From Pseudomonas farris (lineage in GTDB: Bacteria; Pseudomonadota; Gammaproteobacteria; Pseudomonadales; Pseudomonadaceae), in the NCBI RefSeq assembly GCF_019145235.1, contig NZ_JAHSTV010000006.1:124001-188000 (forward strand): DNA of 64,000 nt, written 5' to 3'. Below, in pieces: positions 1 to 64,000 of the stretch. The first letter of the stretch is position 1, and the number at the start of each line of letters is the position of its first letter. Position numbers and translations under genes: made by a program. The notes beneath the pieces were generated by a model. That model had not been told where the DNA came from and did not search any database. It was given only the letters and a program-made list of their open reading frames with translations.

Positions 1-2
1 GT

Positions 3-236
3 GCACAGCAGCGGGGCAAGGAAGGCTTGAACCGTCTGCGCTTCGTGGTGGATGCGGAAGGTAACGTGTTGTCGTTCGAACTGGTGGGCCGCTCCGGCAA
101 CGCCGATCTGGACCGGGCCACCCTGGAAATGATCCGCCGCGCCCAACCGCTGCCCAAGCCACCGGCCGACATGCTGAATAACGGCTCCATCGAAATCGTT
201 GCACCGTTTGTTTACTCGCTGGAACGCCGACGCTAA
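3..236 (+). CDS. TonB-family protein, C-terminal part (5' end outside window)
   Basis: The reading frame is open from the first bases of the window and ends at TAA 234-236, so only about 77 C-terminal residues are present. The visible residues (LRFVVDAEGNVLSFELVGRSG, then DRATLEMIRRAQPLPKPP) match the TonB C-terminal fold, in which a short beta hairpin is followed by a helix and a Pro-rich turn and a final strand. Such domains contact the TonB box of outer-membrane receptors and pass on energy from ExbB-ExbD in the inner membrane. The N-terminal anchor and Pro-rich spacer lie outside the window, so TonB itself and a TonB-like paralogue cannot be separated. A REP hairpin and a terminator follow. 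Confidence 0.8.
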   Translation, partial: AQQRGKEGLNRLRFVVDAEGNVLSFELVGRSGNADLDRATLEMIRRAQPLPKPPADMLNNGSIEIVAPFVYSLERRR

Positions 237-252
237 GACACCGCCGAACCAA

Positions 253-342
253 TGTGGGAGCGGGCTTGCTCGCGAAGAGGGAGTGTCAGTCGACATTAAT
301 GCTGCCTGACACACCGCCTTCGCGAGCAAGCCCGCTCCCACA
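253..342. repeat. REP-type inverted repeat pair
   Basis: Two 25-base arms face each other: TGTGGGAGCGGGCTTGCTCG at the start of 253-277 and its reverse complement at 318-342, with about 40 bases between. The core GCGGGCTTGCTCGCGAAG is typical of extragenic palindromes repeated many times in P. fluorescens and P. putida genomes (known). It lies between the tonB-like gene and oxyR. Confidence 0.85.
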
Positions 343-370
343 GGTTCTTCGGCGGCTACAAAATCCATGA

Positions 371-394
371 AAGGCACCGAAAGGTGCCTTTTTG
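371..394 (+). terminator. Rho-independent terminator
   Basis: AAGGCACC-GAAA-GGTGCCTT followed by TTTG makes an 8-bp stem with a stable GAAA tetraloop and a short T run. It would end transcription from the tonB-like gene, or from another upstream gene, before oxyR. Confidence 0.75.
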
Positions 395-502
395 CATGTC
401 TGGAAACGCATTGCCCTGTGTCACTCAGCACACTCAGTCTGATAACGTGCGTCTATCGATTGCAGCCGGTATGCTTGGCTCGCAACTTCATGGACGCTTG
501 CT

Positions 503-1432
503 ATGACTCTCACAGAATTACGCTACATCGTTACCCTCGCCCAAGAGCAGCACTTCGGCCACGCGGCCGAGCGTTGCCACGTCAGCCAGCCGACCCTGTC
601 GGTGGGCGTGAAAAAGCTTGAAGACGAACTCGGTGTGCTGATTTTCGAGCGCAGCAAGAGCGCCGTGCGCCTGACCCCGGTCGGCGAAGGCATTGTCGCC
701 CAGGCACAGAAAGTCCTGGAGCAGGCCCAAGGCATCCGTGAACTGGCCCAAGCCGGCAAGAACCAGCTGACCGCCCCGCTGAAAGTCGGCGCGATCTACA
801 CCGTCGGCCCGTACCTGTTCCCGCACCTGATTCCACAACTGCACCGGGTCGCCCCGCAGATGCCGTTGTACATCGAAGAAAACTTCACCCACGTGCTGCG
901 CGACAAACTACGCAACGGCGAACTCGACGCGATCATCATCGCCCTGCCGTTCAACGAAGCCGACGTGCTGACCTTGCAGCTCTACGACGAGCCGTTCTAC
1001 GTCTTGATGCCGGCCCAGCACCCGTGGACCCAAAAAGAATCCATCGACGCCGCCCTGCTCAACGACAAGAGCCTGCTGCTGCTCGGCGAAGGCCACTGCT
1101 TCCGCGATCAAGTGCTGGAAGCCTGCCCGACCCTGGCCAAAGGCAACGACGGCGCCAAACACACCACGGTGGAATCCAGCTCGCTGGAAACCATTCGCCA
1201 CATGGTCGCGTCCGGCCTGGGCATTTCGATCCTGCCGCTGTCGGCGGTCGACAGCCACCACTACGCTCCCGGCGTGATCGAAGTGCGCCCATTGAGCGCG
1301 CCCGTGCCGTTCCGCACCGTGGCCATCGCCTGGCGCGCGAGCTTCCCGCGGCCGAAGGCGATTGAAATTCTCGCCGACTCCATTCGCCTGTGCTCGGTGG
1401 CCAAGCCGCCAGCGCCGGTGGTGGCCGGTTAA
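503..1432 (+). CDS. oxyR: OxyR, hydrogen-peroxide sensing LysR-type regulator
   Basis: This 309-residue LysR-type regulator has an N-terminal winged helix-turn-helix (TELRYIVTLAQEQHFGHAAE, then SQPTLSVGVKKLEDELG) and a C-terminal sensor domain. Two cysteines sit in GEGHCFRDQVLEACP at residues 199 and 208. These are exactly the positions of the redox pair that forms the regulatory disulfide in OxyR (known), which makes the assignment firm. OxyR switches on catalase, alkyl hydroperoxide reductase and iron-handling genes under peroxide stress. The start ATG opens directly into the usual MTLTELRYIV N-terminus. recG begins 9 bases after the stop, and an oxyR-recG pair is the common arrangement in Pseudomonas, so the two are probably co-transcribed. 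Confidence 0.96.
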   Translation: MTLTELRYIVTLAQEQHFGHAAERCHVSQPTLSVGVKKLEDELGVLIFERSKSAVRLTPVGEGIVAQAQKVLEQAQGIRELAQAGKNQLTAPLKVGAIYTVGPYLFPHLIPQLHRVAPQMPLYIEENFTHVLRDKLRNGELDAIIIALPFNEADVLTLQLYDEPFYVLMPAQHPWTQKESIDAALLNDKSLLLLGEGHCFRDQVLEACPTLAKGNDGAKHTTVESSSLETIRHMVASGLGISILPLSAVDSHHYAPGVIEVRPLSAPVPFRTVAIAWRASFPRPKAIEILADSIRLCSVAKPPAPVVAG

Positions 1433-1441
1433 GTCGCTGCC

Positions 1442-3517
1442 ATGACCGAGTTGTCGCAAGTGTCGGTGACGGCACTCAAGGGTGTCGGCGAAGCCATGGC
1501 CGAGAAACTGGCCAAGGTCGGTCTGGAGAATCTCCAGGACGTGCTGTTCCACCTGCCGCTGCGTTATCAGGACCGCACCCGCGTGGTCCCGATCGGCCAT
1601 TTGCGACCCGGGCAAGACGCCGTGATCGAAGGCACCATCAGCGGCGCCGACGTGGTCATGGGCCGACGCCGCAGCCTGGTTGTCCGTCTGCAGGACGGCA
1701 CCGGCGGGCTCAGCCTGCGCTTCTATCATTTCAGCAACGCCCAGAAAGAAGGCCTCAAACGCGGCACGCGCATTCGTTGCTACGGCGAAGCGCGGCCCGG
1801 TGCGTCGGGGCTGGAGATCTACCACCCGGAATACCGCGCCATCACCGGCGACGAGCCGCCGCCGGTGGATGAAACCCTGACCCCGGTCTACCCGCTCACC
1901 GAAGGCCTGACCCAGCAGCGCTTGCGCCAGTTGTGCATGCAAACCCTGACCCTGCTCGGCCCCAGCAGCCTGCCCGACTGGCTGCCGACCGAACTGGCCC
2001 GGGACTATCAACTGGCGCCGCTGGCCGATGCGATCCGTTACCTGCATCACCCGCCCGCCGATGCCGACGTCGACGAACTCGCCCTCGGTCATCACTGGGC
2101 GCAGCATCGGCTGGCCTTCGAAGAACTGCTGACCCATCAACTGTCCCAGCAGCGCCTGCGCGAGAGCATGCGTGCCCTGCGTGCCCCGGCAATGCCAAAA
2201 GCCACGAAGCTACCCGTTCAGTATTTGGCCAACCTCGGCTTCACGCCGACCGGCGCCCAGCAACGGGTCGGCAACGAAATCGCTTACGACCTCAGTCAGC
2301 ATGAGCCCATGTTGCGGCTGATTCAGGGCGATGTGGGCGCCGGCAAAACCGTGGTCGCTGCCCTCGCCGCGCTGCAAGCGCTGGAGGCCGGTTATCAGGT
2401 CGCATTAATGGCGCCCACCGAGATTCTCGCCGAGCAGCACTTCATCACCTTCAAGCGCTGGCTCGAACCGCTGGGCATTGAAGTCGCGTGGCTGGCCGGC
2501 AAGCTCAAGGGCAAAAACCGCGTCGCCGCGCTGGAGCAAATCGCCAGCGGTACGCCGATGGTGGTCGGCACCCACGCGCTGTTTCAGGAAGAGGTGCAGT
2601 TCAAGAACCTGGCGCTGGCGATCATCGACGAACAACACCGCTTCGGCGTGCAGCAGCGCCTGGCATTACGGCAGAAAGGCGTCGGCGGGCGGATGTGTCC
2701 ACATCAGCTGATCATGACCGCCACACCGATTCCCCGGACGCTGGCCATGAGCGCCTACGCCGACCTCGACACCTCGATCCTCGACGAACTGCCGCCCGGC
2801 CGTACGCCCGTAAACACGGTGCTGGTCACCGACACCCGGCGCGTCGAAGTGATCGAACGCGTGCGCGGCGCTTGTGCCGAAGGGCGTCAGGCTTATTGGG
2901 TGTGCACGCTGATCGAAGAGTCTGAAGAGCTGACCTGTCAGGCTGCCGAAACCACTTTTGAAGACCTCACCGCCGCCCTCGGCGAGTTGAAGGTCGGGCT
3001 GATCCACGGCCGCATGAAGCCCGCCGAGAAAGCCGCGGTGATGGCCGAGTTCAAGGCCGGCAACCTGCAACTGCTGGTCGCCACCACCGTGATCGAAGTC
3101 GGCGTCGACGTGCCCAATGCCAGCCTGATGATCATCGAAAACCCGGAGCGCCTCGGCCTCGCGCAACTGCACCAACTGCGTGGCCGTGTCGGTCGGGGCA
3201 GCGCCGTCAGCCATTGCGTGCTGCTTTACCATCCGCCGCTGTCGCAGATCGGCCGTCAGCGGCTGGGCATCATGCGCGAAACCAACGACGGTTTTGTCAT
3301 CGCCGAAAAAGACCTCGAACTGCGCGGCCCCGGCGAAATGCTCGGCACGCGCCAGACCGGTCTGCTGCAATTCAAGGTCGCGGACCTGATGCGCGACGCC
3401 GATTTATTACCCGCTGTGCGCGACGCTGCTCAGGCCTTGCTCGAGCGTTGGCCGGATCACGTCAGCCCGCTGCTCGACCGCTGGCTACGCCATGGGCAGC
3501 AATACGGCCAAGTGTGA
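1442..3517 (+). CDS. recG: RecG, ATP-dependent DNA branch-migration helicase
   Basis: The 691-residue length is normal for RecG. The N-terminal wedge/OB-fold region carries LKGVGEAMAEKLAKVGLENLQDVLFHLPLRY. The motor has Walker A GDVGAGKT near residue 300, the DEQH Walker B box in IIDEQHRFGVQQR, motif III TATPIPRTLA, and the C-terminal QLRGRVGRG motif VI. RecG remodels stalled replication forks and Holliday junctions in the cytoplasm. It starts 9 bases after oxyR on the same strand and probably shares its transcript. The next gene starts 78 bases downstream. Confidence 0.97.
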   Translation: MTELSQVSVTALKGVGEAMAEKLAKVGLENLQDVLFHLPLRYQDRTRVVPIGHLRPGQDAVIEGTISGADVVMGRRRSLVVRLQDGTGGLSLRFYHFSNAQKEGLKRGTRIRCYGEARPGASGLEIYHPEYRAITGDEPPPVDETLTPVYPLTEGLTQQRLRQLCMQTLTLLGPSSLPDWLPTELARDYQLAPLADAIRYLHHPPADADVDELALGHHWAQHRLAFEELLTHQLSQQRLRESMRALRAPAMPKATKLPVQYLANLGFTPTGAQQRVGNEIAYDLSQHEPMLRLIQGDVGAGKTVVAALAALQALEAGYQVALMAPTEILAEQHFITFKRWLEPLGIEVAWLAGKLKGKNRVAALEQIASGTPMVVGTHALFQEEVQFKNLALAIIDEQHRFGVQQRLALRQKGVGGRMCPHQLIMTATPIPRTLAMSAYADLDTSILDELPPGRTPVNTVLVTDTRRVEVIERVRGACAEGRQAYWVCTLIEESEELTCQAAETTFEDLTAALGELKVGLIHGRMKPAEKAAVMAEFKAGNLQLLVATTVIEVGVDVPNASLMIIENPERLGLAQLHQLRGRVGRGSAVSHCVLLYHPPLSQIGRQRLGIMRETNDGFVIAEKDLELRGPGEMLGTRQTGLLQFKVADLMRDADLLPAVRDAAQALLERWPDHVSPLLDRWLRHGQQYGQV

Positions 3518-3595
3518 GCACTGCCGCAGTTTCTGGACCCTGGCTTTAAACAAGCTGGTTATACTCCTGCAATTGTTTGCAAACGGATACAGACC

Positions 3596-4996
3596 ATGAC
3601 AGAAGCTGCCCTCGCCCCCGAAACCCCGCACGCTCCGTCTGTTATTCGGCTGATGCTCGGCAAGCTGGGCATCGCCTACGAAGAAGTCCTCGACCATCAC
3701 GGCCTGAACGCCGCGCGTAAAGTGCAGGCAGTTTTGCTGGACGATGCCGTCGGCACGCTCATGGTGCTGTTCCCCCAGAGCCAATTGCTGGACCTCAACC
3801 GCCTCGCCGAACTCACTGGCCGCCGGTTGACTGCTGTATCCACCGAACGTCTGGTAAAAATGCTCGGCAAACACAGCCTGAGCCTGCTGCCCGGCCTGCC
3901 GGCACTTACCAGCTCGCCGTGCCTGTATGAAGAAAGCCTGCTGCGCGAACCGACGTTGCTGATCAACTCGGGCGAGCCGGGGGTGCTGCTGGAAATCTCC
4001 AGCGACGCTTTCAAAACCATGCTGACCAAGGCCAGCGCCGGTAACTTCGGCGAAGCCGTGAACCGCATCCGCCCAAACCTCGACCGCCCCAACGATGACC
4101 GCGAGGAAATCACCCAGGCCGTGCAAGCGTTCACCGCGCGGCGGATCCAGCAACGTCTGGAAGAGACCATCGAGATTCCGCCGCTGGCCGAAACCGCGCA
4201 GAAAATCATCAAACTGCGCGTCGACCCCAACGCCACCATCGACGACATCACCGGCGTGGTTGAAACCGACCCGGCCCTGGCCGCGCAAGTCGTCAGCTGG
4301 GCAGCGTCGCCGTACTACGCCTCGCCGGGCAAGATTCGTTCAGTGGAAGACGCCATCGTCCGGGTACTGGGTTTCGACCTGGTGATCAATCTGGCGCTGG
4401 GCCTGGCGCTGGGCAAAACCCTGAGCCTGCCCAAAGACCACCCGCAACACACCACGCCGTACTGGCAGCAATCGATCTACACCGCCGCCGTCATCGAAGG
4501 CCTGACCCGCGCCATGCCCCGCGCCCAGCGCCCGGAAGCCGGCCTGACCTACCTCGCCGGCCTGCTGCACAACTTCGGCTACCTGCTGCTGGCCCATGTG
4601 TTCCCGCCGCACTTCTCGCTGATCTGCCGCCACCTGGAGGTCAACCCGCACCTGTGCCACAGCTACGTCGAGCAACACCTGCTCGGCATCAGCCGCGAAC
4701 AGATCGGCTCATGGCTGATGCGCTACTGGGACATGCCAGAAGAACTGGCCACCGCCCTGCGCTTCCAGCACGACCCAAACTACGACGGCGACTACGCCGA
4801 ATACCCGAACCTCGTCTGCCTGGCCGTACGCCTGCTGCGCAGCCGCGGCATCGGCTCTGGGCCGGATGAAGACATTCCGGATGCGTTGCTGGAACGTGTT
4901 GGCCTGAGCCGCGACAAAGCCAATGATGTCGTCAGCAAAGTCCTCGAAGCCGAAGTCCTGCTGCGCGAACTCGCCTCGCAATTCAGCCAAGCCTAA
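3596..4996 (+). CDS. YbaK-like plus HDOD domain fusion protein
   Basis: The protein has 466 residues in two parts. Residues of roughly 10-160 (VIRLMLGKLGIAYEEVLDHHG, then LLINSGEPGVLLEISSDAF) resemble the YbaK/aminoacyl-tRNA deacylase fold. Residues of roughly 185-400 are an HDOD domain, an HD-related output domain found in signalling proteins (ETIEIPPLAETAQKIIKLRVDPNATIDDI, LLHNFGYLLLAHVFP). No signal peptide or membrane segment is visible, so a cytoplasmic regulatory role is likely. The deacylase part may be regulatory rather than enzymatic. It could belong to the recG transcript or have its own weak promoter (TATACT near 3560). Domain names are recognised by eye and the cellular role is unknown. 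Confidence 0.75.
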   Translation: MTEAALAPETPHAPSVIRLMLGKLGIAYEEVLDHHGLNAARKVQAVLLDDAVGTLMVLFPQSQLLDLNRLAELTGRRLTAVSTERLVKMLGKHSLSLLPGLPALTSSPCLYEESLLREPTLLINSGEPGVLLEISSDAFKTMLTKASAGNFGEAVNRIRPNLDRPNDDREEITQAVQAFTARRIQQRLEETIEIPPLAETAQKIIKLRVDPNATIDDITGVVETDPALAAQVVSWAASPYYASPGKIRSVEDAIVRVLGFDLVINLALGLALGKTLSLPKDHPQHTTPYWQQSIYTAAVIEGLTRAMPRAQRPEAGLTYLAGLLHNFGYLLLAHVFPPHFSLICRHLEVNPHLCHSYVEQHLLGISREQIGSWLMRYWDMPEELATALRFQHDPNYDGDYAEYPNLVCLAVRLLRSRGIGSGPDEDIPDALLERVGLSRDKANDVVSKVLEAEVLLRELASQFSQA

Positions 4997-5020
4997 AAGC
5001 ATCGCGGGCAAGCCACGCTG

Positions 5021-5047
5021 CTACAGGGATCACCTAAATCCCTGTAG
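5021..5047 (+). terminator. Hairpin after the YbaK-HDOD gene, probable terminator or half REP
   Basis: CTACAGGGAT (5021-5030) and ATCCCTGTAG (5038-5047) form a perfect 10-bp stem with a 7-base loop, 25 bases after the stop codon. There is no T run, so it may be a half-REP element or an RNA-stabilising hairpin rather than a true terminator. Confidence 0.45.
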
Positions 5048-5176
5048 CACGCAGCAACCCTTGTTTCAACCCAAAAGTAAGCCAGATACACCACTCTGGG
5101 CCTGTTCGGTTGCAAATATTGCCCTGTTTCCACAGATTTTGGCCTTTGAGCCAACGACGACAGGAAGCAAGCGCCC

Positions 5177-5185
5177 TGCTATGAT
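5177..5185 (+). promoter_or_regulatory. Extended -10 promoter of the fic module (candidate)
   Basis: TGCTATGAT fits the extended -10 pattern TGnTATAAT with one mismatch. Transcription would start near 5192, about 20 bases before the antitoxin ATG at 5211. GCCCT (5173-5177) and AGGGC (5200-5204) flank the start site and could form an autoregulatory operator, but the arms are short. No convincing -35 box is visible. Confidence 0.4.
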
Positions 5186-5210
5186 TTGACGGCAAATAGA
5201 GGGCTTTCCG

Positions 5211-5468
5211 ATGACCCAAACAGCTGCTGTCAGTGTTGCAAGCCAAGTTCGTAAGCTTGCGAAAGAAAACAAGGTCACTGCTGAACGTGACGGCATGAGT
5301 CGTATGGCCGTGAGCATTACCCGTTTGGCTGGCGATGTCGTCGAGTTGGATGGCATCGAACAGTTGCTCGTCAATCTCAAGAGAAAAGGCGTTCTGAGCA
5401 AGTCTGAAATCCTGGCGCTTCAAGGGCGCTATCTTCAGGAAAGGCGTGCACAGAAACGTAGCGCATGA
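5211..5468 (+). CDS. Fic antitoxin (VbhA/AntF-type small protein)
   Basis: This 85-residue, mostly helical, charged protein is encoded directly before a Fic gene, and its stop overlaps the fic start as ATGA. That tight coupling is the standard layout of class I Fic antitoxins, which insert a helix into the Fic active site to block ATP binding (known). The known inhibitory motif is [S/T]xxxE[G/N]. The best match here is T23-A-E-R-D27-G28, with Asp in place of Glu, followed by two helices that align with the rest of VbhA-type antitoxins. An alternative alignment to ITRLAG (36-41) lacks the acidic residue altogether. AGAGGG lies about 8 bases before the ATG as ribosome binding site. Confidence 0.7.
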   Translation: MTQTAAVSVASQVRKLAKENKVTAERDGMSRMAVSITRLAGDVVELDGIEQLLVNLKRKGVLSKSEILALQGRYLQERRAQKRSA

Positions 5469-6229
5469 CTTTTGATCCGTTCGGCGACTTCGAAACTGCT
5501 GGATATCTTCAAAACTCGCTGCAACTGAAAGATCCCACTGAAGTAAAAGAGTCAGAGCATCTTTCGTTCGAATTGAGTATCGAAGATGCGCTTGCCTATT
5601 TGGCTAAAAAAAAGCCAATCGATTACAAGACTGTACTCAAAGTTCACGAAATCCTGTTCTCCGGCTTCTATCACTGGGCAGGAAAAGACCGGAACGAGCT
5701 TGTCCCTCACCTGGCAGTCTTCAAAGGTTCCCTCGACGATCCCCACAGCACCATCTTCGAGCGCCCGGACTCCATCAAAATGTCTATCGACTATGCGCTA
5801 AAGCTAGCAGCAGACAAGAAACGCTTTAGAGCCCATCCCGGCGGAGTGATGGGTCAGCTGGCTTTCGCACACCCCTTCCTGGACGGCAATGGGCGCACGA
5901 TTCTATTAGTCTTCATGGAACTCTGTTATCGAGCCGAGTTCGCCATCGATTGGTCAAGGACAAGCAAAGACGACTACCTGCGGGCACTCAGCGATGAGAT
6001 CCGAGAGCCTCGCGAGAGGCATCTCGATAACTACCTCAACCCGTTCGTAGTCGATATATCCAGTCGTGACGAGTGGCCAGAGACCATCGGTGGTATCAGA
6101 GGCCTGGATGGCCTGGACAAGGAAGACATCACCTACGAGAACCTGGACAACCCGCAAGTCCAGCAGATCTACAAGACATACCGGACCCAGCCACTCGACG
6201 CCCACGGGCCTCCTGAGTCGGATGGCTGA
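5465..6229 (+). CDS. fic: Fic-domain AMP-transferase toxin
   Basis: The protein has 254 residues. The Fic catalytic loop HPFLDGNGR is at residues 136-144 and matches HxFx(D/E)GNGRxxR closely, with catalytic His136. Upstream helices include VHEILFSGFYHWAGKDR, the common Fic-fold segment. Enzymes with this motif move AMP from ATP to a hydroxyl side chain of a target protein. A P. fluorescens Fic (Fic-1) is reported to modify DNA gyrase GyrB, so gyrase is a possible target here by analogy only. No inhibitory helix is visible within the protein, in keeping with the separate antitoxin just upstream. The C-terminal 60 residues (EWPETIGGIRGLDGLDKED onward) extend beyond the core and are not recognised. 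Confidence 0.85.
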   Translation: MTFDPFGDFETAGYLQNSLQLKDPTEVKESEHLSFELSIEDALAYLAKKKPIDYKTVLKVHEILFSGFYHWAGKDRNELVPHLAVFKGSLDDPHSTIFERPDSIKMSIDYALKLAADKKRFRAHPGGVMGQLAFAHPFLDGNGRTILLVFMELCYRAEFAIDWSRTSKDDYLRALSDEIREPRERHLDNYLNPFVVDISSRDEWPETIGGIRGLDGLDKEDITYENLDNPQVQQIYKTYRTQPLDAHGPPESDG

Positions 6230-6276
6230 AGAGGCTAGCTTGCTCTCGAAAAATCCCGGCGAGCCACCTCAAAGAC

Positions 6277-6660
6277 TTATGCCTTAGGCTTGGCCTTCCG
6301 CGGCTTCAAATACTTGGTCAACCCCTGAAACCAGATCACCAATGCCGGGTTGCCCTTGATCTGAATCGACTTGTCTTGGATCCCCGTCATAAACGCCAAC
6401 TGCTTGTTCTTCGCCTGCATCGTGGCAAAGCCATACGCCGCGTCCTTAAATGCAATCGCAAACGTCGGCTCGGCATACACGCCCGACTTGCTGGTAATGC
6501 GCTGGTCCTTCACAAAGAAATGCCGCGCCACTTTCCCGTCCAGGGTCTGTAATTGGAATACAAGCTCCTTGTCACCCAACTGCTGCTGAAACGCAGGATT
6601 AGTCCGACTGGCCTTACCCATCAACAAACCCAGCATCCACAGAAGAAAACGAAATTTCAT
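6277..6660 (-). CDS. Small SCP2-like protein of unknown function
   Basis: Using ATG at 6660, the protein has 127 residues and is preceded by TTGAGG as ribosome binding site. A GTG two codons upstream is possible. The N-terminus MKFRFLLWMLGLLMGKASRTNPAF is hydrophobic. The rest (KELVFQLQTLDGKVARHFFVKDQRITSKSG, then FAIAFKDAAYGFATMQAKNKQLAFM and IQIKGNPALVIWFQGL) has the pattern of the SCP2 sterol-carrier fold, a lipid-binding sandwich, ending in a Lys/Pro-rich tail. The gene converges with fic. The SCP2 assignment rests on pattern only, and the ligand and role are unknown. Confidence 0.6.
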   Translation of the reverse strand: MKFRFLLWMLGLLMGKASRTNPAFQQQLGDKELVFQLQTLDGKVARHFFVKDQRITSKSGVYAEPTFAIAFKDAAYGFATMQAKNKQLAFMTGIQDKSIQIKGNPALVIWFQGLTKYLKPRKAKPKA

Positions 6661-6809
6661 GCGCACAGCCTCAAGAGAAAAATGAACGGCCGGCGCAGTG
6701 TAGCGGCTTCAAGCCAGAACGCCACTGTCGGGTTGCGTTAGAAGAAGATGAACCGCTTTTCCCGCATGATGACCGCCAAGTCACGCTTTCCCGCCTCTAC
6801 CTTAATCGT

Positions 6810-6829
6810 TCCCACGCTCCTGCGTGGGA
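6810..6829. repeat. Dispersed hairpin repeat, copy 1
   Basis: Arms TCCCACGC (6810-6817) and GCGTGGGA (6822-6829) flank TCCT. The same arms occur around AGA at 44765-44783. This is a frequent intergenic element in P. fluorescens genomes. Confidence 0.6.
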
Positions 6830-6890
6830 TTGCATCCCGTGGCGCTCCGCGTCACACCCAACACCCGCCCTACACCTGAAGAAACACATT

Positions 6891-6925
6891 CTGTAGGAGC
6901 TGCCGAAGGCTGCGATCTTTTGATC
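6891..6925. repeat. REP-like element (single copy)
   Basis: The run CTGTAGGAGCTGCCGAAGGC followed by TGCGATCTTTTGATC matches the widely repeated P. fluorescens intergenic sequence. A degenerate relative (TGTAGGAGCTTTCCGAAA) sits near 37664. Confidence 0.6.
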
Positions 6926-6996
6926 TTGATGCCCTCAAACCTCTGGGAAATTTCCTTCAAAACGCCGGGCTGTTCATGAACTAGGCGGCTTGGGCC

Positions 6997-7247
6997 ATCA
7001 CCGATAACCTCTGTTCGTCACCGCAAAATCGGTGATTCGGACGTGCAAGTCCGGTGGAGTACACATTCGGTTATGGCAATTCATCGAGCGTTTTCCTATG
7101 CTCGCGAATCGTTATGGCGGCTGTGTATGGGAGACCTTCGGGTCTGCCGGGTGACTCCACCGGTCTTGCACACCTATACACAGCTGCCACCTCTTTCGAA
7201 GTGCACGCGAAATGGTGTCAGCTCCTTAAATCATGGAGTAACACTTA
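6997..7247 (+). promoter_or_regulatory. Structured 5' leader of the DUF6124 gene (candidate RNA switch)
   Basis: Several stems can be drawn. ATCACCGAT (6997-7005) pairs with ATCGGTGAT (7028-7036). CGGAC/GTCCG (7038-7053) forms a small hairpin. GTGCAAGTCCGGTGGAGT (7043-7060) is complementary at 17 of 18 bases to 7154-7171. A 13-bp stem joins 7116-7128 to 7176-7188. AGACC-TTCG-GGTCT (7132-7145) is a UUCG hairpin. The 18-bp and 13-bp stems cross each other, so they form a pseudoknot or are mutually exclusive. ACTCCA (7154-7159) can also pair with TGGAGT (7234-7239), the ribosome-binding region of the downstream gene. Two upstream frames run through it: ATG 7073, and GTG 7054 whose TAA overlaps the downstream ATG as TAATG. 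Function is inferred only. Confidence 0.5.
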
Positions 7248-7628
7248 ATGATCAAGCCAACACCGAATCCTCCCGAAAACCCAGCCACATCCCCCTACGA
7301 ATCCTTCGATTCGAAAAAACTCCACGAAGCCGCCGAACGCGCCCTCGACCACCATTTCGCCCCACCGCCTAACGAAAAACCCAAGCGTAAAGGCAAACTC
7401 TTCACAGTCTCCCCCGATATCGACACCGAAGCCCTCCTGGCCAACGCCTCCGAAGACCTGAAGTCCATCAGCGCCATCGCTGCCGACCTAGCTGATGACA
7501 TCGACGGCACCCGCCGCTCAGTCGCCCTGGCGCTCAGCAGAATGGCGGATGGGGTGCAGTTGTTGGTGGAGAGAGCACTGGATCATATTGATTCGCCGAA
7601 TCCAGCGGAGTATCGGGCGAAGGCATAA
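7248..7628 (+). CDS. DUF6124 family protein
   Basis: The protein has 126 residues. Its start MIKPTPNPPENPATSPYESFDSKKLHEAAERALDHHF is the conserved beginning of a Pseudomonas family I know as DUF6124. A basic linker (KPKRKGK) and a helical part (DTEALLANASEDLKSISAIAADLADDID, then ALSRMADGVQLLVERALDHI) follow. No signal peptide is present, so it is probably cytoplasmic. The family's function is unknown. GGAG at 7235-7238 is 9 bases before the ATG. The gene lies directly behind the long structured leader and a terminator follows it. Confidence 0.75.
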   Translation: MIKPTPNPPENPATSPYESFDSKKLHEAAERALDHHFAPPPNEKPKRKGKLFTVSPDIDTEALLANASEDLKSISAIAADLADDIDGTRRSVALALSRMADGVQLLVERALDHIDSPNPAEYRAKA

Positions 7629-7645
7629 AGGGACCACAGAAAGAA

Positions 7646-7668
7646 AAAGGGGACGTTGAGTCCCCTTT
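7646..7668. terminator. Bidirectional terminator
   Basis: AAAGGGGAC-GTTGA-GTCCCCTTT is a 9-bp stem with a 5-base loop. It sits between the DUF6124 gene and the convergent minus-strand gene ending at 7684 and could stop transcription from both sides. Confidence 0.7.
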
Positions 7669-7683
7669 CTCAATGATCTCGAC

Positions 7684-8142
7684 TCACCACTGACAGCCTG
7701 TCTCTGGTGACGCCTCCATGCTGATATCTTGATCGAACGAATACCTCTTACCGGATTTGTAATTCGTGTAGTACATCGAGTTTACCCGAGCCCCCTGAGT
7801 CGCCCTTTCATACTCCCCCGTCACCACACCGTCAGAAACCTCCACCCAAGTCGTCGTGAACTGATAAGGCCCGCCCTCCGTCATGACTTCTTCCTCAGTG
7901 TTCCGATAGACGAGAGGAATGGCCTTCTTCGACTTGCTATACCTAACCCCCGCGCCGCTCCATTGGGTGATCGAGTCGTAATAGGTTCTGAATTCGAAAT
8001 TGATGTTTTTGCCTTCCAGCGAACGGAAACAAGAAACCTGTGTTGTGACCTCACTGCGGGCCGTCAACGGCAACACCAACAACAGCATCAAAAAAAACTT
8101 CTTCACAAATCTCTCTGATCTCGCTCTGTTGAAAACGTCCAT
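7684..8142 (-). CDS. Exported protein of unknown function
   Basis: About 152 residues if ATG 8142 is used. GGGAG lies 7 bases upstream of that codon, which favours it over ATG 8148, and GTG 8106 is also possible. The N-terminus has basic residues, then FFLMLLLVLPLTARSE, a signal peptide with likely cleavage after ARS. The mature part (VSCFRSLEGKNINFEFRTYYD, then ITQWSGAGVRYSK) is rich in Tyr, Ser and beta-prone residues with two cysteines, one near each end of the mature part, so a periplasmic disulfide-linked beta fold is plausible. I recognise no family. It is last in a run of exported proteins downstream of a vgrG-effector pair. Confidence 0.6.
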   Translation of the reverse strand: MDVFNRARSERFVKKFFLMLLLVLPLTARSEVTTQVSCFRSLEGKNINFEFRTYYDSITQWSGAGVRYSKSKKAIPLVYRNTEEEVMTEGGPYQFTTTWVEVSDGVVTGEYERATQGARVNSMYYTNYKSGKRYSFDQDISMEASPETGCQW

Positions 8143-8162
8143 ACCCATGCTCCCGGGCGTTT

Positions 8163-9155
8163 CTAAAGCGAATAATCCGTCACCTCTTCAAGACGCCAAC
8201 ACTGCCCACGAACAAACCGATACTCGAATACATAATCGGTATCCGGCTTCTGCAGAATCGCCGTGGCCTGGTTGCCCTGCTCCTGCTTGACGGTCAACGT
8301 CAGCCCTTGGGCTTCGCGTTTCACGCGATCCGGAATGAGTGGAAACTTGATCTGGTCACCGCTGACGCTGCTTTTTTGCAACTCGGGCTCCGGATCACCT
8401 GCCACGGTCGTGGCCAGTTGCAGAGGCTGTTGGACGAACGCTTTTTGCACGTCTGCACGTTCGGAAAAGGCTGTGAGGAATGTTGAGAACTCGGTCGAAG
8501 GACAAGTGACATTGGCCGAATTACTCATGTTGCGCGGATCCTGGTTGATGCCATGTCCCACTTTTGAATCCGCAATAATCTTTGCATCCAAGTCTGCCAG
8601 ACGCTTTTTAATACTCGCCGCATCCTTGTAAGCACATTCAACATCTACGCCCGCTTCCAGGTCTCGCCCATCGCGACAGTCCTGCAATTCGGGATCTGGC
8701 GGGTCACCGCGAAAAAACCGCAACGACAACTGATCCCCGTCCTTAATCAGTGGTAACTCCAGCGTCGAATAGGAGTAGCCCTCGAAACGGGCCGACTCCT
8801 TGTTTTTCGTGAGCACATACAGGGACTTCCCCGCTCGCTCAGGAAATTTACGCTCGAAGAAGAACACCGACACTATCTGTTCGCCAATGACCGGCGCTAC
8901 ATAAGTGAGTTCTGGTTTTGTAGCACTCATCGTTGCGTAGAAAACTTCACCATTGGGTACGTACGCGCCTGTCGTCTGACCTTTGAGCGTGTTCTGCAAG
9001 AAAAATACCGTGATTTTCTGCTCACCCACCGAAGCCACCACCGATGGATGCATTTGATCGATGGTTTGTAGGTCATTGACTGACACCGGTTGTGATGCAA
9101 AACCGATGATTGATACAAGTACGCACACACAACTAAAAAACCTGGCCACTTCCAT
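8163..9155 (-). CDS. Exported protein of unknown function, two-part
   Basis: The protein has 330 residues, and GGGAAGTGA precedes ATG 9155. MEVARFFSCVCVLVSIIGFASQ reads as a signal peptide. The first half is beta-rich (VASVGEQKITVFFLQNTLKGQ, then APVIGEQIVSVFFFERKFPERAGKSLYVLTKNK). The second half begins after a Cys pair (LQDCRDGRDLEAGVDVECAYKD) with a helical stretch and ends in a beta-rich part with the final Cys in RFVRGQCWRLEEV. No family was recognised. The C-terminal residues DTDYVFEYRFVRGQCWRLEE resemble SnoaL/NTF2-like periplasmic folds only loosely. Only 20 bases separate it from the next gene, so they are probably one transcript. Confidence 0.6.
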   Translation of the reverse strand: MEVARFFSCVCVLVSIIGFASQPVSVNDLQTIDQMHPSVVASVGEQKITVFFLQNTLKGQTTGAYVPNGEVFYATMSATKPELTYVAPVIGEQIVSVFFFERKFPERAGKSLYVLTKNKESARFEGYSYSTLELPLIKDGDQLSLRFFRGDPPDPELQDCRDGRDLEAGVDVECAYKDAASIKKRLADLDAKIIADSKVGHGINQDPRNMSNSANVTCPSTEFSTFLTAFSERADVQKAFVQQPLQLATTVAGDPEPELQKSSVSGDQIKFPLIPDRVKREAQGLTLTVKQEQGNQATAILQKPDTDYVFEYRFVRGQCWRLEEVTDYSL

Positions 9156-9210
9156 TCACTTCCCTGTTGATCCACGAGCTGATCATTCTTCAAAGACTTG
9201 CGCCGCCGAC

Positions 9211-9759
9211 TTAAGGCCGCTCATAGTTGATCCTTTTAACCGCAGGACTTTCTTCCTGCAGCTGTCTCTTTGTGACACCGTAAGCCTTGATAAGCTCTTC
9301 CCAGGAGCCTTTCGAACCAAACGACCGATAGCTATTGCTGTAGCTGTAATGCTCTAACCGTCCGGCCGTCGAGTAGTACCCGCGCCATTCAGGGCAGGAT
9401 CCGCATCCGCCATAACCGCCAATTGAAACCAGGCTGCCCTTGGTTCCTTTCACGCAATCCATCGCCACCACCACGTTGTTCAACATCTTCGTCTTCGCAC
9501 CGTCGGACGTGCGCTGTAAAACTTTGCCGATATCACGCCGAAGTACTTTGCCGCCGATGTTGATTGTCTGGTCGGAACAGACCGGGATGACATTGGTTTC
9601 CGTGTCTTCCACCGTTACTGTTCGGCAAGACGAGACCAGCACCACTTCGACGCCGCCACACTGCATGACATCGCGCTGGGTATAAGCATCCGCTGGCGCA
9701 GCGAAAGCCGGGGACGAGAGCAGCAATGACAGGCCGCCAGCGAAAAAAAGCTGATTCAT
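9211..9759 (-). CDS. Exported Cys-rich protein of unknown function
   Basis: About 182 residues from ATG 9759, which has AAGGA 9 bases upstream. A longer frame from 9825 would bury the signal peptide. MNQLFFAGGLSLLLSSPAFA is a clear signal peptide with cleavage at AFA-AP. The mature protein has seven or so cysteines, including GGYGGCGSCPEWRGYYSTAGR, and a Gly/Ser/Tyr-rich middle, which suggests a disulfide-bonded periplasmic protein. No family was recognised. It lies between a palindromic repeat and the 330-residue exported protein. Its place in an effector neighbourhood makes immunity or envelope protection possible but unproven. Confidence 0.6.
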   Translation of the reverse strand: MNQLFFAGGLSLLLSSPAFAAPADAYTQRDVMQCGGVEVVLVSSCRTVTVEDTETNVIPVCSDQTINIGGKVLRRDIGKVLQRTSDGAKTKMLNNVVVAMDCVKGTKGSLVSIGGYGGCGSCPEWRGYYSTAGRLEHYSYSNSYRSFGSKGSWEELIKAYGVTKRQLQEESPAVKRINYERP

Positions 9760-9852
9760 TGAGTATTCCTTGTCGCCGTTAACCGGCCTGTTGTCCTGCC
9801 AGGCACTGTGCGTAGCCTTCGACAAAGCGAGCGTCGCGGGGGAGGGAACGGA

Positions 9853-9895
9853 GACAGACCACGTTTTTCAGATCATTATTGAAACGTGGTCTGTC
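9853..9895. repeat. Perfect palindromic element
   Basis: GACAGACCACGTTT (9853-9866) and AAACGTGGTCTGTC (9882-9895) are perfect 14-base arms with a 15-base loop. Sequences of this GGGACAGACCACGTTT type occur repeatedly between Pseudomonas genes. The 3' end of the gene fragment at 9876-10172 reads into this element. Confidence 0.75.
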
Positions 9896-10172
9896 CCCAT
9901 TTCATTTTATTGCTACGGCTCGCCATTGGCGCCGAAACTTCGCCTCCACCGACATCCGCAACCCTTACTAGCAACCGGACTTCAGGATCACGAGCAAAAT
10001 CAGCCTGGAGTACAGTTGCGACCATAGTGCCCTCTGCTCGAGCAGAGACTGAAGTCAACACTAGGGCAAAAACATAAAATAAATTTAGAACGCGCACGAC
10101 CCACCCATCAGAAAGAGGAAAACCCGCAAAAAAGACTACAAGGCGGGCTAATTTATTTATTGGCGACCACAT
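9876..10172 (-). pseudogene. Exported small protein, probably truncated by the palindromic element
   Basis: The frame from ATG 10172 gives 98 residues, and an in-frame GTG near residue 26 or a TTG at 10187 could also start it. LNLFYVFALVLTSVSARAEG is a good signal sequence, leaving a mature part of only about 50 residues. The last residues, KMKWGQTTFQ, are encoded by the 9882-9895 palindrome arm, so the original C-terminus seems to have been replaced. It lies directly after the 194-residue exported protein and could be the remains of a duplicate immunity-type gene. Whether it makes a product is uncertain. Confidence 0.4.
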
Positions 10173-10189
10173 CCACACAAGCAACAAAT

Positions 10190-10774
10190 CTAATCATAAA
10201 TAAACCTGCCCCATTTTTCTTCTATCAATCCAAGCAACACTTTAAAATCCGATATATCAGCCTCATAAAACGCATTACACTGCGAAACAACTACATACTT
10301 TGAGTCCATCTGTTTTTCAAGAGTACTGCAAACTACGCCTGCTCCTTCCTCCCCACCCTGCCCCTCATATACGAAATCCTTCATATCCAACAACTTCCAA
10401 CCAGTTTCCGACAACTTCAGTTTCGCCGCAGCGGACGCATCATTGTAGTGCAAAATCGCTTCTGGATAGGGTAACTCAATCAAGTTATTGTATCGTGACT
10501 GTGCGCCATTCCCCACAGCCTTCAACACCAAACCCAGGTCACTGCCACTTACAATATATGTTGGAAGATTTTCAAGATTTGTTTCATAAGAAGGCTGACC
10601 GGACGGCGCCAATTTCAATATACTCAGACTATCCTTCGACGCACAACTAACTACCTCAAGCTTAAATCTCAAATCATCAAATGCACAATGCTGCGCTTCA
10701 GCAAATACTGAAGTTGAAACAAGCGCGACGCAGAACACCCCTAACACAGAGAAGTTGATTCTATATTTTGTCAC
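10190..10774 (-). CDS. Exported protein, candidate immunity partner of the M23/GH19 effector
   Basis: The protein has 194 residues. MTKYRINFSVLGVFCVALVSTSVFAEAQ is a signal peptide cleaved near FAE-A. The mature part contains CAFDDLRFKLEVVSCASKD and a late Cys pair (VVCSTLEKQ, VVVSQCNAFYE), suggesting disulfides in the periplasm. Its start overlaps the last 14 bases of the upstream effector gene, so translation is probably coupled. T6SS effectors that cut peptidoglycan usually have a periplasmic immunity protein encoded next to them (known), and this gene fits that place. No family was recognised. Immunity is inferred from position, export signal and coupling. Confidence 0.6.
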   Translation of the reverse strand: MTKYRINFSVLGVFCVALVSTSVFAEAQHCAFDDLRFKLEVVSCASKDSLSILKLAPSGQPSYETNLENLPTYIVSGSDLGLVLKAVGNGAQSRYNNLIELPYPEAILHYNDASAAAKLKLSETGWKLLDMKDFVYEGQGGEEGAGVVCSTLEKQMDSKYVVVSQCNAFYEADISDFKVLLGLIEEKWGRFIYD

Positions 10775-13151
10775 TTAACACGCTCCACATAGGCACAAGT
10801 GCATTTTGCCTTTCGGCATTGTGTTCTGGAGTACTATTGGGGTTACCTCTATTAATGACGGAGCCAACTACAGTTGAAACAGATGAGCTTGGGCCACCAT
10901 CCGCGTGTTTACTGATTTTCTCCCTCACCCAAAAGAAACCAGATGCATCGCAAGCATTGTAATCATCTGTGGCGAGAAGTGCCGAATGGGGATCAGTTGT
11001 GAAATCTTTCCCTCGGTATTTTTCATAGCTCGTATAGTTTTTTCTTCCCGTAATTTGCAGAAAGCCACGACCATGAAATCTGTCACCATCACCTGCCATA
11101 CCACCATTCGCGGCGTTTGCCACTCCATTGCCCATCCCAGCAGCCTTAGTTAATACTTGGCCAGGACGCGCTGCCATATAACCAGCTCGGTTAATTGTTG
11201 GCTTTGGATTTGGTCCAGGGTTGGGAAGTTCTACTGGCCGACGACCGGATGGTAGATTACGCACTCTAGTAACAGCGTTATCATAATCTTCTCCAGCTTC
11301 AGCTGGCGTAATAACCTCATACATTGTTCGGAAGTATCGTGTGCCGCCGATTTCCTCTCGATACCTCCACCACCCTGTTTCTATTCCGACTTGAGAGAAA
11401 AAATGAGCCATTCTAAGTTTTGAACTGCTGATCAAGTATTTCGAAAGCATCCTATTCATTTGAACTCTTAAACCAGCAGCGCGTTGCCTTCCAAGTGCAT
11501 CAGAAGGCTTGAGAACATTTGCCAGTTCATCACTACTAAGCCAACCGCACGATCTGAATACGCGAACAAATTCAAGCGGAGGAAAGTGCCAGTGTTTACT
11601 TTCGATACCAGTCAAATTAGCTAGCTCCCAGAATGCTAATTCTTTCTGGTGGCTTTTGATTTTTTCATATTGCTCCTGAGGCATCGGCCCACCATCTCCT
11701 ACTTTCAGCAACCAGCCATAACGGGTATCAAAGTCGTTCGCCGTCCATTCGGTTGGAAACTTGCATATAAGGCGCTTTAGAAGTTGCTGTGTATCATCCG
11801 AACGTAATCGAGACATACTCAACTGACGCTCATTTGTGTAACGCTCTGACAAATTTTGTTTTTCTTCAGCTGAAAGAACTGCGTAACCCGGTGAGTTCGC
11901 AATGCTAACAGCATCACCAGCGTCATGTTTAACCGTCTCTGTCCCCAAACCAAAGAGGCTCTTAATGAAATCCGACTGGCAATGACTATCTGTATCCATA
12001 TCGTCATCAACCAAGCGCCACCCCTGCCAATGAGGGAAATCTGCATCGCTGAATTTAGTCACGCTGTCGGCATTCAAGTTTACCCAACCTGCCTTACTCT
12101 GTTCTCCTGCCTTCCCAGGAAACTTGATTTGGCGCCAATGTGCGGCATCAACAGGCTGGAGAGTATCAGGTCCTAGTACACGCCCAAACCGTAGCAACTC
12201 ATACCCCGCACTAGGAGACTGTGGGTAGTACTGCTTAGCCTTGTCGTAAAGTTTGTACGCATACTCAGCATCCTCCGGTTGAGTGCCAATTTCCTGTCCA
12301 CTCAAATAAAAGGAAGTCAATTTGCATTCGCCTTTTTCGTAACGCATGCGCACGTAGATACCTTCTTGAAGCATGGATGCTACTGCAGGTTCATATCCGT
12401 CCACTGTAGCGGAAGAATCTGAAGACGATGCTGTGCTGCCACCTTCCTGGATCGGCACGGTCACGGGCATGACCGGAGGCCGATAGGCTACCGCAGCATT
12501 GTTTAGTGGTTGTCGGCGGTCATTAGGAGGGGCGCTGTAAAGCAAAACTTCCGGTGGTACGAAAAAGTACATATCCCCCCAGCAGCTATTTTTTCGCCCA
12601 TTTTGTGCTTGATATTTGAGGTCGAGAGTATCCCTACCCGTCAAATTGGCTATCTGACTTTGATCCGCAATAACTTCAAAATGAATCCGCCCCTTGCTTC
12701 CGTAAATACTGCCTGCTTCACCAATGGCGTCTTTTCTGCTGATCACTTTTCCTATCTGTGGGCCATTCAGACTGATCTTCGATAGGTGCATATAGATCGA
12801 ATAGAAGACTACTTTCGACTGTTCTTCCTCGCCAATTTCAGTCTCATGACGCAGGACCACACAACCTTTATCAGTCCATCCCCCACGGAAATTTAGCGGA
12901 TGAGCCGAGTCTGCGCTCTCAGGAACCGAGTCGCGGAAATACACCAATGTCCCATCGCATATTGCTCTCACAGGCAATACTCGCCCCCCCTCTTGGGGAG
13001 CAGTCAAATGGATGCCGCCATGCCAATTCAGGTCAAAACTCAGCGGATAACCACCATCACCAGGAACACCACCCACCATGGCGCGCGCCAGGAAGGCCTC
13101 GTCGGTCTCTCCCGCAACTGGAGCTGGAATAAAGGGAGGGCTAATGATCAT
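10761..13151 (-). CDS. T6SS effector with M23-peptidase-like and GH19-like domains
   Basis: The protein has 796 residues from ATG 13151, with AGGA 10 bases upstream. A longer frame upstream would overlap vgrG in an unlikely composition. The N-terminus MIISPPFIPAPV is typical of VgrG-linked M23 effectors. An M23-like domain spans about 36-200: His44 and His48 (WHGGIHL), His122 (YMHL), His157 (GRIHFEV). The middle part is unassigned. From about 560 a lysozyme/chitinase-like GH19 domain carries IETGWWRYREE and HGRGFLQITGRKNYTSYEKY. It would cut both the peptide and the sugar strands of peptidoglycan. It has no signal peptide and so must be delivered by the T6SS, riding on the VgrG encoded 40 bases upstream. 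Lower GC than the T6SS core hints at transfer. Confidence 0.8.
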   Translation of the reverse strand: MIISPPFIPAPVAGETDEAFLARAMVGGVPGDGGYPLSFDLNWHGGIHLTAPQEGGRVLPVRAICDGTLVYFRDSVPESADSAHPLNFRGGWTDKGCVVLRHETEIGEEEQSKVVFYSIYMHLSKISLNGPQIGKVISRKDAIGEAGSIYGSKGRIHFEVIADQSQIANLTGRDTLDLKYQAQNGRKNSCWGDMYFFVPPEVLLYSAPPNDRRQPLNNAAVAYRPPVMPVTVPIQEGGSTASSSDSSATVDGYEPAVASMLQEGIYVRMRYEKGECKLTSFYLSGQEIGTQPEDAEYAYKLYDKAKQYYPQSPSAGYELLRFGRVLGPDTLQPVDAAHWRQIKFPGKAGEQSKAGWVNLNADSVTKFSDADFPHWQGWRLVDDDMDTDSHCQSDFIKSLFGLGTETVKHDAGDAVSIANSPGYAVLSAEEKQNLSERYTNERQLSMSRLRSDDTQQLLKRLICKFPTEWTANDFDTRYGWLLKVGDGGPMPQEQYEKIKSHQKELAFWELANLTGIESKHWHFPPLEFVRVFRSCGWLSSDELANVLKPSDALGRQRAAGLRVQMNRMLSKYLISSSKLRMAHFFSQVGIETGWWRYREEIGGTRYFRTMYEVITPAEAGEDYDNAVTRVRNLPSGRRPVELPNPGPNPKPTINRAGYMAARPGQVLTKAAGMGNGVANAANGGMAGDGDRFHGRGFLQITGRKNYTSYEKYRGKDFTTDPHSALLATDDYNACDASGFFWVREKISKHADGGPSSSVSTVVGSVINRGNPNSTPEHNAERQNALVPMWSVLSDKI

Positions 13152-13191
13152 TCTGAAAAATCCTTGTTCATATTGATGCTTATACGTCCAT

Positions 13192-15228
13192 TCATAACGA
13201 GAACGGGTAATCGATAGTTGGCTTAACCTTCTCAGGCACCGCATTCCCCAACGCCTGATCCATCAAACTCCCCGCCTTATCCTTATCCGCCGCCCCCGGC
13301 AGCACTGGTGGCTTAATCCCAATCCCGGTCCCATTCCCCGCCGACCCACCCGCATTAATCTTCACCACCGGCCCAACAACCGTCACACCACCGGCATCGA
13401 GCTTGATAAAGCTCCCACCGGCCTTGACCGTGAGCTCCATTCCAGCTTCGATAACAATCTTGTCCCCAGCCTTGAGGTGAATCTCTTTCCCCGCACTGGT
13501 CAACTGCGCAGTCCCCAACTTCACATGCTGGTTCTGCCCAATGGTCAGGTGATCATCCATCCGCACTTCAGTCTTGCGGTCGGCGATGGTGGTGCGGTGT
13601 TCTTCAGCCTTCAGCTCGGTGTAGGTGTTCTTCTCCACGGTATCGTGGCGTTCATTCCCCACCCGAATCCTCTGGTCATGCTCAATGTTTTCATCCCAAT
13701 CCCGCTGGGCATGGATAAAGATCTGCTCCGCGCCTTTCTTGTCTTCAATCCGCAGCTCATTGAACCCGCCGCCCCCCGGTGAGCTGAGGGTTTTGAACAC
13801 GGTGCGCGTCTTGTTCGCCGGCAGGTCGTAGGGAACGAGGTTTTCCTTGTGATACAGGCACCCGGTTACCAACGGCTGGTCGGGGTCGCCTTCGAGGAAG
13901 GTGACGAGCACTTCCATACCGATACGCGGAATGGCGACGGCGCCATATCGATCACCCGCCCAACTCGAAGAAACGCGCATCCAGCAGCTGGTTTTGTCAT
14001 CAGCCAAACCTTCGCGGTCCCAGTGAAATTGCACTTTGATGCGGCCGTATTGGTCGCAGTGGATTTCTTCGCCTTTGGGGCCGGTGACCATGGCGGTCTG
14101 GCTACCGAGCACGCGGGGTTTGGGGTGTTCCAGGGCCGGGCGGTAGAACACGGCCCATGGGGTGGCGAGGAAGCGGTTGCGGTAGCCCTGGTGGAAGTCG
14201 TCTTTGTTGTCGGTGGTGTCGCTGGTCACGCCTTCTTCGAGCACTTGCGGCTGTTTGCCTTCGTGGACGACTTCGGTGAGCAGCCAGAGGTCGTTCCACT
14301 CGGTGCGCGGGTGGTCGGAGATTTCCAGGAAGTGACCGCTGACGAGGGTGGTCTGGTCGCCGTGGCCTTCGGCTTGCTGGTAGTCGGCGCGGTGGCGTTC
14401 CAAGGCGCGCTGGCTGAGGAATTTGCCGCGTGCGCGGTCGAGGAAGCGGCCGGGGTAGTCGTAGTCTTCGAGGTCCGGCTCTTCGCTCTGAACATCAGGT
14501 TTATAGGCAGCTTCCAGTTGCAGACGCGGTTTTTCAAAGTCGTAGTCGCGGCGAGTAGTCCGACTGGTGCGGGTTTCCAGACGCAGTTTGAAGCCTTTGA
14601 TCACGGGTTCGTCGGCGACCATGCCGCTGCCTTGGACGTAGGCGGTGGGCTGGCCGAGTTTCGGGAACACCGTTTGATCGTCACCGAATACCAATAAATG
14701 ACCTTTGGAGGTGTGCTGGAAGTGGTAGTGAATGCCTTCTTCTTCGCACAGGCGCTGGACGAAGTGCAGGTCGGTTTCGTCGTATTGCACGCAGTAATCG
14801 CGGTCCGGGCACGGCTGGCTCAACTGGAATTTGTAGGCGTTGCCTTTGATGCCGTGTTCTTCGAGGATCAGCGCGATGATTTTCGGCGCCGACATCTGCT
14901 GGTAGATGCGCTGGTTGGTGCGGTGATGCAGGTACTGCAGCTGCGGCACCAGGGAGACTTTGTAGCGGGTCAGGCGTTTGCCGGTATCGCCTTGGGCGAC
15001 GCGGTAGATCTGGCCGTGGATGCCGGAACCCTTCGGGTCGAATGCGAGGAACGCCTGTTTGTGCAGGAGCTTTTCCAGGTCCAGGTCCGGATTTTCGCTG
15101 ACCAGTTCCAGGTCGAAGCGATACGGCTGGCTGATGCCTTCAGTGCCGGCGAACGACAGCACTTGCAGGTCGCCGGCATAGTCTTCGACTGTGAGGCTGA
15201 AATGCGTTTCGTTAGCTGAGTTGAACAT
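13192..15228 (-). CDS. vgrG: VgrG spike protein of the H2-type cluster
   Basis: The protein has 678 residues. The gp27-like part begins with FSLTVEDYAGDLQVLSFAGTEGIS and contains RDYCVQYDETDLHFVQRLCEEEGIHYHF. The gp5 OB part has GEEIHCDQYGRIKVQFHWDRE and RIGMEVLVTFLEGDPDQPLVTG. A C-terminal needle of beta repeats follows (LKAGDKIVIEAGMELTVKAGG), then about 45 extra residues ending in VKPTIDYPFSL. VgrG trimers form the tip of the T6SS tube and carry effectors across target membranes. It starts 28 bases after the kinase gene, with GGGAG as ribosome binding site, so it is the end of the structural operon and leads into its effector. The tail may be the loading site for that effector (inference). 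Confidence 0.95.
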   Translation of the reverse strand: MFNSANETHFSLTVEDYAGDLQVLSFAGTEGISQPYRFDLELVSENPDLDLEKLLHKQAFLAFDPKGSGIHGQIYRVAQGDTGKRLTRYKVSLVPQLQYLHHRTNQRIYQQMSAPKIIALILEEHGIKGNAYKFQLSQPCPDRDYCVQYDETDLHFVQRLCEEEGIHYHFQHTSKGHLLVFGDDQTVFPKLGQPTAYVQGSGMVADEPVIKGFKLRLETRTSRTTRRDYDFEKPRLQLEAAYKPDVQSEEPDLEDYDYPGRFLDRARGKFLSQRALERHRADYQQAEGHGDQTTLVSGHFLEISDHPRTEWNDLWLLTEVVHEGKQPQVLEEGVTSDTTDNKDDFHQGYRNRFLATPWAVFYRPALEHPKPRVLGSQTAMVTGPKGEEIHCDQYGRIKVQFHWDREGLADDKTSCWMRVSSSWAGDRYGAVAIPRIGMEVLVTFLEGDPDQPLVTGCLYHKENLVPYDLPANKTRTVFKTLSSPGGGGFNELRIEDKKGAEQIFIHAQRDWDENIEHDQRIRVGNERHDTVEKNTYTELKAEEHRTTIADRKTEVRMDDHLTIGQNQHVKLGTAQLTSAGKEIHLKAGDKIVIEAGMELTVKAGGSFIKLDAGGVTVVGPVVKINAGGSAGNGTGIGIKPPVLPGAADKDKAGSLMDQALGNAVPEKVKPTIDYPFSL

Positions 15229-15256
15229 TGCTTGCTCCCTGTTCGGTAGTCATCCG

Positions 15257-16288
15257 TTACGCCCGGAGTCGCAGACGTTGCAGCCAAGACGATGTGGCGC
15301 CCATAGCGTCACGCAGTTGGGCGGCAGTGATCGTTCGATCTGCCGCATCGAAAGCCAGCGCCTTGTGCAGGGCTGGCCAGCAGTGTTTCGGTAGATTCTT
15401 TGGTGGGTGCAGCTCTCGGTCGAGGTACCCGGCGCGGGCCTCGGTCGAGGGCAAGCGGCGGAACGGGTGTTTGCCGCCCGCCAGTTCGTAGATCACACAG
15501 GCCACGCCGTACACGTCCGCGCTGGCCGACAGCGTCTGGCCTTCGAGCAGTTCGGGGGCGGCGTAGCCGGGGGTCCAGGCGTTGAAGCGGTTGCGGCTCA
15601 GGTGCGGCAGGCCGGGCAAGATGCCCTCTCCCGCCTGGCCGAGGCCGAAGTCAAACAGGCGCACGCCCTCTTCGCTGAGCATCACGTTGCTTGGCTTTAT
15701 ATCGCCGTGCAGCACGCCGCGAGCGTGGGCGTAGGCCAGCGCGTCGAGCAGCGGCAGCGCAATGTCACGCAGTTCTTTCCACGGCAGGCCCAGGGGCCGC
15801 TCGCAGAGTAATTTGTCCAGGGTCAGCCCACGCATGAGTTCCATGGTGATGAAGGCGCGCTGGCAGTCGGTGTCCACTTCAAAGGTGTGCGGTCGCAGCA
15901 CGTTGTCGTGGCGCAGTCGTCGGGTCAGGGCGAACTCGCTGTAGAGCAAGGCACTGGCGTCCGGCGATTCGGCAAATTCTTCGCTGAGGATTTTCAGCGC
16001 GATGTAAGGGTCGGGATCGCCGAACTGCTCACTCAGCAGATCCCGTGCACGGTAAACCGCGCCCATGCCACCGGCACCGAGCAGGCGTTCGATGCGGTAA
16101 CGCCCCGCCAGCACGTCGGGCAGCACACCGACGCTGGCCTTGGTCGGGGCCAGCGCAGGCTCAGCCTTATGCGGCTTTCCGTTTAGAGGCTTTCCGTTTA
16201 AAGGCTTGGCGAAGGCGAAGTAAGTCAGGTTATTGGCTTCTTCCTCAGTCACCAGCAGGTCGTCGATCAGTGGCATGAATTCAGTCAT
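15257..16288 (-). CDS. T6SS serine/threonine kinase (Stk/PpkA-like)
   Basis: The protein has 343 residues from ATG 16288, which overlaps the phosphatase stop as ATGA. A longer upstream frame is just shadow sequence of the phosphatase gene. A kinase domain spans about 55-310: Gly-rich loop GAGGMGAVYRA, lysine in IALKIL, catalytic loop LHGDIKPSN, DFG in LFDFGLGQA, and TPGYAAPELL. The usual HRD is HGD here. Residues 30-45 contain a short duplication, LNGKPLNGKP. No transmembrane or von Willebrand part follows, unlike PpkA of the second cluster. The gene order phosphatase-kinase after tssM matches stp1-stk1 in the H2 cluster of P. aeruginosa. It should phosphorylate Fha or other parts to time firing. 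Confidence 0.88.
   Translation of the reverse strand: MTEFMPLIDDLLVTEEEANNLTYFAFAKPLNGKPLNGKPHKAEPALAPTKASVGVLPDVLAGRYRIERLLGAGGMGAVYRARDLLSEQFGDPDPYIALKILSEEFAESPDASALLYSEFALTRRLRHDNVLRPHTFEVDTDCQRAFITMELMRGLTLDKLLCERPLGLPWKELRDIALPLLDALAYAHARGVLHGDIKPSNVMLSEEGVRLFDFGLGQAGEGILPGLPHLSRNRFNAWTPGYAAPELLEGQTLSASADVYGVACVIYELAGGKHPFRRLPSTEARAGYLDRELHPPKNLPKHCWPALHKALAFDAADRTITAAQLRDAMGATSSWLQRLRLRA
16173..16207. repeat. 15-base tandem duplication in the kinase gene
   Basis: GGCTTTCCGTTTAGA (16173-16187) is followed by GGCTTTCCGTTTAAA (16188-16202) and a partial third copy. It encodes the repeated LNGKP in the linker before the kinase domain and keeps the frame. Confidence 0.8.
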
Positions 16289-17013
16289 TGGCGGATCACC
16301 ACGGCAGTCAGGTTGTCCCGGGCCGAGCCACGCAGCGCGCCGTCGAACAGACGCTCCAGCGCAACATGTGGCGCGGTCAGGCTCAGGGCGTTGCCCAGGG
16401 CATCGCTGCTCAGCCCTTGATACAAACCGTCGCTGCACAATAGAAACGCATCGCCGGGATAGACCTCGAGTTCGAGCACGTCCAAGGTCAGTTGCTCGGC
16501 AGCGCCGACCGCACGGGTCAGCGCATGAGCGGCAGGATGCGCACGAGCGTCTTCGACACTCATGTTCTGCTCGTCGATCAGTTGCTGTTGCAGCGAATGG
16601 TCCTTGGACAGCTGATACAAACGCTGGTCGCGCCACAGGTAGCAGCGGCTGTCGCCGGCCCAGATACAGGCCGCGCGATTGCCTTCCACCAGCAGCGCCA
16701 CCACGGTGCTGCCCATGATGCTGTCATGGCGCCCGGCGGTGACGGTCAACTCCTGACCCAAGCGGCGGTTGAGCCAGTGCAGGCACTGGCGAATACCTTT
16801 GAGTCGCTCGTCGAAGTCATCCTGCACCGGCAATTCCGCCAGGCTGGCGACGATCAACTGGCTAGCGATGTCGCCACCCTGATGACCGCCCATGCCGTCC
16901 GCGACCACCCACAGCCCCTGCTGTGGACAGTCAAGAAAAGCATCTTCGTTGCGCGCCCGAACCTTGCCCGGATCGGTACGCGCAGCGCTGCGCCAGGGAC
17001 TGGCAACCAGCAT
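16285..17013 (-). CDS. PP2C-family phosphatase of the H2-type T6SS (Stp/PppA-like)
   Basis: The protein has 242 residues. PP2C metal-binding motifs are visible: ARNEDAFLDCPQQGLWVVADGMGGHQGGD, then AACIWAGDSRCYLWRD and LLCSDGLYQGL with Asp in the DG position. It removes phosphate from proteins modified by the partner kinase and so resets the secretion switch in the cytoplasm. It starts on the last base of the tssM stop codon and overlaps the kinase start by 4 bases, so translation is coupled on both sides. Confidence 0.92.
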   Translation of the reverse strand: MLVASPWRSAARTDPGKVRARNEDAFLDCPQQGLWVVADGMGGHQGGDIASQLIVASLAELPVQDDFDERLKGIRQCLHWLNRRLGQELTVTAGRHDSIMGSTVVALLVEGNRAACIWAGDSRCYLWRDQRLYQLSKDHSLQQQLIDEQNMSVEDARAHPAAHALTRAVGAAEQLTLDVLELEVYPGDAFLLCSDGLYQGLSSDALGNALSLTAPHVALERLFDGALRGSARDNLTAVVIRQ

Positions 17014-20000
17014 CAGAGCTGCACCGGCATACGGAAAGTGCGCAGCACGCCCATGTCGAACGGGTTCGGCGTGCGCTGGCTCGACAGCAAGTAGTTGGCG
17101 CGCAGGCCACCCACGTCAGCCTTGAGCACCAACACGTCGAGACCGGTCAGGTACTCGGTCTGCATCAGGTCAAACAGACGGAACAGCGACCATGGGCCGG
17201 AGTTCTTCTCGATGCCGATCGGACGGCCGGCCATTTTGTCGAGGACCAGGCTGGTGCGACCGTCTTCAGCATCGGTCGGCCATTTGAACGACACCGGCAC
17301 GATCGGGCCGTGACGGTATTCAATGGTCTTGTCGCCGAACTTGAACTCGGAACGACTGACAGCCGGGTCGAGGGTGTACGGCTCCAGTTTGAACTGCACT
17401 TGCGGCTCGGCCGGGTTGCTGGCGAAGAAGCTCTGACGGATCACTTGTGCCGCGGCCATCTGGTCGAGGTAGACCTTGGAGATCGGCATGCTGTGACCGT
17501 CAATGCTGCGCAGGCGGTAATTGCCTGGATCGCCACTCACGAACGGACGCATGTAGTTCTCGAAGAAGCGGTCGGCGATGCCTTGGGCTTTGAAGAACTC
17601 GCGGAAGTCGCTGATCGCCACGTCGCTGGTGCTGTGGGCACTGAACGGGTAACGCTTGTTGATCGCCTTGCCGTAGAAGCTGTACAGCTCGCTCTGATAA
17701 CGCTGGTTCAGGTACTGGTAAGCATCGTTGAGCACCAGACGCCAGGTGTCTTCGGCCAGCACGTTGAACCACACGCTTACCGGGCGCGGCAGACGGTTCG
17801 ACGCGTTGCGCAAGTTGCTCAGCGCATCGCGCTGGCCGCTCATACGGGTCTTGGCCATTTCGAACGCAGCCTGCTCTGGCGCGCTGGCACGGGCCAGGCT
17901 CGACAGTTGCAGTTGCAGGTCGTTGAGTGCTTGCAGGGCCGGGGTCAAATCAGCGGCCGGGCCGTTGTTGTCATCCAGCAAACGGTGCAGCGGTTCGAAG
18001 CGACGTTGCAGGGATTTCTTCGCGGTGTCGGGCAAGTTCTTGGCCATGTCCGACGCTTTGTCCGCGGCAGCTGCAGCGAGTTTGCCCAACTTGCCACCCT
18101 TCTCGCCCAGTTTTTCTGCCGCTTCAGCGGCTTCATCTGCGCTGTCTGCGATGACCGGGAAACGGGTGTTCTCACGCACTTCCACCAGCAGTTGCAGCAC
18201 TGGGGAGTTGGCAGAAGTCAGGCCAGCCAGTTGCTCGGCGCCTTCACCAGCGTCGTTGATCGGTGGCAAGGCAACCTGGCCGACCGCTTCGCTCCAGAAG
18301 TTGGCGTAGTCGCGGAAGTACAACTGCTCCAGTTCGACCATCAGGCGACGCAGGTCCATGCCGCTGATACCCGAGCCTTCGCCCAGCACCCAGTTGTCAC
18401 GCAGAATATCGGTAACCAGCGCAGTGCCCTGGATCGAGAAGTACTGCTGATAACCCTGCTGGGTGTAGAACCCTGGAATCACGTAATCGGTGCCGACAAA
18501 CAGCGCACCCTGTGGGCCCAAGTGTTGGCTGAAACGGTATTCCGGCAGATTGCGAGCCTGCTCGCGCAGCATCCGGTAAACCACGTTGGCCAGCGACTCG
18601 CTGCGCAGCACCTGACGCGCCTGCGTCACCAGTTGATCGTTCAGCGGGTAGATAAACGGCTGCTTGAGCAAACGCTCGAAGTGGGTATTCAAGCCGTTCT
18701 GCACCGCGGTGTTGCCGGCGTAACGCAGGGACCAGTCAGTGGCGACCCAATCCTTGAGCCACGTAGCATCGCGGCGATCCTTCATGTTCAACATCAGGTA
18801 CGCACGCAGGCTGTTGAGCAGGCGTTCGCGGTCCTTCATGTTGGCGCGGATCTGCCCTTCCAGCAGCGTTGCAACCCGTGGCAGCAACTGCGCTTCAAGC
18901 TCTCGCTCGTAGGCGTTCTTGACCACCGGATTGGCGTCTTCGCCTTGGTACAGACCGCCGCGCTCGTGGTACGACACGTCACCTTTGTTCGGGAAGACCT
19001 GAGTCGCCGCGTAACTGGTGTCGAGGGTCTTGAGCACCGCCATGGAGTCATCACGCGCAGTCAGGGCCGAGCGTTGCAGATTCCAGTTTTGTGCCAGTGA
19101 ACGCAGGTTTTCCAGACGCTCATAGTTGGCCGAGAAACCGCCAGCCCACAGCATGCCGAATAGCGCCAGTGCCGCCAGTGCACCAACGTAGAGGGCGCGT
19201 TGGCCCCAATGGATGCGGCTGCGCTCGCGCTTGTCCAGACCGGCCAGATCGGCCTCGGGGAAAATCACCCGGCTGAGCAAATGGTGAATGAACCGCGAAC
19301 GGCCACTGCGCAGGGTCGGCAGCACGCCAGCGTTCATGCCCAGGTTCGCGCCGATGCCGGCGGTGGTCTGGTCCATCTCTTGGGTCAGGTGCGGTGCGCT
19401 GGTCAGGTAGAAACCGCGCAACTGGCTGACGCGCTGATAGCGGTTGCCGGTGAACGCCATGTCGACGAACAGGCACAAGCGCTCGCCGATCTGCCCCAGT
19501 TGATGCGGGAAGTCGAGGATGCGACCACGGCGCTGGGTGTCGCGCTCCTGGTGCATGCGCATGATCACCTGGCTGTTCAGGCGACGCAGCAGCTCTTCGA
19601 ACTCGGCGCGCAACACGGCCACGTCGGTACCGCTCTGCTCTTTGCGGAAGCTGGTGCCGAGGACCTGATCGCTTTCTTCGCGGGTCAGTTGATCGAAGAA
19701 TTCGTCGAAACCGAGCAGGCGATCGGCCTTGCTCAACACCAGATAAATCGGCACATCGACGTGGAGTTTCTGATGCACGTCTTGCAGACGCGCACGCACC
19801 TGGCGCGCCAGGGTGTCGAGGTCTTGCTCGCTGCCACCCAGCAGTGTTTCCACCGGGATGGTCACCAGCACGCCGTTCAACGGACGGTTGCGGCGGCGCT
19901 TGCGCAGCAGGTCGAGCAAGGTGCTCCAGGCGCTGCCATCGACTTCGGCATCCGGCTGGGTCAGGTAACGTCCGGCGGTGTCGATCAGCACGCCATGGTC

Positions 20001-20540
20001 GGCGAAGTACCAGTCGCAATGACGAGTGCCGAGGGTGTCGCGGGTGAGTTTGCGGTCGATCTTGTTGATCGGAAACTCAAGGCCCGAGAAGTCCAGCAAG
20101 CTGGTCTTGCCGCTGCCCTGCGGGCCGATCAGCAAGTACCACGGCAAATCACTGCGCCAGCGCTCGCTGCGGCCGCGATACAGGCTAGAGGTCTTCAGGG
20201 TTTTCAACGCATCCTTGAAGCGGAGGCGAAGCTCTTTCTGCTCTTCGTCGATCAGCTCTTCACGGCGGATACGGTCCTGGCCATCTTCGGTTTCTTCGAT
20301 GGCTTTTTTGCGCACACCGGCGCGCCAGCTGACGAAGACCATGGTCAGGCCCCAGATCAGGAACAGCACACTGATGGTCAGCAGGCGGGAGGTCGAACCC
20401 TCCCAGAACTTGTAGTCATTGACCGCCAGCAGCGGCCCGACGAACCACACCAGCAGCGCGACAAACAGCACCAGCAGCAGGGTCCAGACCCAGGTCTGGC
20501 ACAGGAATGCGCCGACTTTCTTGAAAAACTTTTTCATCAC
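17013..20540 (-). CDS. tssM: TssM (IcmF-like) inner-membrane protein, H2-type
   Basis: The protein has 1175 residues. Two N-terminal membrane helices (VWTLLLVLFVALLVWFVGPLL and LLTISVLFLIWGLTMVFVSW) are followed by a cytoplasmic NTPase-like domain with Walker A GPQGSGKTSLLDFSG. A third helix (ALYVGALAALALFGMLWAGG) then leads into the large periplasmic part. With TssL and TssJ it forms the trans-envelope complex that anchors the tail. Length and order fit TssM well. It ends with FRMPVQL, just overlapping the phosphatase start, and starts 10 bases after tssL. Confidence 0.95.
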   Translation of the reverse strand: MMKKFFKKVGAFLCQTWVWTLLLVLFVALLVWFVGPLLAVNDYKFWEGSTSRLLTISVLFLIWGLTMVFVSWRAGVRKKAIEETEDGQDRIRREELIDEEQKELRLRFKDALKTLKTSSLYRGRSERWRSDLPWYLLIGPQGSGKTSLLDFSGLEFPINKIDRKLTRDTLGTRHCDWYFADHGVLIDTAGRYLTQPDAEVDGSAWSTLLDLLRKRRRNRPLNGVLVTIPVETLLGGSEQDLDTLARQVRARLQDVHQKLHVDVPIYLVLSKADRLLGFDEFFDQLTREESDQVLGTSFRKEQSGTDVAVLRAEFEELLRRLNSQVIMRMHQERDTQRRGRILDFPHQLGQIGERLCLFVDMAFTGNRYQRVSQLRGFYLTSAPHLTQEMDQTTAGIGANLGMNAGVLPTLRSGRSRFIHHLLSRVIFPEADLAGLDKRERSRIHWGQRALYVGALAALALFGMLWAGGFSANYERLENLRSLAQNWNLQRSALTARDDSMAVLKTLDTSYAATQVFPNKGDVSYHERGGLYQGEDANPVVKNAYERELEAQLLPRVATLLEGQIRANMKDRERLLNSLRAYLMLNMKDRRDATWLKDWVATDWSLRYAGNTAVQNGLNTHFERLLKQPFIYPLNDQLVTQARQVLRSESLANVVYRMLREQARNLPEYRFSQHLGPQGALFVGTDYVIPGFYTQQGYQQYFSIQGTALVTDILRDNWVLGEGSGISGMDLRRLMVELEQLYFRDYANFWSEAVGQVALPPINDAGEGAEQLAGLTSANSPVLQLLVEVRENTRFPVIADSADEAAEAAEKLGEKGGKLGKLAAAAADKASDMAKNLPDTAKKSLQRRFEPLHRLLDDNNGPAADLTPALQALNDLQLQLSSLARASAPEQAAFEMAKTRMSGQRDALSNLRNASNRLPRPVSVWFNVLAEDTWRLVLNDAYQYLNQRYQSELYSFYGKAINKRYPFSAHSTSDVAISDFREFFKAQGIADRFFENYMRPFVSGDPGNYRLRSIDGHSMPISKVYLDQMAAAQVIRQSFFASNPAEPQVQFKLEPYTLDPAVSRSEFKFGDKTIEYRHGPIVPVSFKWPTDAEDGRTSLVLDKMAGRPIGIEKNSGPWSLFRLFDLMQTEYLTGLDVLVLKADVGGLRANYLLSSQRTPNPFDMGVLRTFRMPVQL

Positions 20541-20550
20541 ACGTCCCTGT

Positions 20551-21426
20551 TTACGGCTGCGACTGCGGCTGAACCGCAGTCGGGTCTAACTGCTGATAAG
20601 GTTGCAAAACGGTTTCGCGTTGCTCGCCCAGTACCCAGGCGAAGCCCGAATACATCACCACCAGGCAGACCACGGTGAACAGCACCACCATCCACGCCGG
20701 CACGATGCGCACCAGGCTGCGGCGCTGATCGTTCAAGCCTTCCCAATGCGGCGACAGCTCACGAGGCACGTCGCCGCGCAGTTGACGAATCTGCCGATAC
20801 AAGGCGTCGCGGATGCCTTCAAGCTCGAGCATGCCTCGGGCTTGCACCCGGTATTTGCCTTCGAAACCGAGGGACAGGCACAGGTACATCAGCTCCAGCA
20901 TCGGCAGGTGCTTGACCGGGTTTTTCGACAGGCGATCCAGCAGCTGGAAAAACTTCTCGCCACCGAAAGTTTCGTTGTGGAAGCTGCTGAGCAGGCTCAT
21001 CTGCGACCACTCGCTTTCGTTGCCCCACGGTGTGGTCACGACGGCTTCGTCGACCACGGTGCAGAGCACGTAGCGGGCGGCCATCACCTGGCTGCTTTCA
21101 GCGCCGTTGTGCAGCGCACGCACTTCAAACAGCTTGAGCCCGGCGGTCAGTCGTTCGTTGAGCGCGTACATGTCTTCGCGGGTGTCGCTGTGCTTGAGGC
21201 GCACCACTTCCGACAGCAGCTCGGACGCCGCCGCCACCAGCGAATTGAGGCTGATGTTGAACGCTTCGGCCGGGCGCAAACGCGCGGCGTAGATCATCCG
21301 CTCTTCCAGCTGTTCGAAACGCGGCGGAGCAGCGAAGTCAGTCAGCGGACTCGACGCCGGGCCGTGGCCCTGGCGGTCGAGCAGGACGGTTTTGTCGTCC
21401 TGGTTGTATTCCATGTCCTTGATCAT
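20551..21426 (-). CDS. tssL: TssL (DotU-like) inner-membrane protein, no OmpA domain
   Basis: The protein has 291 residues. The DotU domain has VLCTVVDEAVVTTPWGNESEW, then SLLSSFHNETFGGEKFFQLLDRL and LYLCLSLGFEGKYRV. A single C-terminal anchor, IVPAWMVVLFTVVCLVVMYSGFAWVL, is followed by a short periplasmic tail. TssL joins TssM in the inner membrane and contacts the baseplate via TssK. Unlike the TssL of the second cluster it has no peptidoglycan-binding OmpA extension. It lies 5 bases after tssK. Confidence 0.95.
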   Translation of the reverse strand: MIKDMEYNQDDKTVLLDRQGHGPASSPLTDFAAPPRFEQLEERMIYAARLRPAEAFNISLNSLVAAASELLSEVVRLKHSDTREDMYALNERLTAGLKLFEVRALHNGAESSQVMAARYVLCTVVDEAVVTTPWGNESEWSQMSLLSSFHNETFGGEKFFQLLDRLSKNPVKHLPMLELMYLCLSLGFEGKYRVQARGMLELEGIRDALYRQIRQLRGDVPRELSPHWEGLNDQRRSLVRIVPAWMVVLFTVVCLVVMYSGFAWVLGEQRETVLQPYQQLDPTAVQPQSQP

Positions 21427-21431
21427 GTCGG

Positions 21432-22763
21432 TCAGTTCCTGATGGCCCAGAATTTCAGTTCAAGCTCGGCAAATTCGCCGGACACGTGGAATGCGAAGCC
21501 GCCCGAGCGCTCGAGTTGCGCCAGGTCTTCGGAACTGAGTTCGAGGATGAAATAGGTTTTGTTGGAGTGGAACGCGATCTGCCGTGGGGCCACCGGCAAC
21601 GGTTTGACCTTGATGCCTGGCAGGTGCAGGTTGACCAGTTGGCGGATGCGCTCCACCGGACCGACCTTGAGGTGCGCCGGCAAGCGATGGCGCAGTTCTT
21701 CGGAGTCGCAGTTGGCACTGGCCGCGAGCACGAACGAGGCCGATCCCAGCAGCTTGTGGTCGTGCAACGGTGACACGATGATCCCGTACTGACGCGCTTG
21801 CAGCACCAGTTCAATGGCGTGCTGTTCGAGCACCATCGACAGCACCTGACGAATCGCTTCCATCAGTTTGCGGAAGCTCGCGCCCTGGTCGCTGTGCTGG
21901 TAACGGCTGTCCAGACGCGGGCGCTTGCTCTCGCTGGAAAACGTCGCCAGATCGCCGAGCATGGTCAGCAGCGTGCGGTACAACTCTTCCGGGTGAACCT
22001 GTTCCAGGCCGAGGTAATGGCGCAGCAGCATTTCGGTGCGGTTGATCAGTTGCAGCATCATGAAGTCGCCGACTTCCGCGCCACCGACCTTGCCGTTGGA
22101 GCGAATCCGGTCGGCGATGGTGTCGCCCCGGTGGCCGAGCATGCTGATCACTTCTTTGAGGCACGACAGCAGGTAGCTGGACGAATGCGCCTGGATGTAG
22201 GTCGGCACGAAGTCCGGGTCGAGGCTGATCACGCCGTCGGGCGTGGTGTCGAGCACTTCGCAGATCTTCAGCTTCACGTAGGCCTGGTCGCTCTGCTGCT
22301 CGCCGAGCAACAATTTAAAGTCCGGACGACCGCAGCTGACCTGGCTGGCAGAGTCATCGCCGGCGTTGGAGTCGGCCACTTCCGCGTCGTACGCGGTGTA
22401 GCGTGCCAACACGTCGGATTGCTCCGGGCGGCGAGACTCGATGTGGTTACCGGTCACCAATGGCAGTGCCAGATAGATTGGCGTGTTGCCAGTGTTCGGC
22501 GGCACGTCCAGGGCCAACGGCTCGGTGTTGCCGCCCAGTTCGAACAGGCTGCCGTCCGGCAGAATCCCCGAGGCCTGGCTGATCACCAGTTTGCCCATGT
22601 TGAGGAACTGCAAGTCGATTTCCAGGTTCAGGAAGCCCCAGGTGTAGCTGCCCAGCAACTGTGTGCGGGTCTTCATCTGGTGGTCGTAGTAACGATCGTT
22701 GTGCTGGAAGTGCTGCGGTCGCAGCAGCATGCCTTCCTGCCAAATGACTTTATGCGCATTCAT
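21432..22763 (-). CDS. tssK: TssK baseplate-membrane connector, H2-type
   Basis: The protein has 443 residues. The N-terminus NAHKVIWQEGMLLRPQHFQHNDRYYDHQM is the hallmark of TssK. The C-terminal part (LPLPVAPRQIAF-like IKVKPLPVAPRQIAFHSNKTYF, then GGFAFHVSGEFAELELKFWAIRN) is also characteristic. TssK trimers link the baseplate wedges to the TssL-TssM complex at the cytoplasmic face of the inner membrane. tssJ ends 2 bases before its start. Confidence 0.95.
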   Translation of the reverse strand: MNAHKVIWQEGMLLRPQHFQHNDRYYDHQMKTRTQLLGSYTWGFLNLEIDLQFLNMGKLVISQASGILPDGSLFELGGNTEPLALDVPPNTGNTPIYLALPLVTGNHIESRRPEQSDVLARYTAYDAEVADSNAGDDSASQVSCGRPDFKLLLGEQQSDQAYVKLKICEVLDTTPDGVISLDPDFVPTYIQAHSSSYLLSCLKEVISMLGHRGDTIADRIRSNGKVGGAEVGDFMMLQLINRTEMLLRHYLGLEQVHPEELYRTLLTMLGDLATFSSESKRPRLDSRYQHSDQGASFRKLMEAIRQVLSMVLEQHAIELVLQARQYGIIVSPLHDHKLLGSASFVLAASANCDSEELRHRLPAHLKVGPVERIRQLVNLHLPGIKVKPLPVAPRQIAFHSNKTYFILELSSEDLAQLERSGGFAFHVSGEFAELELKFWAIRN

Positions 22764-22765
22764 GT

Positions 22766-23275
22766 TCAGTCATCCGCCTTGGCGAGCGTTTCATGGGTAT
22801 TGCGGATGCCGGCCTGATCGAGGGTCAGGTCAGCCTCGGTGACTTCCACCGGAGTGATTTGCACCGTGTAGCGCCATTTGGTTTCCGGCAGGTCGCGGTA
22901 AGCCGCGAGCACGCCGACGTAACGGCTGCCCTCCTCCACGCTGAGCTTGAGCTCGATGGTTTCACCCGGGCGCAGTTCGAGTTCTTCGCCGGCCACCAGG
23001 TCTGGGGCGAGGGATTCCTTGGCGCGTTCGTAGAGACTGAAGAAATCAGCGTTCTCGAACGTCACCGGGTGCTTGAGCTCCAACAGACGCACGACAATCG
23101 GCGACGGACGACCGTTGAGGTCCGGGTTCAGCTGATCGCTGGCGGTCAGTTTCAGGTTGAGCTTGGTCACGGTGGAATACGGCGACAGCGACGAGCAACC
23201 GGCCAACAGCACGAGGGCTGTGAGCGCAGTCAGCGTCTTGAAAAAAGCGATCGAGCAGCGAGACATGCGCATCAT
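22766..23275 (-). CDS. tssJ: TssJ outer-membrane lipoprotein, H2-type
   Basis: The protein has 169 residues. A lipoprotein signal ends in LVLLAGC with the lipidated Cys at 27, followed by SSLSPYS. The body has the transthyretin-like TssJ pattern (PSPIVVRLLELKHPVTFENADFFSLYE, ELRPGETIELKLSVEEGSRYVGVLAAYRDLPETKWR). It anchors the membrane complex in the outer membrane and contacts the periplasmic end of TssM. Its ATG overlaps the fha stop as ATGA. Confidence 0.95.
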   Translation of the reverse strand: MMRMSRCSIAFFKTLTALTALVLLAGCSSLSPYSTVTKLNLKLTASDQLNPDLNGRPSPIVVRLLELKHPVTFENADFFSLYERAKESLAPDLVAGEELELRPGETIELKLSVEEGSRYVGVLAAYRDLPETKWRYTVQITPVEVTEADLTLDQAGIRNTHETLAKADD

Positions 23276-24468
23276 CCTTGGTGGTCGGTATGAAGGGTGG
23301 AAATCAGGCGGATCTGTTCTTCGTAGGCCTGAGCGAAGTCGCGGGCCAGCAGGCGTTCGCTCCAGTCATCGTCCTGACGCAGGGCCTGGTGATAACGCCC
23401 ATAGGCTCTCCAGCGACTGCCGGAGGTGGCGAGCAACGGCTTGTTGTCACGCTCGAAACGCAGGGTCAGCTGTTGCGGCGAGAAGTGTTCCAGGGTGCCG
23501 CGAACGGCGGCGCGGCTGGCGGTCAGCAACGCCACCTGATGCGCCTGCAAATCGCGGAACGCACGGGAGATCGCTTGCTCCGCCGGCAACTGACCTGGCT
23601 TGTTCGGCTGCAACAGAATGCCCAGCGCTTCACCGGCATCGACGGCGAATTTCAACGGATTTTTATGGGTGCCTTGCACGGTGGTCTGGGCCAGGCGCAG
23701 TTCGTTTTTCAGTTCGCTGCGAGTGCGCAGGCTCTGCTGCAAACCGCCGACGCTTTGCTTGAGCAGGCGCGCAGCGTTCAGCGCCAAGGCTTCGCGGGCG
23801 TCGTGGTCCAGGCCTTTGAGGTCTACGCCCAGCGCTGCACCGAAGTGCTCCCAGAAACCTTCGCGCTGACGTTCGACCGCTTTCGGCGGTGGCGCCGGTG
23901 CTGGCTCTGCCGGGGCGTCGATCAGCTCCGGGACCATCAGGCTTTCCATGTCGATGCGCGCGTAGTCGGCACGCTGACGGGTGTCTTCGATCGTAGTACT
24001 CGGGGAAATCAGTTCGTCGATTTCCGAGTACACGCGCTCTTGCTGGTCGAGGGCATTCAGCGGGTCGAGGTCGAGGAACGCATCGTCCGGAATGATGCTT
24101 CCCGCGGCCTGCGGACGGCCGACTTCAACGTCGAACGTCGCCGGGTCGCGTACCAGTCGCGCACGAATCTCGAAATCACCGAGCACATACACGCTGCCGT
24201 GCTCGATACGCATCGGCTCGCCCTTGCGCAGGCGCGCGCCGCTGTCGCTGTCCTGGATACCGTTGCTGCTGGTATCGGTCAGGAAAAACGTGCCTTCGCG
24301 GTAGCTGATCAACGCGTGATGGTTGGACAGGTGACGCTTGCGGTCGGGGATGATCCAGTCGCAATCCTCGCCCCGGCCGATCACGCCACCGGCCTGTTTG
24401 AAGGTTTTCTGGCACAAATCCGTGGGCACGAACCGCTTGGTGTTCAGCATTTCGAAAACCAGTTCCAT
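23272..24468 (-). CDS. tagH: Fha/TagH forkhead-associated scaffold protein, H2-type
   Basis: The protein has 398 residues from ATG 24468, with AGGAG 7 bases upstream. A GTG/ATG further up lacks such a site. The N-terminal FHA domain (about 25-95) has GRGEDCDWIIPD, LSNHHALIS and DTSSNGI, the phosphothreonine-binding set. The C-terminal part of about 190 residues (LLKQSVGGLQQSLRTRSELKNELR, then EEQIRLISTLHTD) is the TagH/Fha C-terminal domain found in T6SS clusters. It binds threonine-phosphorylated partners of the kinase and promotes assembly. Confidence 0.93.
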   Translation of the reverse strand: MELVFEMLNTKRFVPTDLCQKTFKQAGGVIGRGEDCDWIIPDRKRHLSNHHALISYREGTFFLTDTSSNGIQDSDSGARLRKGEPMRIEHGSVYVLGDFEIRARLVRDPATFDVEVGRPQAAGSIIPDDAFLDLDPLNALDQQERVYSEIDELISPSTTIEDTRQRADYARIDMESLMVPELIDAPAEPAPAPPPKAVERQREGFWEHFGAALGVDLKGLDHDAREALALNAARLLKQSVGGLQQSLRTRSELKNELRLAQTTVQGTHKNPLKFAVDAGEALGILLQPNKPGQLPAEQAISRAFRDLQAHQVALLTASRAAVRGTLEHFSPQQLTLRFERDNKPLLATSGSRWRAYGRYHQALRQDDDWSERLLARDFAQAYEEQIRLISTLHTDHQG

Positions 24469-24485
24469 GGTGATACTCCTTGCGG

Positions 24486-24626
24486 TCACTTGCCGCGATT
24501 GACCGCCTGCGGATCACCCAATGGGCGATAGGTGTTGTCGTTGTATTTGTAATTGCCGCTACAGCCGCCGAGGCCGCATAGAACGACGAGGGTCAGCAGG
24601 ACGGCTTGCCAGTGACGCACAGACAT
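24486..24626 (-). CDS. Very small lipoprotein (orfX-type) of the H2 cluster
   Basis: A 46-residue frame lies between sfa and fha, with GGAG 8 bases before ATG 24626. MSVRHWQAVLLTLVVLCGLGGCSG is a lipoprotein signal with lipobox LGGC and lipidated Cys22. The short mature part is NYKYNDNTYRPLGDPQAVNRGK. The same place in the H2 cluster of P. aeruginosa holds a tiny gene (orfX2), so position supports it. It would be a surface-anchored peptide of about 25 residues. Its function is unknown. It ends 18 bases before the fha start and is probably co-transcribed. Confidence 0.75.
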   Translation of the reverse strand: MSVRHWQAVLLTLVVLCGLGGCSGNYKYNDNTYRPLGDPQAVNRGK

Positions 24627-24719
24627 CAGAGGGTCTCCAGGAGTAGACAAAGCGCAAAGCGCCGACCCGTTTGGGTGGCGCTGTTAGAAGCGAATGAGGT
24701 GAAATCGACGGTCTTTTGC

Positions 24720-26246
24720 CTACCCATCGAAGTCACCCAAATTGATATTCAGGCGCCCGAGGCGGTACAGCAGCGTGCGGCGCGGCAACCCGAGTTCGCG
24801 GGCGGCGAGGGTCTGGTTGCCGTCGTTTTTGCGCAGGCAGTCGAGCAGCAAACTGCGCTCAACCTGCTCCAGGCGTTCGCGCAGGTTCAGGCTGCTGTCT
24901 TCCGGCATGGTTTCCATGCGCAGGGAGAAATGCTCGGCCAGCAACTCGCCGCCTTCGCACAGCAATACCGCGCGTTCGACCAAACCTTTGAGTTCACGCA
25001 CGTTGCCGGGGAAGGCGTAACCGGACAGGTGATCCAGCGCCGCGTCGGACCAGCGCACCGCATCCCGTTGCAGAAACGCGCACGCCTTGTCGGCGAAGTG
25101 CCGGGCCAGGTCGAGGATGTCGCCTTCGCGCTGGCGCAGGGCCGGCAGCTCGATCGGGAATTGCGCGAGGCGGTAGTACAAGTCCTCGCGGAATTTGCCT
25201 TCACTGACCAGTACCGATAAATCCCGGTGCGTCGCGGCGATGATGCGCACGTCGATCTTGTGGGTGTCGTTGGAACCCAACGGGCGGATCTCGCCTTCCT
25301 GCAACACGCGCAACAACTTGGCTTGCAGGGACAACGGCATGTCGCCGATTTCATCGAGCAACAAGGTGCCGCCATTGGCCGCGTCAAACAGCCCGGCACG
25401 GTCGCGGTCGGCGCCGGTGAAAGCACCTTTGCGGTAGCCGAACAGCTCACTTTCCAGCAGGTTCTCGGGGAACGCCGCGCAGTTCTGCACTATGAACGCC
25501 TGGGAACGGCGCGGGCCGCAATCGTGAATCGCCCGCGCGACCACTTCCTTGCCAGTGCCGGTCTCGCCGCGCAGCAGCACGGTGTAAGGGCTGTGCAAAA
25601 CTTTACTGATCAGCGAATAGGTCTGGCGCATCGCCGAACTCTTGCCGATCAGGCCATAACCGCTGGCGCTCGGGACGTTGACCGGAGTCGGCCGTGTATT
25701 GCCGGTCGGCTTACGCAAACGCTGCAGCAAGTGCAATTGGCCGAGCACGAACGAGCCCAGTTGACCGAGGGAATCGGCAAAGCCTTGCAGGTCGATATGC
25801 CGGCGACTGGCGCACAGCAGCAAACCTTCGACAGCCTTTTGCTGATTAACCAACGGCACGCACAACAGCGACTGCCAAGGCGTTGCCTGCAGTGGCAGGA
25901 AACTGGTTTCGTGCAGGCTGCCGCTCAGCTCGCTGAGGCATACCACGCGGTTCTGGCACAGGGCGAATTGCAGCAGTTGTTCACCGTTGTAATCCGCCGG
26001 CAGGCTCGCCCCTTCCCGGGGTTGCAGAATGCCGTTCAGGCACTCGGCGTTCATCCCCAGGCAGGTGTGGGTCGCGTCCAGCAGGTACAGCTGCGTCAGC
26101 TCGCAACCGCTGAGCTCGGCCAACCCGCGCACGAAGTCACCCAGCAGCGCAGCACCGTCCGCCGCGCGCGACAGGCTGGCGAACTGCGCCAGCAAGGCTT
26201 CGGCATAGACCAGCGGTTGCGGCACTTGAGTGAACATCACACCCAC
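24720..26246 (-). CDS. Sfa, sigma-54-dependent activator of the H2-type cluster
   Basis: The protein has 508 residues. The N-terminal 170 residues form a GAF-like sensor (LAELSGCELTQLYLLDATHTCLGM, then LLCVPLVNQQKAVEGLLLCAS). The central AAA+ domain has Walker A GETGTGKE, the sigma-54 contact loop GAFTGA, and Walker B LLLDEIGDM. The C-terminal Fis-type helix-turn-helix is NQTLAARELGLPRRTLLYRL. It opens sigma-54 promoters for T6SS genes. In P. aeruginosa the equivalent gene (sfa2) has the same place between clpV and fha. clpV ends 1 base before its start. Confidence 0.93.
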   Translation of the reverse strand: MGVMFTQVPQPLVYAEALLAQFASLSRAADGAALLGDFVRGLAELSGCELTQLYLLDATHTCLGMNAECLNGILQPREGASLPADYNGEQLLQFALCQNRVVCLSELSGSLHETSFLPLQATPWQSLLCVPLVNQQKAVEGLLLCASRRHIDLQGFADSLGQLGSFVLGQLHLLQRLRKPTGNTRPTPVNVPSASGYGLIGKSSAMRQTYSLISKVLHSPYTVLLRGETGTGKEVVARAIHDCGPRRSQAFIVQNCAAFPENLLESELFGYRKGAFTGADRDRAGLFDAANGGTLLLDEIGDMPLSLQAKLLRVLQEGEIRPLGSNDTHKIDVRIIAATHRDLSVLVSEGKFREDLYYRLAQFPIELPALRQREGDILDLARHFADKACAFLQRDAVRWSDAALDHLSGYAFPGNVRELKGLVERAVLLCEGGELLAEHFSLRMETMPEDSSLNLRERLEQVERSLLLDCLRKNDGNQTLAARELGLPRRTLLYRLGRLNINLGDFDG

Positions 26247-26247
26247 C

Positions 26248-28896
26248 TCAGGCGAACTCGCACATCACGCTGGCGTTGCCGTCGAGCGTCGCATGCACAC
26301 GCTTGAGGCTTTCGCCGGTGGCCATTGCATCGAGCAAACGGTCAGCCACCAACGGCAGCACGTGCAGGTCGAGCAAGTGGTCGATCAGGCGCGCGCCGCT
26401 GTCGCTTTGGGTGCAGCGTTCGGCCAGGTGATCGACGAGGTCCTGGGAGTAAGTGAAATCAAGCTGGCGACGGTTCAGGCGCTCGCCCAAACGACCGAGT
26501 TTGATTTCGATCAGCTCGCGCAGCACCGGGCCACCGACCGGGTAGTAAGGCACCACACGCATCCGCGCCAGCAGCGCCGGTTTGAAGTGCTTGCTGAGCA
26601 CCGGGCGAATGGTTTCTAAGAGCACTTCTGCAGTCGGCCGCGCGCCGTTTTCGCAGAGTTCGCTGATGCGGTCGCTGCCAAGGTTCGAGGTCATCAGAAT
26701 GAGCGTATTGCGGAAGTCGATCTCGCGCCCTTCCCCGTCGTTGGCCACACCTTTGTCGAAGATTTGGTAGAACAGGTTCAGTACGTCCGGGTCGGCTTTC
26801 TCGACTTCATCGAGCAACACCACCGAGTACGGTTTCTGGCGCACGGCTTCGGTGAGCATGCCGCCCTCGCCGTAACCGACGTAGCCCGGCGGCGCACCGA
26901 TCAGACGGGAGACGGTGTGCTTCTCCTGGAACTCGGACATGTTGATAGTGGTGATGAAGCGATCACCGCCGTAGAGCAAGTCGGCCAGGGCCAGGGCGGT
27001 TTCGGTCTTGCCGACACCGCTTGGACCAACCAGCAGGAACACGCCGACCGGTGCATCAGGCTTGTTGAGGCCTGCGGCGGTGGCGCGCATCGAACGGTCC
27101 AGTGCATGAACCGCTTGTTCCTGACCACGAATGCGCGTGCGCAGGTCGGTGGCGAAGCTCGCGACCTTGGCATTGTGTTCCCGAGCCAGTTGCGCCAATG
27201 GCACGCCGGTCCAGGCGCTGATCACTTCGGCCACCAGACGCGGGCAGACTTCGAAGCTGACCAGACGTTCCTTGACCTGGGCCTCGGTCAGGGCACGGTG
27301 GGTTTCGTTGAGTGCAGTTTCCAGGGACGCGACGCTTTGTGCTTCGTCTACTGGCAGGGTTTCGATCACGGTGCCTTCAGCGTCTTCTTCGACCGTGATG
27401 GTCGGTTCGACGGCAGCGGCTTCGCGAGCTTTGGCCAGTTGCTGACGCAGTTCCAGCAAGCGCTCGGCCAATTCTTTCTGTTCGGTCCAGAGGGTTTCCA
27501 GAGCGACCATTTCGTCTTCTGCCTCGGCCAGGCGATCTTCCAGAGCATCCAATGCTTCATGATCGATCAGCAGACCCGCCTCGGCGTCACGACGCAAGGC
27601 CTGACGCTGACGCCCACCTTCGGCCAGCTCGCCACGCAGGCGTTCCAGACTTTCCGGGGCGGCGGCGAGGCTGATGCGCACTCGAGCGCACGCGGTGTCG
27701 AGTACGTCGACGGCTTTGTCCGGCAGCTGACGACCCGCCAGGTAACGGGCAGACAACTCGGCCGCGGCAACCACTGCGTCATCACGCAGGTAGATGCCGT
27801 GGCTCTTCTCATAGACCTGAGCCAAACCACGCAGGATGGTCACCGCTTCGCTGACGGTCGGTTCGTGCAGTTGCACCGGCTGGAAACGACGGGCCAGGGC
27901 CGGATCTTTCTCGAAGTATTTTTTGTACTCCGCCCAAGTGGTAGCGGCGATGGTGCGCAATTCGCCACGGGCCAAGGCTGGCTTGAGCAAGTTGGCCGCG
28001 TCGGAACCACCGGCATTGCCGCCCGCACCGATCAAAGTGTGAGCTTCGTCGATAAACAGAATGATCGGTTTTGGCGAGGCTTTGACTTCGTCGATCACGC
28101 CTTTAAGGCGACGTTCGAATTCACCTTTGACGCTGGCGCCGGCCTGCAACAGGCCCATGTCCAGCGACAGCAACTCGACACCTTTCAAGACTTGCGGCAC
28201 TTCACCGGCCGCGATGCGCGAAGCCAGGCCTTCGACAATCGCGGTTTTACCGACGCCGGCTTCACCGACCACAATCGGGTTGTTCTTGCGGCGACGGGCG
28301 AGGATGTCGACCATCTGCCGGATCGCGCCATCGCGGCACAGTACAGGGTCGAGTTTGCCGTCGCGGGCTTGTTGGGTCAGGTTGTGAGTGAAGCGCTGCA
28401 GCAGCGATTCGCCGGGCACAGCGGGTTTGCCGGTGGCCGGTTGTTCTTTCTGCGACAGGGCGAATTCTTTCAGACGCTCGATGTTCAGCTTGGCCAGCAA
28501 CGACTGATAACGACTTCCGGCATAACGCATCGGGTTGCACAGCAGTGCGAGGATCAACGCGGCTTGCTCGACCTGGCTCTGGCCCAGTTCGAGGTTGGCC
28601 ACCAGCAAGGCGTCTTGCAGCCATTGCACCAGTTCCGGGGCGAACACCGGGTTGCGCGAGGCGCTGTGCTCGACCCGCGATTGCAGCGCGGCGCTCAGTT
28701 CACCGGCATCGACTTCGGCATCTTGCAGCGCGCGGGCGAGCAGGCCTTGCGGGCGCTCCAGCAGGCCCAGCAGCAGGTCTTCGACGAGAATCTTGCTGCC
28801 GCCACGGGCGACGCAGCGTTCCGCAGAACTTTCCAGATCACGACGGGTTTCGGCGTCCAGCGCCTGGATAAGTTGTTGCAGGTCTACGTTGATCAT
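26248..28896 (-). CDS. clpV: ClpV (TssH) AAA+ ATPase
   Basis: The protein has 882 residues. An N-terminal Clp repeat domain (LQQLIQALDAETRRDLESSAERCV) precedes two AAA+ modules, with Walker A GEAGVGKT and GPSGVGKTE. A linker with coiled-coil features (AEAEDEMVALETLWTEQKELAERLLELRQQLAKAREAA) lies between them. ClpV unfolds the contracted TssB-TssC sheath so its subunits can be reused. A gap of 13 bases separates it from tssG. The second cluster shows no clpV inside this window. Confidence 0.96.
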   Translation of the reverse strand: MINVDLQQLIQALDAETRRDLESSAERCVARGGSKILVEDLLLGLLERPQGLLARALQDAEVDAGELSAALQSRVEHSASRNPVFAPELVQWLQDALLVANLELGQSQVEQAALILALLCNPMRYAGSRYQSLLAKLNIERLKEFALSQKEQPATGKPAVPGESLLQRFTHNLTQQARDGKLDPVLCRDGAIRQMVDILARRRKNNPIVVGEAGVGKTAIVEGLASRIAAGEVPQVLKGVELLSLDMGLLQAGASVKGEFERRLKGVIDEVKASPKPIILFIDEAHTLIGAGGNAGGSDAANLLKPALARGELRTIAATTWAEYKKYFEKDPALARRFQPVQLHEPTVSEAVTILRGLAQVYEKSHGIYLRDDAVVAAAELSARYLAGRQLPDKAVDVLDTACARVRISLAAAPESLERLRGELAEGGRQRQALRRDAEAGLLIDHEALDALEDRLAEAEDEMVALETLWTEQKELAERLLELRQQLAKAREAAAVEPTITVEEDAEGTVIETLPVDEAQSVASLETALNETHRALTEAQVKERLVSFEVCPRLVAEVISAWTGVPLAQLAREHNAKVASFATDLRTRIRGQEQAVHALDRSMRATAAGLNKPDAPVGVFLLVGPSGVGKTETALALADLLYGGDRFITTINMSEFQEKHTVSRLIGAPPGYVGYGEGGMLTEAVRQKPYSVVLLDEVEKADPDVLNLFYQIFDKGVANDGEGREIDFRNTLILMTSNLGSDRISELCENGARPTAEVLLETIRPVLSKHFKPALLARMRVVPYYPVGGPVLRELIEIKLGRLGERLNRRQLDFTYSQDLVDHLAERCTQSDSGARLIDHLLDLHVLPLVADRLLDAMATGESLKRVHATLDGNASVMCEFA

Positions 28897-28909
28897 GTGT
28901 CATCTGTCC

Positions 28910-29917
28910 TTAATGAATTTTGCTGCCCAAGGTCACCACGCCGTCCGCTTTTTCGCGGCCCAGCCAACTGGTCCATCCCAGGCGACAGGCGTTCTGTTCA
29001 CCGATGCGCAGTTCGCGGATTTCTTCCTGGCGCAACACCAGGCGAATGTCGTAATCGAGCGGGTCACGCAGGGTGAACCGCACCAGCGCGCACAGCGGCT
29101 GGTAGCCGAAACCGATCGGCAGGAATTCGTGAAAGCGTTGCCAGTCGAGCTCGCGGATGTGAATGCGGAATTTGCCGCTGCGATCACGCACGTGTTCGCC
29201 CAGCACCAGGTCTTCGCCGAGCATGCTGTTGGCGCGACCCAGGCGATTGCGCTGCTCGTCGAGGATTTCGACGCGGCGCTCGATGCACTGCTCGATGGTC
29301 AGTTCGGCATGCTTGAAGTAGTAACGCAGCACCGCTTCGATCAGCGCCGCCGAGTGCGCCCGCAAGCTGAGCAGGCCAAGGTACGGCAGCAGGCGTTTCC
29401 AGTTCAGTTCCTGGGCCCTGCGGATCTCTTCGCCACCGAGGCCGATCAACGCAAACAACTGCGAGGAAAACGGATCGAGGGCGCCGCTCTGGAAGCTTGC
29501 GCGGTAGCGATATTTGCGCCAGATCGGCAGCATCAGCCGTTGCAGGCGATGGTGGAACAGGTCGAGGAAGTTGCGGGTCGGATTGCCGTCTTCACTGTCA
29601 CCCAGAGCCTGTTCGCCATAGAACGCCGGCAGCGGAGAACCGGAACCGACCAGGCCAATCAGGTTGAAACGCAGACGCGCACGCATCTGCCCGTGCTCTT
29701 TGAAAAACTCCACGCGATCGACGTCGCTGCCAGGGAAACCCAGGCTCGGATTGGCCTGGAATTCCAGCTGGTCGTACAGGTCGTCTTCGCTCAGGTGCGG
29801 GTGTGCCTCACGCAGCCGGTCAATGACCAGCAGCACGGCCTGAAACAGCGAGTACTCGCGTATTACCCGGGTCAGCCCGCTTAAAGCAGGGGCTGCAGGC
29901 CCATACGTGGTGTCCAT
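28910..29917 (-). CDS. tssG: TssG baseplate wedge protein, H2-type
   Basis: The protein has 335 residues. The N-terminus (LTRVIREYSLFQAVLLVIDRLREAHPH) and ARLRFNLIGLVGSGSPLPAFYGEQAL are typical of TssG. The C-terminal half carries FRIHIRELDWQRFHEFLPIG. TssG joins TssE, TssF and TssK in the baseplate wedge. Its start overlaps the tssF end by 37 bases, a usual coupling of these two genes. Confidence 0.95.
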   Translation of the reverse strand: MDTTYGPAAPALSGLTRVIREYSLFQAVLLVIDRLREAHPHLSEDDLYDQLEFQANPSLGFPGSDVDRVEFFKEHGQMRARLRFNLIGLVGSGSPLPAFYGEQALGDSEDGNPTRNFLDLFHHRLQRLMLPIWRKYRYRASFQSGALDPFSSQLFALIGLGGEEIRRAQELNWKRLLPYLGLLSLRAHSAALIEAVLRYYFKHAELTIEQCIERRVEILDEQRNRLGRANSMLGEDLVLGEHVRDRSGKFRIHIRELDWQRFHEFLPIGFGYQPLCALVRFTLRDPLDYDIRLVLRQEEIRELRIGEQNACRLGWTSWLGREKADGVVTLGSKIH

Positions 29918-31668
29918 TGGTACACCTCTCCCTGTGTGCTTTTTACCCGCAGCTCGTGGAACGAATTGAGACTGGCGTAAAGCGCGAAAAACTCGTTAAG
30001 AACCGAAGCGAACACAAACAGGTCGCCCTCGCCGATATACCCTTCCGGGTCGATGGTCAGCTCGGTGCGCAACCCACGAACCGGCAACCCTCGGTGCAAT
30101 CTGTCGACGTGTTGGTGCTTGATCGACTTGAGCCCGCCCAGCAGGCGCTTGCTGACTTTTTCCGCGTGTTGGTCGTAGTAGCGCGGCAGGTCGTAGGTTT
30201 CGAGAATCACCTTCAACGCATTGACGTCGGTCAGCGACAGGTAGTTAAGCGACATGTTGCTGATCAGCTTCCAGAGGAAGTCGCGGTTCAGCGGCGGCGC
30301 AAAACTCGACGTGGCCGGGGTGATGTTGCGAAAGCTGAGGAACTCCGGGGTCTCTTCGCAGGCCATGCAGATGTCGCCGAGCTTGAGCTTGCGCGGCAGG
30401 TTCTGGTTGGTGCACATCAGCTCGATCGACAGGGTTTCGTGGGCTTCGGTGTGGCGGATGCCGAAGCTCAGATAAGTGTCGAGGCCGTCGTGCAGCAAGG
30501 ACGAACGCTGGCGGATGCTGTAATGCGGACGGCTTGTCGGCACGTCGAAACTCGGGTCGTGCTCGAAGGATTCGAACGGCACGTACTCCTGATAACCGAG
30601 GCCGCCGGGCTTCCAGCCGGTGACGGTTTCCACCGAGAACACGCCGCAGTTTTCCAGGTCGAATTCGGCCGGCAACAGCAGGTATTCGTCCTGTTTGCCA
30701 TCGAGGCGAATCGGCAAAGCATCGTGCTCGAACAGGTTAACGATCGGGGTGCAGTAGAGCTTCACGTTGTCCAGGGTCGGACGCATACGCATGATGCCGC
30801 TCTTGCGAATATCGAAGCGCAATTCCAGGCCACGCATCTGCTTGAGGGTGTCTTCCGGCAACGCCTTGAGCAGGTCGAGACCGTTGATGTCGACGAAGAG
30901 GAATTTGTCCTGGAAGGCGAAATATTCCTGCAGGTAGCGGTAGCCGCGAAAGGTGTTCAGCGGATACGGGATCAACGCCTCTTCTTCGGCAAAGCCCACC
31001 GGCTGCACGCGGTCGCCGGGCATCTTGAACGCCATCGGCAGGCCGTTCACCCCGTTGATGGCCTTGCCGGCGTCGTCCAGCGGGATCAGTTCGATGCCTT
31101 CGAGGTTGCGCAACAGGCTCAGGTAAAGCATCTGACTGATGTAGCGCTCACCGGCAAAGTGCAGGCGCAGACGACTCAGCGCCAGCTCGCCGAGGTGACC
31201 GTCAGCGCTCATCTCCAGACGCAAGCTCAACAGCGAACCGTCGCCCTTCACCGAGTAAGTCAGCGCGGCCAGATCCAGCGGCAATACCTCGGTCGGATAG
31301 CACGTGCGAAAACGGCAGCGCACATCATCGACCGGCACACTCTCGACCGGCGTATCACGCTCGACCCTCAAGGCAGGCCCGGAACGCTTCAACGGGTCGA
31401 ACTGCAAAATGCTGAACGCCGGCAGCGGCCGCATGTAGTTCGGCCACAGCAGCTGCATCAGCGAGTGGCTGAGTTCCGGCAACTCGTCGTCGAGCTTCTG
31501 GCGCAGGCGCCCGGTCAGAAAGGCAAAGCCCTCGAGCAACCGCTCCACGTCCGGATCCCGCCCGGCCTGTCCCAGGAAAGGCGCCAACGCCGGGCTACGC
31601 TCGGCGAATCGACGACCTAACTGGCGAAGTGCGGTGAGTTCGCTTTGGTAGTAGTGGTTAAAGGACAC
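29881..31668 (-). CDS. tssF: TssF baseplate wedge protein, H2-type
   Basis: The protein has 595 residues and starts with GTG 31668 (MSFNHYYQSELTALRQLGRRFAERSPALAPFLG, the family start). TssF is the main wedge component that bridges TssG and the spike. LWPNYMRPLPAFSILQFDP and the C-terminal GLPVRGLRTELTIDPEGYIGEGDLFVFASVLNEFFALYASLNSF are conserved features. A 92-base gap holding the end of the effector/immunity insertion precedes it, so the PAAR-effector-immunity genes have been placed between tssE and tssF. Confidence 0.95.
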   Translation of the reverse strand: MSFNHYYQSELTALRQLGRRFAERSPALAPFLGQAGRDPDVERLLEGFAFLTGRLRQKLDDELPELSHSLMQLLWPNYMRPLPAFSILQFDPLKRSGPALRVERDTPVESVPVDDVRCRFRTCYPTEVLPLDLAALTYSVKGDGSLLSLRLEMSADGHLGELALSRLRLHFAGERYISQMLYLSLLRNLEGIELIPLDDAGKAINGVNGLPMAFKMPGDRVQPVGFAEEEALIPYPLNTFRGYRYLQEYFAFQDKFLFVDINGLDLLKALPEDTLKQMRGLELRFDIRKSGIMRMRPTLDNVKLYCTPIVNLFEHDALPIRLDGKQDEYLLLPAEFDLENCGVFSVETVTGWKPGGLGYQEYVPFESFEHDPSFDVPTSRPHYSIRQRSSLLHDGLDTYLSFGIRHTEAHETLSIELMCTNQNLPRKLKLGDICMACEETPEFLSFRNITPATSSFAPPLNRDFLWKLISNMSLNYLSLTDVNALKVILETYDLPRYYDQHAEKVSKRLLGGLKSIKHQHVDRLHRGLPVRGLRTELTIDPEGYIGEGDLFVFASVLNEFFALYASLNSFHELRVKSTQGEVYQWTPRMGLQPLL

Positions 31669-31760
31669 GGGTTACCTGCCTGCTTGAAAATTCGAGGGAG
31701 CCAACTGCTTTTATTAGTGCCAAACGCACCTGCGATAGAGCGGAGTCAAATCCCACCAAC

Positions 31761-31967
31761 TTAAGCTGGCAACAGGTTTAAAAAATAAGTTCCTATTGCA
31801 TGTATTAGAGGGATCAGCAACACACACAAGTACATCATTACCTTATGGATTCGGCGAGCCCTGATACTGGGAAAAATCCCACACACAGCAACTAAGACGC
31901 AAATAATCGCCAATGTGCCAAAAAAATCGCTGTCTGCCACATTTGCAAAATAACCTTCTACAGTCAC
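31761..31967 (-). CDS. Small two-helix membrane protein, candidate immunity protein
   Basis: The protein has 68 residues from GTG 31967, which overlaps the stop of the upstream effector gene as GTGA. Two membrane helices, FFGTLAIICVLVAVCGIFPS and VMMYLCVLLIPLIHAIGTYF, are joined by a basic loop (IRARRIHK). The tight coupling to the effector gene is typical of immunity genes, and a membrane position suits protection against an enzyme acting at the periplasmic face. No family was recognised. It could instead be an accessory or chaperone-like membrane protein. AT content is higher than in tss genes around it. Confidence 0.65.
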   Translation of the reverse strand: MTVEGYFANVADSDFFGTLAIICVLVAVCGIFPSIRARRIHKVMMYLCVLLIPLIHAIGTYFLNLLPA

Positions 31968-32761
31968 TTATTGAACTCCATGAAATTCCAACGGTAAAAC
32001 AAAAATATCTTCAGAAGATCTGCAGTAACCGAACCCGTAGTTTCATTCCTGTAGGTCCAACCAACCGCGTCCTTTGTGTAATAGCCACTTTCTATAGGCA
32101 TACCCGCATACCCGGAGTTTTGCGGGTCGGCCATATTTGCGCCTAACCATTTTTTTACTGTCGTAACGGGTCGGACACTGATCCCTCCAGTATTACCTTG
32201 CCTTATCTCTAACTTCGATGCGGTGATATTCACGGCTATTTGAATATGGTGAGCGATACCGCGGTCCAGCGCCTGCGCAAGAATGTCCCCAGGCAGCAAG
32301 GCTTCCACCGTTTCTACAGCAAGCGTATTCACTCCAACACGCTGCATATCTGGAGCCCCATAGGTCAGCATAACCATCTCGCAGAAACCGTACATATGCG
32401 AAGAATAGCGATCGTGTGCCGTGGCGGAATAGTTCTCCATATTTTTGTATGTTCTTACACCTGTTGTCAGCTTTACAGGTAGACCGCGCTTTGAGGCAAA
32501 CTCACAAAGCAAGCGCAACGCAAAATCCTCGCATGTAAACTTATTGCCGCTTATCGCACCGTCTTTATTCCAGTACTTCTCCACGATAAGTCGCTCAGAA
32601 ATTTCCGGTGCTTCTCTGTGATAATCAGCAATATCCGCCTCGGTCCAGAAAGCTGTTGTTTTCCAAAAAACCTTATAGATAACTTTTTTTGGCGCCTTGT
32701 CTGCCTTTGGAGTTAATGCGATTGAGCGCGCCATTAGCGTAGATAGAATTTCTGCACTCAT
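31964..32761 (-). CDS. PAAR-linked T6SS effector, probable cysteine hydrolase (NlpC/papain-like)
   Basis: The protein has 265 residues and its start overlaps the PAAR stop as ATGA. Cys77 in KFTCEDFALRLLCEFASKRG sits at the start of a helix, and His171/His172 follow PGDILAQALDRGIAHHIQIAVN about 95 residues later. A Cys at a helix start followed by PGD and then a His at a strand is the NlpC/P60 or papain-fold pattern (known). No signal peptide is seen, so the protein is not secreted by Sec. It may cut the peptide part of peptidoglycan or an acyl/amide bond elsewhere. I could not place it in a named Tae or Tse family. The second module end (YYTKDAVGWTYRNETTGS) is unassigned. Confidence 0.65.
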   Translation of the reverse strand: MSAEILSTLMARSIALTPKADKAPKKVIYKVFWKTTAFWTEADIADYHREAPEISERLIVEKYWNKDGAISGNKFTCEDFALRLLCEFASKRGLPVKLTTGVRTYKNMENYSATAHDRYSSHMYGFCEMVMLTYGAPDMQRVGVNTLAVETVEALLPGDILAQALDRGIAHHIQIAVNITASKLEIRQGNTGGISVRPVTTVKKWLGANMADPQNSGYAGMPIESGYYTKDAVGWTYRNETTGSVTADLLKIFLFYRWNFMEFNK

Positions 32762-33270
32762 ACCATCGCTCCATCCATCGCGGCGTGGAAGTCAAAAGTT
32801 TCACCTTCTTTTCCTCCTACCAACTGAGTTCTACCCATTGCATCACTTTGCCCAGAGATAACTTCGCCTTTGGCAGTGGTGATTTGATAAGGAATATCCT
32901 GAAGTGGATTTCCATCCTGATCTTCCATCACAACATGCTGACAATGGGAAAACAGCATCAATGGAACCGGTGGAATAAACGGCGCCGGCGAATGCGAATT
33001 CCCGATAATCACCGTCCCGGACCCGGCCGTAACCTTGTTGCCATGAGTACCGGCTGAGCCCACGGTGGCCGCCGGTTTACCGTTGATCAAAACGGTGGTC
33101 GCAAGATCGCCAACCATCGCACCACCACACGCCGAGGCATCGCCTTGGCGGGCGGCCGCGAGGCCGTCGAAGAACACGTCGCCGGAACCGGCGGCGATCG
33201 GGTTGGTGCCGTGGCCGGGGAGCGGGCAAGCGGTGGGGTCGGATACGCGTGCTGCTGGTTTGCCGGACAT
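32758..33270 (-). CDS. PAAR-domain spike tip protein with C-terminal extension
   Basis: The protein has 170 residues, with AGGAGATTCGT before ATG 33270. Residues 1-95 carry the PAAR pattern (MSGKPAARVSDPTACPLPGHG, DVFFDGLAAARQGDASACGG, GSGTVIIGN). The extension of about 75 residues (FSHCQHVVMEDQDGNPLQDIPYQI, then GQSDAMGRTQLVGGKEGETFDFHA) looks like a transthyretin-like domain often seen in effector-carrying spike proteins. PAAR sharpens the VgrG tip and holds an effector. It lies 10 bases after tssE and overlaps the effector by 4 bases. Confidence 0.88.
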   Translation of the reverse strand: MSGKPAARVSDPTACPLPGHGTNPIAAGSGDVFFDGLAAARQGDASACGGAMVGDLATTVLINGKPAATVGSAGTHGNKVTAGSGTVIIGNSHSPAPFIPPVPLMLFSHCQHVVMEDQDGNPLQDIPYQITTAKGEVISGQSDAMGRTQLVGGKEGETFDFHAAMDGAMV

Positions 33271-33280
33271 ACGAATCTCC

Positions 33281-33688
33281 TTAATTGACCTTTACTTGAC
33301 CGCTGCCATCCAGGAGCGCGGCGAAACTGACCTGGCGCTTGAAACCATCAACTTCCAGCAGGCCTTCGATGCTGAAGGACAGGCGAAGCTGATCGTTGTT
33401 ACGCGGCAGGGAGATGACACGCACGTTGCTCAGGCGCGGTTCGTAGGCTTCGATGAAACTTTCGATGGCCAGGCGGGCCTGACTCAGGGAGTCGTGCAGG
33501 CTCAGGCGCATGTCATTGAGATCGGGTAGCCCGTAATCGGACAGCGTTTGCACGCTGCCCGCACGGGTGCTGAGCATCTTGGCCAAATGGGCAGCCACGG
33601 ACGCCATGGCGGAAACCTCGCGGCTCCAGCCGACGCGTTTGTCCGCGTCGCCACCCAGGCGTTCGAAAAGGCTGCCGTATCCAGTCAT
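33281..33688 (-). CDS. tssE: TssE, gp25-like baseplate protein, H2-type
   Basis: The protein has 135 residues with a gp25-like fold. SLFERLGGD at the start, DYGLPDLNDMRLS with a short helix, and EAYEPRLSNVRVISLP are typical. It links baseplate wedges to the sheath. It lies 14 bases after tssC and is followed by the PAAR gene, 10 bases away. Confidence 0.93.
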   Translation of the reverse strand: MTGYGSLFERLGGDADKRVGWSREVSAMASVAAHLAKMLSTRAGSVQTLSDYGLPDLNDMRLSLHDSLSQARLAIESFIEAYEPRLSNVRVISLPRNNDQLRLSFSIEGLLEVDGFKRQVSFAALLDGSGQVKVN

Positions 33689-33702
33689 GAGTCAGGCTCC
33701 GC

Positions 33703-35178
33703 TTACTCTTTGTCCAGCTTGCCAACCAGCGACAGGGTGAAATCGGCCCCCATGTACTTGAAGTGCGGGCGCACGTTCAGGCTGACGCGGTACCAGCCAG
33801 GCTCGCCTTCAACATCGCTGACGATGACCTGGGCAGCGCGCAGGGGACGACGGCCACGCACTTCGGCGCTCGGGTTTTCCTGGTCGGCCACGTACTGGCG
33901 GATCCACTTGTTGAGTTCCAGCTCGAGGTCGGTACGTTCTTTCCACGAACCGAGTTGCTCGCGCTGCAGCACTTTCAAGTAGTGAGCCAAGCGGTTGACG
34001 ATCATCATGTACGGCAGTTGGGTGCCGAGCTTGTAGTTCAGCTCTGCGGCCTTGCCTTCAGCGCTGATGCCGAAGAACTTCGGCTTCTGCACCGAGCTTG
34101 CGGAGAAGAACGCCGCGTTGTCGGAGCCTTTACGCATGGTCAGGGAGATGAAACCTTCCTCGGCCAATTCGTATTCACGACGGTCGGAAACCAAAACTTC
34201 GGTAGGAATCTTGGTTTCGATTTCGCCCATGCTTTCGAAGTGGTGCAACGGCAGGTCTTCAACCGCGCCACCGCTCTGCGGGCCGATGATGTTCGGGCAC
34301 CAGCGGAATTTGGCGAAGCTGTCGGTCAGCTTGGTGCCGAACGCGTAGGCGGTGTTGCCCCACAGGTAGTGCTCGTGGCTGTTGGCGACGGTTTCTTTGT
34401 ACACGAACGATTTGACCGGGTTTTCTTCCGGGTCGTACGGGTTACGCAGCAAGAAACGCGGCACGGTCAGGCCCACGTAACGGGAGTCTTCCGACTGGCG
34501 GAAGCTCTGCCATTTGGCGAATTGCGGGCCTTCGAAGTGATCTTTCAGATCTTTCAGGTCCGGCAGACCGGTGAAGCTTTCCAGGCCGAAGAATTTCGGA
34601 CCGGCAGCCGCGATGAACGGAGCGTGCGACATGCAGGCAACGCTGGACACGTACTGCATCAGTTTCACGTCCGGCGAGCTTGGGGACATGAAGTAGTTAG
34701 CGATGATCGCGCCAACCGGTTGACCACCGAACTGACCGTATTCAGCGGTGTAGATGTGCTTGTACAGGCCAGCCTGCATCACTTCCGGCGAATCTTCGAA
34801 ATCGTCCAGCAGGTCTTCTTTGGAGACGTTGAGGATTTCGATCTTGATGTTTTCGCGGAAGTTGGTGCGGTCGACCAGCAACTGCAGGCCACGCCACGAC
34901 GATTCCAGGGACTGGAAGTCAGGATGGTGCAGGATTTCGTCCATCTGACGGCTGAGCTTGGCATCGATCTCGGCGATCATGCGATCGACCATGGCCTTCT
35001 TGACCGGCTCACCGTTGTTCTGCGGCTTGAGCAGCTCTTCGATGAACGCCGACACACCGCGTTTGGCGATGTCGTAGGCTTCGTCATCTGGGGTCAGGCG
35101 GGTTTCGGCGATGATGCTGTCGAGAATGCTGTACTCGCTGTTCTCGTTGCTCTTTTGCTGTGCTGCGCTAGTGCTCAT
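33703..35178 (-). CDS. tssC: TssC large sheath protein, H2-type
   Basis: The protein has 491 residues. SWRGLQLLVDRTNFRENIKIEILNVSKEDLLDDFEDSPEV and the C-terminal RRPLRAAQVIVSDVEGEPGWYRVSLNVRPHFKYMGADFTLSLVG are hallmarks of TssC/VipB. It polymerises with TssB into the contractile sheath around Hcp. It starts 28 bases after tssB. Confidence 0.97.
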   Translation of the reverse strand: MSTSAAQQKSNENSEYSILDSIIAETRLTPDDEAYDIAKRGVSAFIEELLKPQNNGEPVKKAMVDRMIAEIDAKLSRQMDEILHHPDFQSLESSWRGLQLLVDRTNFRENIKIEILNVSKEDLLDDFEDSPEVMQAGLYKHIYTAEYGQFGGQPVGAIIANYFMSPSSPDVKLMQYVSSVACMSHAPFIAAAGPKFFGLESFTGLPDLKDLKDHFEGPQFAKWQSFRQSEDSRYVGLTVPRFLLRNPYDPEENPVKSFVYKETVANSHEHYLWGNTAYAFGTKLTDSFAKFRWCPNIIGPQSGGAVEDLPLHHFESMGEIETKIPTEVLVSDRREYELAEEGFISLTMRKGSDNAAFFSASSVQKPKFFGISAEGKAAELNYKLGTQLPYMMIVNRLAHYLKVLQREQLGSWKERTDLELELNKWIRQYVADQENPSAEVRGRRPLRAAQVIVSDVEGEPGWYRVSLNVRPHFKYMGADFTLSLVGKLDKE

Positions 35179-35206
35179 TGTGTTGGCTTCCTTGGCTGAT
35201 AGGGGC

Positions 35207-35710
35207 TCAGGCGTCCTGGGCTGCGGCGTTCAGGCCCAGCTCACCCAGTACGCGACCGCGGGATTCGTCGTCGGCGAGCACGCCTTCGATGGCTTTGCGG
35301 AACGCAGGTGCGTTACCCAGCGGGCCTTTGAGGGCCACCAGCGCGTCGCGCAGTTCCATCAGTTTTTTCAGCTCAGGCACTTGCTCGACCAGCGAGGCCG
35401 GGTTGAAGTCCTTCATCGAGTTGACGCGCAGTTTCACGGCCAGTTCTTCAGTGTCGCTTTCTTCCTGTAGACGGTTCGGCACGCTCAGCGTCAGGCTCAG
35501 CTCTTGCTTGGCCAGCACTTCGTCGAAAGTCATTTTGTCGATGCTGATCGGCTTGCGATCTTCGACTTTGCGTTCGTCCTTGCGGTGGGTGTAGTCACCG
35601 ATTGCCAGTAGTTTCAGCGGCAGTTCAATCTCTTCCTGAGCACCGCCGGTGGCGGGTTTGAAGGTGACGTTGATGCGTTCCTTGGGGGCTACCGAGCCTT
35701 CTTTGGCCAT
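35207..35710 (-). CDS. tssB: TssB small sheath protein, H2-type
   Basis: The protein has 167 residues from ATG 35710, with GGAG 7 bases upstream. The longer frame up to 35776 runs into tssA and lacks a good site. MAKEGSVAPKERINVTFKPATGGAQEEIELPLKLLAIGDYTHR, then VNSMKDFNPASLVEQVPELKKLMELRDALVALKGPLGN, match TssB/VipA. It forms the sheath with TssC and carries the N-terminal part recognised by ClpV on contraction. Confidence 0.97.
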   Translation of the reverse strand: MAKEGSVAPKERINVTFKPATGGAQEEIELPLKLLAIGDYTHRKDERKVEDRKPISIDKMTFDEVLAKQELSLTLSVPNRLQEESDTEELAVKLRVNSMKDFNPASLVEQVPELKKLMELRDALVALKGPLGNAPAFRKAIEGVLADDESRGRVLGELGLNAAAQDA

Positions 35711-35742
35711 GGCTTTTCTCCTTGCGGTTGTGGCCCGGGGGC

Positions 35743-37299
35743 CTATTCGAGTACCACTTCGAGATCGAGGTGGCACAGCCTGCGATAAATCTCTTCCTTG
35801 CGTTCACGCACTGCATGGTTCTGCGGTAATAACTCGCAGCAGCTATGCAGCAAATGCAGCACTTCCAGCGCAAGATCGGGCTCCCAGGCGTGCAGGCCTG
35901 AGTCCTGTAATGTTTGGTCGAGGGTTTCGAGTTGGGTCTTGGCCAGCTCGTATTTCTTGGCCATGAAACACAGCCGCGCGAGGGCGAACTGCCAGAAGAA
36001 TCGAACCCGCCCGCCGTGGGCACTTTGCAGGCCTTGCTTGAGAATCTGTACGGCGGCCTTGAGGCCGTCCTTGCGCAGAATCGGCAAGACTTCTTCCAGA
36101 GCCAGTTCCCAGGCCGGCTGGGTATCGGCGACTTCGATCTTGCGCGGCGCACTGGCGCTTTGCAGGTGCGGCATGACGTGGGCACCGATCCAGGCGCGGG
36201 TGGCCGGATCGGCGAACGGCGCGCCGTCATGGAAACGCAATTCGATGATGCCGGGCAGGCGCTGAACCAAAAGCGCGAAGTGGATTTCCACTTCGCGCAT
36301 CGCCATCTCGGCGTTCAGCCCTTGAAGGCATTCCCAGACCATTCGCTGGCCATCGAACCAGAACGGCGCCTTCGCCAGGCTCGCCTCCAGCTCCACCAGC
36401 AGATCTGCGTATTTCCCTTGGTCGTAACGGTCCTGATAGGCCTTGAGTTTGTCCGCCGGCAAGCCACGCAGAACGGTGATCTGTTCTGCGTTGCGCTCAG
36501 GCACCGCGTCGATGGGCAACCACAACAGCGTGCGATTGAGGCGCAGGGCGCGCAGGTCGGTAGCTTTCTGCTTGAGCCACCAGGCACACAACGGACGGGC
36601 ATTTTCCTGCTGGGCACGCAGGGCCTTGTGGGCTTCTTTCTCGTTGTCGATTGGTGCGCCGGGGGTGAACAGCTGAGTCGCGGCCTGCTTGACCTGCGCC
36701 ACTGCGGCGCCCACCACACCGGGTTCCGGCTGATTGTCGGCGGCGCGCTGGACCATGTTTTTCAAGCGACGGGAAATCGGCAGCAGCAACGGCGCGTCAT
36801 CGCCCAGATGCTCGGTGCACGCGGCATCGAGGCCTTCCAGATGCTCGACCAGACGGCGGAACAGCGGCAGCTGCTCTTTGATCGCGACGTTTTCGTTCAA
36901 CACCTGCTCAAGACGCGGCACCAACCAGCTGATGGCAGCGGAGCGAGTGCGGGCCTTGTTCGGGTGGACTTCGGCCCAGTGATTTTCACAGAGGTAGTGC
37001 AACAAACCGAGGCCGGCGAGCAGCCCCTGGAAGGATTCACGCTGGTACAGCGCCCAGGTCAGCCACGCGCCAACACGCAAATCCTTGGATTGGGTACGCA
37101 GCAGGTTTTCACTGTTTTCGCGGATTTTCAGCCAGTCGATCTGACCGCTTTCGTGCATGGATTGGGCTTTGCCCAGCTCGCTTTCCAACGCTTCATATTC
37201 GCTCGAAAAACGAACATCCTCGCCCGCGAAATTCTCTATTGAAATAGAGGCTTTTGCGAGTTCAAGGTAATAAGCGGAAAGTTTGCTTGAGTAGGACAT
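35743..37299 (-). CDS. tssA: TssA, sheath-baseplate cap protein, H2-type
   Basis: The protein has 518 residues. An N-terminal ImpA-type region is followed by a long helical part and a C-terminal region of about 130 residues with HLLHSCCELLPQN-like helices. Residues such as YLELAKASISIENFAGEDVRFSSEYEALESEL at the start and LLHYLCENHWAEVHPNKARTRSAAISWLVPRLEQVL are typical of the long TssA class. It primes tube and sheath growth. As the first gene of the H2-type cluster it is preceded by the promoter region at 37300-38026. Confidence 0.93.
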   Translation of the reverse strand: MSYSSKLSAYYLELAKASISIENFAGEDVRFSSEYEALESELGKAQSMHESGQIDWLKIRENSENLLRTQSKDLRVGAWLTWALYQRESFQGLLAGLGLLHYLCENHWAEVHPNKARTRSAAISWLVPRLEQVLNENVAIKEQLPLFRRLVEHLEGLDAACTEHLGDDAPLLLPISRRLKNMVQRAADNQPEPGVVGAAVAQVKQAATQLFTPGAPIDNEKEAHKALRAQQENARPLCAWWLKQKATDLRALRLNRTLLWLPIDAVPERNAEQITVLRGLPADKLKAYQDRYDQGKYADLLVELEASLAKAPFWFDGQRMVWECLQGLNAEMAMREVEIHFALLVQRLPGIIELRFHDGAPFADPATRAWIGAHVMPHLQSASAPRKIEVADTQPAWELALEEVLPILRKDGLKAAVQILKQGLQSAHGGRVRFFWQFALARLCFMAKKYELAKTQLETLDQTLQDSGLHAWEPDLALEVLHLLHSCCELLPQNHAVRERKEEIYRRLCHLDLEVVLE

Positions 37300-37424
37300 C
37301 CGTGACCTTTAATTAGAATTACAGTCATACAGCCATTGGAGTTGTAATGGCGCCGGACAGTATCAAAAAGTTGCGATGAGTCTCATCCAATTGAGTTCGC
37401 GCTCTTTCAAGGCGCGCATCCTAA

Positions 37425-37439
37425 GCACAATGATGGCCA
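37425..37439 (-). promoter_or_regulatory. Candidate sigma-54 (-24/-12) promoter before the H2-type operon
   Basis: Read on the minus strand it is TGGCCATCATTGTGC. It keeps the GG at -24 and GC at -12 with the correct 10-base spacing, and matches TGGC and TGC of the consensus TGGCACn5TTGC. It lies about 125 bases upstream of tssA and a sigma-54 activator gene (Sfa) is inside this operon. The -12 box is imperfect. Confidence 0.35.
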
Positions 37440-37721
37440 TTTGCAAGCACCCGATCAAACAATAAAACTGCGTCTTTTTTGTTGCTGTAGGAGATCACCC
37501 TAGAGGGGACAAGGGATTCCCTGATGCCGGTTTTGACCTCCCTATCTTCGACTCATTACCCCTGTAACCATTGAGCCAGAGCGGTTCATCAACCCAATCA
37601 ATAATCACCGGACATTCACGCCCTGAAACGGAACCCAGCATGCCAAAAATAAAACATAAAAAATGTAGGAGCTTTCCGAAAAGTTACAGTCATCCATGGA
37701 CGTAGCAATAACTGACAATAA

Positions 37722-37762
37722 GAAATAAAAGGCGCCACTAAAATGATCGCACCTTTTATTTC
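37722..37762. terminator. Inverted repeat resembling a bidirectional terminator
   Basis: GAAATAAAAGG (37722-37732) and CCTTTTATTTC (37752-37762) are perfect arms with a 19-base loop. No clear gene ends here, apart from a doubtful minus-strand frame whose TGA is at 37761-37763. Confidence 0.5.
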
Positions 37763-38026
37763 ACCCATCTTCCTCCAATACGTACTCAGTCTGCCTCAAA
37801 CTTCCTACAAAAGTATCCGACAGCCATTCGTGCATTGCTGACGCAACATTTTGAAATGCGGAAAACTCTGACGTACTTTCTGGACGCGTCCGACATTCAT
37901 TCTTTTGCCCTCTTGTTAGCGTGCTGGACAGTTTGCGTTTGCTCACGCCGGGCATGGCTTGGGCAGCGCAATTTGTCTCCTCTTTCGGCTTAAGGACGAG
38001 CCACGGAAAAGCAAAAGGATAAGCGC

Positions 38027-40054
38027 ATGTTCGCACCGGCCAATGCTGCTCACTTCACGTTGTTGATCCCAACGGTTCGCAACGATTTCAAAGTACTGGC
38101 CTTTGAAGGCACTGAAGCCATCAGCACCTTGTATTCGATCCAGATCGAGCTGGTTAGCGAATACCCTGATTTCGATCTGGAAAGCTTGCTCAGCCAGCCA
38201 GTGTTTCTCCAGTTCGGCCTCAATGGTGAAGGCATTCATGGCCGTATCGAAGATGTGCGCGTAGGTGCAGCTGGTAAACGGCTGACCCGTTATTACCTGA
38301 CCTTGGTGCCCGCGCTGCACTACTTGCAGTTCAGCCACAACCAACGGATTTTTCAGTACCTGACGGTGCCGCAAATCATCGCTCAGGTCCTCCAGGGGCA
38401 TGGCATCCAGGCCGATACTTTCACCTTCAACGTCGGAACAAGTCCCGAGCGCGAGTACTGCACTCAATACGGGGAAAATGACTTCGAGTTCGTCCAGCGG
38501 CTGTGCGCCGAGGATGGCATCGCCTGGCACCACCAGCATTCCCGGGAAGGCCATCTGCTGGTGTTCACCGACGACCAGACCTGCTTCCCCAAGTTGGACG
38601 AAACCCCTTATCAGCAAGACTCCGGCCTGGTGGCGGAGCACCCGGTGGTCAGCCAATTCTCCCTGCGTTTCAGCACCCGTTCCAGTACGACCACCCGCCG
38701 ACACTACGACCTGAAACGCCCGAATCTTTTGCTGGAAAGTCGCTTCACCGCCGAGTTCACTCCTGAGCTTGAAGACTATCGGTACCCGCTGTTTTTCGAG
38801 AGCGAAAAACGCGGTAAACAGCTCGCCCGGCAGACGCTGGAACGGCACCGTACCGATTACCAATTGGCCGAAGGTGAAAGCGACCAGTCGACCCTGCGCA
38901 GCGGTCATTTTTTCAGCCTGACGCAACACCCACGCGAACCGTACAACGATCTATGGCTGTTGCTCAGTCTCACTCACGCTGGAAAACAACCCCAGGTGCT
39001 TGAAGAGTCAGTCACCAGCGCTGCCGAACCCGAGGGCGGTTTTACCCAAGGCTACCGCAACCGCTTCAGCGCGATTCCCTGGGACGTGTTTTATCGGCCA
39101 CCGATGCCTCCCCGAAAACCTGTGCTGGTCTGCCAGACCGCGCGTGTCACAGGACCGCCCGGAGAAGAAATTTATTGCGATGAGTACGGCAGGGTTCGTG
39201 TCGAGTTTCCTTGGGATCGGGCAGAACTCAACAGCGAAAAAAGCAGTTGCTGGTTAAGGGTTGCATCCAGTTTGGCGGGCGAAGGTTTCGGGGCAGTGTC
39301 CATCCCGCGCGTCGGCATGGAAGTGGTCGTGACATTTCAGGAGGGCGATCCGGATCAACCGTTGATCACCGGTTGCGTGGTCAACAAGGTCACGTCCGTC
39401 GCTCATCAATTGCCCGAGAACAAGACCAGAACTGTCCTGCGCAGCCAAAGCTCGCCGCGCAATGGCGGCTACAACGAACTGTCGATTGAAGACCGTACCG
39501 GGCAGGAAAAAATCTACCTGCGCGCCCAACGCGACATCGAGCAACTGATCCTCAACGACAGCCACAGCCTGATCAGCAACGACCGCTTCGAGCAGGTGGA
39601 CAACAACAGCACCAGCCTGATCAAGGGCGAGGAATTCCACACCACCGAAGGTGTGCGTAGCACGGTGATTGGCGGTGATGAGCTGATCACTATCAGCGGC
39701 AACAGCAGCACGACGTCCAAGGGTTCGCTGGTGATTCAGGCCGGGCAACAGGCGCATGTCACCGCTGCCAACGTGGTGATCGATGCCGGCATGAGCCTGA
39801 CGCTCAAGGCAGGTGGTCACCACATCGTCATCAACGCCGGCGGGATTTTCAGCAGCGTGGCCATTGTCGAGGGCGGTGCGCCCCTGGCGGGTATTCCGCC
39901 GCTACAAGCGCTACAGGCTGTGCCCAGCAATCCGAATCCCGTCATCGCCAGCCCACTGTCTATCGTCACCGGCGCCCGCCAGCAGGCGGCGGACTACTGC
40001 CCGCTTTGTGAGGCCTGTCTTGCTGGCCAATGCAACATTGGAGAAGTCGCATGA
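38027..40054 (+). CDS. vgrG: VgrG spike protein with Cys-rich tail (lipase module)
   Basis: The protein has 675 residues. The gp27-like region begins with FTLLIPTVRNDFKVLAFEGTEAIS and contains REYCTQYGENDFEFVQRLCAEDGIAWHH. The OB part carries GEEIYCDEYGRVRVEFPWDRAE and PRVGMEVVVTFQEGDPDQPLITG. A needle part (SLVIQAGQQAHVTAANVVIDAGMSLTLKAGG) follows. The last 50 residues are special: a hydrophobic stretch and then a cysteine-rich end, YCPLCEACLAGQC. This tail differs from the VgrG of the H2 cluster. The stop overlaps the adaptor start as ATGA, so it is the head of the four-gene lipase module. Confidence 0.95.
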   Translation: MFAPANAAHFTLLIPTVRNDFKVLAFEGTEAISTLYSIQIELVSEYPDFDLESLLSQPVFLQFGLNGEGIHGRIEDVRVGAAGKRLTRYYLTLVPALHYLQFSHNQRIFQYLTVPQIIAQVLQGHGIQADTFTFNVGTSPEREYCTQYGENDFEFVQRLCAEDGIAWHHQHSREGHLLVFTDDQTCFPKLDETPYQQDSGLVAEHPVVSQFSLRFSTRSSTTTRRHYDLKRPNLLLESRFTAEFTPELEDYRYPLFFESEKRGKQLARQTLERHRTDYQLAEGESDQSTLRSGHFFSLTQHPREPYNDLWLLLSLTHAGKQPQVLEESVTSAAEPEGGFTQGYRNRFSAIPWDVFYRPPMPPRKPVLVCQTARVTGPPGEEIYCDEYGRVRVEFPWDRAELNSEKSSCWLRVASSLAGEGFGAVSIPRVGMEVVVTFQEGDPDQPLITGCVVNKVTSVAHQLPENKTRTVLRSQSSPRNGGYNELSIEDRTGQEKIYLRAQRDIEQLILNDSHSLISNDRFEQVDNNSTSLIKGEEFHTTEGVRSTVIGGDELITISGNSSTTSKGSLVIQAGQQAHVTAANVVIDAGMSLTLKAGGHHIVINAGGIFSSVAIVEGGAPLAGIPPLQALQAVPSNPNPVIASPLSIVTGARQQAADYCPLCEACLAGQCNIGEVA

Positions 40055-40899
40055 GTACGCTTGAACAATGGCTACACGAGCAATCGCGATCCGGGCGGGA
40101 TCTCTATCTGATGCTCGACACTGACGATCAGCTCGACGAGCGCATGGCGTTGGCCAAGGAACTGGGAGCCGATCAGTACCGCAATTTGTATGTGGGTACG
40201 GCAGCCAACTCAATGGCGCCAACAGGCCCTGTTCTTTTCCATATTGGCACCGTCAAACATCCACTGATCCAGGCACTGCTCGCCACTCCAGAGCGTCATT
40301 GGGGCTGGCTGGGGAGCGCCACCAACTTTGACCTTGATGCGTTGGTCACTCACTGGCGCGACCGGCTGGTAGTCGGTGAGCGGCCGAATCAAGCGGTGTA
40401 TCGCTTCCACGATAACCGCGTACTGGGGCGTGCCCTGACCTATCTGCAACTTGAGCAGCGCGCCGAATATCTTGGGCCGATCGCCAGCGTCTGTTACTGG
40501 CACGCTGAACAATGGACCGTCACTGACAACCCTGACCCCGGCGAACACCCGCTACCGCTCGAACCGGCGTGGCTGAAAACCCCGACGCCGGAGATTGTCT
40601 ACGCGAACGTGCAGTTCGATAACACGCGCCGCTACCTGATCCGTGAGCACACCGAAGCCTTGGCTGCCCTCGCCACAGAGCGCGATGTGGATGACTGGTT
40701 GTGGGGCTTGATTCAATTGGCCCGTTTGTGGGGCTGGCAGCAACCGGAGCAGGTGCATTTTTTGCTGACTCAGTGCTTGAAGGCGCCGGGTTACCTGCCG
40801 CCCAAGACATGGCAACCGAAGCCGGAAGAGGACCCAGCGGCGCATTTTGAGCGGGTATATGAGCAAGTGCTTTATTGGCAGGGAAATGCGCCTGTATGA
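40051..40899 (+). CDS. DUF4123 effector adaptor (Tap/TEC chaperone)
   Basis: The protein has 282 residues from ATG 40051. The frame extends 7 codons upstream but ATGA coupling and a nearby GGAG favour this start. The DUF4123 pattern is seen in DLYLMLDTDDQLDERMALAKELG, then LVTHWRDRLVVGERPNQAVYRFHDNRVLGRAL. DUF4123 proteins load a specific effector on the matching VgrG and are not secreted themselves (known). Its place between vgrG and the lipase pair says it should load this lipase. Stop overlaps the next gene as ATGA. Confidence 0.9.
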   Translation: MSTLEQWLHEQSRSGRDLYLMLDTDDQLDERMALAKELGADQYRNLYVGTAANSMAPTGPVLFHIGTVKHPLIQALLATPERHWGWLGSATNFDLDALVTHWRDRLVVGERPNQAVYRFHDNRVLGRALTYLQLEQRAEYLGPIASVCYWHAEQWTVTDNPDPGEHPLPLEPAWLKTPTPEIVYANVQFDNTRRYLIREHTEALAALATERDVDDWLWGLIQLARLWGWQQPEQVHFLLTQCLKAPGYLPPKTWQPKPEEDPAAHFERVYEQVLYWQGNAPV

Positions 40900-41687
40900 A
40901 ACAGATCTTTCAAAGCCTGACCCTCGGCAGCTGCCTCTCCCTGACACTGGGTTGTTCCGCGCTCGGCAAGTCGGACAGCTTCACCTTCGCTCCCGATTTT
41001 CCGCCTGATTTCAAGTACGAACTGAAGGCGATCTACCTGCCAGCCAAAGGGCAAACGTGCACCCTGGCGGGAGGGAGAAATGCTCAGCTCGGCTTCAACA
41101 AACTCGACATGGAATACGAAACGACTTCTGAGATCGAGCTGTACAGGACAGTTGAAAACTGCCTGGTGGCATTGAATCGAGTGGAGATCAGGATCACGGG
41201 CATCTTTGGCCCGGAACTCAGTAATAGAAGCTCTGACTATGCCGTAATTGCCGTGCGCTCAGGGTTGTCGGATCGGAACAAAGGCACGTTCAACGCTGCT
41301 GGTGTAGGTGAGTTCTCAGGCGAGTGTCAGTGGTTTTTCCGCACAGTCGGCCCCAAGCGTTACCTCATAAAAATCCTCTACTGCAAAAAAACCGATGCGC
41401 AGGGGAACGTCGCGAAAAGTCGTCCCTTCACGGCTTATACCTTTGATCAGCTACCAGGGAAAACCGTCAAGCTAAAGATCACCTTGGCCCATGAGGAGGA
41501 GCCTTACATGGGTGACACATGGGTGAAGGTGCCTGACGGCTGGAAGCGCTGCATGGGGAAAGGTTTTGAAGACCAGCACGCGTTTTGTTACGGCAATCAC
41601 AAGGATTTCAGCATCTTCAGGATGGTGGATGAACGGATCTGCACCATTTACCCAGGCTGCACGGAAAACAAGGAGGAAAACCCTTGA
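40896..41687 (+). CDS. Lipoprotein, candidate immunity protein of the lipase effector
   Basis: The protein has 263 residues from ATG 40896. MKQIFQSLTLGSCLSLTLGCSALGK is a lipoprotein signal with lipobox LTLGC and lipidated Cys20. The mature protein has about nine cysteines and a beta-rich body (TCTLAGGRNAQLGFNKLDMEYETTSEIELYRTVENC, then ERICTIYPGCTENK). Immunity proteins of T6SS phospholipases are often periplasmic lipoproteins (known), and the gene is embedded between the adaptor and the lipase with overlapping starts on both sides. It precedes rather than follows its effector, which is less common. No family was recognised. Confidence 0.7.
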   Translation: MKQIFQSLTLGSCLSLTLGCSALGKSDSFTFAPDFPPDFKYELKAIYLPAKGQTCTLAGGRNAQLGFNKLDMEYETTSEIELYRTVENCLVALNRVEIRITGIFGPELSNRSSDYAVIAVRSGLSDRNKGTFNAAGVGEFSGECQWFFRTVGPKRYLIKILYCKKTDAQGNVAKSRPFTAYTFDQLPGKTVKLKITLAHEEEPYMGDTWVKVPDGWKRCMGKGFEDQHAFCYGNHKDFSIFRMVDERICTIYPGCTENKEENP

Positions 41688-44020
41688 GCGTCGAATCTTT
41701 GGCTGCGAGCGATATTCCATTTATGAAAGGCAACATCCACGCTTGCCCATTGCGTGGCCACTTGACAAGTTTTCAGCTAGTAGACGAGTTCGGTGATGGC
41801 AAGGCCTACTCCGGTTTGACTTACGAAGTTACCGACTACGAAGACACCGTTTACACCGGAAAACTGGATGCCACCGGCTCTGCCAAAGTGGAAAACCATT
41901 TCTGTGGCCCGGTGTTGCTCAAACTGAACGACGAATATCGAGGACTCAATGATGATTACAGCGAATTAGTTCGCCGGAAGCACTACCCACTCCCCATCAC
42001 CGAACTACAAGTACGCGCCGAAAAAACCCGCTTTTTCGACAAATCAGGCGTACGCACGCTGGCAAATCCAGCGAAGGACCTCGCAGATCCCGATGCCTAT
42101 TACCAGGTTGAAGTGAGCGAACTGGTCAAGCATGTAGCGCATTTACCGCCCTTGGCCTCGCGCAGCGCCCCACCCAACACGGTGTTACACACGCTGTTCC
42201 GCCAGCCCGCAAAAACCAGATCATTCACGCCTCAGAATAAAGATGCCACGGATGGAGGAATGGGCGCTGTCATGACGCCGGCAGACATGGGCATGTTCGA
42301 GCTGGGGTTTACCCCGCCGCCGCCCAAGCCAACAGGCATCGCCTTACTGCCGAACAAACATCATGTGCTGGAGGTGCGGCCGATGAGGGCGCTACGGCCG
42401 ATGTTGTCGACAGCCAACGAGTTTTGCGTACTCAACCTCTATCAACTGTCACTGATGTCGACGTTGAGTTACACCGACTTTGGTCAAGACCCGAACACCC
42501 AGCCCATCGAAACGGATAGCGTGACATTTCCACTGCGGCCCAGCAGCGGCAACTGGTTCGGTCATGCTCTGCCGCAATTTGAGGAGCTATGGCAAGTCGA
42601 TGCCGCCCAGACCGCAAAGTACTACCCACTGTATGAAGAGGTACCTTACTCCAAACGTCTGGAACTGGTGCCGTTCGACCCGCAGTTGTACCCCGAGGCC
42701 AACGATCCGGAACTGGGCGATGCGCAGGAACACCCGGCGAACGTAAACTTCCTCGATGATCGCAACAAAGAAAACAAGACCGACACCCAAGCCTTCATCT
42801 GCCATCACGACGAGTTGATATTGATAAGTGTCAGGGGAACCAGTGAGATAGGACCCGACGCCTGGCTTGATGCGGATGCCAACCAGGTGCCTTTCGAACA
42901 AGGGGATGGAAAGGTACACAACGGATTCTATAGAGCTGCCAAAGTGGCCTACACATTTGTCGTGGACTACATGGAGAAATTCTACAGCGGGCAAAAGCTG
43001 GTAATCACCGGGCACAGCCTGGGTGGTGCGGTGGCTCTGATACTGGCTGAGATGTTACGACGCGATAAACAATACGCCCCTAACATCGTGCTTTACACAT
43101 ACGGCGCCCCCCGCGCCGCCGACTCAACCTTTATCGAAGCTGCAAAACCGCTGAACCACCATCGCATCGTCTTCCACAACGACCCCGTACCGAGCGTTCC
43201 TTCCACCTGGATGAACACGCCGTCCAACCGCGTTCCGATGTACGCCACCCATGGGGCGGTACTTGCCCTTCACCCGGTGGGTGGTTTGGCGTTTTTTATA
43301 GGCGGGATCATTAATTTCCTGGGTGACCCGTATGGGCATCACGGCCAGTTACATCATTTCATGCCGGTGGTATTCGGCGAAGGTCACAGCTCCTCCATCC
43401 TTTGGGAACCGGGTTGCAGCACGATCAACGATCATGGTTGCGCTGAAGCGCTGCGACAGATTGATGGATTGCCCGAGCGCGACTCATTTCTGCGGCAGGT
43501 GATAGATAACGGCCATCACTCGATGGTCGACAGTTACATTCCCGGATGCTGGGCCAGCCTGCGCCGCTGGCAGGAAGCGCTGGAAAAAAGACGCTCACTG
43601 GTGACTTTGACGGAATTCCAATGGGTCAGCGACACCCTCACAAACGTCTCAGGACAACTACGTGCACTCAAAGCGAAAATCGAAAAGCTCTCCCGTGCTC
43701 ATACCAATCCCCAGCGAGATGCCCAAGCCATAAGGGATCTTGAAAAAGAAGTCGAACAGATCAGCCAAACCAAGACCCGCCTGCTCGCGCTGCACAAGCG
43801 GACGATCACCGAGGCTGATGTTTATGGCAGCTACGCCGATCAACCCGAGTGGGTGCAGGACAGTCTGCTTCGGTGGAATGCTCATCCGGAAAATATCGCC
43901 CGGGAACAACTGGCGATGATTCCCTCCCCTCCCGAAGACAATGAAGCGGCTATTGCAGCAATCACGGGAGGGCATGCGGTGGGTACGCCGTTCCATTTAG
44001 ATATTGATTCGATTGTGTAG
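41684..44020 (+). CDS. T6SS lipase effector (class 3 lipase fold, Tle-like)
   Basis: The protein has 778 residues from TTG 41684. AGGAGG lies 7 bases upstream and the TTGA overlap with the preceding stop supports this unusual start. Its N-terminal 90 residues are beta-rich (HACPLRGHLTSFQLVDEFGDGKAYSGLTYEVTDYEDTVYTG). The lipase core has GHSLGGAVAL with nucleophile Ser445, an Asp at about 500 (FHNDPVPSVPS), and a likely His in HGQLHHFMPV. This set fits class 3 lipases. A coiled-coil tail lies around 630-715 (LRALKAKIEKLSRAHTNPQRDA, then DLEKEVEQISQTK). It would act on phospholipids of the target membrane. Which Tle subfamily it belongs to could not be decided. Confidence 0.85.
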   Translation: MSVESLAASDIPFMKGNIHACPLRGHLTSFQLVDEFGDGKAYSGLTYEVTDYEDTVYTGKLDATGSAKVENHFCGPVLLKLNDEYRGLNDDYSELVRRKHYPLPITELQVRAEKTRFFDKSGVRTLANPAKDLADPDAYYQVEVSELVKHVAHLPPLASRSAPPNTVLHTLFRQPAKTRSFTPQNKDATDGGMGAVMTPADMGMFELGFTPPPPKPTGIALLPNKHHVLEVRPMRALRPMLSTANEFCVLNLYQLSLMSTLSYTDFGQDPNTQPIETDSVTFPLRPSSGNWFGHALPQFEELWQVDAAQTAKYYPLYEEVPYSKRLELVPFDPQLYPEANDPELGDAQEHPANVNFLDDRNKENKTDTQAFICHHDELILISVRGTSEIGPDAWLDADANQVPFEQGDGKVHNGFYRAAKVAYTFVVDYMEKFYSGQKLVITGHSLGGAVALILAEMLRRDKQYAPNIVLYTYGAPRAADSTFIEAAKPLNHHRIVFHNDPVPSVPSTWMNTPSNRVPMYATHGAVLALHPVGGLAFFIGGIINFLGDPYGHHGQLHHFMPVVFGEGHSSSILWEPGCSTINDHGCAEALRQIDGLPERDSFLRQVIDNGHHSMVDSYIPGCWASLRRWQEALEKRRSLVTLTEFQWVSDTLTNVSGQLRALKAKIEKLSRAHTNPQRDAQAIRDLEKEVEQISQTKTRLLALHKRTITEADVYGSYADQPEWVQDSLLRWNAHPENIAREQLAMIPSPPEDNEAAIAAITGGHAVGTPFHLDIDSIV

Positions 44021-44158
44021 CCCTTGCCCGAATCAACAAAAGTGCCAACGTTGCCGCCACTTAAACACAAGCACTCTCAATGTTGAGTCGGTGCGGCACG
44101 TCGCTTATGGCAGCGCGCTCACGCTTGGGCGGCCACAGACAGGGAGTTCAACCAGATC

Positions 44159-44524
44159 ATGACTACTCGGCGCGATAAAAAATGGACTCTGGCCTTCGGG
44201 AGCTTATGTGGGGCCATGATCATACTCGTAGGTAGCGACTCTGTTCGGGCTGAGCCTACTTATACCCCCTCGTCATTCACTGGATACGGGTTGCTCATCA
44301 CAACGGTCGGACCGTTTATTACGACAACGAACGACATCAAGGATGGCTTCTCCAAACTCTACATTCAGGCAGTGAAAGACGATGCCGCCGCCTATCTCGC
44401 TACCGACGGCGATTTTGATGGACCCATGCTTGAATCTGCATGGCGCGCGCACTTGGAGCAGCACGCTGATCTTCAGCCAAGCAAGAAAGAGTTTGCCCAC
44501 ATGGTATTAGCTTCCTATGGATGA
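44159..44524 (+). CDS. DUF2388 family exported protein
   Basis: The protein has 121 residues. The N-terminus MTTRRDKKWTLAFGSLCGAMIILVGSDSVRAEP is a signal peptide cleaved near RAE-P. The mature part (FSKLYIQAVKDDAAAYLATDGDFDGPMLESAW, then PSKKEFAHMVLAS) fits DUF2388, a Pseudomonas family of small periplasmic proteins of unknown role. The stop is followed within a few bases by a decayed vgrG fragment. Confidence 0.75.
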   Translation: MTTRRDKKWTLAFGSLCGAMIILVGSDSVRAEPTYTPSSFTGYGLLITTVGPFITTTNDIKDGFSKLYIQAVKDDAAAYLATDGDFDGPMLESAWRAHLEQHADLQPSKKEFAHMVLASYG

Positions 44525-44530
44525 ACAACC

Positions 44531-44737
44531 AAGTTTCTCCAATTCGGGCTTAACGGCGAAGGTATTCATGGCCGAATAGAAAACGTGGTTGCGAGTGAAT
44601 CTGGAATACGCCTGACCCGTTATCACTTGACCCTGGTGCCTGTGCTGCACTACTTGCAATTCAGTCACGATCATCGGGTTTTCCAGAATCTGACGGTGCC
44701 GCAAATCAAGGAGAGCAAATACGATGGCGGCGCATAG
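44531..44737 (+). pseudogene. vgrG fragment (decayed copy)
   Basis: In this frame the DNA reads KFLQFGLNGEGIHGRIENVV, then RLTRYHLTLVPVLHYLQFSH and RVFQNLTVPQI. This is nearly the same as residues of about 60-120 of the vgrG at 38027 (VFLQFGLNGEGIHGRIEDV and LTRYYLTLVPALHYLQFSH). It lacks a start codon, the beginning, and everything after QI, and then runs into unrelated sequence to TAG 44735-44737. It is the remains of a second vgrG copy. Confidence 0.85.
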
Positions 44738-44758
44738 CGCCAAGGCATAGCCAGTACA

Positions 44759-44789
44759 GATCACTCCCACGCAGAGCGTGGGAATGATC
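44759..44789. repeat. Dispersed hairpin repeat, copy 2
   Basis: TCCCACGC-AGA-GCGTGGGA (44765-44783), extended by GATCA/TGATC on both sides with one mismatch each, makes a long hairpin. It may also act as a terminator at the end of the minus-strand tag genes. The core is the same as in the hairpin at 6810-6829. Confidence 0.6.
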
Positions 44790-44809
44790 AAAGACCTACA
44801 GAAACTTAA

Positions 44810-45739
44810 TCAAGCATTCGGGCAAGGTACCGGTGCCCAGTCGCCCAGGTCCGGGTTCTTGCACATGCTGTTGACCTGAGTGTTGCCGGCGCTCGCGACT
44901 TGCTTGCTTTCCGCCTGTTTGGCTTGTGCGGTCTGCAGGGTTTTCTCGGTGGTGACCGCTTCTTTCGGCACGGTTGGCAGCACCGGTTTTTTCGCCGGTT
45001 TCACCGCTTTTTTGCTCTTGGTCGGTGCCACGACCGGCGTGGTGTCGGCGGTTGCCACAGTGACCACGTCGGTGCGCTGCACGCCTACTTGCTGCAGGTC
45101 TTTTTCGTAGGCCTGGGTGTAGTTGTTCAGGTCTTCGCTGGCTTTACCGTTAACCGCGACGATCAGATCGTTGGACTCTTTGAGGCCCGCGACGATTTCT
45201 GCCAGACGCTTGCGGCCTTCGGTGTCGTTGACGGTCTTGGCCTTGCGGTCGGCAACCAGTTTGGTGAACGCATTCTGGTAGCACTGCTGCGAAGTCTTGG
45301 CGTACGCGGTGCTGCGGTCGATGTCGGCGGCACTTTTGTTGACATCGGAGGCGTAGGACGCGATGCGCTGGTTGTCATCGGCGATCTGCTTCTGGCGCTC
45401 GGTGTAGTAACCGGCCGCGCCGCCCGCCAGGGCACCGCCCGCTGCACCGATGGCGGCGTTGCGGCCACGGTTCTCGGAGTCGGTCAGGGCGCCCAACAGT
45501 GCACCGCCGACAGCGCCGACGGCCGCGCCGGTGACGACCGACTTGGTCATGTTCCCCTCGGTGGCACGCAAGTGCTGCACCGGCTCGTAGCAGTTGGGGT
45601 AGTACTCGACCTTAGTGCTCGAGGCGACCTTGGAGGTCGGCGACGTGGCGCAACCGGTCAGTACGGTGCTGAAGCCAACGGCCATCAGCAGCAAGTGACG
45701 CTTGGAAAGCGAAGCAAAAGGTTTACGGGAGGAAAGCAT
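44810..45739 (-). CDS. tagQ: TagQ, outer-membrane lipoprotein of the T6SS signalling arm
   Basis: The protein has 309 residues from ATG 45739. A longer frame begins 36 bases upstream. The signal ends in STVLTGC with lipidated Cys30. The region 80-130 is a glycine zipper (VTGAAVGAVGGALLGALTDSENRGRNAAIGAAGGALAGGAAG), followed by a helical part (KQIADDNQRIASYASDVNKSAADI) and a Lys/Pro/Ala-rich linker. It lies at the end of the tagT-tagS-tagR-tagQ string like PA0070 in the H1 cluster. TagQ holds TagR at the outer membrane and so takes part in kinase activation. Confidence 0.85.
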   Translation of the reverse strand: MLSSRKPFASLSKRHLLLMAVGFSTVLTGCATSPTSKVASSTKVEYYPNCYEPVQHLRATEGNMTKSVVTGAAVGAVGGALLGALTDSENRGRNAAIGAAGGALAGGAAGYYTERQKQIADDNQRIASYASDVNKSAADIDRSTAYAKTSQQCYQNAFTKLVADRKAKTVNDTEGRKRLAEIVAGLKESNDLIVAVNGKASEDLNNYTQAYEKDLQQVGVQRTDVVTVATADTTPVVAPTKSKKAVKPAKKPVLPTVPKEAVTTEKTLQTAQAKQAESKQVASAGNTQVNSMCKNPDLGDWAPVPCPNA

Positions 45740-45823
45740 AGTTGTGTTCTCTTTTAAGTTTGACCAGCTCAGCACGGCCCACCGCCGCCTGAGTCCCTTC
45801 CAAGCTCGCTGTACAACGAATGA

Positions 45824-47551
45824 TCAAGACCGCTGAGCGTTCGATGCGAGCAATTCCTTCAATATCGCCGCCGGGTCGGCTCGTCGTTGCTGACGATAAT
45901 CACCGACATGGCGAACGAATAACGTTGCGCGCGCTACCAGGCTCTTGCCCAGTACCGGCTTGCGCTCCAACTCTTCCTTGATGCGTTGAAACTGCGCCTG
46001 GATCACGGCATCGGTGTAGCGCGTGCCGGTCGCCAGGTTGTCGATGTAGATCGCCACCGCGCCGTCCAGTGCGCTGCGGCCATTGTCGATGGCGGTAGCG
46101 AACAGCTTGGCGCTGGCCTCGTCCTTGGCGTCCACGGCCTGCTGGCGACTCTTCTGCAAATTGGTCAGGCGAATGTTGTAGTTGTTGACGGTCTCGGCCA
46201 CCAGGGCCGCCGACTGGATCAGGTTGCCGGCCGCCTCCTCGCGCTGTTGGGCGATGAGCGAGACGTTGCGCTTGAGCTCTTCGTTGACCAGCCCCAACTC
46301 GGCTTGCAGGCGCGGGTCGACGCTGGCAGCAATGATGCTGTCCAGGCGTTTGGTCGGGTCCTGGGCGTCGTCGATGGCATCGGTCAGCGAAGCCAGCCGA
46401 CCTTCTTTCTGCCATTGGGCAAACAATTCCTTGTAGCGCGAACGTGGTGCCGACAACGCGCCAATCGCCACCCGGAAGCCGGTGGTTTCGTTGTTTTGCT
46501 CGGTGCCGTCGGCAGCGAACAGCGGGTACTCGCGACGCATCCCGGTGAACAAGGTGCCTTCGCCTTCCAGGTAGTTGCCGCCCTTGACCACGAAGCCGCC
46601 GTAGGTGCCTTGGCGGCGTCCGGCGTGCACGAGCTGGAAGGACTCCTGGACCATCTCGGCGGCGTTGCCGATCACGTCGAACAGGCCGATGGGGTTTGGC
46701 AGTTTGGTACCGATCGGCATCAGACGCGCTGCCTGGCCGGTGCCACCGGCGACCTGATTGAAGACGGCCCAGTCCGCCAGTGGCCCGTCGCTTTCGCTGC
46801 CTTCCAGACGCCGGGGAAACAGACGCCCTTCCAGGTCCTGACGGCTAATGGCCTGCCCGCCACGGGCAGCAAATTCCCATTCGACCTCGGTCGGCAAGCG
46901 CACAAAACCCAGCCCGCCCTCTTCCGCCGAGGTACCACGACCGCTCACTGGCAGCAGGTCCTTGTGGTATTTCATCAGCCAGGCGCTATACACCGCCGAG
47001 AAGCGTTCGGCCTCGAAGCGCGACAACTTCACCTTGGGCAAACGCCCGGCCATGCCTTGCGGGGCCTCGGCTTGCAATGCCTCGCAGGCCGGGGCCGGCT
47101 CGCCGCTGGCCAACGATTGTGCCTGGGCCATGACCTGGGCGTATTGGCGGGCGGTGACTTCGTATTTGCCGATGAAATAGAGCATCGGTTTGAGCGGGGT
47201 CTTGGCGTCCGTCTTGGGCATCAACGGCGTGATGGTCTTGCCCCAATCCTTGGGCAGATCCTTGAGGGTGAACTGGCCGTTGATAAAGTCCCGGCGGTAA
47301 CCGGAGATGAACGACTGTTGATAACCGGACTCGCCCTCGCTGAATGGATAGCCGAGGCTGATCTCGCGGTCGTCCAGAGTGCCCTGCGCCAGGATGTAGA
47401 CGTAACGGAACACCATTTGTCCTTCGCACGGCAGCGGCAGGCTGACGTCGTCGGCCAGCGGCTTGGGGTTGTCCAGTTTGTCGGTGCTTTCATCGGCCCA
47501 GACCACACCGGCCAGACTCAGCGCCATGGCGGCGCCCAATAACTTATACAT
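45824..47551 (-). CDS. tagR: TagR, periplasmic SUMF1/FGE-like activator of PpkA
   Basis: The protein has 575 residues from ATG 47551. The frame extends further upstream but MYKLLGAAMALSLAGVVWADES is the proper signal peptide. The FGE-sulfatase-type domain (about 110-380) has YFIGKYEVTARQYAQVMAQAQ, GFVRLPTEVEWEFAARGG, and GFRVAIG at its end. The C-terminal 190 residues are helical (RNVSLIAQQREEAAGNLIQSAALVAETVNNYNIRL). In P. aeruginosa TagR acts before PpkA in the threonine phosphorylation pathway. The start overlaps tagS by 8 bases. Confidence 0.92.
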   Translation of the reverse strand: MYKLLGAAMALSLAGVVWADESTDKLDNPKPLADDVSLPLPCEGQMVFRYVYILAQGTLDDREISLGYPFSEGESGYQQSFISGYRRDFINGQFTLKDLPKDWGKTITPLMPKTDAKTPLKPMLYFIGKYEVTARQYAQVMAQAQSLASGEPAPACEALQAEAPQGMAGRLPKVKLSRFEAERFSAVYSAWLMKYHKDLLPVSGRGTSAEEGGLGFVRLPTEVEWEFAARGGQAISRQDLEGRLFPRRLEGSESDGPLADWAVFNQVAGGTGQAARLMPIGTKLPNPIGLFDVIGNAAEMVQESFQLVHAGRRQGTYGGFVVKGGNYLEGEGTLFTGMRREYPLFAADGTEQNNETTGFRVAIGALSAPRSRYKELFAQWQKEGRLASLTDAIDDAQDPTKRLDSIIAASVDPRLQAELGLVNEELKRNVSLIAQQREEAAGNLIQSAALVAETVNNYNIRLTNLQKSRQQAVDAKDEASAKLFATAIDNGRSALDGAVAIYIDNLATGTRYTDAVIQAQFQRIKEELERKPVLGKSLVARATLFVRHVGDYRQQRRADPAAILKELLASNAQRS

Positions 47552-48740
47552 CTCGGATTCCTTCACACGCCTGGATACGCGCCACTCGCCAGCCACCACA
47601 GACTGCCGCCACGGCGCTGACGCCGAGCACGGCCGCCAGGGCCAACGCGTAGTGACGCGCCAGCAGATGACTGGCGTACTCACCCGGCATCTGCGCAAAT
47701 AAATGGTTTAAACCCGATTGCGCCAGGCCATACAGCCCGGCACTCAACAGGGCGGCAAGGCCGGCGCTGTACAGCGCCTGCACCACCACAAACAACAGCA
47801 ACGCCGCCGTGGAAAACCCCAGCAGGCGCAACACCGACAACTCTCGACGCTTGCGCTCGACCGCCGCCAGCGCGCCGGCAAAAATCGCCGCGAACGCTCC
47901 CGCCAAGGCCAATCCGGCGATAATCCAGTACACGATCGACAGGTTGCGGCTCAGCGATTGCACCTGGGCGATGGTCTGGGCCTGGGTCGAGACCAGCAGA
48001 TTCTGTGCAGCGAAGTACTGACGCAGTGGCTCGACATCCTTGAGGCTGCGGGCGTACAGGCGAAACGCCGGATACACCCGCTGCTCCGTCAAGCCCACCG
48101 CATCACCTGGCCAACCGAACGCTGGCACGGCGCGGCCGTCCCGGTAATCTTCAGCCGCCTCCAGTAGCGCCAATGACGCGAACAATCCGTCCCGGGCGAA
48201 AGCTTCCAGCGGCAGAACGTCCAGCACCTGGACGCGAGCACGCTGCGCCTCGCCACGACCGGCCACCTGTCGACCGAAACTGGCCTCCAGCCAATCACCG
48301 GCCTTGGCCCCGAGTTTTTCGGCGACGGTCTGGCTGAGCAGCACCCGATCCAGCCCTTGGGGCACCGGTAGACTGCCGAGCAAGGGGTCGTTGGCGGCGG
48401 TGGGGATCATTTCGACGGTCACCGTCGAAGCACCAGCGGTCAGATCCGCCGTCGCAGCAATCTGCCGGGTGCGCGGCAAGGCGAAAGCCACGTCGCTGCG
48501 CCGACTCAATTGTTCGATAAACGCGGCACTGAACCGACCGCCACCCAAGGGAATGATTTCCCGGGTGGCCGGGTCGTTTTCCAAGCGCTCGGTCAAACTG
48601 CTGACCAGGCCGAATTTCAAGCCGAACAGCACCAGCAGCGGTGCGACCACCGCCACCAGCGCCAGTACCGAACAAGCCGACAGCCACGCATCGTTGCGGT
48701 AATCCTGCCAGGCCAGGGAAGCCACCAGCGCGCTGCGCAT
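47544..48740 (-). CDS. tagS: TagS, FtsX-like ABC permease
   Basis: The protein has 398 residues from ATG 48740, where TGATG overlaps the tagT stop. One N-terminal helix (ACSVLALVAVVAPLLVLFGLKFG), a periplasmic domain, and three C-terminal helices (IVYWIIAGLALAGAFAAIFAG, LLLFVVVQALYSAGLAALLSAG and ALAAVLGVSAVAAVCGGWRV) give the FtsX/MacB permease layout. It joins TagT in an inner-membrane ABC complex that carries a signal towards PpkA. Confidence 0.9.
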   Translation of the reverse strand: MRSALVASLAWQDYRNDAWLSACSVLALVAVVAPLLVLFGLKFGLVSSLTERLENDPATREIIPLGGGRFSAAFIEQLSRRSDVAFALPRTRQIAATADLTAGASTVTVEMIPTAANDPLLGSLPVPQGLDRVLLSQTVAEKLGAKAGDWLEASFGRQVAGRGEAQRARVQVLDVLPLEAFARDGLFASLALLEAAEDYRDGRAVPAFGWPGDAVGLTEQRVYPAFRLYARSLKDVEPLRQYFAAQNLLVSTQAQTIAQVQSLSRNLSIVYWIIAGLALAGAFAAIFAGALAAVERKRRELSVLRLLGFSTAALLLFVVVQALYSAGLAALLSAGLYGLAQSGLNHLFAQMPGEYASHLLARHYALALAAVLGVSAVAAVCGGWRVARIQACEGIRDV

Positions 48741-49456
48741 CAGCAGGCCTCTCCGAGGATGGCGGTGACACCGCCATCGACGTCGCGATGACAACTGATG
48801 CGCCGCACCTGCAAACCGCTGGCGCGGGCCAGTGATTCATCGTGGGTAGCGACGACGCAGCACACGCCATGTTCGCGGGCCTGAGTCACCAGCAACTGCA
48901 TCACTCGTTCCGCGTTCAGCGGATCGAGGGCGGCGGTCGGTTCATCGGCCAGCAGCAGATGCGGCCCATGGGCCAGGGCACGGGCACAACTCACCCGTTG
49001 CCGTTGACCGACAGACAAGTCACCCGGCTTTTTGCCCAATTGATCGGCGATATCCAAAGCTCCCGCCAGGCGATCCACGCTGCCGTCGTCTTTCAAGCCG
49101 AGCAGTTTGCGCGACAGGTCGATGTTGTCGCGCACGTCCAGAAAATCCAGCAGGCCACCGGTTTGCAGTACGTAGCCCAAGTGCCGGCGGCGCAGGTCCG
49201 CCAAGGCACTTTGCGCATCTGCCCGCCACAGCCCAGTAATGTCCGTCCTGGTTTGGCCAGGCGCAAAATCAAACTGCCCGGCCTGATCCGGAGCCAGCAC
49301 CAGCGCCAGCAAATCGAGCAACGTGCTTTTGCCGCAGCCACTGGGACCGACCACCGCCAATTGTTCACCGGCATGCAGTTGCAGCCGTGGAATCACCAGG
49401 CTGTAGCGCTGGCTGCCGACGCCGCGGTTTTTGTGCACTGCGTTCATGTTCAGCAT
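48740..49456 (-). CDS. tagT: TagT, ABC ATPase
   Basis: The protein has 238 residues. Walker A is GPSGCGKST, the signature motif is LSVGQRQRVSCARAL, and Walker B is LLLADEPTAALD. It powers the TagS permease. The frame could begin one codon earlier at GTG 49459, which overlaps the ppkA stop as GTGA. ATG 49456 overlaps the stop by one base. Confidence 0.92.
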   Translation of the reverse strand: MLNMNAVHKNRGVGSQRYSLVIPRLQLHAGEQLAVVGPSGCGKSTLLDLLALVLAPDQAGQFDFAPGQTRTDITGLWRADAQSALADLRRRHLGYVLQTGGLLDFLDVRDNIDLSRKLLGLKDDGSVDRLAGALDIADQLGKKPGDLSVGQRQRVSCARALAHGPHLLLADEPTAALDPLNAERVMQLLVTQAREHGVCCVVATHDESLARASGLQVRRISCHRDVDGGVTAILGEAC

Positions 49457-52400
49457 CACGGCAGCGTCGACAACGGAACGCGGTACAAGGCATCACCCGG
49501 TTCGGCATCACCGAAACGCACCCAGTTAGCCAAGTCGTTGTGGAAGGTTTCGTAGAGGCGGATCTTCGAATCCAGCTCGTCGATAAAGTCCTCCTGCTCG
49601 GCCACGCTCAGCGAAAGCCACAAATCCTGGGTCATGTTCAGCGACTTGCTGCGGTATGGCAGCCCCTCCAGGTACTCACCCAGAACCCCGCCATCGGCCA
49701 GGTTGCCACCCTTGCGCAAGGCCGAGGGATCGCGACTCATGTAGGCGCTGGCGCTGGCGATTTCCTGAAAGAAATTCTTCGGCGAGGTCTGGGTCTTGCG
49801 GGCAGCATCGACGATCAGTTTCAGCGATTGCTGCAAGTCGTTGAGCTGCAACTTGGTCAGCATCACGCACACCTGGAACGCCGGCAGTGCCGGGTTGGTC
49901 AGGTCGCGGTCGGCGGTCCAGGCGCTGACCAGTTGCGGCGCCTGGCTGGCGGCTTTACGCCCCAGGAAATCCATGTGCATCGCGTAGCCGACGGCCGCCG
50001 ATTTGTCGCTCAGGCTCGGCGCGGCGCTCAGCAGCGGCACGGTTTGCGGCTTGTTGCCACGCACCTGATGCACCAGGTCGGCAAACACCGAACCGATCTC
50101 GTCCACCCGCTCACCGAACTTGCGCACATCGGCGCCCGGCACCGGAATGTACAGATCGCCGATCTGCGGGTTGGCGTCGGCGGTCAGGATGCGATACTGG
50201 CTTTGCGCACCGCCATGGGTTTTCTTGCCGGCATCGCTGAGCAGGTGCAAGGCGTAGATCTTGATCTGCTTGCCCAGCGCGGCTTGGCGCACTTCGGCTT
50301 CGTTCATTTGCGTGGCGGCGTACGGGTCGTTCTTGCGCAAGGCACCGGCATCGGTGACCAACAGGATCAAGCGCCCGCCATAGCCGGACCAGTCCATGCC
50401 CTCGACCGCTTCCATCACACCGGCAAACGCATCTTCGTTGAACGAATGGCTGGAGACCGTGGACGCCCTGACCTGCCGCGCCAGGTCCATGAAGCGCTGT
50501 GGGTCGCGACCCTGCTCCAGGGTGATCAAGGTTTTGGCGACGTATTCCAGGCCCGGGGTTTTCTGGGTGCTGCTTCGAAACCCCACCAGGCCGAAGCTGA
50601 CACTGTCCTGCTCGCCCCGCTCGGCGATGCGGGTTTGCAGTTGATGTACTACGTCGCGGACCTGATCGATGTAGGGCTGCATGGACACGGTGGTGTCAAC
50701 GACCAACACCACGGCGGTGCGGAACGCGTCGGCGTTAGCGGTAGTGATTGGCGTATTGTTGGCAGTGGCCTTCGGCGCATCACCGGGGTCGATGGACGCC
50801 ACGTTCAGCAACTGCACCGACTGGCCGTTCTCATCGAAGCTCTCGCGCGAATCGAAAATCGGCAACAGGTAAAACTGATTCTGCGGCACCGCACTGGCGG
50901 CCGGTTCCAGGGCCAATACCTGCTGGTTGTCTTCGCGATTCTGCTGGGCCTTGAGCAGCAGGTTTTTTGCCGTCGACGGATCTGCCAGCAGCTTCTCCAC
51001 GTCACCGGGCTGACGCAGGAACATCACCGGCGCACGGCCGGAGCGTTCGGTGAACTTAAGTACCAGGCTTTGCTTCCAGTCGCTGACTTGCGTGGCCGGC
51101 AACCAGCCGTCACTGCGCCCGTCGGTGGCGGCGCCGACACGCAGCCACGGGCTGCCATCAACCTCTTTGCGCTGATAGACATAAAGCACCGAGAACGCCG
51201 GCAAGGCCTTGTCGGGTGTGGCCCCCGGGTCACTGGCGATTTTCGCCCCCGGCTTGCTGAGTACTCGCTGGAACAAGGTTTTTTTGCCGGCCATCAGCAG
51301 CGGCCGCTGACCGCCATCGACCTCCGTTGCCACGGGGGGCTTTACGGGTGGCGCCACGGTCGGCGGCGCACTGGCCGGCGGTGCTGAAACCACCGGCACC
51401 CTGGCGTCGTCTTCGACGTCACCGGACAGCCACCAATAACCCGCGCCGCCCAAGGCCAGCGCCACGGCCACCGCGACGGCGGCGAGTGCGAACACCGGCC
51501 CCTTTCGCTGCTCCGAGACCGTGGACGATGGCGTCGGCTTCACAGTCGGCGGAACAGGATTGGGCCGAGGTTGTGGCTGCGCGGGGCCGGTCGGTAAATC
51601 GATGGACACCGGCGTCAGTCCCGCCAGGTCTTTGCTCACCGCAATCGGCGATACCGGAATTGGCAATGGCCGGATGGTGGTCGCTTCAACCGATTCCCGA
51701 GGCAGATTATCCAGCGCCTGCAACAGCGCCGCTGCATCCGGGAAACGGTCGGCCGGATCCTTGGCCAACAGCTTGCGCAGCACTTCTTGATAGCGACCGT
51801 GGTGCACTGGCAGCTCCGGCAACGGTTCTGTCAAATGCGCCAGGGCCGTGGAGAGTGCGTCGTTGCCGGTATACGGCAGTTTGCCGACGAGGATTTCGTA
51901 GAGCACCACGCCCAGGGCATAAAGATCGGCCCGGCCATCAATATCCTGGCCGCGCGCCTGTTCCGGGCTCATGTAGCTGGGAGTACCAACGGCGAAACCG
52001 GCTTGGGTGAACTGGGTGCGGTCATCCATGGACTTGGCGATGCCGAAGTCTGAGAGCACTGCCGTGCCATCGGCGCGGAACAGAATGTTCGCCGGTTTGA
52101 CGTCGCGATGAACCAGCCCCAGCCCATGGGCATAGCCCAGGGCCGAGGCGATCTGACGGATATAGATCAGGCCCTGCTCCGGCGTCAGGCCGGCGGCGAT
52201 GCGCTCCTTGAGCGTGCCGTTGGGCAGGAATTCCATGGCCATGTAATACAGCTCACCGACATGGCCGATGTCATGGATGGTGACCGTATGCGGGTGAGAC
52301 AGGCGCGCCAGGGTTTTACCTTCGCGCAGGAAACGCTCGCAGAAACTCGGGTCCGCCGCCAGTGCGGCAGCCATGACCTTCAGCGCCACCTTGCGCTCCA

Positions 52401-52500
52401 GCGAGCGCTGGGTCGCCAGGTAAACGTTGGCCATGGCGCCTTCGCCGATCTCGCCGTCTATGTCATAGCCGGGGATCAGAATGTGCAGGGCGGAATTCAT
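49456..52500 (-). CDS. ppkA: PpkA, transmembrane Ser/Thr kinase with von Willebrand A domain
   Basis: The protein has 1014 residues. The cytoplasmic kinase (about 10-275) has GEGAMANVYLA, Lys41 in ALKVM, catalytic HRDVKPAN, and DFG in LSDFGIAKS. A Pro-rich linker precedes the single membrane helix VFALAAVAVAVALALGGAGYWW. The periplasmic side has an SH3-like segment and a vWA domain (VVLVVDTTVSMQPYIDQVRDVV). PpkA dimerises on a signal from TagQRST and phosphorylates Fha, starting T6SS firing. Start overlaps pppA by 4 bases. Confidence 0.95.
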   Translation of the reverse strand: MNSALHILIPGYDIDGEIGEGAMANVYLATQRSLERKVALKVMAAALAADPSFCERFLREGKTLARLSHPHTVTIHDIGHVGELYYMAMEFLPNGTLKERIAAGLTPEQGLIYIRQIASALGYAHGLGLVHRDVKPANILFRADGTAVLSDFGIAKSMDDRTQFTQAGFAVGTPSYMSPEQARGQDIDGRADLYALGVVLYEILVGKLPYTGNDALSTALAHLTEPLPELPVHHGRYQEVLRKLLAKDPADRFPDAAALLQALDNLPRESVEATTIRPLPIPVSPIAVSKDLAGLTPVSIDLPTGPAQPQPRPNPVPPTVKPTPSSTVSEQRKGPVFALAAVAVAVALALGGAGYWWLSGDVEDDARVPVVSAPPASAPPTVAPPVKPPVATEVDGGQRPLLMAGKKTLFQRVLSKPGAKIASDPGATPDKALPAFSVLYVYQRKEVDGSPWLRVGAATDGRSDGWLPATQVSDWKQSLVLKFTERSGRAPVMFLRQPGDVEKLLADPSTAKNLLLKAQQNREDNQQVLALEPAASAVPQNQFYLLPIFDSRESFDENGQSVQLLNVASIDPGDAPKATANNTPITTANADAFRTAVVLVVDTTVSMQPYIDQVRDVVHQLQTRIAERGEQDSVSFGLVGFRSSTQKTPGLEYVAKTLITLEQGRDPQRFMDLARQVRASTVSSHSFNEDAFAGVMEAVEGMDWSGYGGRLILLVTDAGALRKNDPYAATQMNEAEVRQAALGKQIKIYALHLLSDAGKKTHGGAQSQYRILTADANPQIGDLYIPVPGADVRKFGERVDEIGSVFADLVHQVRGNKPQTVPLLSAAPSLSDKSAAVGYAMHMDFLGRKAASQAPQLVSAWTADRDLTNPALPAFQVCVMLTKLQLNDLQQSLKLIVDAARKTQTSPKNFFQEIASASAYMSRDPSALRKGGNLADGGVLGEYLEGLPYRSKSLNMTQDLWLSLSVAEQEDFIDELDSKIRLYETFHNDLANWVRFGDAEPGDALYRVPLSTLP

Positions 52501-53228
52501 GACGGCACCTTCACGACAATCACGGTGATGTTGTCCGGAGCGCCGCGCATCAGGCCCAGGGACACCAGGCTGCTGGCGATTTCACCGGGCTCGTCGTGAC
52601 TCAGCACCTCACTGATCTCATGATCTTCAACCGTTTTGTTCAGCCCGTCGCTGCACAACAGGTAACTGTCGCCGGGCATCAACAACAGCTCGACTATCGC
52701 CAGTTTCAGTTGCGCCTCGACCCCGATGGCGCGGGTGACAATATTGGCCCGTGGATGCACCCGGGCTTCAGCTTCGCTGAGCAGGCCGCTGTCCTGCAGA
52801 TCCTGAACGTAACTGTGGTCCCGCGAGATGCTTTCGAGCAGGCCATCACGCAGGCGATACAAGCGGCTGTCACCCGCCCACAGGCACACCCCGCGCAAGC
52901 CGCGCGCCGCCAGCACCACCACAGTGCTGCCCATCATGGTCACGCCGCGGTTGGCGGTTTCTTCACGCACGGCCGCGTTGACCCGCTGCAGGTCGGTTTT
53001 CAGCGCCGCGACGTATTCATCCAGCGAGCGGCCCACGGCAATGCTACGCAGACTGTCGACGATCAGACTGCTGACGTAGTCGCCCGCCGCATGCCCGCCC
53101 ATGCCATCGGCGACCACCCACAGGCCGTTCTCCGGCTGATCCAGGCAAGCATCTTCGTTAACCTGGCGGACCATACCGACATGGCTCTTGCTTGCAGACT
53201 TGAACGTCTTTCCAACGCTTGGACACAT
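52497..53228 (-). CDS. pppA: PppA, PP2C-family phosphatase
   Basis: The protein has 243 residues. RQVNEDACLDQPENGLWVVADGMGGHAAGD, then LRGVCLWAGDSRLYRLRDG and LLCSDGLNKTVED are the PP2C metal and substrate motifs. It reverses Fha phosphorylation by PpkA and so allows repeated firing. Its ATG follows the tagF stop directly and its stop overlaps ppkA as ATGA. Confidence 0.95.
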   Translation of the reverse strand: MCPSVGKTFKSASKSHVGMVRQVNEDACLDQPENGLWVVADGMGGHAAGDYVSSLIVDSLRSIAVGRSLDEYVAALKTDLQRVNAAVREETANRGVTMMGSTVVVLAARGLRGVCLWAGDSRLYRLRDGLLESISRDHSYVQDLQDSGLLSEAEARVHPRANIVTRAIGVEAQLKLAIVELLLMPGDSYLLCSDGLNKTVEDHEISEVLSHDEPGEIASSLVSLGLMRGAPDNITVIVVKVPS

Positions 53229-53879
53229 CTACACAACACCTTCTTGGCCGAGCAAAAATTGCGCAAAATCAGCGGCCGCCGGCAAGCCCTGGCACCGCAA
53301 TAAAGCAGGGGCGATACGCTCCGAACCCTGGCCCCACCACAGGCTTGCGCCTTCGCAGGCCAGTTCGGCAAGCACGGTCATTCGCGCCTTCGGGTCGGTG
53401 GCATCAAAGCGATGCAGGCCGGCAAAACGGCTGCTTGGAGCGCGTGGCAGGTACGCCGGGCCGCCCAGCGTTTCCAGCCCTGCACCGAAGGCTTCGAAGC
53501 TCGCCTCCACGCTCAACGTGCTCAACAGCAATTGCTCAACTTGCTCAAACCAGACATCCGCGCCGCCCACCACCGACGCCGGATCAGCGTCGTGATCCAG
53601 CAGCACCGCGACGGTCAGCGGAAAATACCGGCCAACCCGATCGATGCTCGGCATCACCACCCCAACGGCGGCCTGTGGCCCACATACACCGGGCCCGAGC
53701 ATAAAACGCCACAGCGGACTGACCAGATAGGCATCCAGCCAACGGTCCCCGAGGCTCTGGCTGGCGAGCAGGCCCGCCGCCAGCCACGAATCCCAGGGGC
53801 CGATAAAACTCTGCGGCAAGCCACGGCTGACAAAGTCCCCGCGACTGGCCAGCTTTCCATAGAAGCCCGGCGTGCTCAT
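53229..53879 (-). CDS. tagF: TagF, post-translational repressor of T6SS
   Basis: The protein has 216 residues. MSTPGFYGKLASRGDFVSRGLPQSFIGPWDSWL is the conserved start of the TagF family. The middle (VMPSIDRVGRYFPLTVAVLLDHD) and the end (FAQFLLGQEGVV) also fit. TagF holds the system off by binding Fha, in parallel with the phosphorylation route (known in P. aeruginosa). The start overlaps tssM as ATGA. The first cluster has no tagF. Confidence 0.93.
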   Translation of the reverse strand: MSTPGFYGKLASRGDFVSRGLPQSFIGPWDSWLAAGLLASQSLGDRWLDAYLVSPLWRFMLGPGVCGPQAAVGVVMPSIDRVGRYFPLTVAVLLDHDADPASVVGGADVWFEQVEQLLLSTLSVEASFEAFGAGLETLGGPAYLPRAPSSRFAGLHRFDATDPKARMTVLAELACEGASLWWGQGSERIAPALLRCQGLPAAADFAQFLLGQEGVV

Positions 53880-56800
53880 AAACGCTCCGGCAGGCTGAAA
53901 CCGCTGAGCACACGGCTCTTGAACGGGTTGAAGGCGCTGTTGGCCCGCAGCTCATAAGAGACGCTGGCGCCGTCGACTCGCAGCCGCAGGTTGAAGCGAT
54001 CCGGCGAGTTGCCAGCGGTCAGGTCCGATTGCTCCAGCAAGCGGAACCAGGCCCAAGGCCCATCCAGGGTGATGCCCGAACGACCGCTGGCTGAAGGAGG
54101 CATGATCGAGATCCGCACCACACCGATGCTGCCGGGGTTGGGCCATTGCATGGAGGTGGGACGGCTAGGACCGTGGTCATAGCTCAATTGCTGGCCATCG
54201 AGGTCGAGCAAAAACTGGGTGATGGTGGCGTCCATCGCCACTGGCTTGAGTTCGAAGCGCACCATCGGCTGGGTGCCGCCGGAACGGAAAAACGCATCCC
54301 GGATGGTCGCTGCCCGCTGGAAGGTTTGCAGCACGCCCGGGGAGATGCCGAGCTTCTGTGCGGCGCCCGGTTGCCAGCGCCAGGCCTGGGTCGAGGTATC
54401 CACGTACGGCTGCAGGTATTTGCGGAAGTAGTTGTCCATCACCCCGCCGACGCCAAAGAACTGGCCAAAATCGTCCAGGGTCGCGTCTCGCGCACTGCCC
54501 GGCGACATCGGGTAGCGCCCGGCCAGGGACTGGCGATAGATGTTCACCACTTCGCTGGTCCAGGCCGCGTTCAGTTGATTGCGCACCCCGCCCATCATGC
54601 TGTTGGTGGTGGAGTTGACCACCGACTTGACCAGGCCCTGCACCAGCGGCGGCTGGCGTTCGGCGTTGAGGCTGACCCGTGTAGCGGCCGCTGCGGCCTG
54701 GTTCTTGGCTTCGCCGAGCAAGGCATCGCCGCTTGCACCGACCATGGCGCTGACTTGCACGTACAAGGCGTTCATGTCGGCGAGCAAGCCGTCGATGGCT
54801 GCCGGCTCGCCGTCATTCTTACTGACGATGCCGTTGAGTTCGGCAAAATGCGCGGTGATCGGATCGTCGCTGGCCTGGGGCGCGTTTTGCGACGCCTCTT
54901 CCTGGCCGAGCAGGTTGCCCAAACGCTCCTTGAGCTTGTCCACCCCGCCCTCAGCCGGCGCGCCTTGGGCGGCCAGCTGACGTTCTTCCTGTTGCAGATC
55001 GGTTTCCTTCGCCACCGCCACCAGCAGCTTTTTCAGCGGCGAGGTCGGGCCGGAGAGCACCCGCAAGACATCGGCGGCCTGGGCCACGCTGGTGATCGGC
55101 ACGAAGTCGATATCGGCGAGCAAGGCGTCCCACTGGCGCTGGTAATCCTCGAAGTACAGACGGCGCACATCGGCGGCGAGGCTGGCGACGTTTTGCTGGT
55201 CTGCCTGATCGCGACCGAGCACCCATTGCTCTTCGGCCAGGGTGCCGGTCTGGTTCAGGCTGGTGAGCAAAAAGCCCTGGCGGTAACCCTTGGCCGTGAA
55301 AAACCCGCTCAAGGGTTCGCCCAACGGCTTGCCGCTCTTGCGGCTGAACACCAGCGCGGCGTCGCGGCCGGCGGCTTCGTTGATACGAAAGTCCGGGATG
55401 CCGTCCGGCAGTTTCTGGCGCCTGATCCGGTCATAGACGCGCTGGGCCACTGGCAGCTGCTGCAACTGCCGACGCAGATCGTCGATCAGCCGCGGGTCCA
55501 GACGTGCAGTGGGCGGATGGCGCTCGAACAGTGCCTGCAAGTGCTCCTCCAGAGCCAGACGCTGCTCGGCCGGCAAGTCGCGCGGCAGGCTGCGATCCCA
55601 ATCCAGGGCGATCCACGCCTTGATGAAGTCGGCGTCGTAATGCTCGCTGTCGGCCAGCATCAGGTAGGCCTTCAAGCCTTCGTAAAGGAAGTCCGAATTG
55701 CCGCCGCCATGCAGTTGCTCTTCGATGCGCGTCAGCAAGCGTGGCGCGAAGACCGCGATCAACAGCTTGCGATAGACGCTGCCAGACTCGGCTTCCAGCA
55801 TGTCGCCCTGATACAGGCCCAAGCCTTCGGCCCAGCTCGGCGCATCGTTGGCCAAGTGTTTTACCGCGTTGAGCAAAGGCAATACCGCCAGCACTTCCCG
55901 TTGGGTCGGGCTGAGGTTCTGCACGGACTGGCCCAGGGGCGCGACTTTCTGATCGACTTGCGCGATATACGCCTGGTTGGCGCGGTAGCTGACCCACCAC
56001 AAGGTCCCGACCACCAGCACCAGGGCCACGGTCGAGGCCAGTACGCCCCGGGCGATCCACTTGCGCCGACGTTCGACTTTCGGGTTGACCCCCACCAGCC
56101 CACGCTCGGCAAAGGCTACGGCGCTGAAAAGTTTTTCGATGAAGTAACTGCGTCCGGTGCCGTTCTGGCGCGCCAGGTGCTGGCGGTCCAGGTTCATGCT
56201 CTGGGCCATGGAACCGATCAACCGGTCAATCGGGCTGCCTTCCTGGGTACCGCTGGTGAAATACACCCCGCGCAACAGCACACGCTCTTCAAAGGCGTTA
56301 GGTTTGAACACGCCCTCAAGGAAGCTTTGCAGGCAATCTTTCAACGCGCCGAACTGCTGTGGGAAGCCGTAGATCAGGTCGCGCCGCGCCGGGTCGCGTT
56401 CCTGTTGCAAACGTTCCACCAAACGATCGTTGAGGCGCTGCTCCAGGCCGGCGAATTCGCTTTGCAGATGGGCCAGCGGACTGTCACTGCTTTTGCCGTC
56501 ATCCAGGGCAAAGGTCATGCCCCATACCTGGGCCCGCTCCTCTTTGCTCAGGGTGTCGAAATACTCCATGAAACCCGGCACCAGATCGAGCTTGGTGAGC
56601 ATCAGGTAGATCGGGAAACGCACGCCCAGCTGGGTGTACAGCTCCTGGATGCGCAGGCGGATCGCGGCGGCGTGGGCGGCACGTTCGGTGTCGCTGCCCA
56701 GCAGCAGGTCGGACAGGCTGATGGCGATAAACGCACCGTCAATCGGGCGACGGGCCCGTTGCTTTTTCAGCAGGCCAAGAAAGCCCAGCCACGCGGCTTT

Positions 56801-57376
56801 ATCAACGGTCGCGTCGCTGTCCTGGGTGGTGTAGCGTCCGGCGGTGTCAAGCAGCACTGCCTGGTCGGTAAACCACCAATCGCAATTGCGCGTACCGCCA
56901 ACCCCGCGCACGGCCCCGGCGCCGAGCTGCGCGGCCAGGGGAAAGTGCAGCCCAGAATTGACCAGCGCGGTGGTCTTGCCCGAACCCGGCGGGCCGATGA
57001 TCACGTACCACGGCAGTTCGTAGAGGTTGCGTCGCTCGTCGCCACCCAGCTTGGCTTTCTTGAGCAGCGCCAAGGCTTCGTCCATGCGCTGGCGCAGGGT
57101 TTCGAGTTCCTCGGCGGTGGCGATACTGGTGGGGTCCGGCGGGGTTTGCGCCGCCAGGCTGCGCATCACTTCGGCGGCCTTGCGGCGGGCCTGGATGATG
57201 AGGAACGCCCGGTAGGCGGTCCAGACCGCGAACACCAGAATGATCAGCGCCCAGCGCCGGCCTTCGGGCACCAGAAATTCCCACAGCGGACCAACGAACC
57301 AGATGATCAGGCTCAGGGCGATCAGGCCCAGCACCGGGATGATCCAGCGGATGATAAAACTGAAAAACGCCTTCAC
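53876..57376 (-). CDS. tssM: TssM (IcmF-like) inner-membrane protein, H1-type
   Basis: The protein has 1166 residues from GTG 57376, which overlaps tssL as GTGA. A longer frame to 57559 falls inside tssL. Two N-terminal helices (IIPVLGLIALSLIIWFVGPL and WALIILVFAVWTAYRAFLII) are followed by Walker A GPPGSGKTTALVNSG, then a third helix (GVLASTVALVLVVGTLWWVSY) and the periplasmic part. It forms the core of the second membrane complex. Confidence 0.95.
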   Translation of the reverse strand: MKAFFSFIIRWIIPVLGLIALSLIIWFVGPLWEFLVPEGRRWALIILVFAVWTAYRAFLIIQARRKAAEVMRSLAAQTPPDPTSIATAEELETLRQRMDEALALLKKAKLGGDERRNLYELPWYVIIGPPGSGKTTALVNSGLHFPLAAQLGAGAVRGVGGTRNCDWWFTDQAVLLDTAGRYTTQDSDATVDKAAWLGFLGLLKKQRARRPIDGAFIAISLSDLLLGSDTERAAHAAAIRLRIQELYTQLGVRFPIYLMLTKLDLVPGFMEYFDTLSKEERAQVWGMTFALDDGKSSDSPLAHLQSEFAGLEQRLNDRLVERLQQERDPARRDLIYGFPQQFGALKDCLQSFLEGVFKPNAFEERVLLRGVYFTSGTQEGSPIDRLIGSMAQSMNLDRQHLARQNGTGRSYFIEKLFSAVAFAERGLVGVNPKVERRRKWIARGVLASTVALVLVVGTLWWVSYRANQAYIAQVDQKVAPLGQSVQNLSPTQREVLAVLPLLNAVKHLANDAPSWAEGLGLYQGDMLEAESGSVYRKLLIAVFAPRLLTRIEEQLHGGGNSDFLYEGLKAYLMLADSEHYDADFIKAWIALDWDRSLPRDLPAEQRLALEEHLQALFERHPPTARLDPRLIDDLRRQLQQLPVAQRVYDRIRRQKLPDGIPDFRINEAAGRDAALVFSRKSGKPLGEPLSGFFTAKGYRQGFLLTSLNQTGTLAEEQWVLGRDQADQQNVASLAADVRRLYFEDYQRQWDALLADIDFVPITSVAQAADVLRVLSGPTSPLKKLLVAVAKETDLQQEERQLAAQGAPAEGGVDKLKERLGNLLGQEEASQNAPQASDDPITAHFAELNGIVSKNDGEPAAIDGLLADMNALYVQVSAMVGASGDALLGEAKNQAAAAATRVSLNAERQPPLVQGLVKSVVNSTTNSMMGGVRNQLNAAWTSEVVNIYRQSLAGRYPMSPGSARDATLDDFGQFFGVGGVMDNYFRKYLQPYVDTSTQAWRWQPGAAQKLGISPGVLQTFQRAATIRDAFFRSGGTQPMVRFELKPVAMDATITQFLLDLDGQQLSYDHGPSRPTSMQWPNPGSIGVVRISIMPPSASGRSGITLDGPWAWFRLLEQSDLTAGNSPDRFNLRLRVDGASVSYELRANSAFNPFKSRVLSGFSLPERL

Positions 57377-58671
57377 TCGACCCCCTCCGCCAACACTGTG
57401 ATTTCGACCCGACGATTGCGTGCGCGGCCCTCTGTTGTAGCGTTCGAGGCCAACGGTTCGGTGTCGCTGCGGCCTTCGGCGCTGAAGCGTTCGGGCTGGC
57501 CGGTTTTGGCCGAAAGGATTTGCAGTACCGAATTGGCACGCGCCTCGGACAAGGCCCAATTCGATGGAAACCGCAGGGTGGCAATCGGGCGATTGTCACT
57601 GTGGCCGGTCACCCGGACCTGGCCCTTGACCTTGCGAATGGCATCGGCGATGCGCAGCATCAGCGGCTGGAAATTGTCGACGATACTGGCGCTGCCCGAG
57701 GCGAACAGCTCATCGCCACGGATGGTCACCACTGAACGGTCAACGGCATCTTCCACGGCCACCCGACCGGCCTTGATTTCATCGGCGAGGAAGCCCGCCA
57801 GGCGGGGACGCTCGATCAGTTTCGGTTGCACCACCGGACGGTCGATGGCCTGCACCGGGATCTCGCCCAGCGCATGGATATTTTTAAACACCGGCTCGGC
57901 ATCGGCGGCCAGTTTCAATCGCAGGCCGAACAGCAGTGCCAGCAGCAACGCCACGCCGATGGCCACGGCGATCCAAGGCGGCATGAATTGCGCCAGCCGG
58001 TCGCGGGCCACGGTGACGCCGCGCCAATGGGGCGACAGTTCACGCTCATAATCGCCACGGGCGCTGCGGATGACCGCACTGGTGCGTTCGCGCAAGGCTT
58101 CCAGTTGGCTGCGACCGTCGTTCATGACCCGATAACGCCCTTCGAAACCCAGGCACATGCACAGGTACAACAGTTCCAGCAGATACAAACGTTCGCGGGG
58201 GCTTTGCAGGCAATGTTCCAACAGCTGGAACACCTTCTCGCCGCCCCAAGCTTCGTTGTGCACAGTGATCAGCAGGCTCTGTTTGCCCCAGTCGCTGGCA
58301 CCACCCCACGGCGTACTCAACACCGCTTCATCCAGGGCGGTGCACAAGGCGTAACGGGCCAGCAACACATCGTTGCGCAACACGCCGGCAGCCTCGGCGC
58401 GCTCCTCGAACTGGCGCAGGTAGGCCAGTAATTGCGCCCGCAGGCTCGCCGGCGCCGGGTGGGCAATGGTGTTGCGCAAACGGGTCAGCAAAGCCAGCAA
58501 CGGGCCAGCCGCGCTCTCCAGGGGATTGAGACCTTCGGCCTTGCCGATCAAAAGCGGCGCGGCCGGCATCGAAAGTGGCGCGGCCTGGGCCCGACCAGCC
58601 TCCGGGCGGACCGGGTCGGCGCCACGGCCACCGGGTGTCGGCATGAATTGGGTACGATCGTCGTTGCTCAT
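57373..58671 (-). CDS. tssL: TssL with C-terminal OmpA domain, H1-type
   Basis: The protein has 432 residues. The DotU part has ALCTALDEAVLSTPWGGASDW, then LLITVHNEAWGGEKVFQLLEHCL and LYLCMCLGFEGRYRV. A helix (FMPPWIAVAIGVALLLALLFGL) then leads to an OmpA-like domain of about 130 residues (FASGSASIVDNFQPLMLRIADAI, VTGHSDNRPI and RRVEITVL). The OmpA domain binds peptidoglycan and fixes the complex in the wall (known for related systems). This domain is absent from the TssL of the first cluster. Confidence 0.95.
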   Translation of the reverse strand: MSNDDRTQFMPTPGGRGADPVRPEAGRAQAAPLSMPAAPLLIGKAEGLNPLESAAGPLLALLTRLRNTIAHPAPASLRAQLLAYLRQFEERAEAAGVLRNDVLLARYALCTALDEAVLSTPWGGASDWGKQSLLITVHNEAWGGEKVFQLLEHCLQSPRERLYLLELLYLCMCLGFEGRYRVMNDGRSQLEALRERTSAVIRSARGDYERELSPHWRGVTVARDRLAQFMPPWIAVAIGVALLLALLFGLRLKLAADAEPVFKNIHALGEIPVQAIDRPVVQPKLIERPRLAGFLADEIKAGRVAVEDAVDRSVVTIRGDELFASGSASIVDNFQPLMLRIADAIRKVKGQVRVTGHSDNRPIATLRFPSNWALSEARANSVLQILSAKTGQPERFSAEGRSDTEPLASNATTEGRARNRRVEITVLAEGVE

Positions 58672-58677
58672 TGCGGT

Positions 58678-60012
58678 TTATCCTCGGATCGCCCAGAAAG
58701 CCAGGTTCAGCCCCGGGAATTGCCCCGCGATGTAGAACGCAAAACCGCCGGAGTTGGCCAGTTGCTGCCAATGCTCGCTGCCCCGGTCCAGTTCGTAGTA
58801 AGTGGAGCCGGCGTGATACGGGATTTGCCGTGGCGCCACCGGCAGCGGCAGCAGGCCAATGCCCGGTAATTGCAGGTTGACCAGATTGCGGATGTGCTCC
58901 ACCGAGCCGACCTTGCTCTGTTGGCCGAAGTGGCTGCGCAGGGTTTCGGCGGGCACGTCGGCGCGCACCACCAGGATGAAGCTGGCGCTGTCGAGCAGGG
59001 ACTTGTCGGCCAGCATCGCCACATGGACGCCGTAGGCTTTTTCGACAATCGGAATCGGCGTGGCCTTGCTGTCGATCAGCATCGACAGCGCCTCACGCAG
59101 GGCTTGCATCACCGGCGCAAAACTCAGCGCCAAGTCATCGTGCTGGTATTGCGGGTATTCCTGGGGTCGCCGCCCGGAAGCGGTAAAGGTCGAGAACTCG
59201 CCGGCCAGACTCACCAGCTCGCTGTAGAACCGCTCGGGGTGCAACGGGCTCAACTGGCTCAAGTGCTGGATCAGCGGCTGGGCACGGTTGACCAGTTGCA
59301 GCAGCATGAAATCGGCAATCTCCGAAGCACCGCCGGCACCGGATGCCACCACCCGCCCGGCGAGGGCTTCGCCGCGCTGATGCAGCAGGCCCAGCAGTTC
59401 GTTGCGAAACGCAGCCAGGGGGTTGGAAGCGACCACATCCAGTAGCGGCGGGATGTAGGTATCGTCGAGCACCAAGGCTCGGTCGGCGCGTTTCTCCTTG
59501 ATTCGCACCAGACCGATGGCGGCGTAGTCGCTGATGCCATCCTGGGCAACCAATAACCGCAGCGCCCTCGACCCCACGGCTACCGGGGCCTGATTTTCGA
59601 ACGGCGCGTTGTCGTCCCGTACTTCGCGCACCTGGCTCACGTAGCGCGCAGCGCCCAGGGCTTCGCCTTCGTCAACCGTATCACGCGCACCGGCGCGCTT
59701 GAGCGGCAAGGCCAGGTACACCAAGCCATCGCGCAGGTTGTCATCGACATTCAGCGGGCTCGGTGCCAGGTCATCCTGGGGAATGTTGAATGGCGTGCCG
59801 TCCGGCAACAGGCCCCGCGCCGAGATAATCGCCAGTTTGCCCTGGGCCAGCAGGCCCTGGTCGATCAGCAATTCGGAGAAACCCCAGGCGCCGGCCGACA
59901 ACGGGCGGCTCCGGGCGTCGATGAGGTTCTCCAGATAACGGTCATGCTGCTGGAAGTGCTGCGTTCCAATGAACATGCCTTCCGACCAGACCACACGATT
60001 GTTCCAGGACAT
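58678..60012 (-). CDS. tssK: TssK baseplate-membrane connector, H1-type
   Basis: The protein has 444 residues from ATG 60012. The frame continues upstream into tssJ, but SWNNRVVWSEGMFIGTQHFQQHDRYLENLID is the proper TssK start. The C-terminal part (LPLPVAPRQIPYHAGSTYYELDR, then GGFAFYIAGQFPGLNLAFWAIRG) is diagnostic. It lies 16 bases after tssJ. Confidence 0.95.
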   Translation of the reverse strand: MSWNNRVVWSEGMFIGTQHFQQHDRYLENLIDARSRPLSAGAWGFSELLIDQGLLAQGKLAIISARGLLPDGTPFNIPQDDLAPSPLNVDDNLRDGLVYLALPLKRAGARDTVDEGEALGAARYVSQVREVRDDNAPFENQAPVAVGSRALRLLVAQDGISDYAAIGLVRIKEKRADRALVLDDTYIPPLLDVVASNPLAAFRNELLGLLHQRGEALAGRVVASGAGGASEIADFMLLQLVNRAQPLIQHLSQLSPLHPERFYSELVSLAGEFSTFTASGRRPQEYPQYQHDDLALSFAPVMQALREALSMLIDSKATPIPIVEKAYGVHVAMLADKSLLDSASFILVVRADVPAETLRSHFGQQSKVGSVEHIRNLVNLQLPGIGLLPLPVAPRQIPYHAGSTYYELDRGSEHWQQLANSGGFAFYIAGQFPGLNLAFWAIRG

Positions 60013-60028
60013 GGGGGGCTCCGATTGC

Positions 60029-60541
60029 TTATTGGGCAGGGCTGGATGGGGAAACCACGACGGCGCTGCGCACGGCTCGCACGTCGAGGCTGATCTGGTA
60101 TTCGGTGTATTGGCGCGGCGGGACATTCATCACTGCGCGCCACAACGACTGATCCAGCTCGCGATACCCCACCAATACGCCGATATGGCGGGTGGCCGGG
60201 TCGAGGTCGCGCTGCAGGCTCAACTGCTGGCCGGGCTGGATCAGCACTTCGTCCTGATCGATCAGATCGGCGCCGAGCGTCGCCTGGGCCCGTTCGGCCA
60301 GTGCGAAATAATCGGAGCGGCCAAAGGTGGCGGCATTTTTCAGTTCGAAAATACGCACCCGGACCGGGGCTGGCTGGCCAGCGGCGCCGGGGTTGAGCCC
60401 GGCAATGGCGTGAAAGTGCAACTCGACGGCGGCCGTGTCGGCCTCGGCCTCAGCCTCTTCGGGCTGGGGTTTGGCCGCATCCTTGGCACATGCGGTCAGC
60501 AGAAGCGCGGTGACAACTGCGAGTAAAAACCTGGGAATCAT
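60029..60541 (-). CDS. tssJ: TssJ outer-membrane lipoprotein, H1-type
   Basis: The protein has 170 residues. The signal ends in ALLLTAC with lipidated Cys18. The body carries the TssJ pattern (PVRVRIFELKNAATFGRSDYFALAERA, LIQPGQQLSLQRDLDPATRHIGVLVGYREL). It anchors the second complex in the outer membrane. It follows fha by 61 bases. Confidence 0.93.
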   Translation of the reverse strand: MIPRFLLAVVTALLLTACAKDAAKPQPEEAEAEADTAAVELHFHAIAGLNPGAAGQPAPVRVRIFELKNAATFGRSDYFALAERAQATLGADLIDQDEVLIQPGQQLSLQRDLDPATRHIGVLVGYRELDQSLWRAVMNVPPRQYTEYQISLDVRAVRSAVVVSPSSPAQ

Positions 60542-60602
60542 CCTGCGTCCTCAATGACGTTTCAGCTATCCGTTGTTCCGTTCTTTGCTATGAAGGCGAC
60601 AC

Positions 60603-62009
60603 TCAGCCGCGGCGCTGCCTTGTACTGTGTTCTTCGTAGGCACGGCTGAATTCCCGACCGAACAGGTCCTGGAAATCCTCTTGGGCCTCGCGGGAAATAT
60701 TGCTGTAGAGCTCGGTGAACTGCTGCCAGTACTGGGCCTGTCGCGATCCACTGAAAATGCTCGACAGGCCGCCGGGCTTGCCCATGCGCTCTTCCAGTTG
60801 CGCCGGCTCGAAGCGCGCCAGCAGGTGCTTGATCGCAGCTTCCACGCCAGCCATCACCGCCAATTGGTGGGCACGCAAGTCATCGAAGCTGTCGCGCACA
60901 GCCAGGTCCGGCGCCATGAATGCCTGATTGCTGTGGCGCAACAGCAACAGCAATGCTTCATCGACGTTGGGAGCGAATTTCAGCGGGTTGTTTTCCACCG
61001 GTTGAATCATCGTCTGCTGAATGCGGAACTCGCCCTTGAGGCTGCTACGGGCGCGCAAGACATCGATCAGGCCTTCGACCATCAGCCGATAACTGCGGCC
61101 GATGCTTTCCATTTGCGCTTCGGCCTGGGCCTTGTCCAGGCGTACTTGATCCAGCCCGGCACCGCGCAGAAAGGCTTGCAACAGGTCGGGTTGAGAATTG
61201 TCGGCAGGGTTGACCGGATCGACCAGGCGTTCGACGACGGCCACGGACGGTTCGCGAAGGGGAGCCGGTTCGATCGGTACGTTGATGTGAGGTTCGGGTG
61301 GCGGCGCAACCTCTACAACCGGCAGCGGGGCAACAGCCACCGGCGCAGGCTTGTCGCTGAGCAGGTCCCAATCTTCCGGAATCAACGGGGCCGACGCCAG
61401 CGGTGCAGGCCCGGCCACGGGCGTTGGGTCGGGGATCGGAGTCGGCGGGCGGAAGTCGTGCTGCTCGGCCGGGACATGGTCAGGCTGGGTGGCTGGCGGG
61501 ACGCTGGTCGGTGTCAGAAAGTCGAACAGGTCCGGCATCGTGTCCATGGCCGATACGCCCTGAAAATGTGCAGGTGGTGTCACGGGCAACGACGTCGGCG
61601 TATTCACGACAGCGCCCTGACGCCCCATCAGGGCCTCAAAGCTGCTGGACGAATCAGCAAAAGGGTTGCCGTCGGTCACCGGCAGACTGAAATCAATACG
61701 CGCCTGGATTTCATAATCCCCGATGCGGATAACTTCGCCATCTTGCAACGGCTCGCTGTTGCCCTTGCGCAGACGAATACCGGCCTTGACCAACTCCACA
61801 CCGTTGGTGCTGTTATCGGTTAAATAATACCGGCCATCTTTATGTTGAATAACGCAATGTTTGCCGGAAACCAAGCGCTCAGGGTCGGGCAATACCCAGT
61901 CATTATCAGAGTTTCGACCTATCGCCATCACACCCTGATTCATGGATTTCTCAGGGCACTGGCCAGGGGTAATTTTGTGATAACTAGTAATAGTCAAACA
62001 CAGCGACAT
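60603..62009 (-). CDS. tagH: Fha/TagH scaffold protein, H1-type
   Basis: The protein has 468 residues from ATG 62009, which has AAGGAGG 4 bases upstream. Frames further up are in the intergenic region. The FHA domain (about 25-105) has GRNSDNDWVLPD, VSGKHCVIQ and DNSTNGV. A long Pro-rich linker (PPATQPDHVPAEQHDFRPPTPIPDPTP) and the C-terminal TagH domain (SIGRSYRLMVEGLIDVLRARSSLKGEFR) follow. Phosphorylated by PpkA, it switches on the system. AAGGA in the ribosome binding site is also an RsmA-type motif. Confidence 0.95.
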   Translation of the reverse strand: MSLCLTITSYHKITPGQCPEKSMNQGVMAIGRNSDNDWVLPDPERLVSGKHCVIQHKDGRYYLTDNSTNGVELVKAGIRLRKGNSEPLQDGEVIRIGDYEIQARIDFSLPVTDGNPFADSSSSFEALMGRQGAVVNTPTSLPVTPPAHFQGVSAMDTMPDLFDFLTPTSVPPATQPDHVPAEQHDFRPPTPIPDPTPVAGPAPLASAPLIPEDWDLLSDKPAPVAVAPLPVVEVAPPPEPHINVPIEPAPLREPSVAVVERLVDPVNPADNSQPDLLQAFLRGAGLDQVRLDKAQAEAQMESIGRSYRLMVEGLIDVLRARSSLKGEFRIQQTMIQPVENNPLKFAPNVDEALLLLLRHSNQAFMAPDLAVRDSFDDLRAHQLAVMAGVEAAIKHLLARFEPAQLEERMGKPGGLSSIFSGSRQAQYWQQFTELYSNISREAQEDFQDLFGREFSRAYEEHSTRQRRG

Positions 62010-62411
62010 CTTGCCTCCTTGCTGAACACTTTGCGCGCGGACGAATCGGGATTTACTCCCGCCAGACTCGGTCCGACTACCTTGCAAACAACCTCGAAAA
62101 CGGCTTTTTGCCAGCATGATTGCTAATATTAACCGGCTTGCGTGACAAAAAACCTGCATCAGTGCCTGCCTCGACCCATCGGTCGCGCGGGTTGTTAAGC
62201 ACCTCACATCTGTCACACAGGGGAAATAGCTTACCTTGACAAGCCATAAGTACTACACCAAAAATGCACAACTTCTTGAATATCAATGATGGCACTTTAA
62301 GATCATCGCGCATCCAAAGGGCCATTACACTCAAGGAAACACGTTAGTTCCACCTGGAACTAACGTGTGAACAGCCCGACTGTCAGTCGGGCGATAGGGA
62401 GATCAAATTCA
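62010..62411. other. Divergent promoter region of the H1-type cluster
   Basis: The region separates fha (minus) from tssA (plus). No gene was found. It is lower in GC than its surroundings and must contain both promoters, though no strong -35/-10 pair was identified by eye. The right end holds two perfect hairpins (62341-62366 and 62374-62392). Confidence 0.65.
62341..62392 (+). promoter_or_regulatory. Twin perfect hairpins in the tssA leader, with RsmA-like motifs
   Basis: ACGTTAGTTCCA (62341-62352) and TGGAACTAACGT (62355-62366) are 12-base arms with CC between. GCCCGACT-GTC-AGTCGGGC (62374-62392) is an 8-bp stem. ANGGA motifs flank them: AAGGA at 62333-62337 and AGGGA at 62396-62400, the latter serving as the tssA ribosome binding site. 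RsmA is known to repress H1-type T6SS genes after transcription, so this is a plausible binding leader. Confidence 0.5.
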
Positions 62412-63431
62412 GTGGAAGTGCCTTTGTTGCTCGCCGCCGTTTCTGCGACTTCGCCTTGTGGTGAAGATTTGGAATATGACGCGGATTTTTTGCGCCTGGA
62501 ACGCGACTCCCTGGGCCAGCCCGAGCGCAGCATGGGCGATTCGATATTGCCTGCCGCCCCCCCTGAATGGCGCAGCATCCAGCAGCAAAGTCTGGAGTTG
62601 TTGCAACGCAGCAAAGACCTGCGCATCACCCATTTCCTTTTACAAAGCTCCCTTGCCCTCGAAGGCGTCACCGGCCTTGCCCGCGTCCTGACGCTGATCA
62701 GCGAGTTGCTCAAGCAGTACTGGGCCGACCTGCATCCGCGCCTGGATGCCGAAGACAACAACGACCCCACTGTGCGCATCAATGCCCTCGCCGGCCTGAC
62801 GTCCGATGCAACCATTCGTCTGCTGCGCGAAAGCATCCTGGCCCGTTCGCGAACCTTTGGTGCTGTCAGCCTGCGCGCCGCCGCCAATGCCAGCGGCCTG
62901 CAAAGCTTCCCTGACGAAAACCTCGGCGCCGAGCAGCTCGCCGGGGCGTTCCTGGACAGCGATCCCGAACAGTTGGAAATCACCCGAGCAGCTTTGCACG
63001 AGGCCCGCAGCGTCGCCGAGGCCATCGAGCAACAGATCAGCGAACAAATCGGTTCCGCCCAGGGCGTTGACCTTGGCCCGTTGAAGCAACCGCTAAAAAT
63101 GGCCCTGCAGATTCTCGGCCAGTTCGCCCCGCAAAGCGGCGACAGCCCCCTGCCCGATGCCATCAGCGACGACAGTGCCGCGCCGGTTGAACACTCCACC
63201 GCGCCGAGCACACCGCGCAGCACTGGCGAAATCAACAACCGCGACGACGTGCTGCGCAGCCTGGACCGGATTCTTGCGTACTACACCCGTCATGAGCCCT
63301 CCAGCCCGCTGCCGGTGCTGTTGAACCGGGCGAAGAATCTGGTGCATGCCGACTTTGCGGCCATCGTGCGCAACCTGATTCCCGACGGCATGAGCCAATT
63401 TGAAAACCTGCGCGGACCAGACAGCGAATAA
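62412..63431 (+). CDS. tssA: TssA, H1-type
   Basis: The protein has 339 residues from GTG 62412, with GGGAG upstream. An in-frame GTG at 62367 is also open, but the hairpin at 62374-62392 would lie inside that coding sequence, and TssA proteins start close to LLAAVSATSPCGEDLEYDADFLRLE as here. The ImpA_N region (VPLLLAAVSATSPCGEDLEYD, then LLKQYWADLHPRLDAEDNNDPTVRINAL) and the C-terminal DVLRSLDRILAYYTRHEPSSPLPVLLNRAKNLV are hallmarks of the short TssA class. It is much shorter than TssA of the first cluster (518 residues). Confidence 0.92.
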   Translation: MEVPLLLAAVSATSPCGEDLEYDADFLRLERDSLGQPERSMGDSILPAAPPEWRSIQQQSLELLQRSKDLRITHFLLQSSLALEGVTGLARVLTLISELLKQYWADLHPRLDAEDNNDPTVRINALAGLTSDATIRLLRESILARSRTFGAVSLRAAANASGLQSFPDENLGAEQLAGAFLDSDPEQLEITRAALHEARSVAEAIEQQISEQIGSAQGVDLGPLKQPLKMALQILGQFAPQSGDSPLPDAISDDSAAPVEHSTAPSTPRSTGEINNRDDVLRSLDRILAYYTRHEPSSPLPVLLNRAKNLVHADFAAIVRNLIPDGMSQFENLRGPDSE

Positions 63432-63511
63432 AAGCGAACGGATCACGCAGTCACGTCACCGGTACCACCGATGACGCCAACACCGTCGCTTGAGCGACCA
63501 GGAGCAGCAAC

Positions 63512-64000
63512 GTGGCGAAGCAAAGTTCTCAGAAATTCATCGCGCGCAACCGTGCGCCTCGAGTGCAGATCGAGTACGACGTCGAGCTCTACGGCGCCGA
63601 GAAAAAGGTCCAGTTGCCCTTCGTCATGGGCGTCATGGCGGACCTCGCCGGCAAGCCCGCCGAGCCTCTGGCACCCGTGGCCGATCGCAAGTTCCTCGAG
63701 GTGGATGTCGACAACTTCGACTCGCGCCTCAAGGCCATGCAGCCACGCGTCGCGTTCCACGTGCCCAACGAGCTGACCGGCGAAGGCAACCTGAGCCTGG
63801 ACATCACCTTTGAAAGCATGGACGACTTCAGCCCGGCCGCAGTGGCGCGCAAGGTCGACTCGCTGAACAAGTTGCTCGAAGCGCGCACCCAACTGGCCAA
63901 CCTGCTGACCTACATGGACGGCAAGACCGGTGCCGAAGAAATCATCATGAAGGCCATCAAGGATCCGGCGCTGCTCCAGGCACTTGCCAGTGCGCCGAAG
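63512..64000 (+). CDS. tssB: TssB small sheath protein, H1-type (3' end outside window)
   Basis: The frame starts with GTG 63512, with AGGAG 7 bases upstream, and is still open at the end of the window, giving 163 residues. MAKQSSQKFIARNRAPRVQIEYDVELYGAEKKVQLPFVMGVMADLAG, then TFESMDDFSPAAVARKVDSLNKLLEARTQLANLLTYMDGK, match TssB/VipA. It is 80 bases after tssA and should be followed by tssC and hcp, as in H1 clusters. The sequence is clearly different from TssB of the first cluster, so the two sheaths belong to distinct systems. Confidence 0.95.
   Translation, partial: MAKQSSQKFIARNRAPRVQIEYDVELYGAEKKVQLPFVMGVMADLAGKPAEPLAPVADRKFLEVDVDNFDSRLKAMQPRVAFHVPNELTGEGNLSLDITFESMDDFSPAAVARKVDSLNKLLEARTQLANLLTYMDGKTGAEEIIMKAIKDPALLQALASAPK

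Follow-up and report, generated by a model that had tools for sequence, protein, structure and literature searches.

The closest described systems, as given in excerpts of their sources, are the immI region of phage P1 and the leader of Salmonella Gifsy-1. The C4 RNA of P1 is a 77-nt RNA acting in trans, and the annotated P1 record lists, in order, a1, b1, c4 (77 nt), a2 right after c4, and b2 before the icd start. The Gifsy-1 leader takes up either a silent fold A (IsrK pairs with orf45) or an active fold B, and these folds were proven by the compensatory pairs G28/C162 and G31/C159; IsrK, a terminated short RNA, works in trans, and translation of orf45 and anrP is coupled (PMC4825925). The terms 'C4 RNA', 'phage P1' and 'immI' are absent from the main text of that paper. 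In Burkholderia cenocepacia, ncS23/ncS24 place isrK and C4 in one transcriptional unit, a single locus with no gene family described in the excerpted text (PMC4603805). A table in Weinberg 2010 lists C4 for Proteobacteria/gammaproteobacteria and phages; the row itself gives neither gene association nor copy number, unlike the repertoire reported here (PMC2864571).

The window analyzed in this study is a stretch of 64,000 nucleotides from Pseudomonas farris. In the leader of a DUF6124 gene, it carries an RNA that belongs to the C4 family of Rfam (RF01695), with a score of 67.8 bits against a cut-off of 45 (cmscan); P1 immI, searched with the same tool, scored 68.8 bits for C4 and 51.0 bits for c4-a1b1. 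The region upstream of this RNA resembles the c4-a1b1 target (RF03163), scoring 38.2 bits (E 2.8e-8) against a curated cut-off of 46.7 and being complementary to the adjacent C4 at 17 of 18 bases, and c4-a1b1 matches of at least 32 bits were found in many paralogous leaders. No other Rfam match up to E 1 was found between positions 6900 and 7300. The parts are arranged as a1-b1-C4-a2-b2/SD-gene, with the start codon at 7248 (Table 1). Structure, order, the position of b2 on the ribosome binding site (RBS) and the start about 50 nt after C4 are all like those of the c4 immI regions of P1 and P7. Unlike in P1/P7, the module is chromosomal, occurs in 35 copies in one genome and shows recurring code classes at one site, and the controlled gene is not icd/ant but DUF6124 (or, elsewhere, DUF3077, BRO-N or others); at the window, the downstream icd and ant of a P1-type immI operon are missing and DUF6124 stands alone. 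Taken together, we consider it very likely that the chromosome has retained, as this leader, a C4 antisense-RNA module like that of phage P1 immI.

Table 1. Parts of the C4 module and the gene downstream of it, in positions of the window.
Feature	Position	Strand	Basis
C4 antisense RNA, including 5-base flanks of the Rfam model	7110..7194	+	RF01695, 67.8 bits; own 35-sequence model R1, 78.9 bits
C4 outer stem, 5' strand (pairs with 7173-7189, contains 7116-7128)	7115..7131	+	Rfam alignment, covariation
C4 outer stem, 3' strand (contains 7176-7188)	7173..7189	+	Rfam alignment, isolated fold, covariation
C4 hairpin 2 (AGACC-UUCG-GGUCU)	7132..7145	+	Rfam alignment, covariation
C4 b-arm, loop and 3' strand of hairpin 3; partner b1 or RBS (b2)	7154..7163	+	Rfam alignment, complementarity, covariation
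C4 a-arm CUUGCAC; partner a1, and a2 more weakly at the window	7165..7171	+	sequence
c4-a1b1 target region (RF03163), two small hairpins	7004..7057	+	Rfam match below the cut-off (38.2 bits)
Target a1, GTGCAAG	7043..7049	+	complementarity; named after the annotated P1 record
Target b1, CCGGTGGAGT	7051..7060	+	complementarity
Target a2, GTGCA, just 3' of C4	7201..7205	+	5 bases at the window
Target b2, the RBS TGGAGT of the DUF6124 gene	7234..7239	+	6/6 match to b-arm
DUF6124 gene, 126 aa	7248..7628	+	PF19619, 2e-27

A sequence-only reading of this leader had described two long, mutually exclusive stems. The first, joining 7043-7060 to 7154-7171, is indeed complementary at 17 of 18 bases, a level not attained in 200 mononucleotide shuffles of 6997-7247 (best shuffle, 15), and the folding energy of the leader has a z of -6.58 against 200 dinucleotide shuffles. 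The second, joining 7116-7128 to 7176-7188, is present, with 12 Watson-Crick pairs of 13 and not the full 13 bp claimed, and forms the middle of the C4 outer stem, which has 17 pairs in the isolated C4 fold. The two stems cross as described, the outer stem of C4 enclosing the arm that pairs upstream. The proposed pairing of ACTCCA (7154-7159) with TGGAGT (7234-7239) at the RBS holds at all six bases, and the assignment of the gene to DUF6124 was correct (PF19619). What had been missed is that the element belongs to a known antisense RNA family able to act in trans. Downstream pairing at the window is weaker than in most paralogues, with 5 bases at a2, which in many relatives has 7 (GTGCAAG), and 6 at b2; the duplex of the window C4 with its own downstream target ranks 21 of 35 targets. 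With its own upstream target, the duplex ranks first in both directions among the 35 modules, making this the strongest upstream target for its C4.

Stems and arms change in a compensatory manner among homologues. In 35 paralogues, 96.8% of the cells in the C4 stems, counted over the outer stem and hairpins with hairpin 3 only partly inside the counted structure, are paired, compared to 28-48% in slid-register controls, and 86 cells have changed on both sides, compared to 25.8 in shuffles. The arms were compared with their targets in permutation tests, which ignore relatedness among loci. In the 35 own modules, hairpin 3 scored 18.0 against its own RBS region and 12.3 against non-self ones (0 of 5000 permutations), the window row in this test resting on a wrong start (the ATG inside ATGGAGT). 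The junction arm scored 18.0 against its own stretch after C4 and 11.8 against others (0/5000), both arms matched their own upstream region better than permuted ones (0/5000 each), and the negative control, junction arm against RBS, showed no excess (9.7 self, 10.2 otherwise). Among 55 distinct loci sharing the a-arm of the window, for which the right start was used, the b-arm scored 19.0 self and 11.6 non-self against SD (0/5000) and 19.3 and 12.3 against b1 (0/5000); word sharing between b1 and SD was 5.51 versus 4.05, beating 5000 permutations that likewise ignore relatedness. The own target was best or tied in 15 of 35 own modules for b2 and in 19 of 35 for a2. Full orthogonality was considered but is not supported: for 11 of the 35 own targets, some non-cognate C4 of the genome equals or exceeds the score of the cognate one.

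In a fixed register (42 distinct rows from 64 of 75 loci, the 11 with another a-arm being left out), positions 5-8 of the b-arm:b1 helix pair in 76, 90, 93 and 86% of rows, compared to 37-47% in shuffles, and all four Watson-Crick pair types are seen at positions 5-7. Positions 1-3 are nearly invariant, 9 and 10 marginal, and 4, 11 and 12 at the shuffled level; sliding the register lowers pairing from 79% to 21-52%. The earlier proposal that either of two partners, one lying at the RBS, can engage the same arm is thereby borne out, and the compensatory change that it had named as a check is found in both arm pairings and in the stem of C4 itself. At the level of sequence, what comparison shows is the C4 structure, the matching of arms to targets and the joint change of b1, loop and SD. 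Many RBS stretches in the named loci depart from GGAG (e.g. TCGGTA, ATATCGG), as if a matching C4 loop outweighed the Shine-Dalgarno consensus there.

In minimum-energy folds of the whole leader, the C4 outer stem is kept in 20 of the 35 own leaders; in the other 15, including that of the window, upstream bases pair with the antisense part. When the upstream part was shuffled, the stem was kept in 133 and displaced in 7 of 140 folds, and when it was swapped for that of another locus, in 134 and 6 of 140, respectively. This excess of displacement in native leaders, together with the a1b1-paired fold of the window leader, fits a switch working solely in cis, in which two leader folds control translation with no free C4, the cue perhaps being temperature, a protein or an IsrK-like RNA acting in trans. 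Gifsy-1 also fits, as it is described to work through IsrK and not through a free C4. In the Gifsy-1 region (L207, 33400-34400), Rfam matches isrK, c4-a1b1 (48.1 bits) and C4 (69 bits) in a row, so that IsrK appears to be the a1b1 leader of such a module. Counted from the start of the isrK match, G28 and G31 lie in c4-a1b1 and C162 and C159 in the C4 antisense arm; because the proven Gifsy-1 pairs join these two elements, the exclusive stems noted at the window have an experimental counterpart. However, the Pseudomonas leaders keep the whole three-stem C4 and, apart from the a1b1 helix, a further pairing with a2/b2, and the described C4 of P1 is trans-acting. They also differ from Gifsy-1 in that the gene lies after C4, whereas the first Gifsy-1 gene, orf45, overlaps it, and in having no general terminator for an IsrK-like short RNA: terminators at -5 kcal/mol or lower were found in 8 of 35 leaders and in 29 of 175 shuffled ones, and between a1b1 and C4 the window lacks an IsrK-type intrinsic terminator (-0.9 kcal/mol). 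We therefore regard a purely cis-acting switch as possible but rather unlikely.

Translation-dependent control through a small upstream frame, of the kind described for orf45 in Gifsy-1, is a more doubtful alternative. An ATG lies inside C4 in all 70 distinct named leaders and in 30 of the 35 own ones, and a weak hint comes from its frame being open in 46 of 70 leaders versus 35 and 30 for the other frames (16 of 35 versus 13 and 9 in the own set). At the window, the frame that the sequence-only reading saw ending at TAATG on the gene start does exist, with a length of 44 codons from the ATG inside C4 or 64 from the GTG at 7054, but it is not conserved: in the 70 leaders, the spacing of this ATG and the gene start shows no preferred frame (23/25/22 modulo 3), the stop position varies, and TAATG occurs at just 6 of 64 loci.

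That the leader is a decayed prophage remnant without present function is very improbable. C4 is best known from phages and some own modules look decayed, such as L042 (C34:213816) and L051 (C34:302627), in which the DUF6124 gene after the C4 module is broken or truncated, but stem and arms show compensatory change, an intact DUF6124 gene is kept at the same site in many species, and a search of 50,697 phage records and 72,556 plasmids gave DUF6124 in one phage record and in no plasmid. Least credible of all is a ligand riboswitch or transcription attenuator, as the two exclusive stems might suggest, since no riboswitch family is among the Rfam matches, a terminator signal is absent, and the leader varies most in its pairing arms, which differ between strains at one site, the opposite of a conserved aptamer. 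Of the RNA switch or attenuator first proposed, the alternative partners, the fold displacement and the Gifsy-1 homologue speak for a switch, while the ligand and the terminator are not supported.

Under the favored reading as a C4 module of the P1 type, the transcript would carry, in order, target a1b1, C4 RNA, target a2 and target b2, the latter being the RBS. Release of C4 is by RNase P in P1. The candidate free C4 would fold into a long outer stem and two hairpins, as the covariation supports, and by analogy with P1, its a- and b-arms may pair with a2 and b2, in its own transcript or in sister ones, and mask the RBS, thus silencing the gene in trans. More transcript would then mean more silencing, as expected from the trans-acting c4 of P1. 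The upstream a1b1 is predicted from folding to compete for the C4 arms, its pairing in cis leaving no native C4 fold, as was demonstrated for the homologous leader of Gifsy-1, and the balance of the two folds would set the amount of C4 made.

The P. farris genome contains 35 C4 RNAs over the cut-off, 34 c4-a1b1 matches at E 0.001 or better (18 over the cut-off) and 26 DUF6124 matches (25 over the cut-off). C4 is followed by DUF6124 in 20 of the 35 own modules, one of them truncated and sub-cut-off, and six of the 26 own DUF6124 genes have no C4 over the cut-off. Ten C4-led proteins, six further non-DUF6124 loci being left out of the scan, yielded DUF3077 (three), BRO-N (one), DUF6124 (one) or no Pfam match (five). 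At L028 (C34:67639), the C4 module precedes a BRO-N protein, and the BRO-N domain occurs in phage antirepressors. Two DUF6124 genes, L060 (C8:44443-44836) and L061 (C1:652913-653379), have an upstream c4-a1b1 match and no C4 match, and might be loci that have only the target and could be controlled in trans.

Across the genus, C4 was detected in 110 of 119 sampled Pseudomonas genomes at E 0.001 (109 over the cut-off), 17 of the 119 having at least 33 candidates, and in a class sample beyond the genus it was found in 23 of 368 genomes, based on the best 11 candidates per genome. Of 59 Pseudomonas genomes, 47 have DUF6124, in up to 43 copies, and its copy number correlates with that of C4 (Spearman 0.87 over the 59 genomes, C4 being counted among the best 33 candidates); none of these genomes has DUF6124 without C4, and seven have C4 without DUF6124. 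Of 80 named Pseudomonas loci, 74 gave a C4 match with the 35-sequence model on the + strand ahead of the gene. Among the six exceptions, L136 has only 150 bases upstream, and L156, L162, L193, L200 and L201 gave no match at E 5. On 62 viral contigs (L208-L269), C4 lies before small genes that by eye are DUF3077-like, DUF6124-like or encode a recurrent 52-60 aa protein, and the small frame after C4 at L029 of the P. farris genome resembles the latter.

Flanking protein(s) are shared with the window in 51 of the 80 loci, and the 48 of these with C4 make, with the window, a same-site set of 49. Seven classes of b-arm code were defined by us after the sequences were seen. Loop and SD belong to the same class in 45 of the 49 loci, the four exceptions reflecting overlapping pattern names (ATCGG inside ATATCGG; ATATCGGGAT), and loop and b1 in 47 of 49, L179 being a real exception and L194 a naming overlap. 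On the flanking-gene tree (48 rows), the class changes 30 times (shuffled mean 31.2; 57 of 200 shuffles as good), and on the DUF6124 tree 29 times (32.0; 13 of 200), counts that are inflated by gene trees that are short and poorly resolved (15 of 46 inner branches starred in a quick DUF6124 tree). On a tree of the leader from which b1, hairpin-3 and SD had been removed, there were 9 changes (31.7; 0 of 200). Hence it is the remainder of the leader that the code class tracks, not the tree of the flanking gene and not clearly that of DUF6124, and leaders look as if they had been exchanged as cassettes; alternatively, the cassettes may have come from paralogues within the same genome by gene conversion. 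For example, the identities along L173 and L174 are 0.98 (-900 to -300), 0.80 (-300 to -130), 0.77 (leader), 0.85 (C4), 0.67 (C4 to gene) and 0.99 (gene), and their downstream DNA is unrelated (0.45), while L155 and L173, which share one class, have a C4 identity of 0.96 and a gene identity near 0.7. In Pseudomonas sp. GM18, two adjoining DUF6124 copies about 5 kb apart on one contig (L127, L129) carry different code classes.

Dozens of chromosomal C4 modules with allotype-like codes, several of which recur at one site and each of which is kept consistent among b1, C4 loop and RBS, on cassettes that would move between strains independently of flanking and coding DNA, could tentatively be read as RNA-based self/non-self typing, an idea that we put forward as a speculation of rather low probability. 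If true, it would imply selection to differ from modules in the same cell or from incoming elements with the same code. Superimmunity against phages was considered and rejected: of 50 distinct viral modules, 19 are matched by the own C4s as well as by the cognate C4, whereas 35 random other viral C4s do this for a mean of 31.2 of the 50. Because the own C4s match fewer viral modules than random viral C4s do, they show no sign of being aimed at phages.

No chromosomal multi-copy C4 family is described in the open-licence literature searched, as covered by the excerpted text of PMC2864571, PMC12197685, PMC4603805, PMC12189769, PMC4666395, PMC8198154 and PMC8546580, and no mention of DUF6124 was found in open-licence literature. 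The RNA family is already known, and the chromosomal repertoire and the cassette exchange were not seen within that scope. With the present reading, an unexplained leader becomes a testable antisense module, a regulator known from phage immunity would represent a large gene-control family on Pseudomonas chromosomes, and the IsrK and C4 literatures are joined. In the many antisense/RBS pairs of these loci, specificity was apparently rewired again and again at one site, and this natural set may help to address the evolution of antisense specificity and its possible role in recognition.

The DUF6124 product of the window is confidently predicted to form a C-terminal helical hairpin at residues 60-112 (mean pLDDT of the model, 76; blocks 61-110 at 95-98). 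Foldseek returned no PDB match for this model at E 0.001 or better, and hhalign gave no support for kinship with DUF3077 (probability 6%) or with other C4-led proteins (0.2%). A consensus scan of 6930-7720 found no sigma-70 promoter. Elsewhere in the window, the Pseudomonas sRNA P10 is encoded at 33176-33247 on the - strand (RF01668, 90.3 bits).
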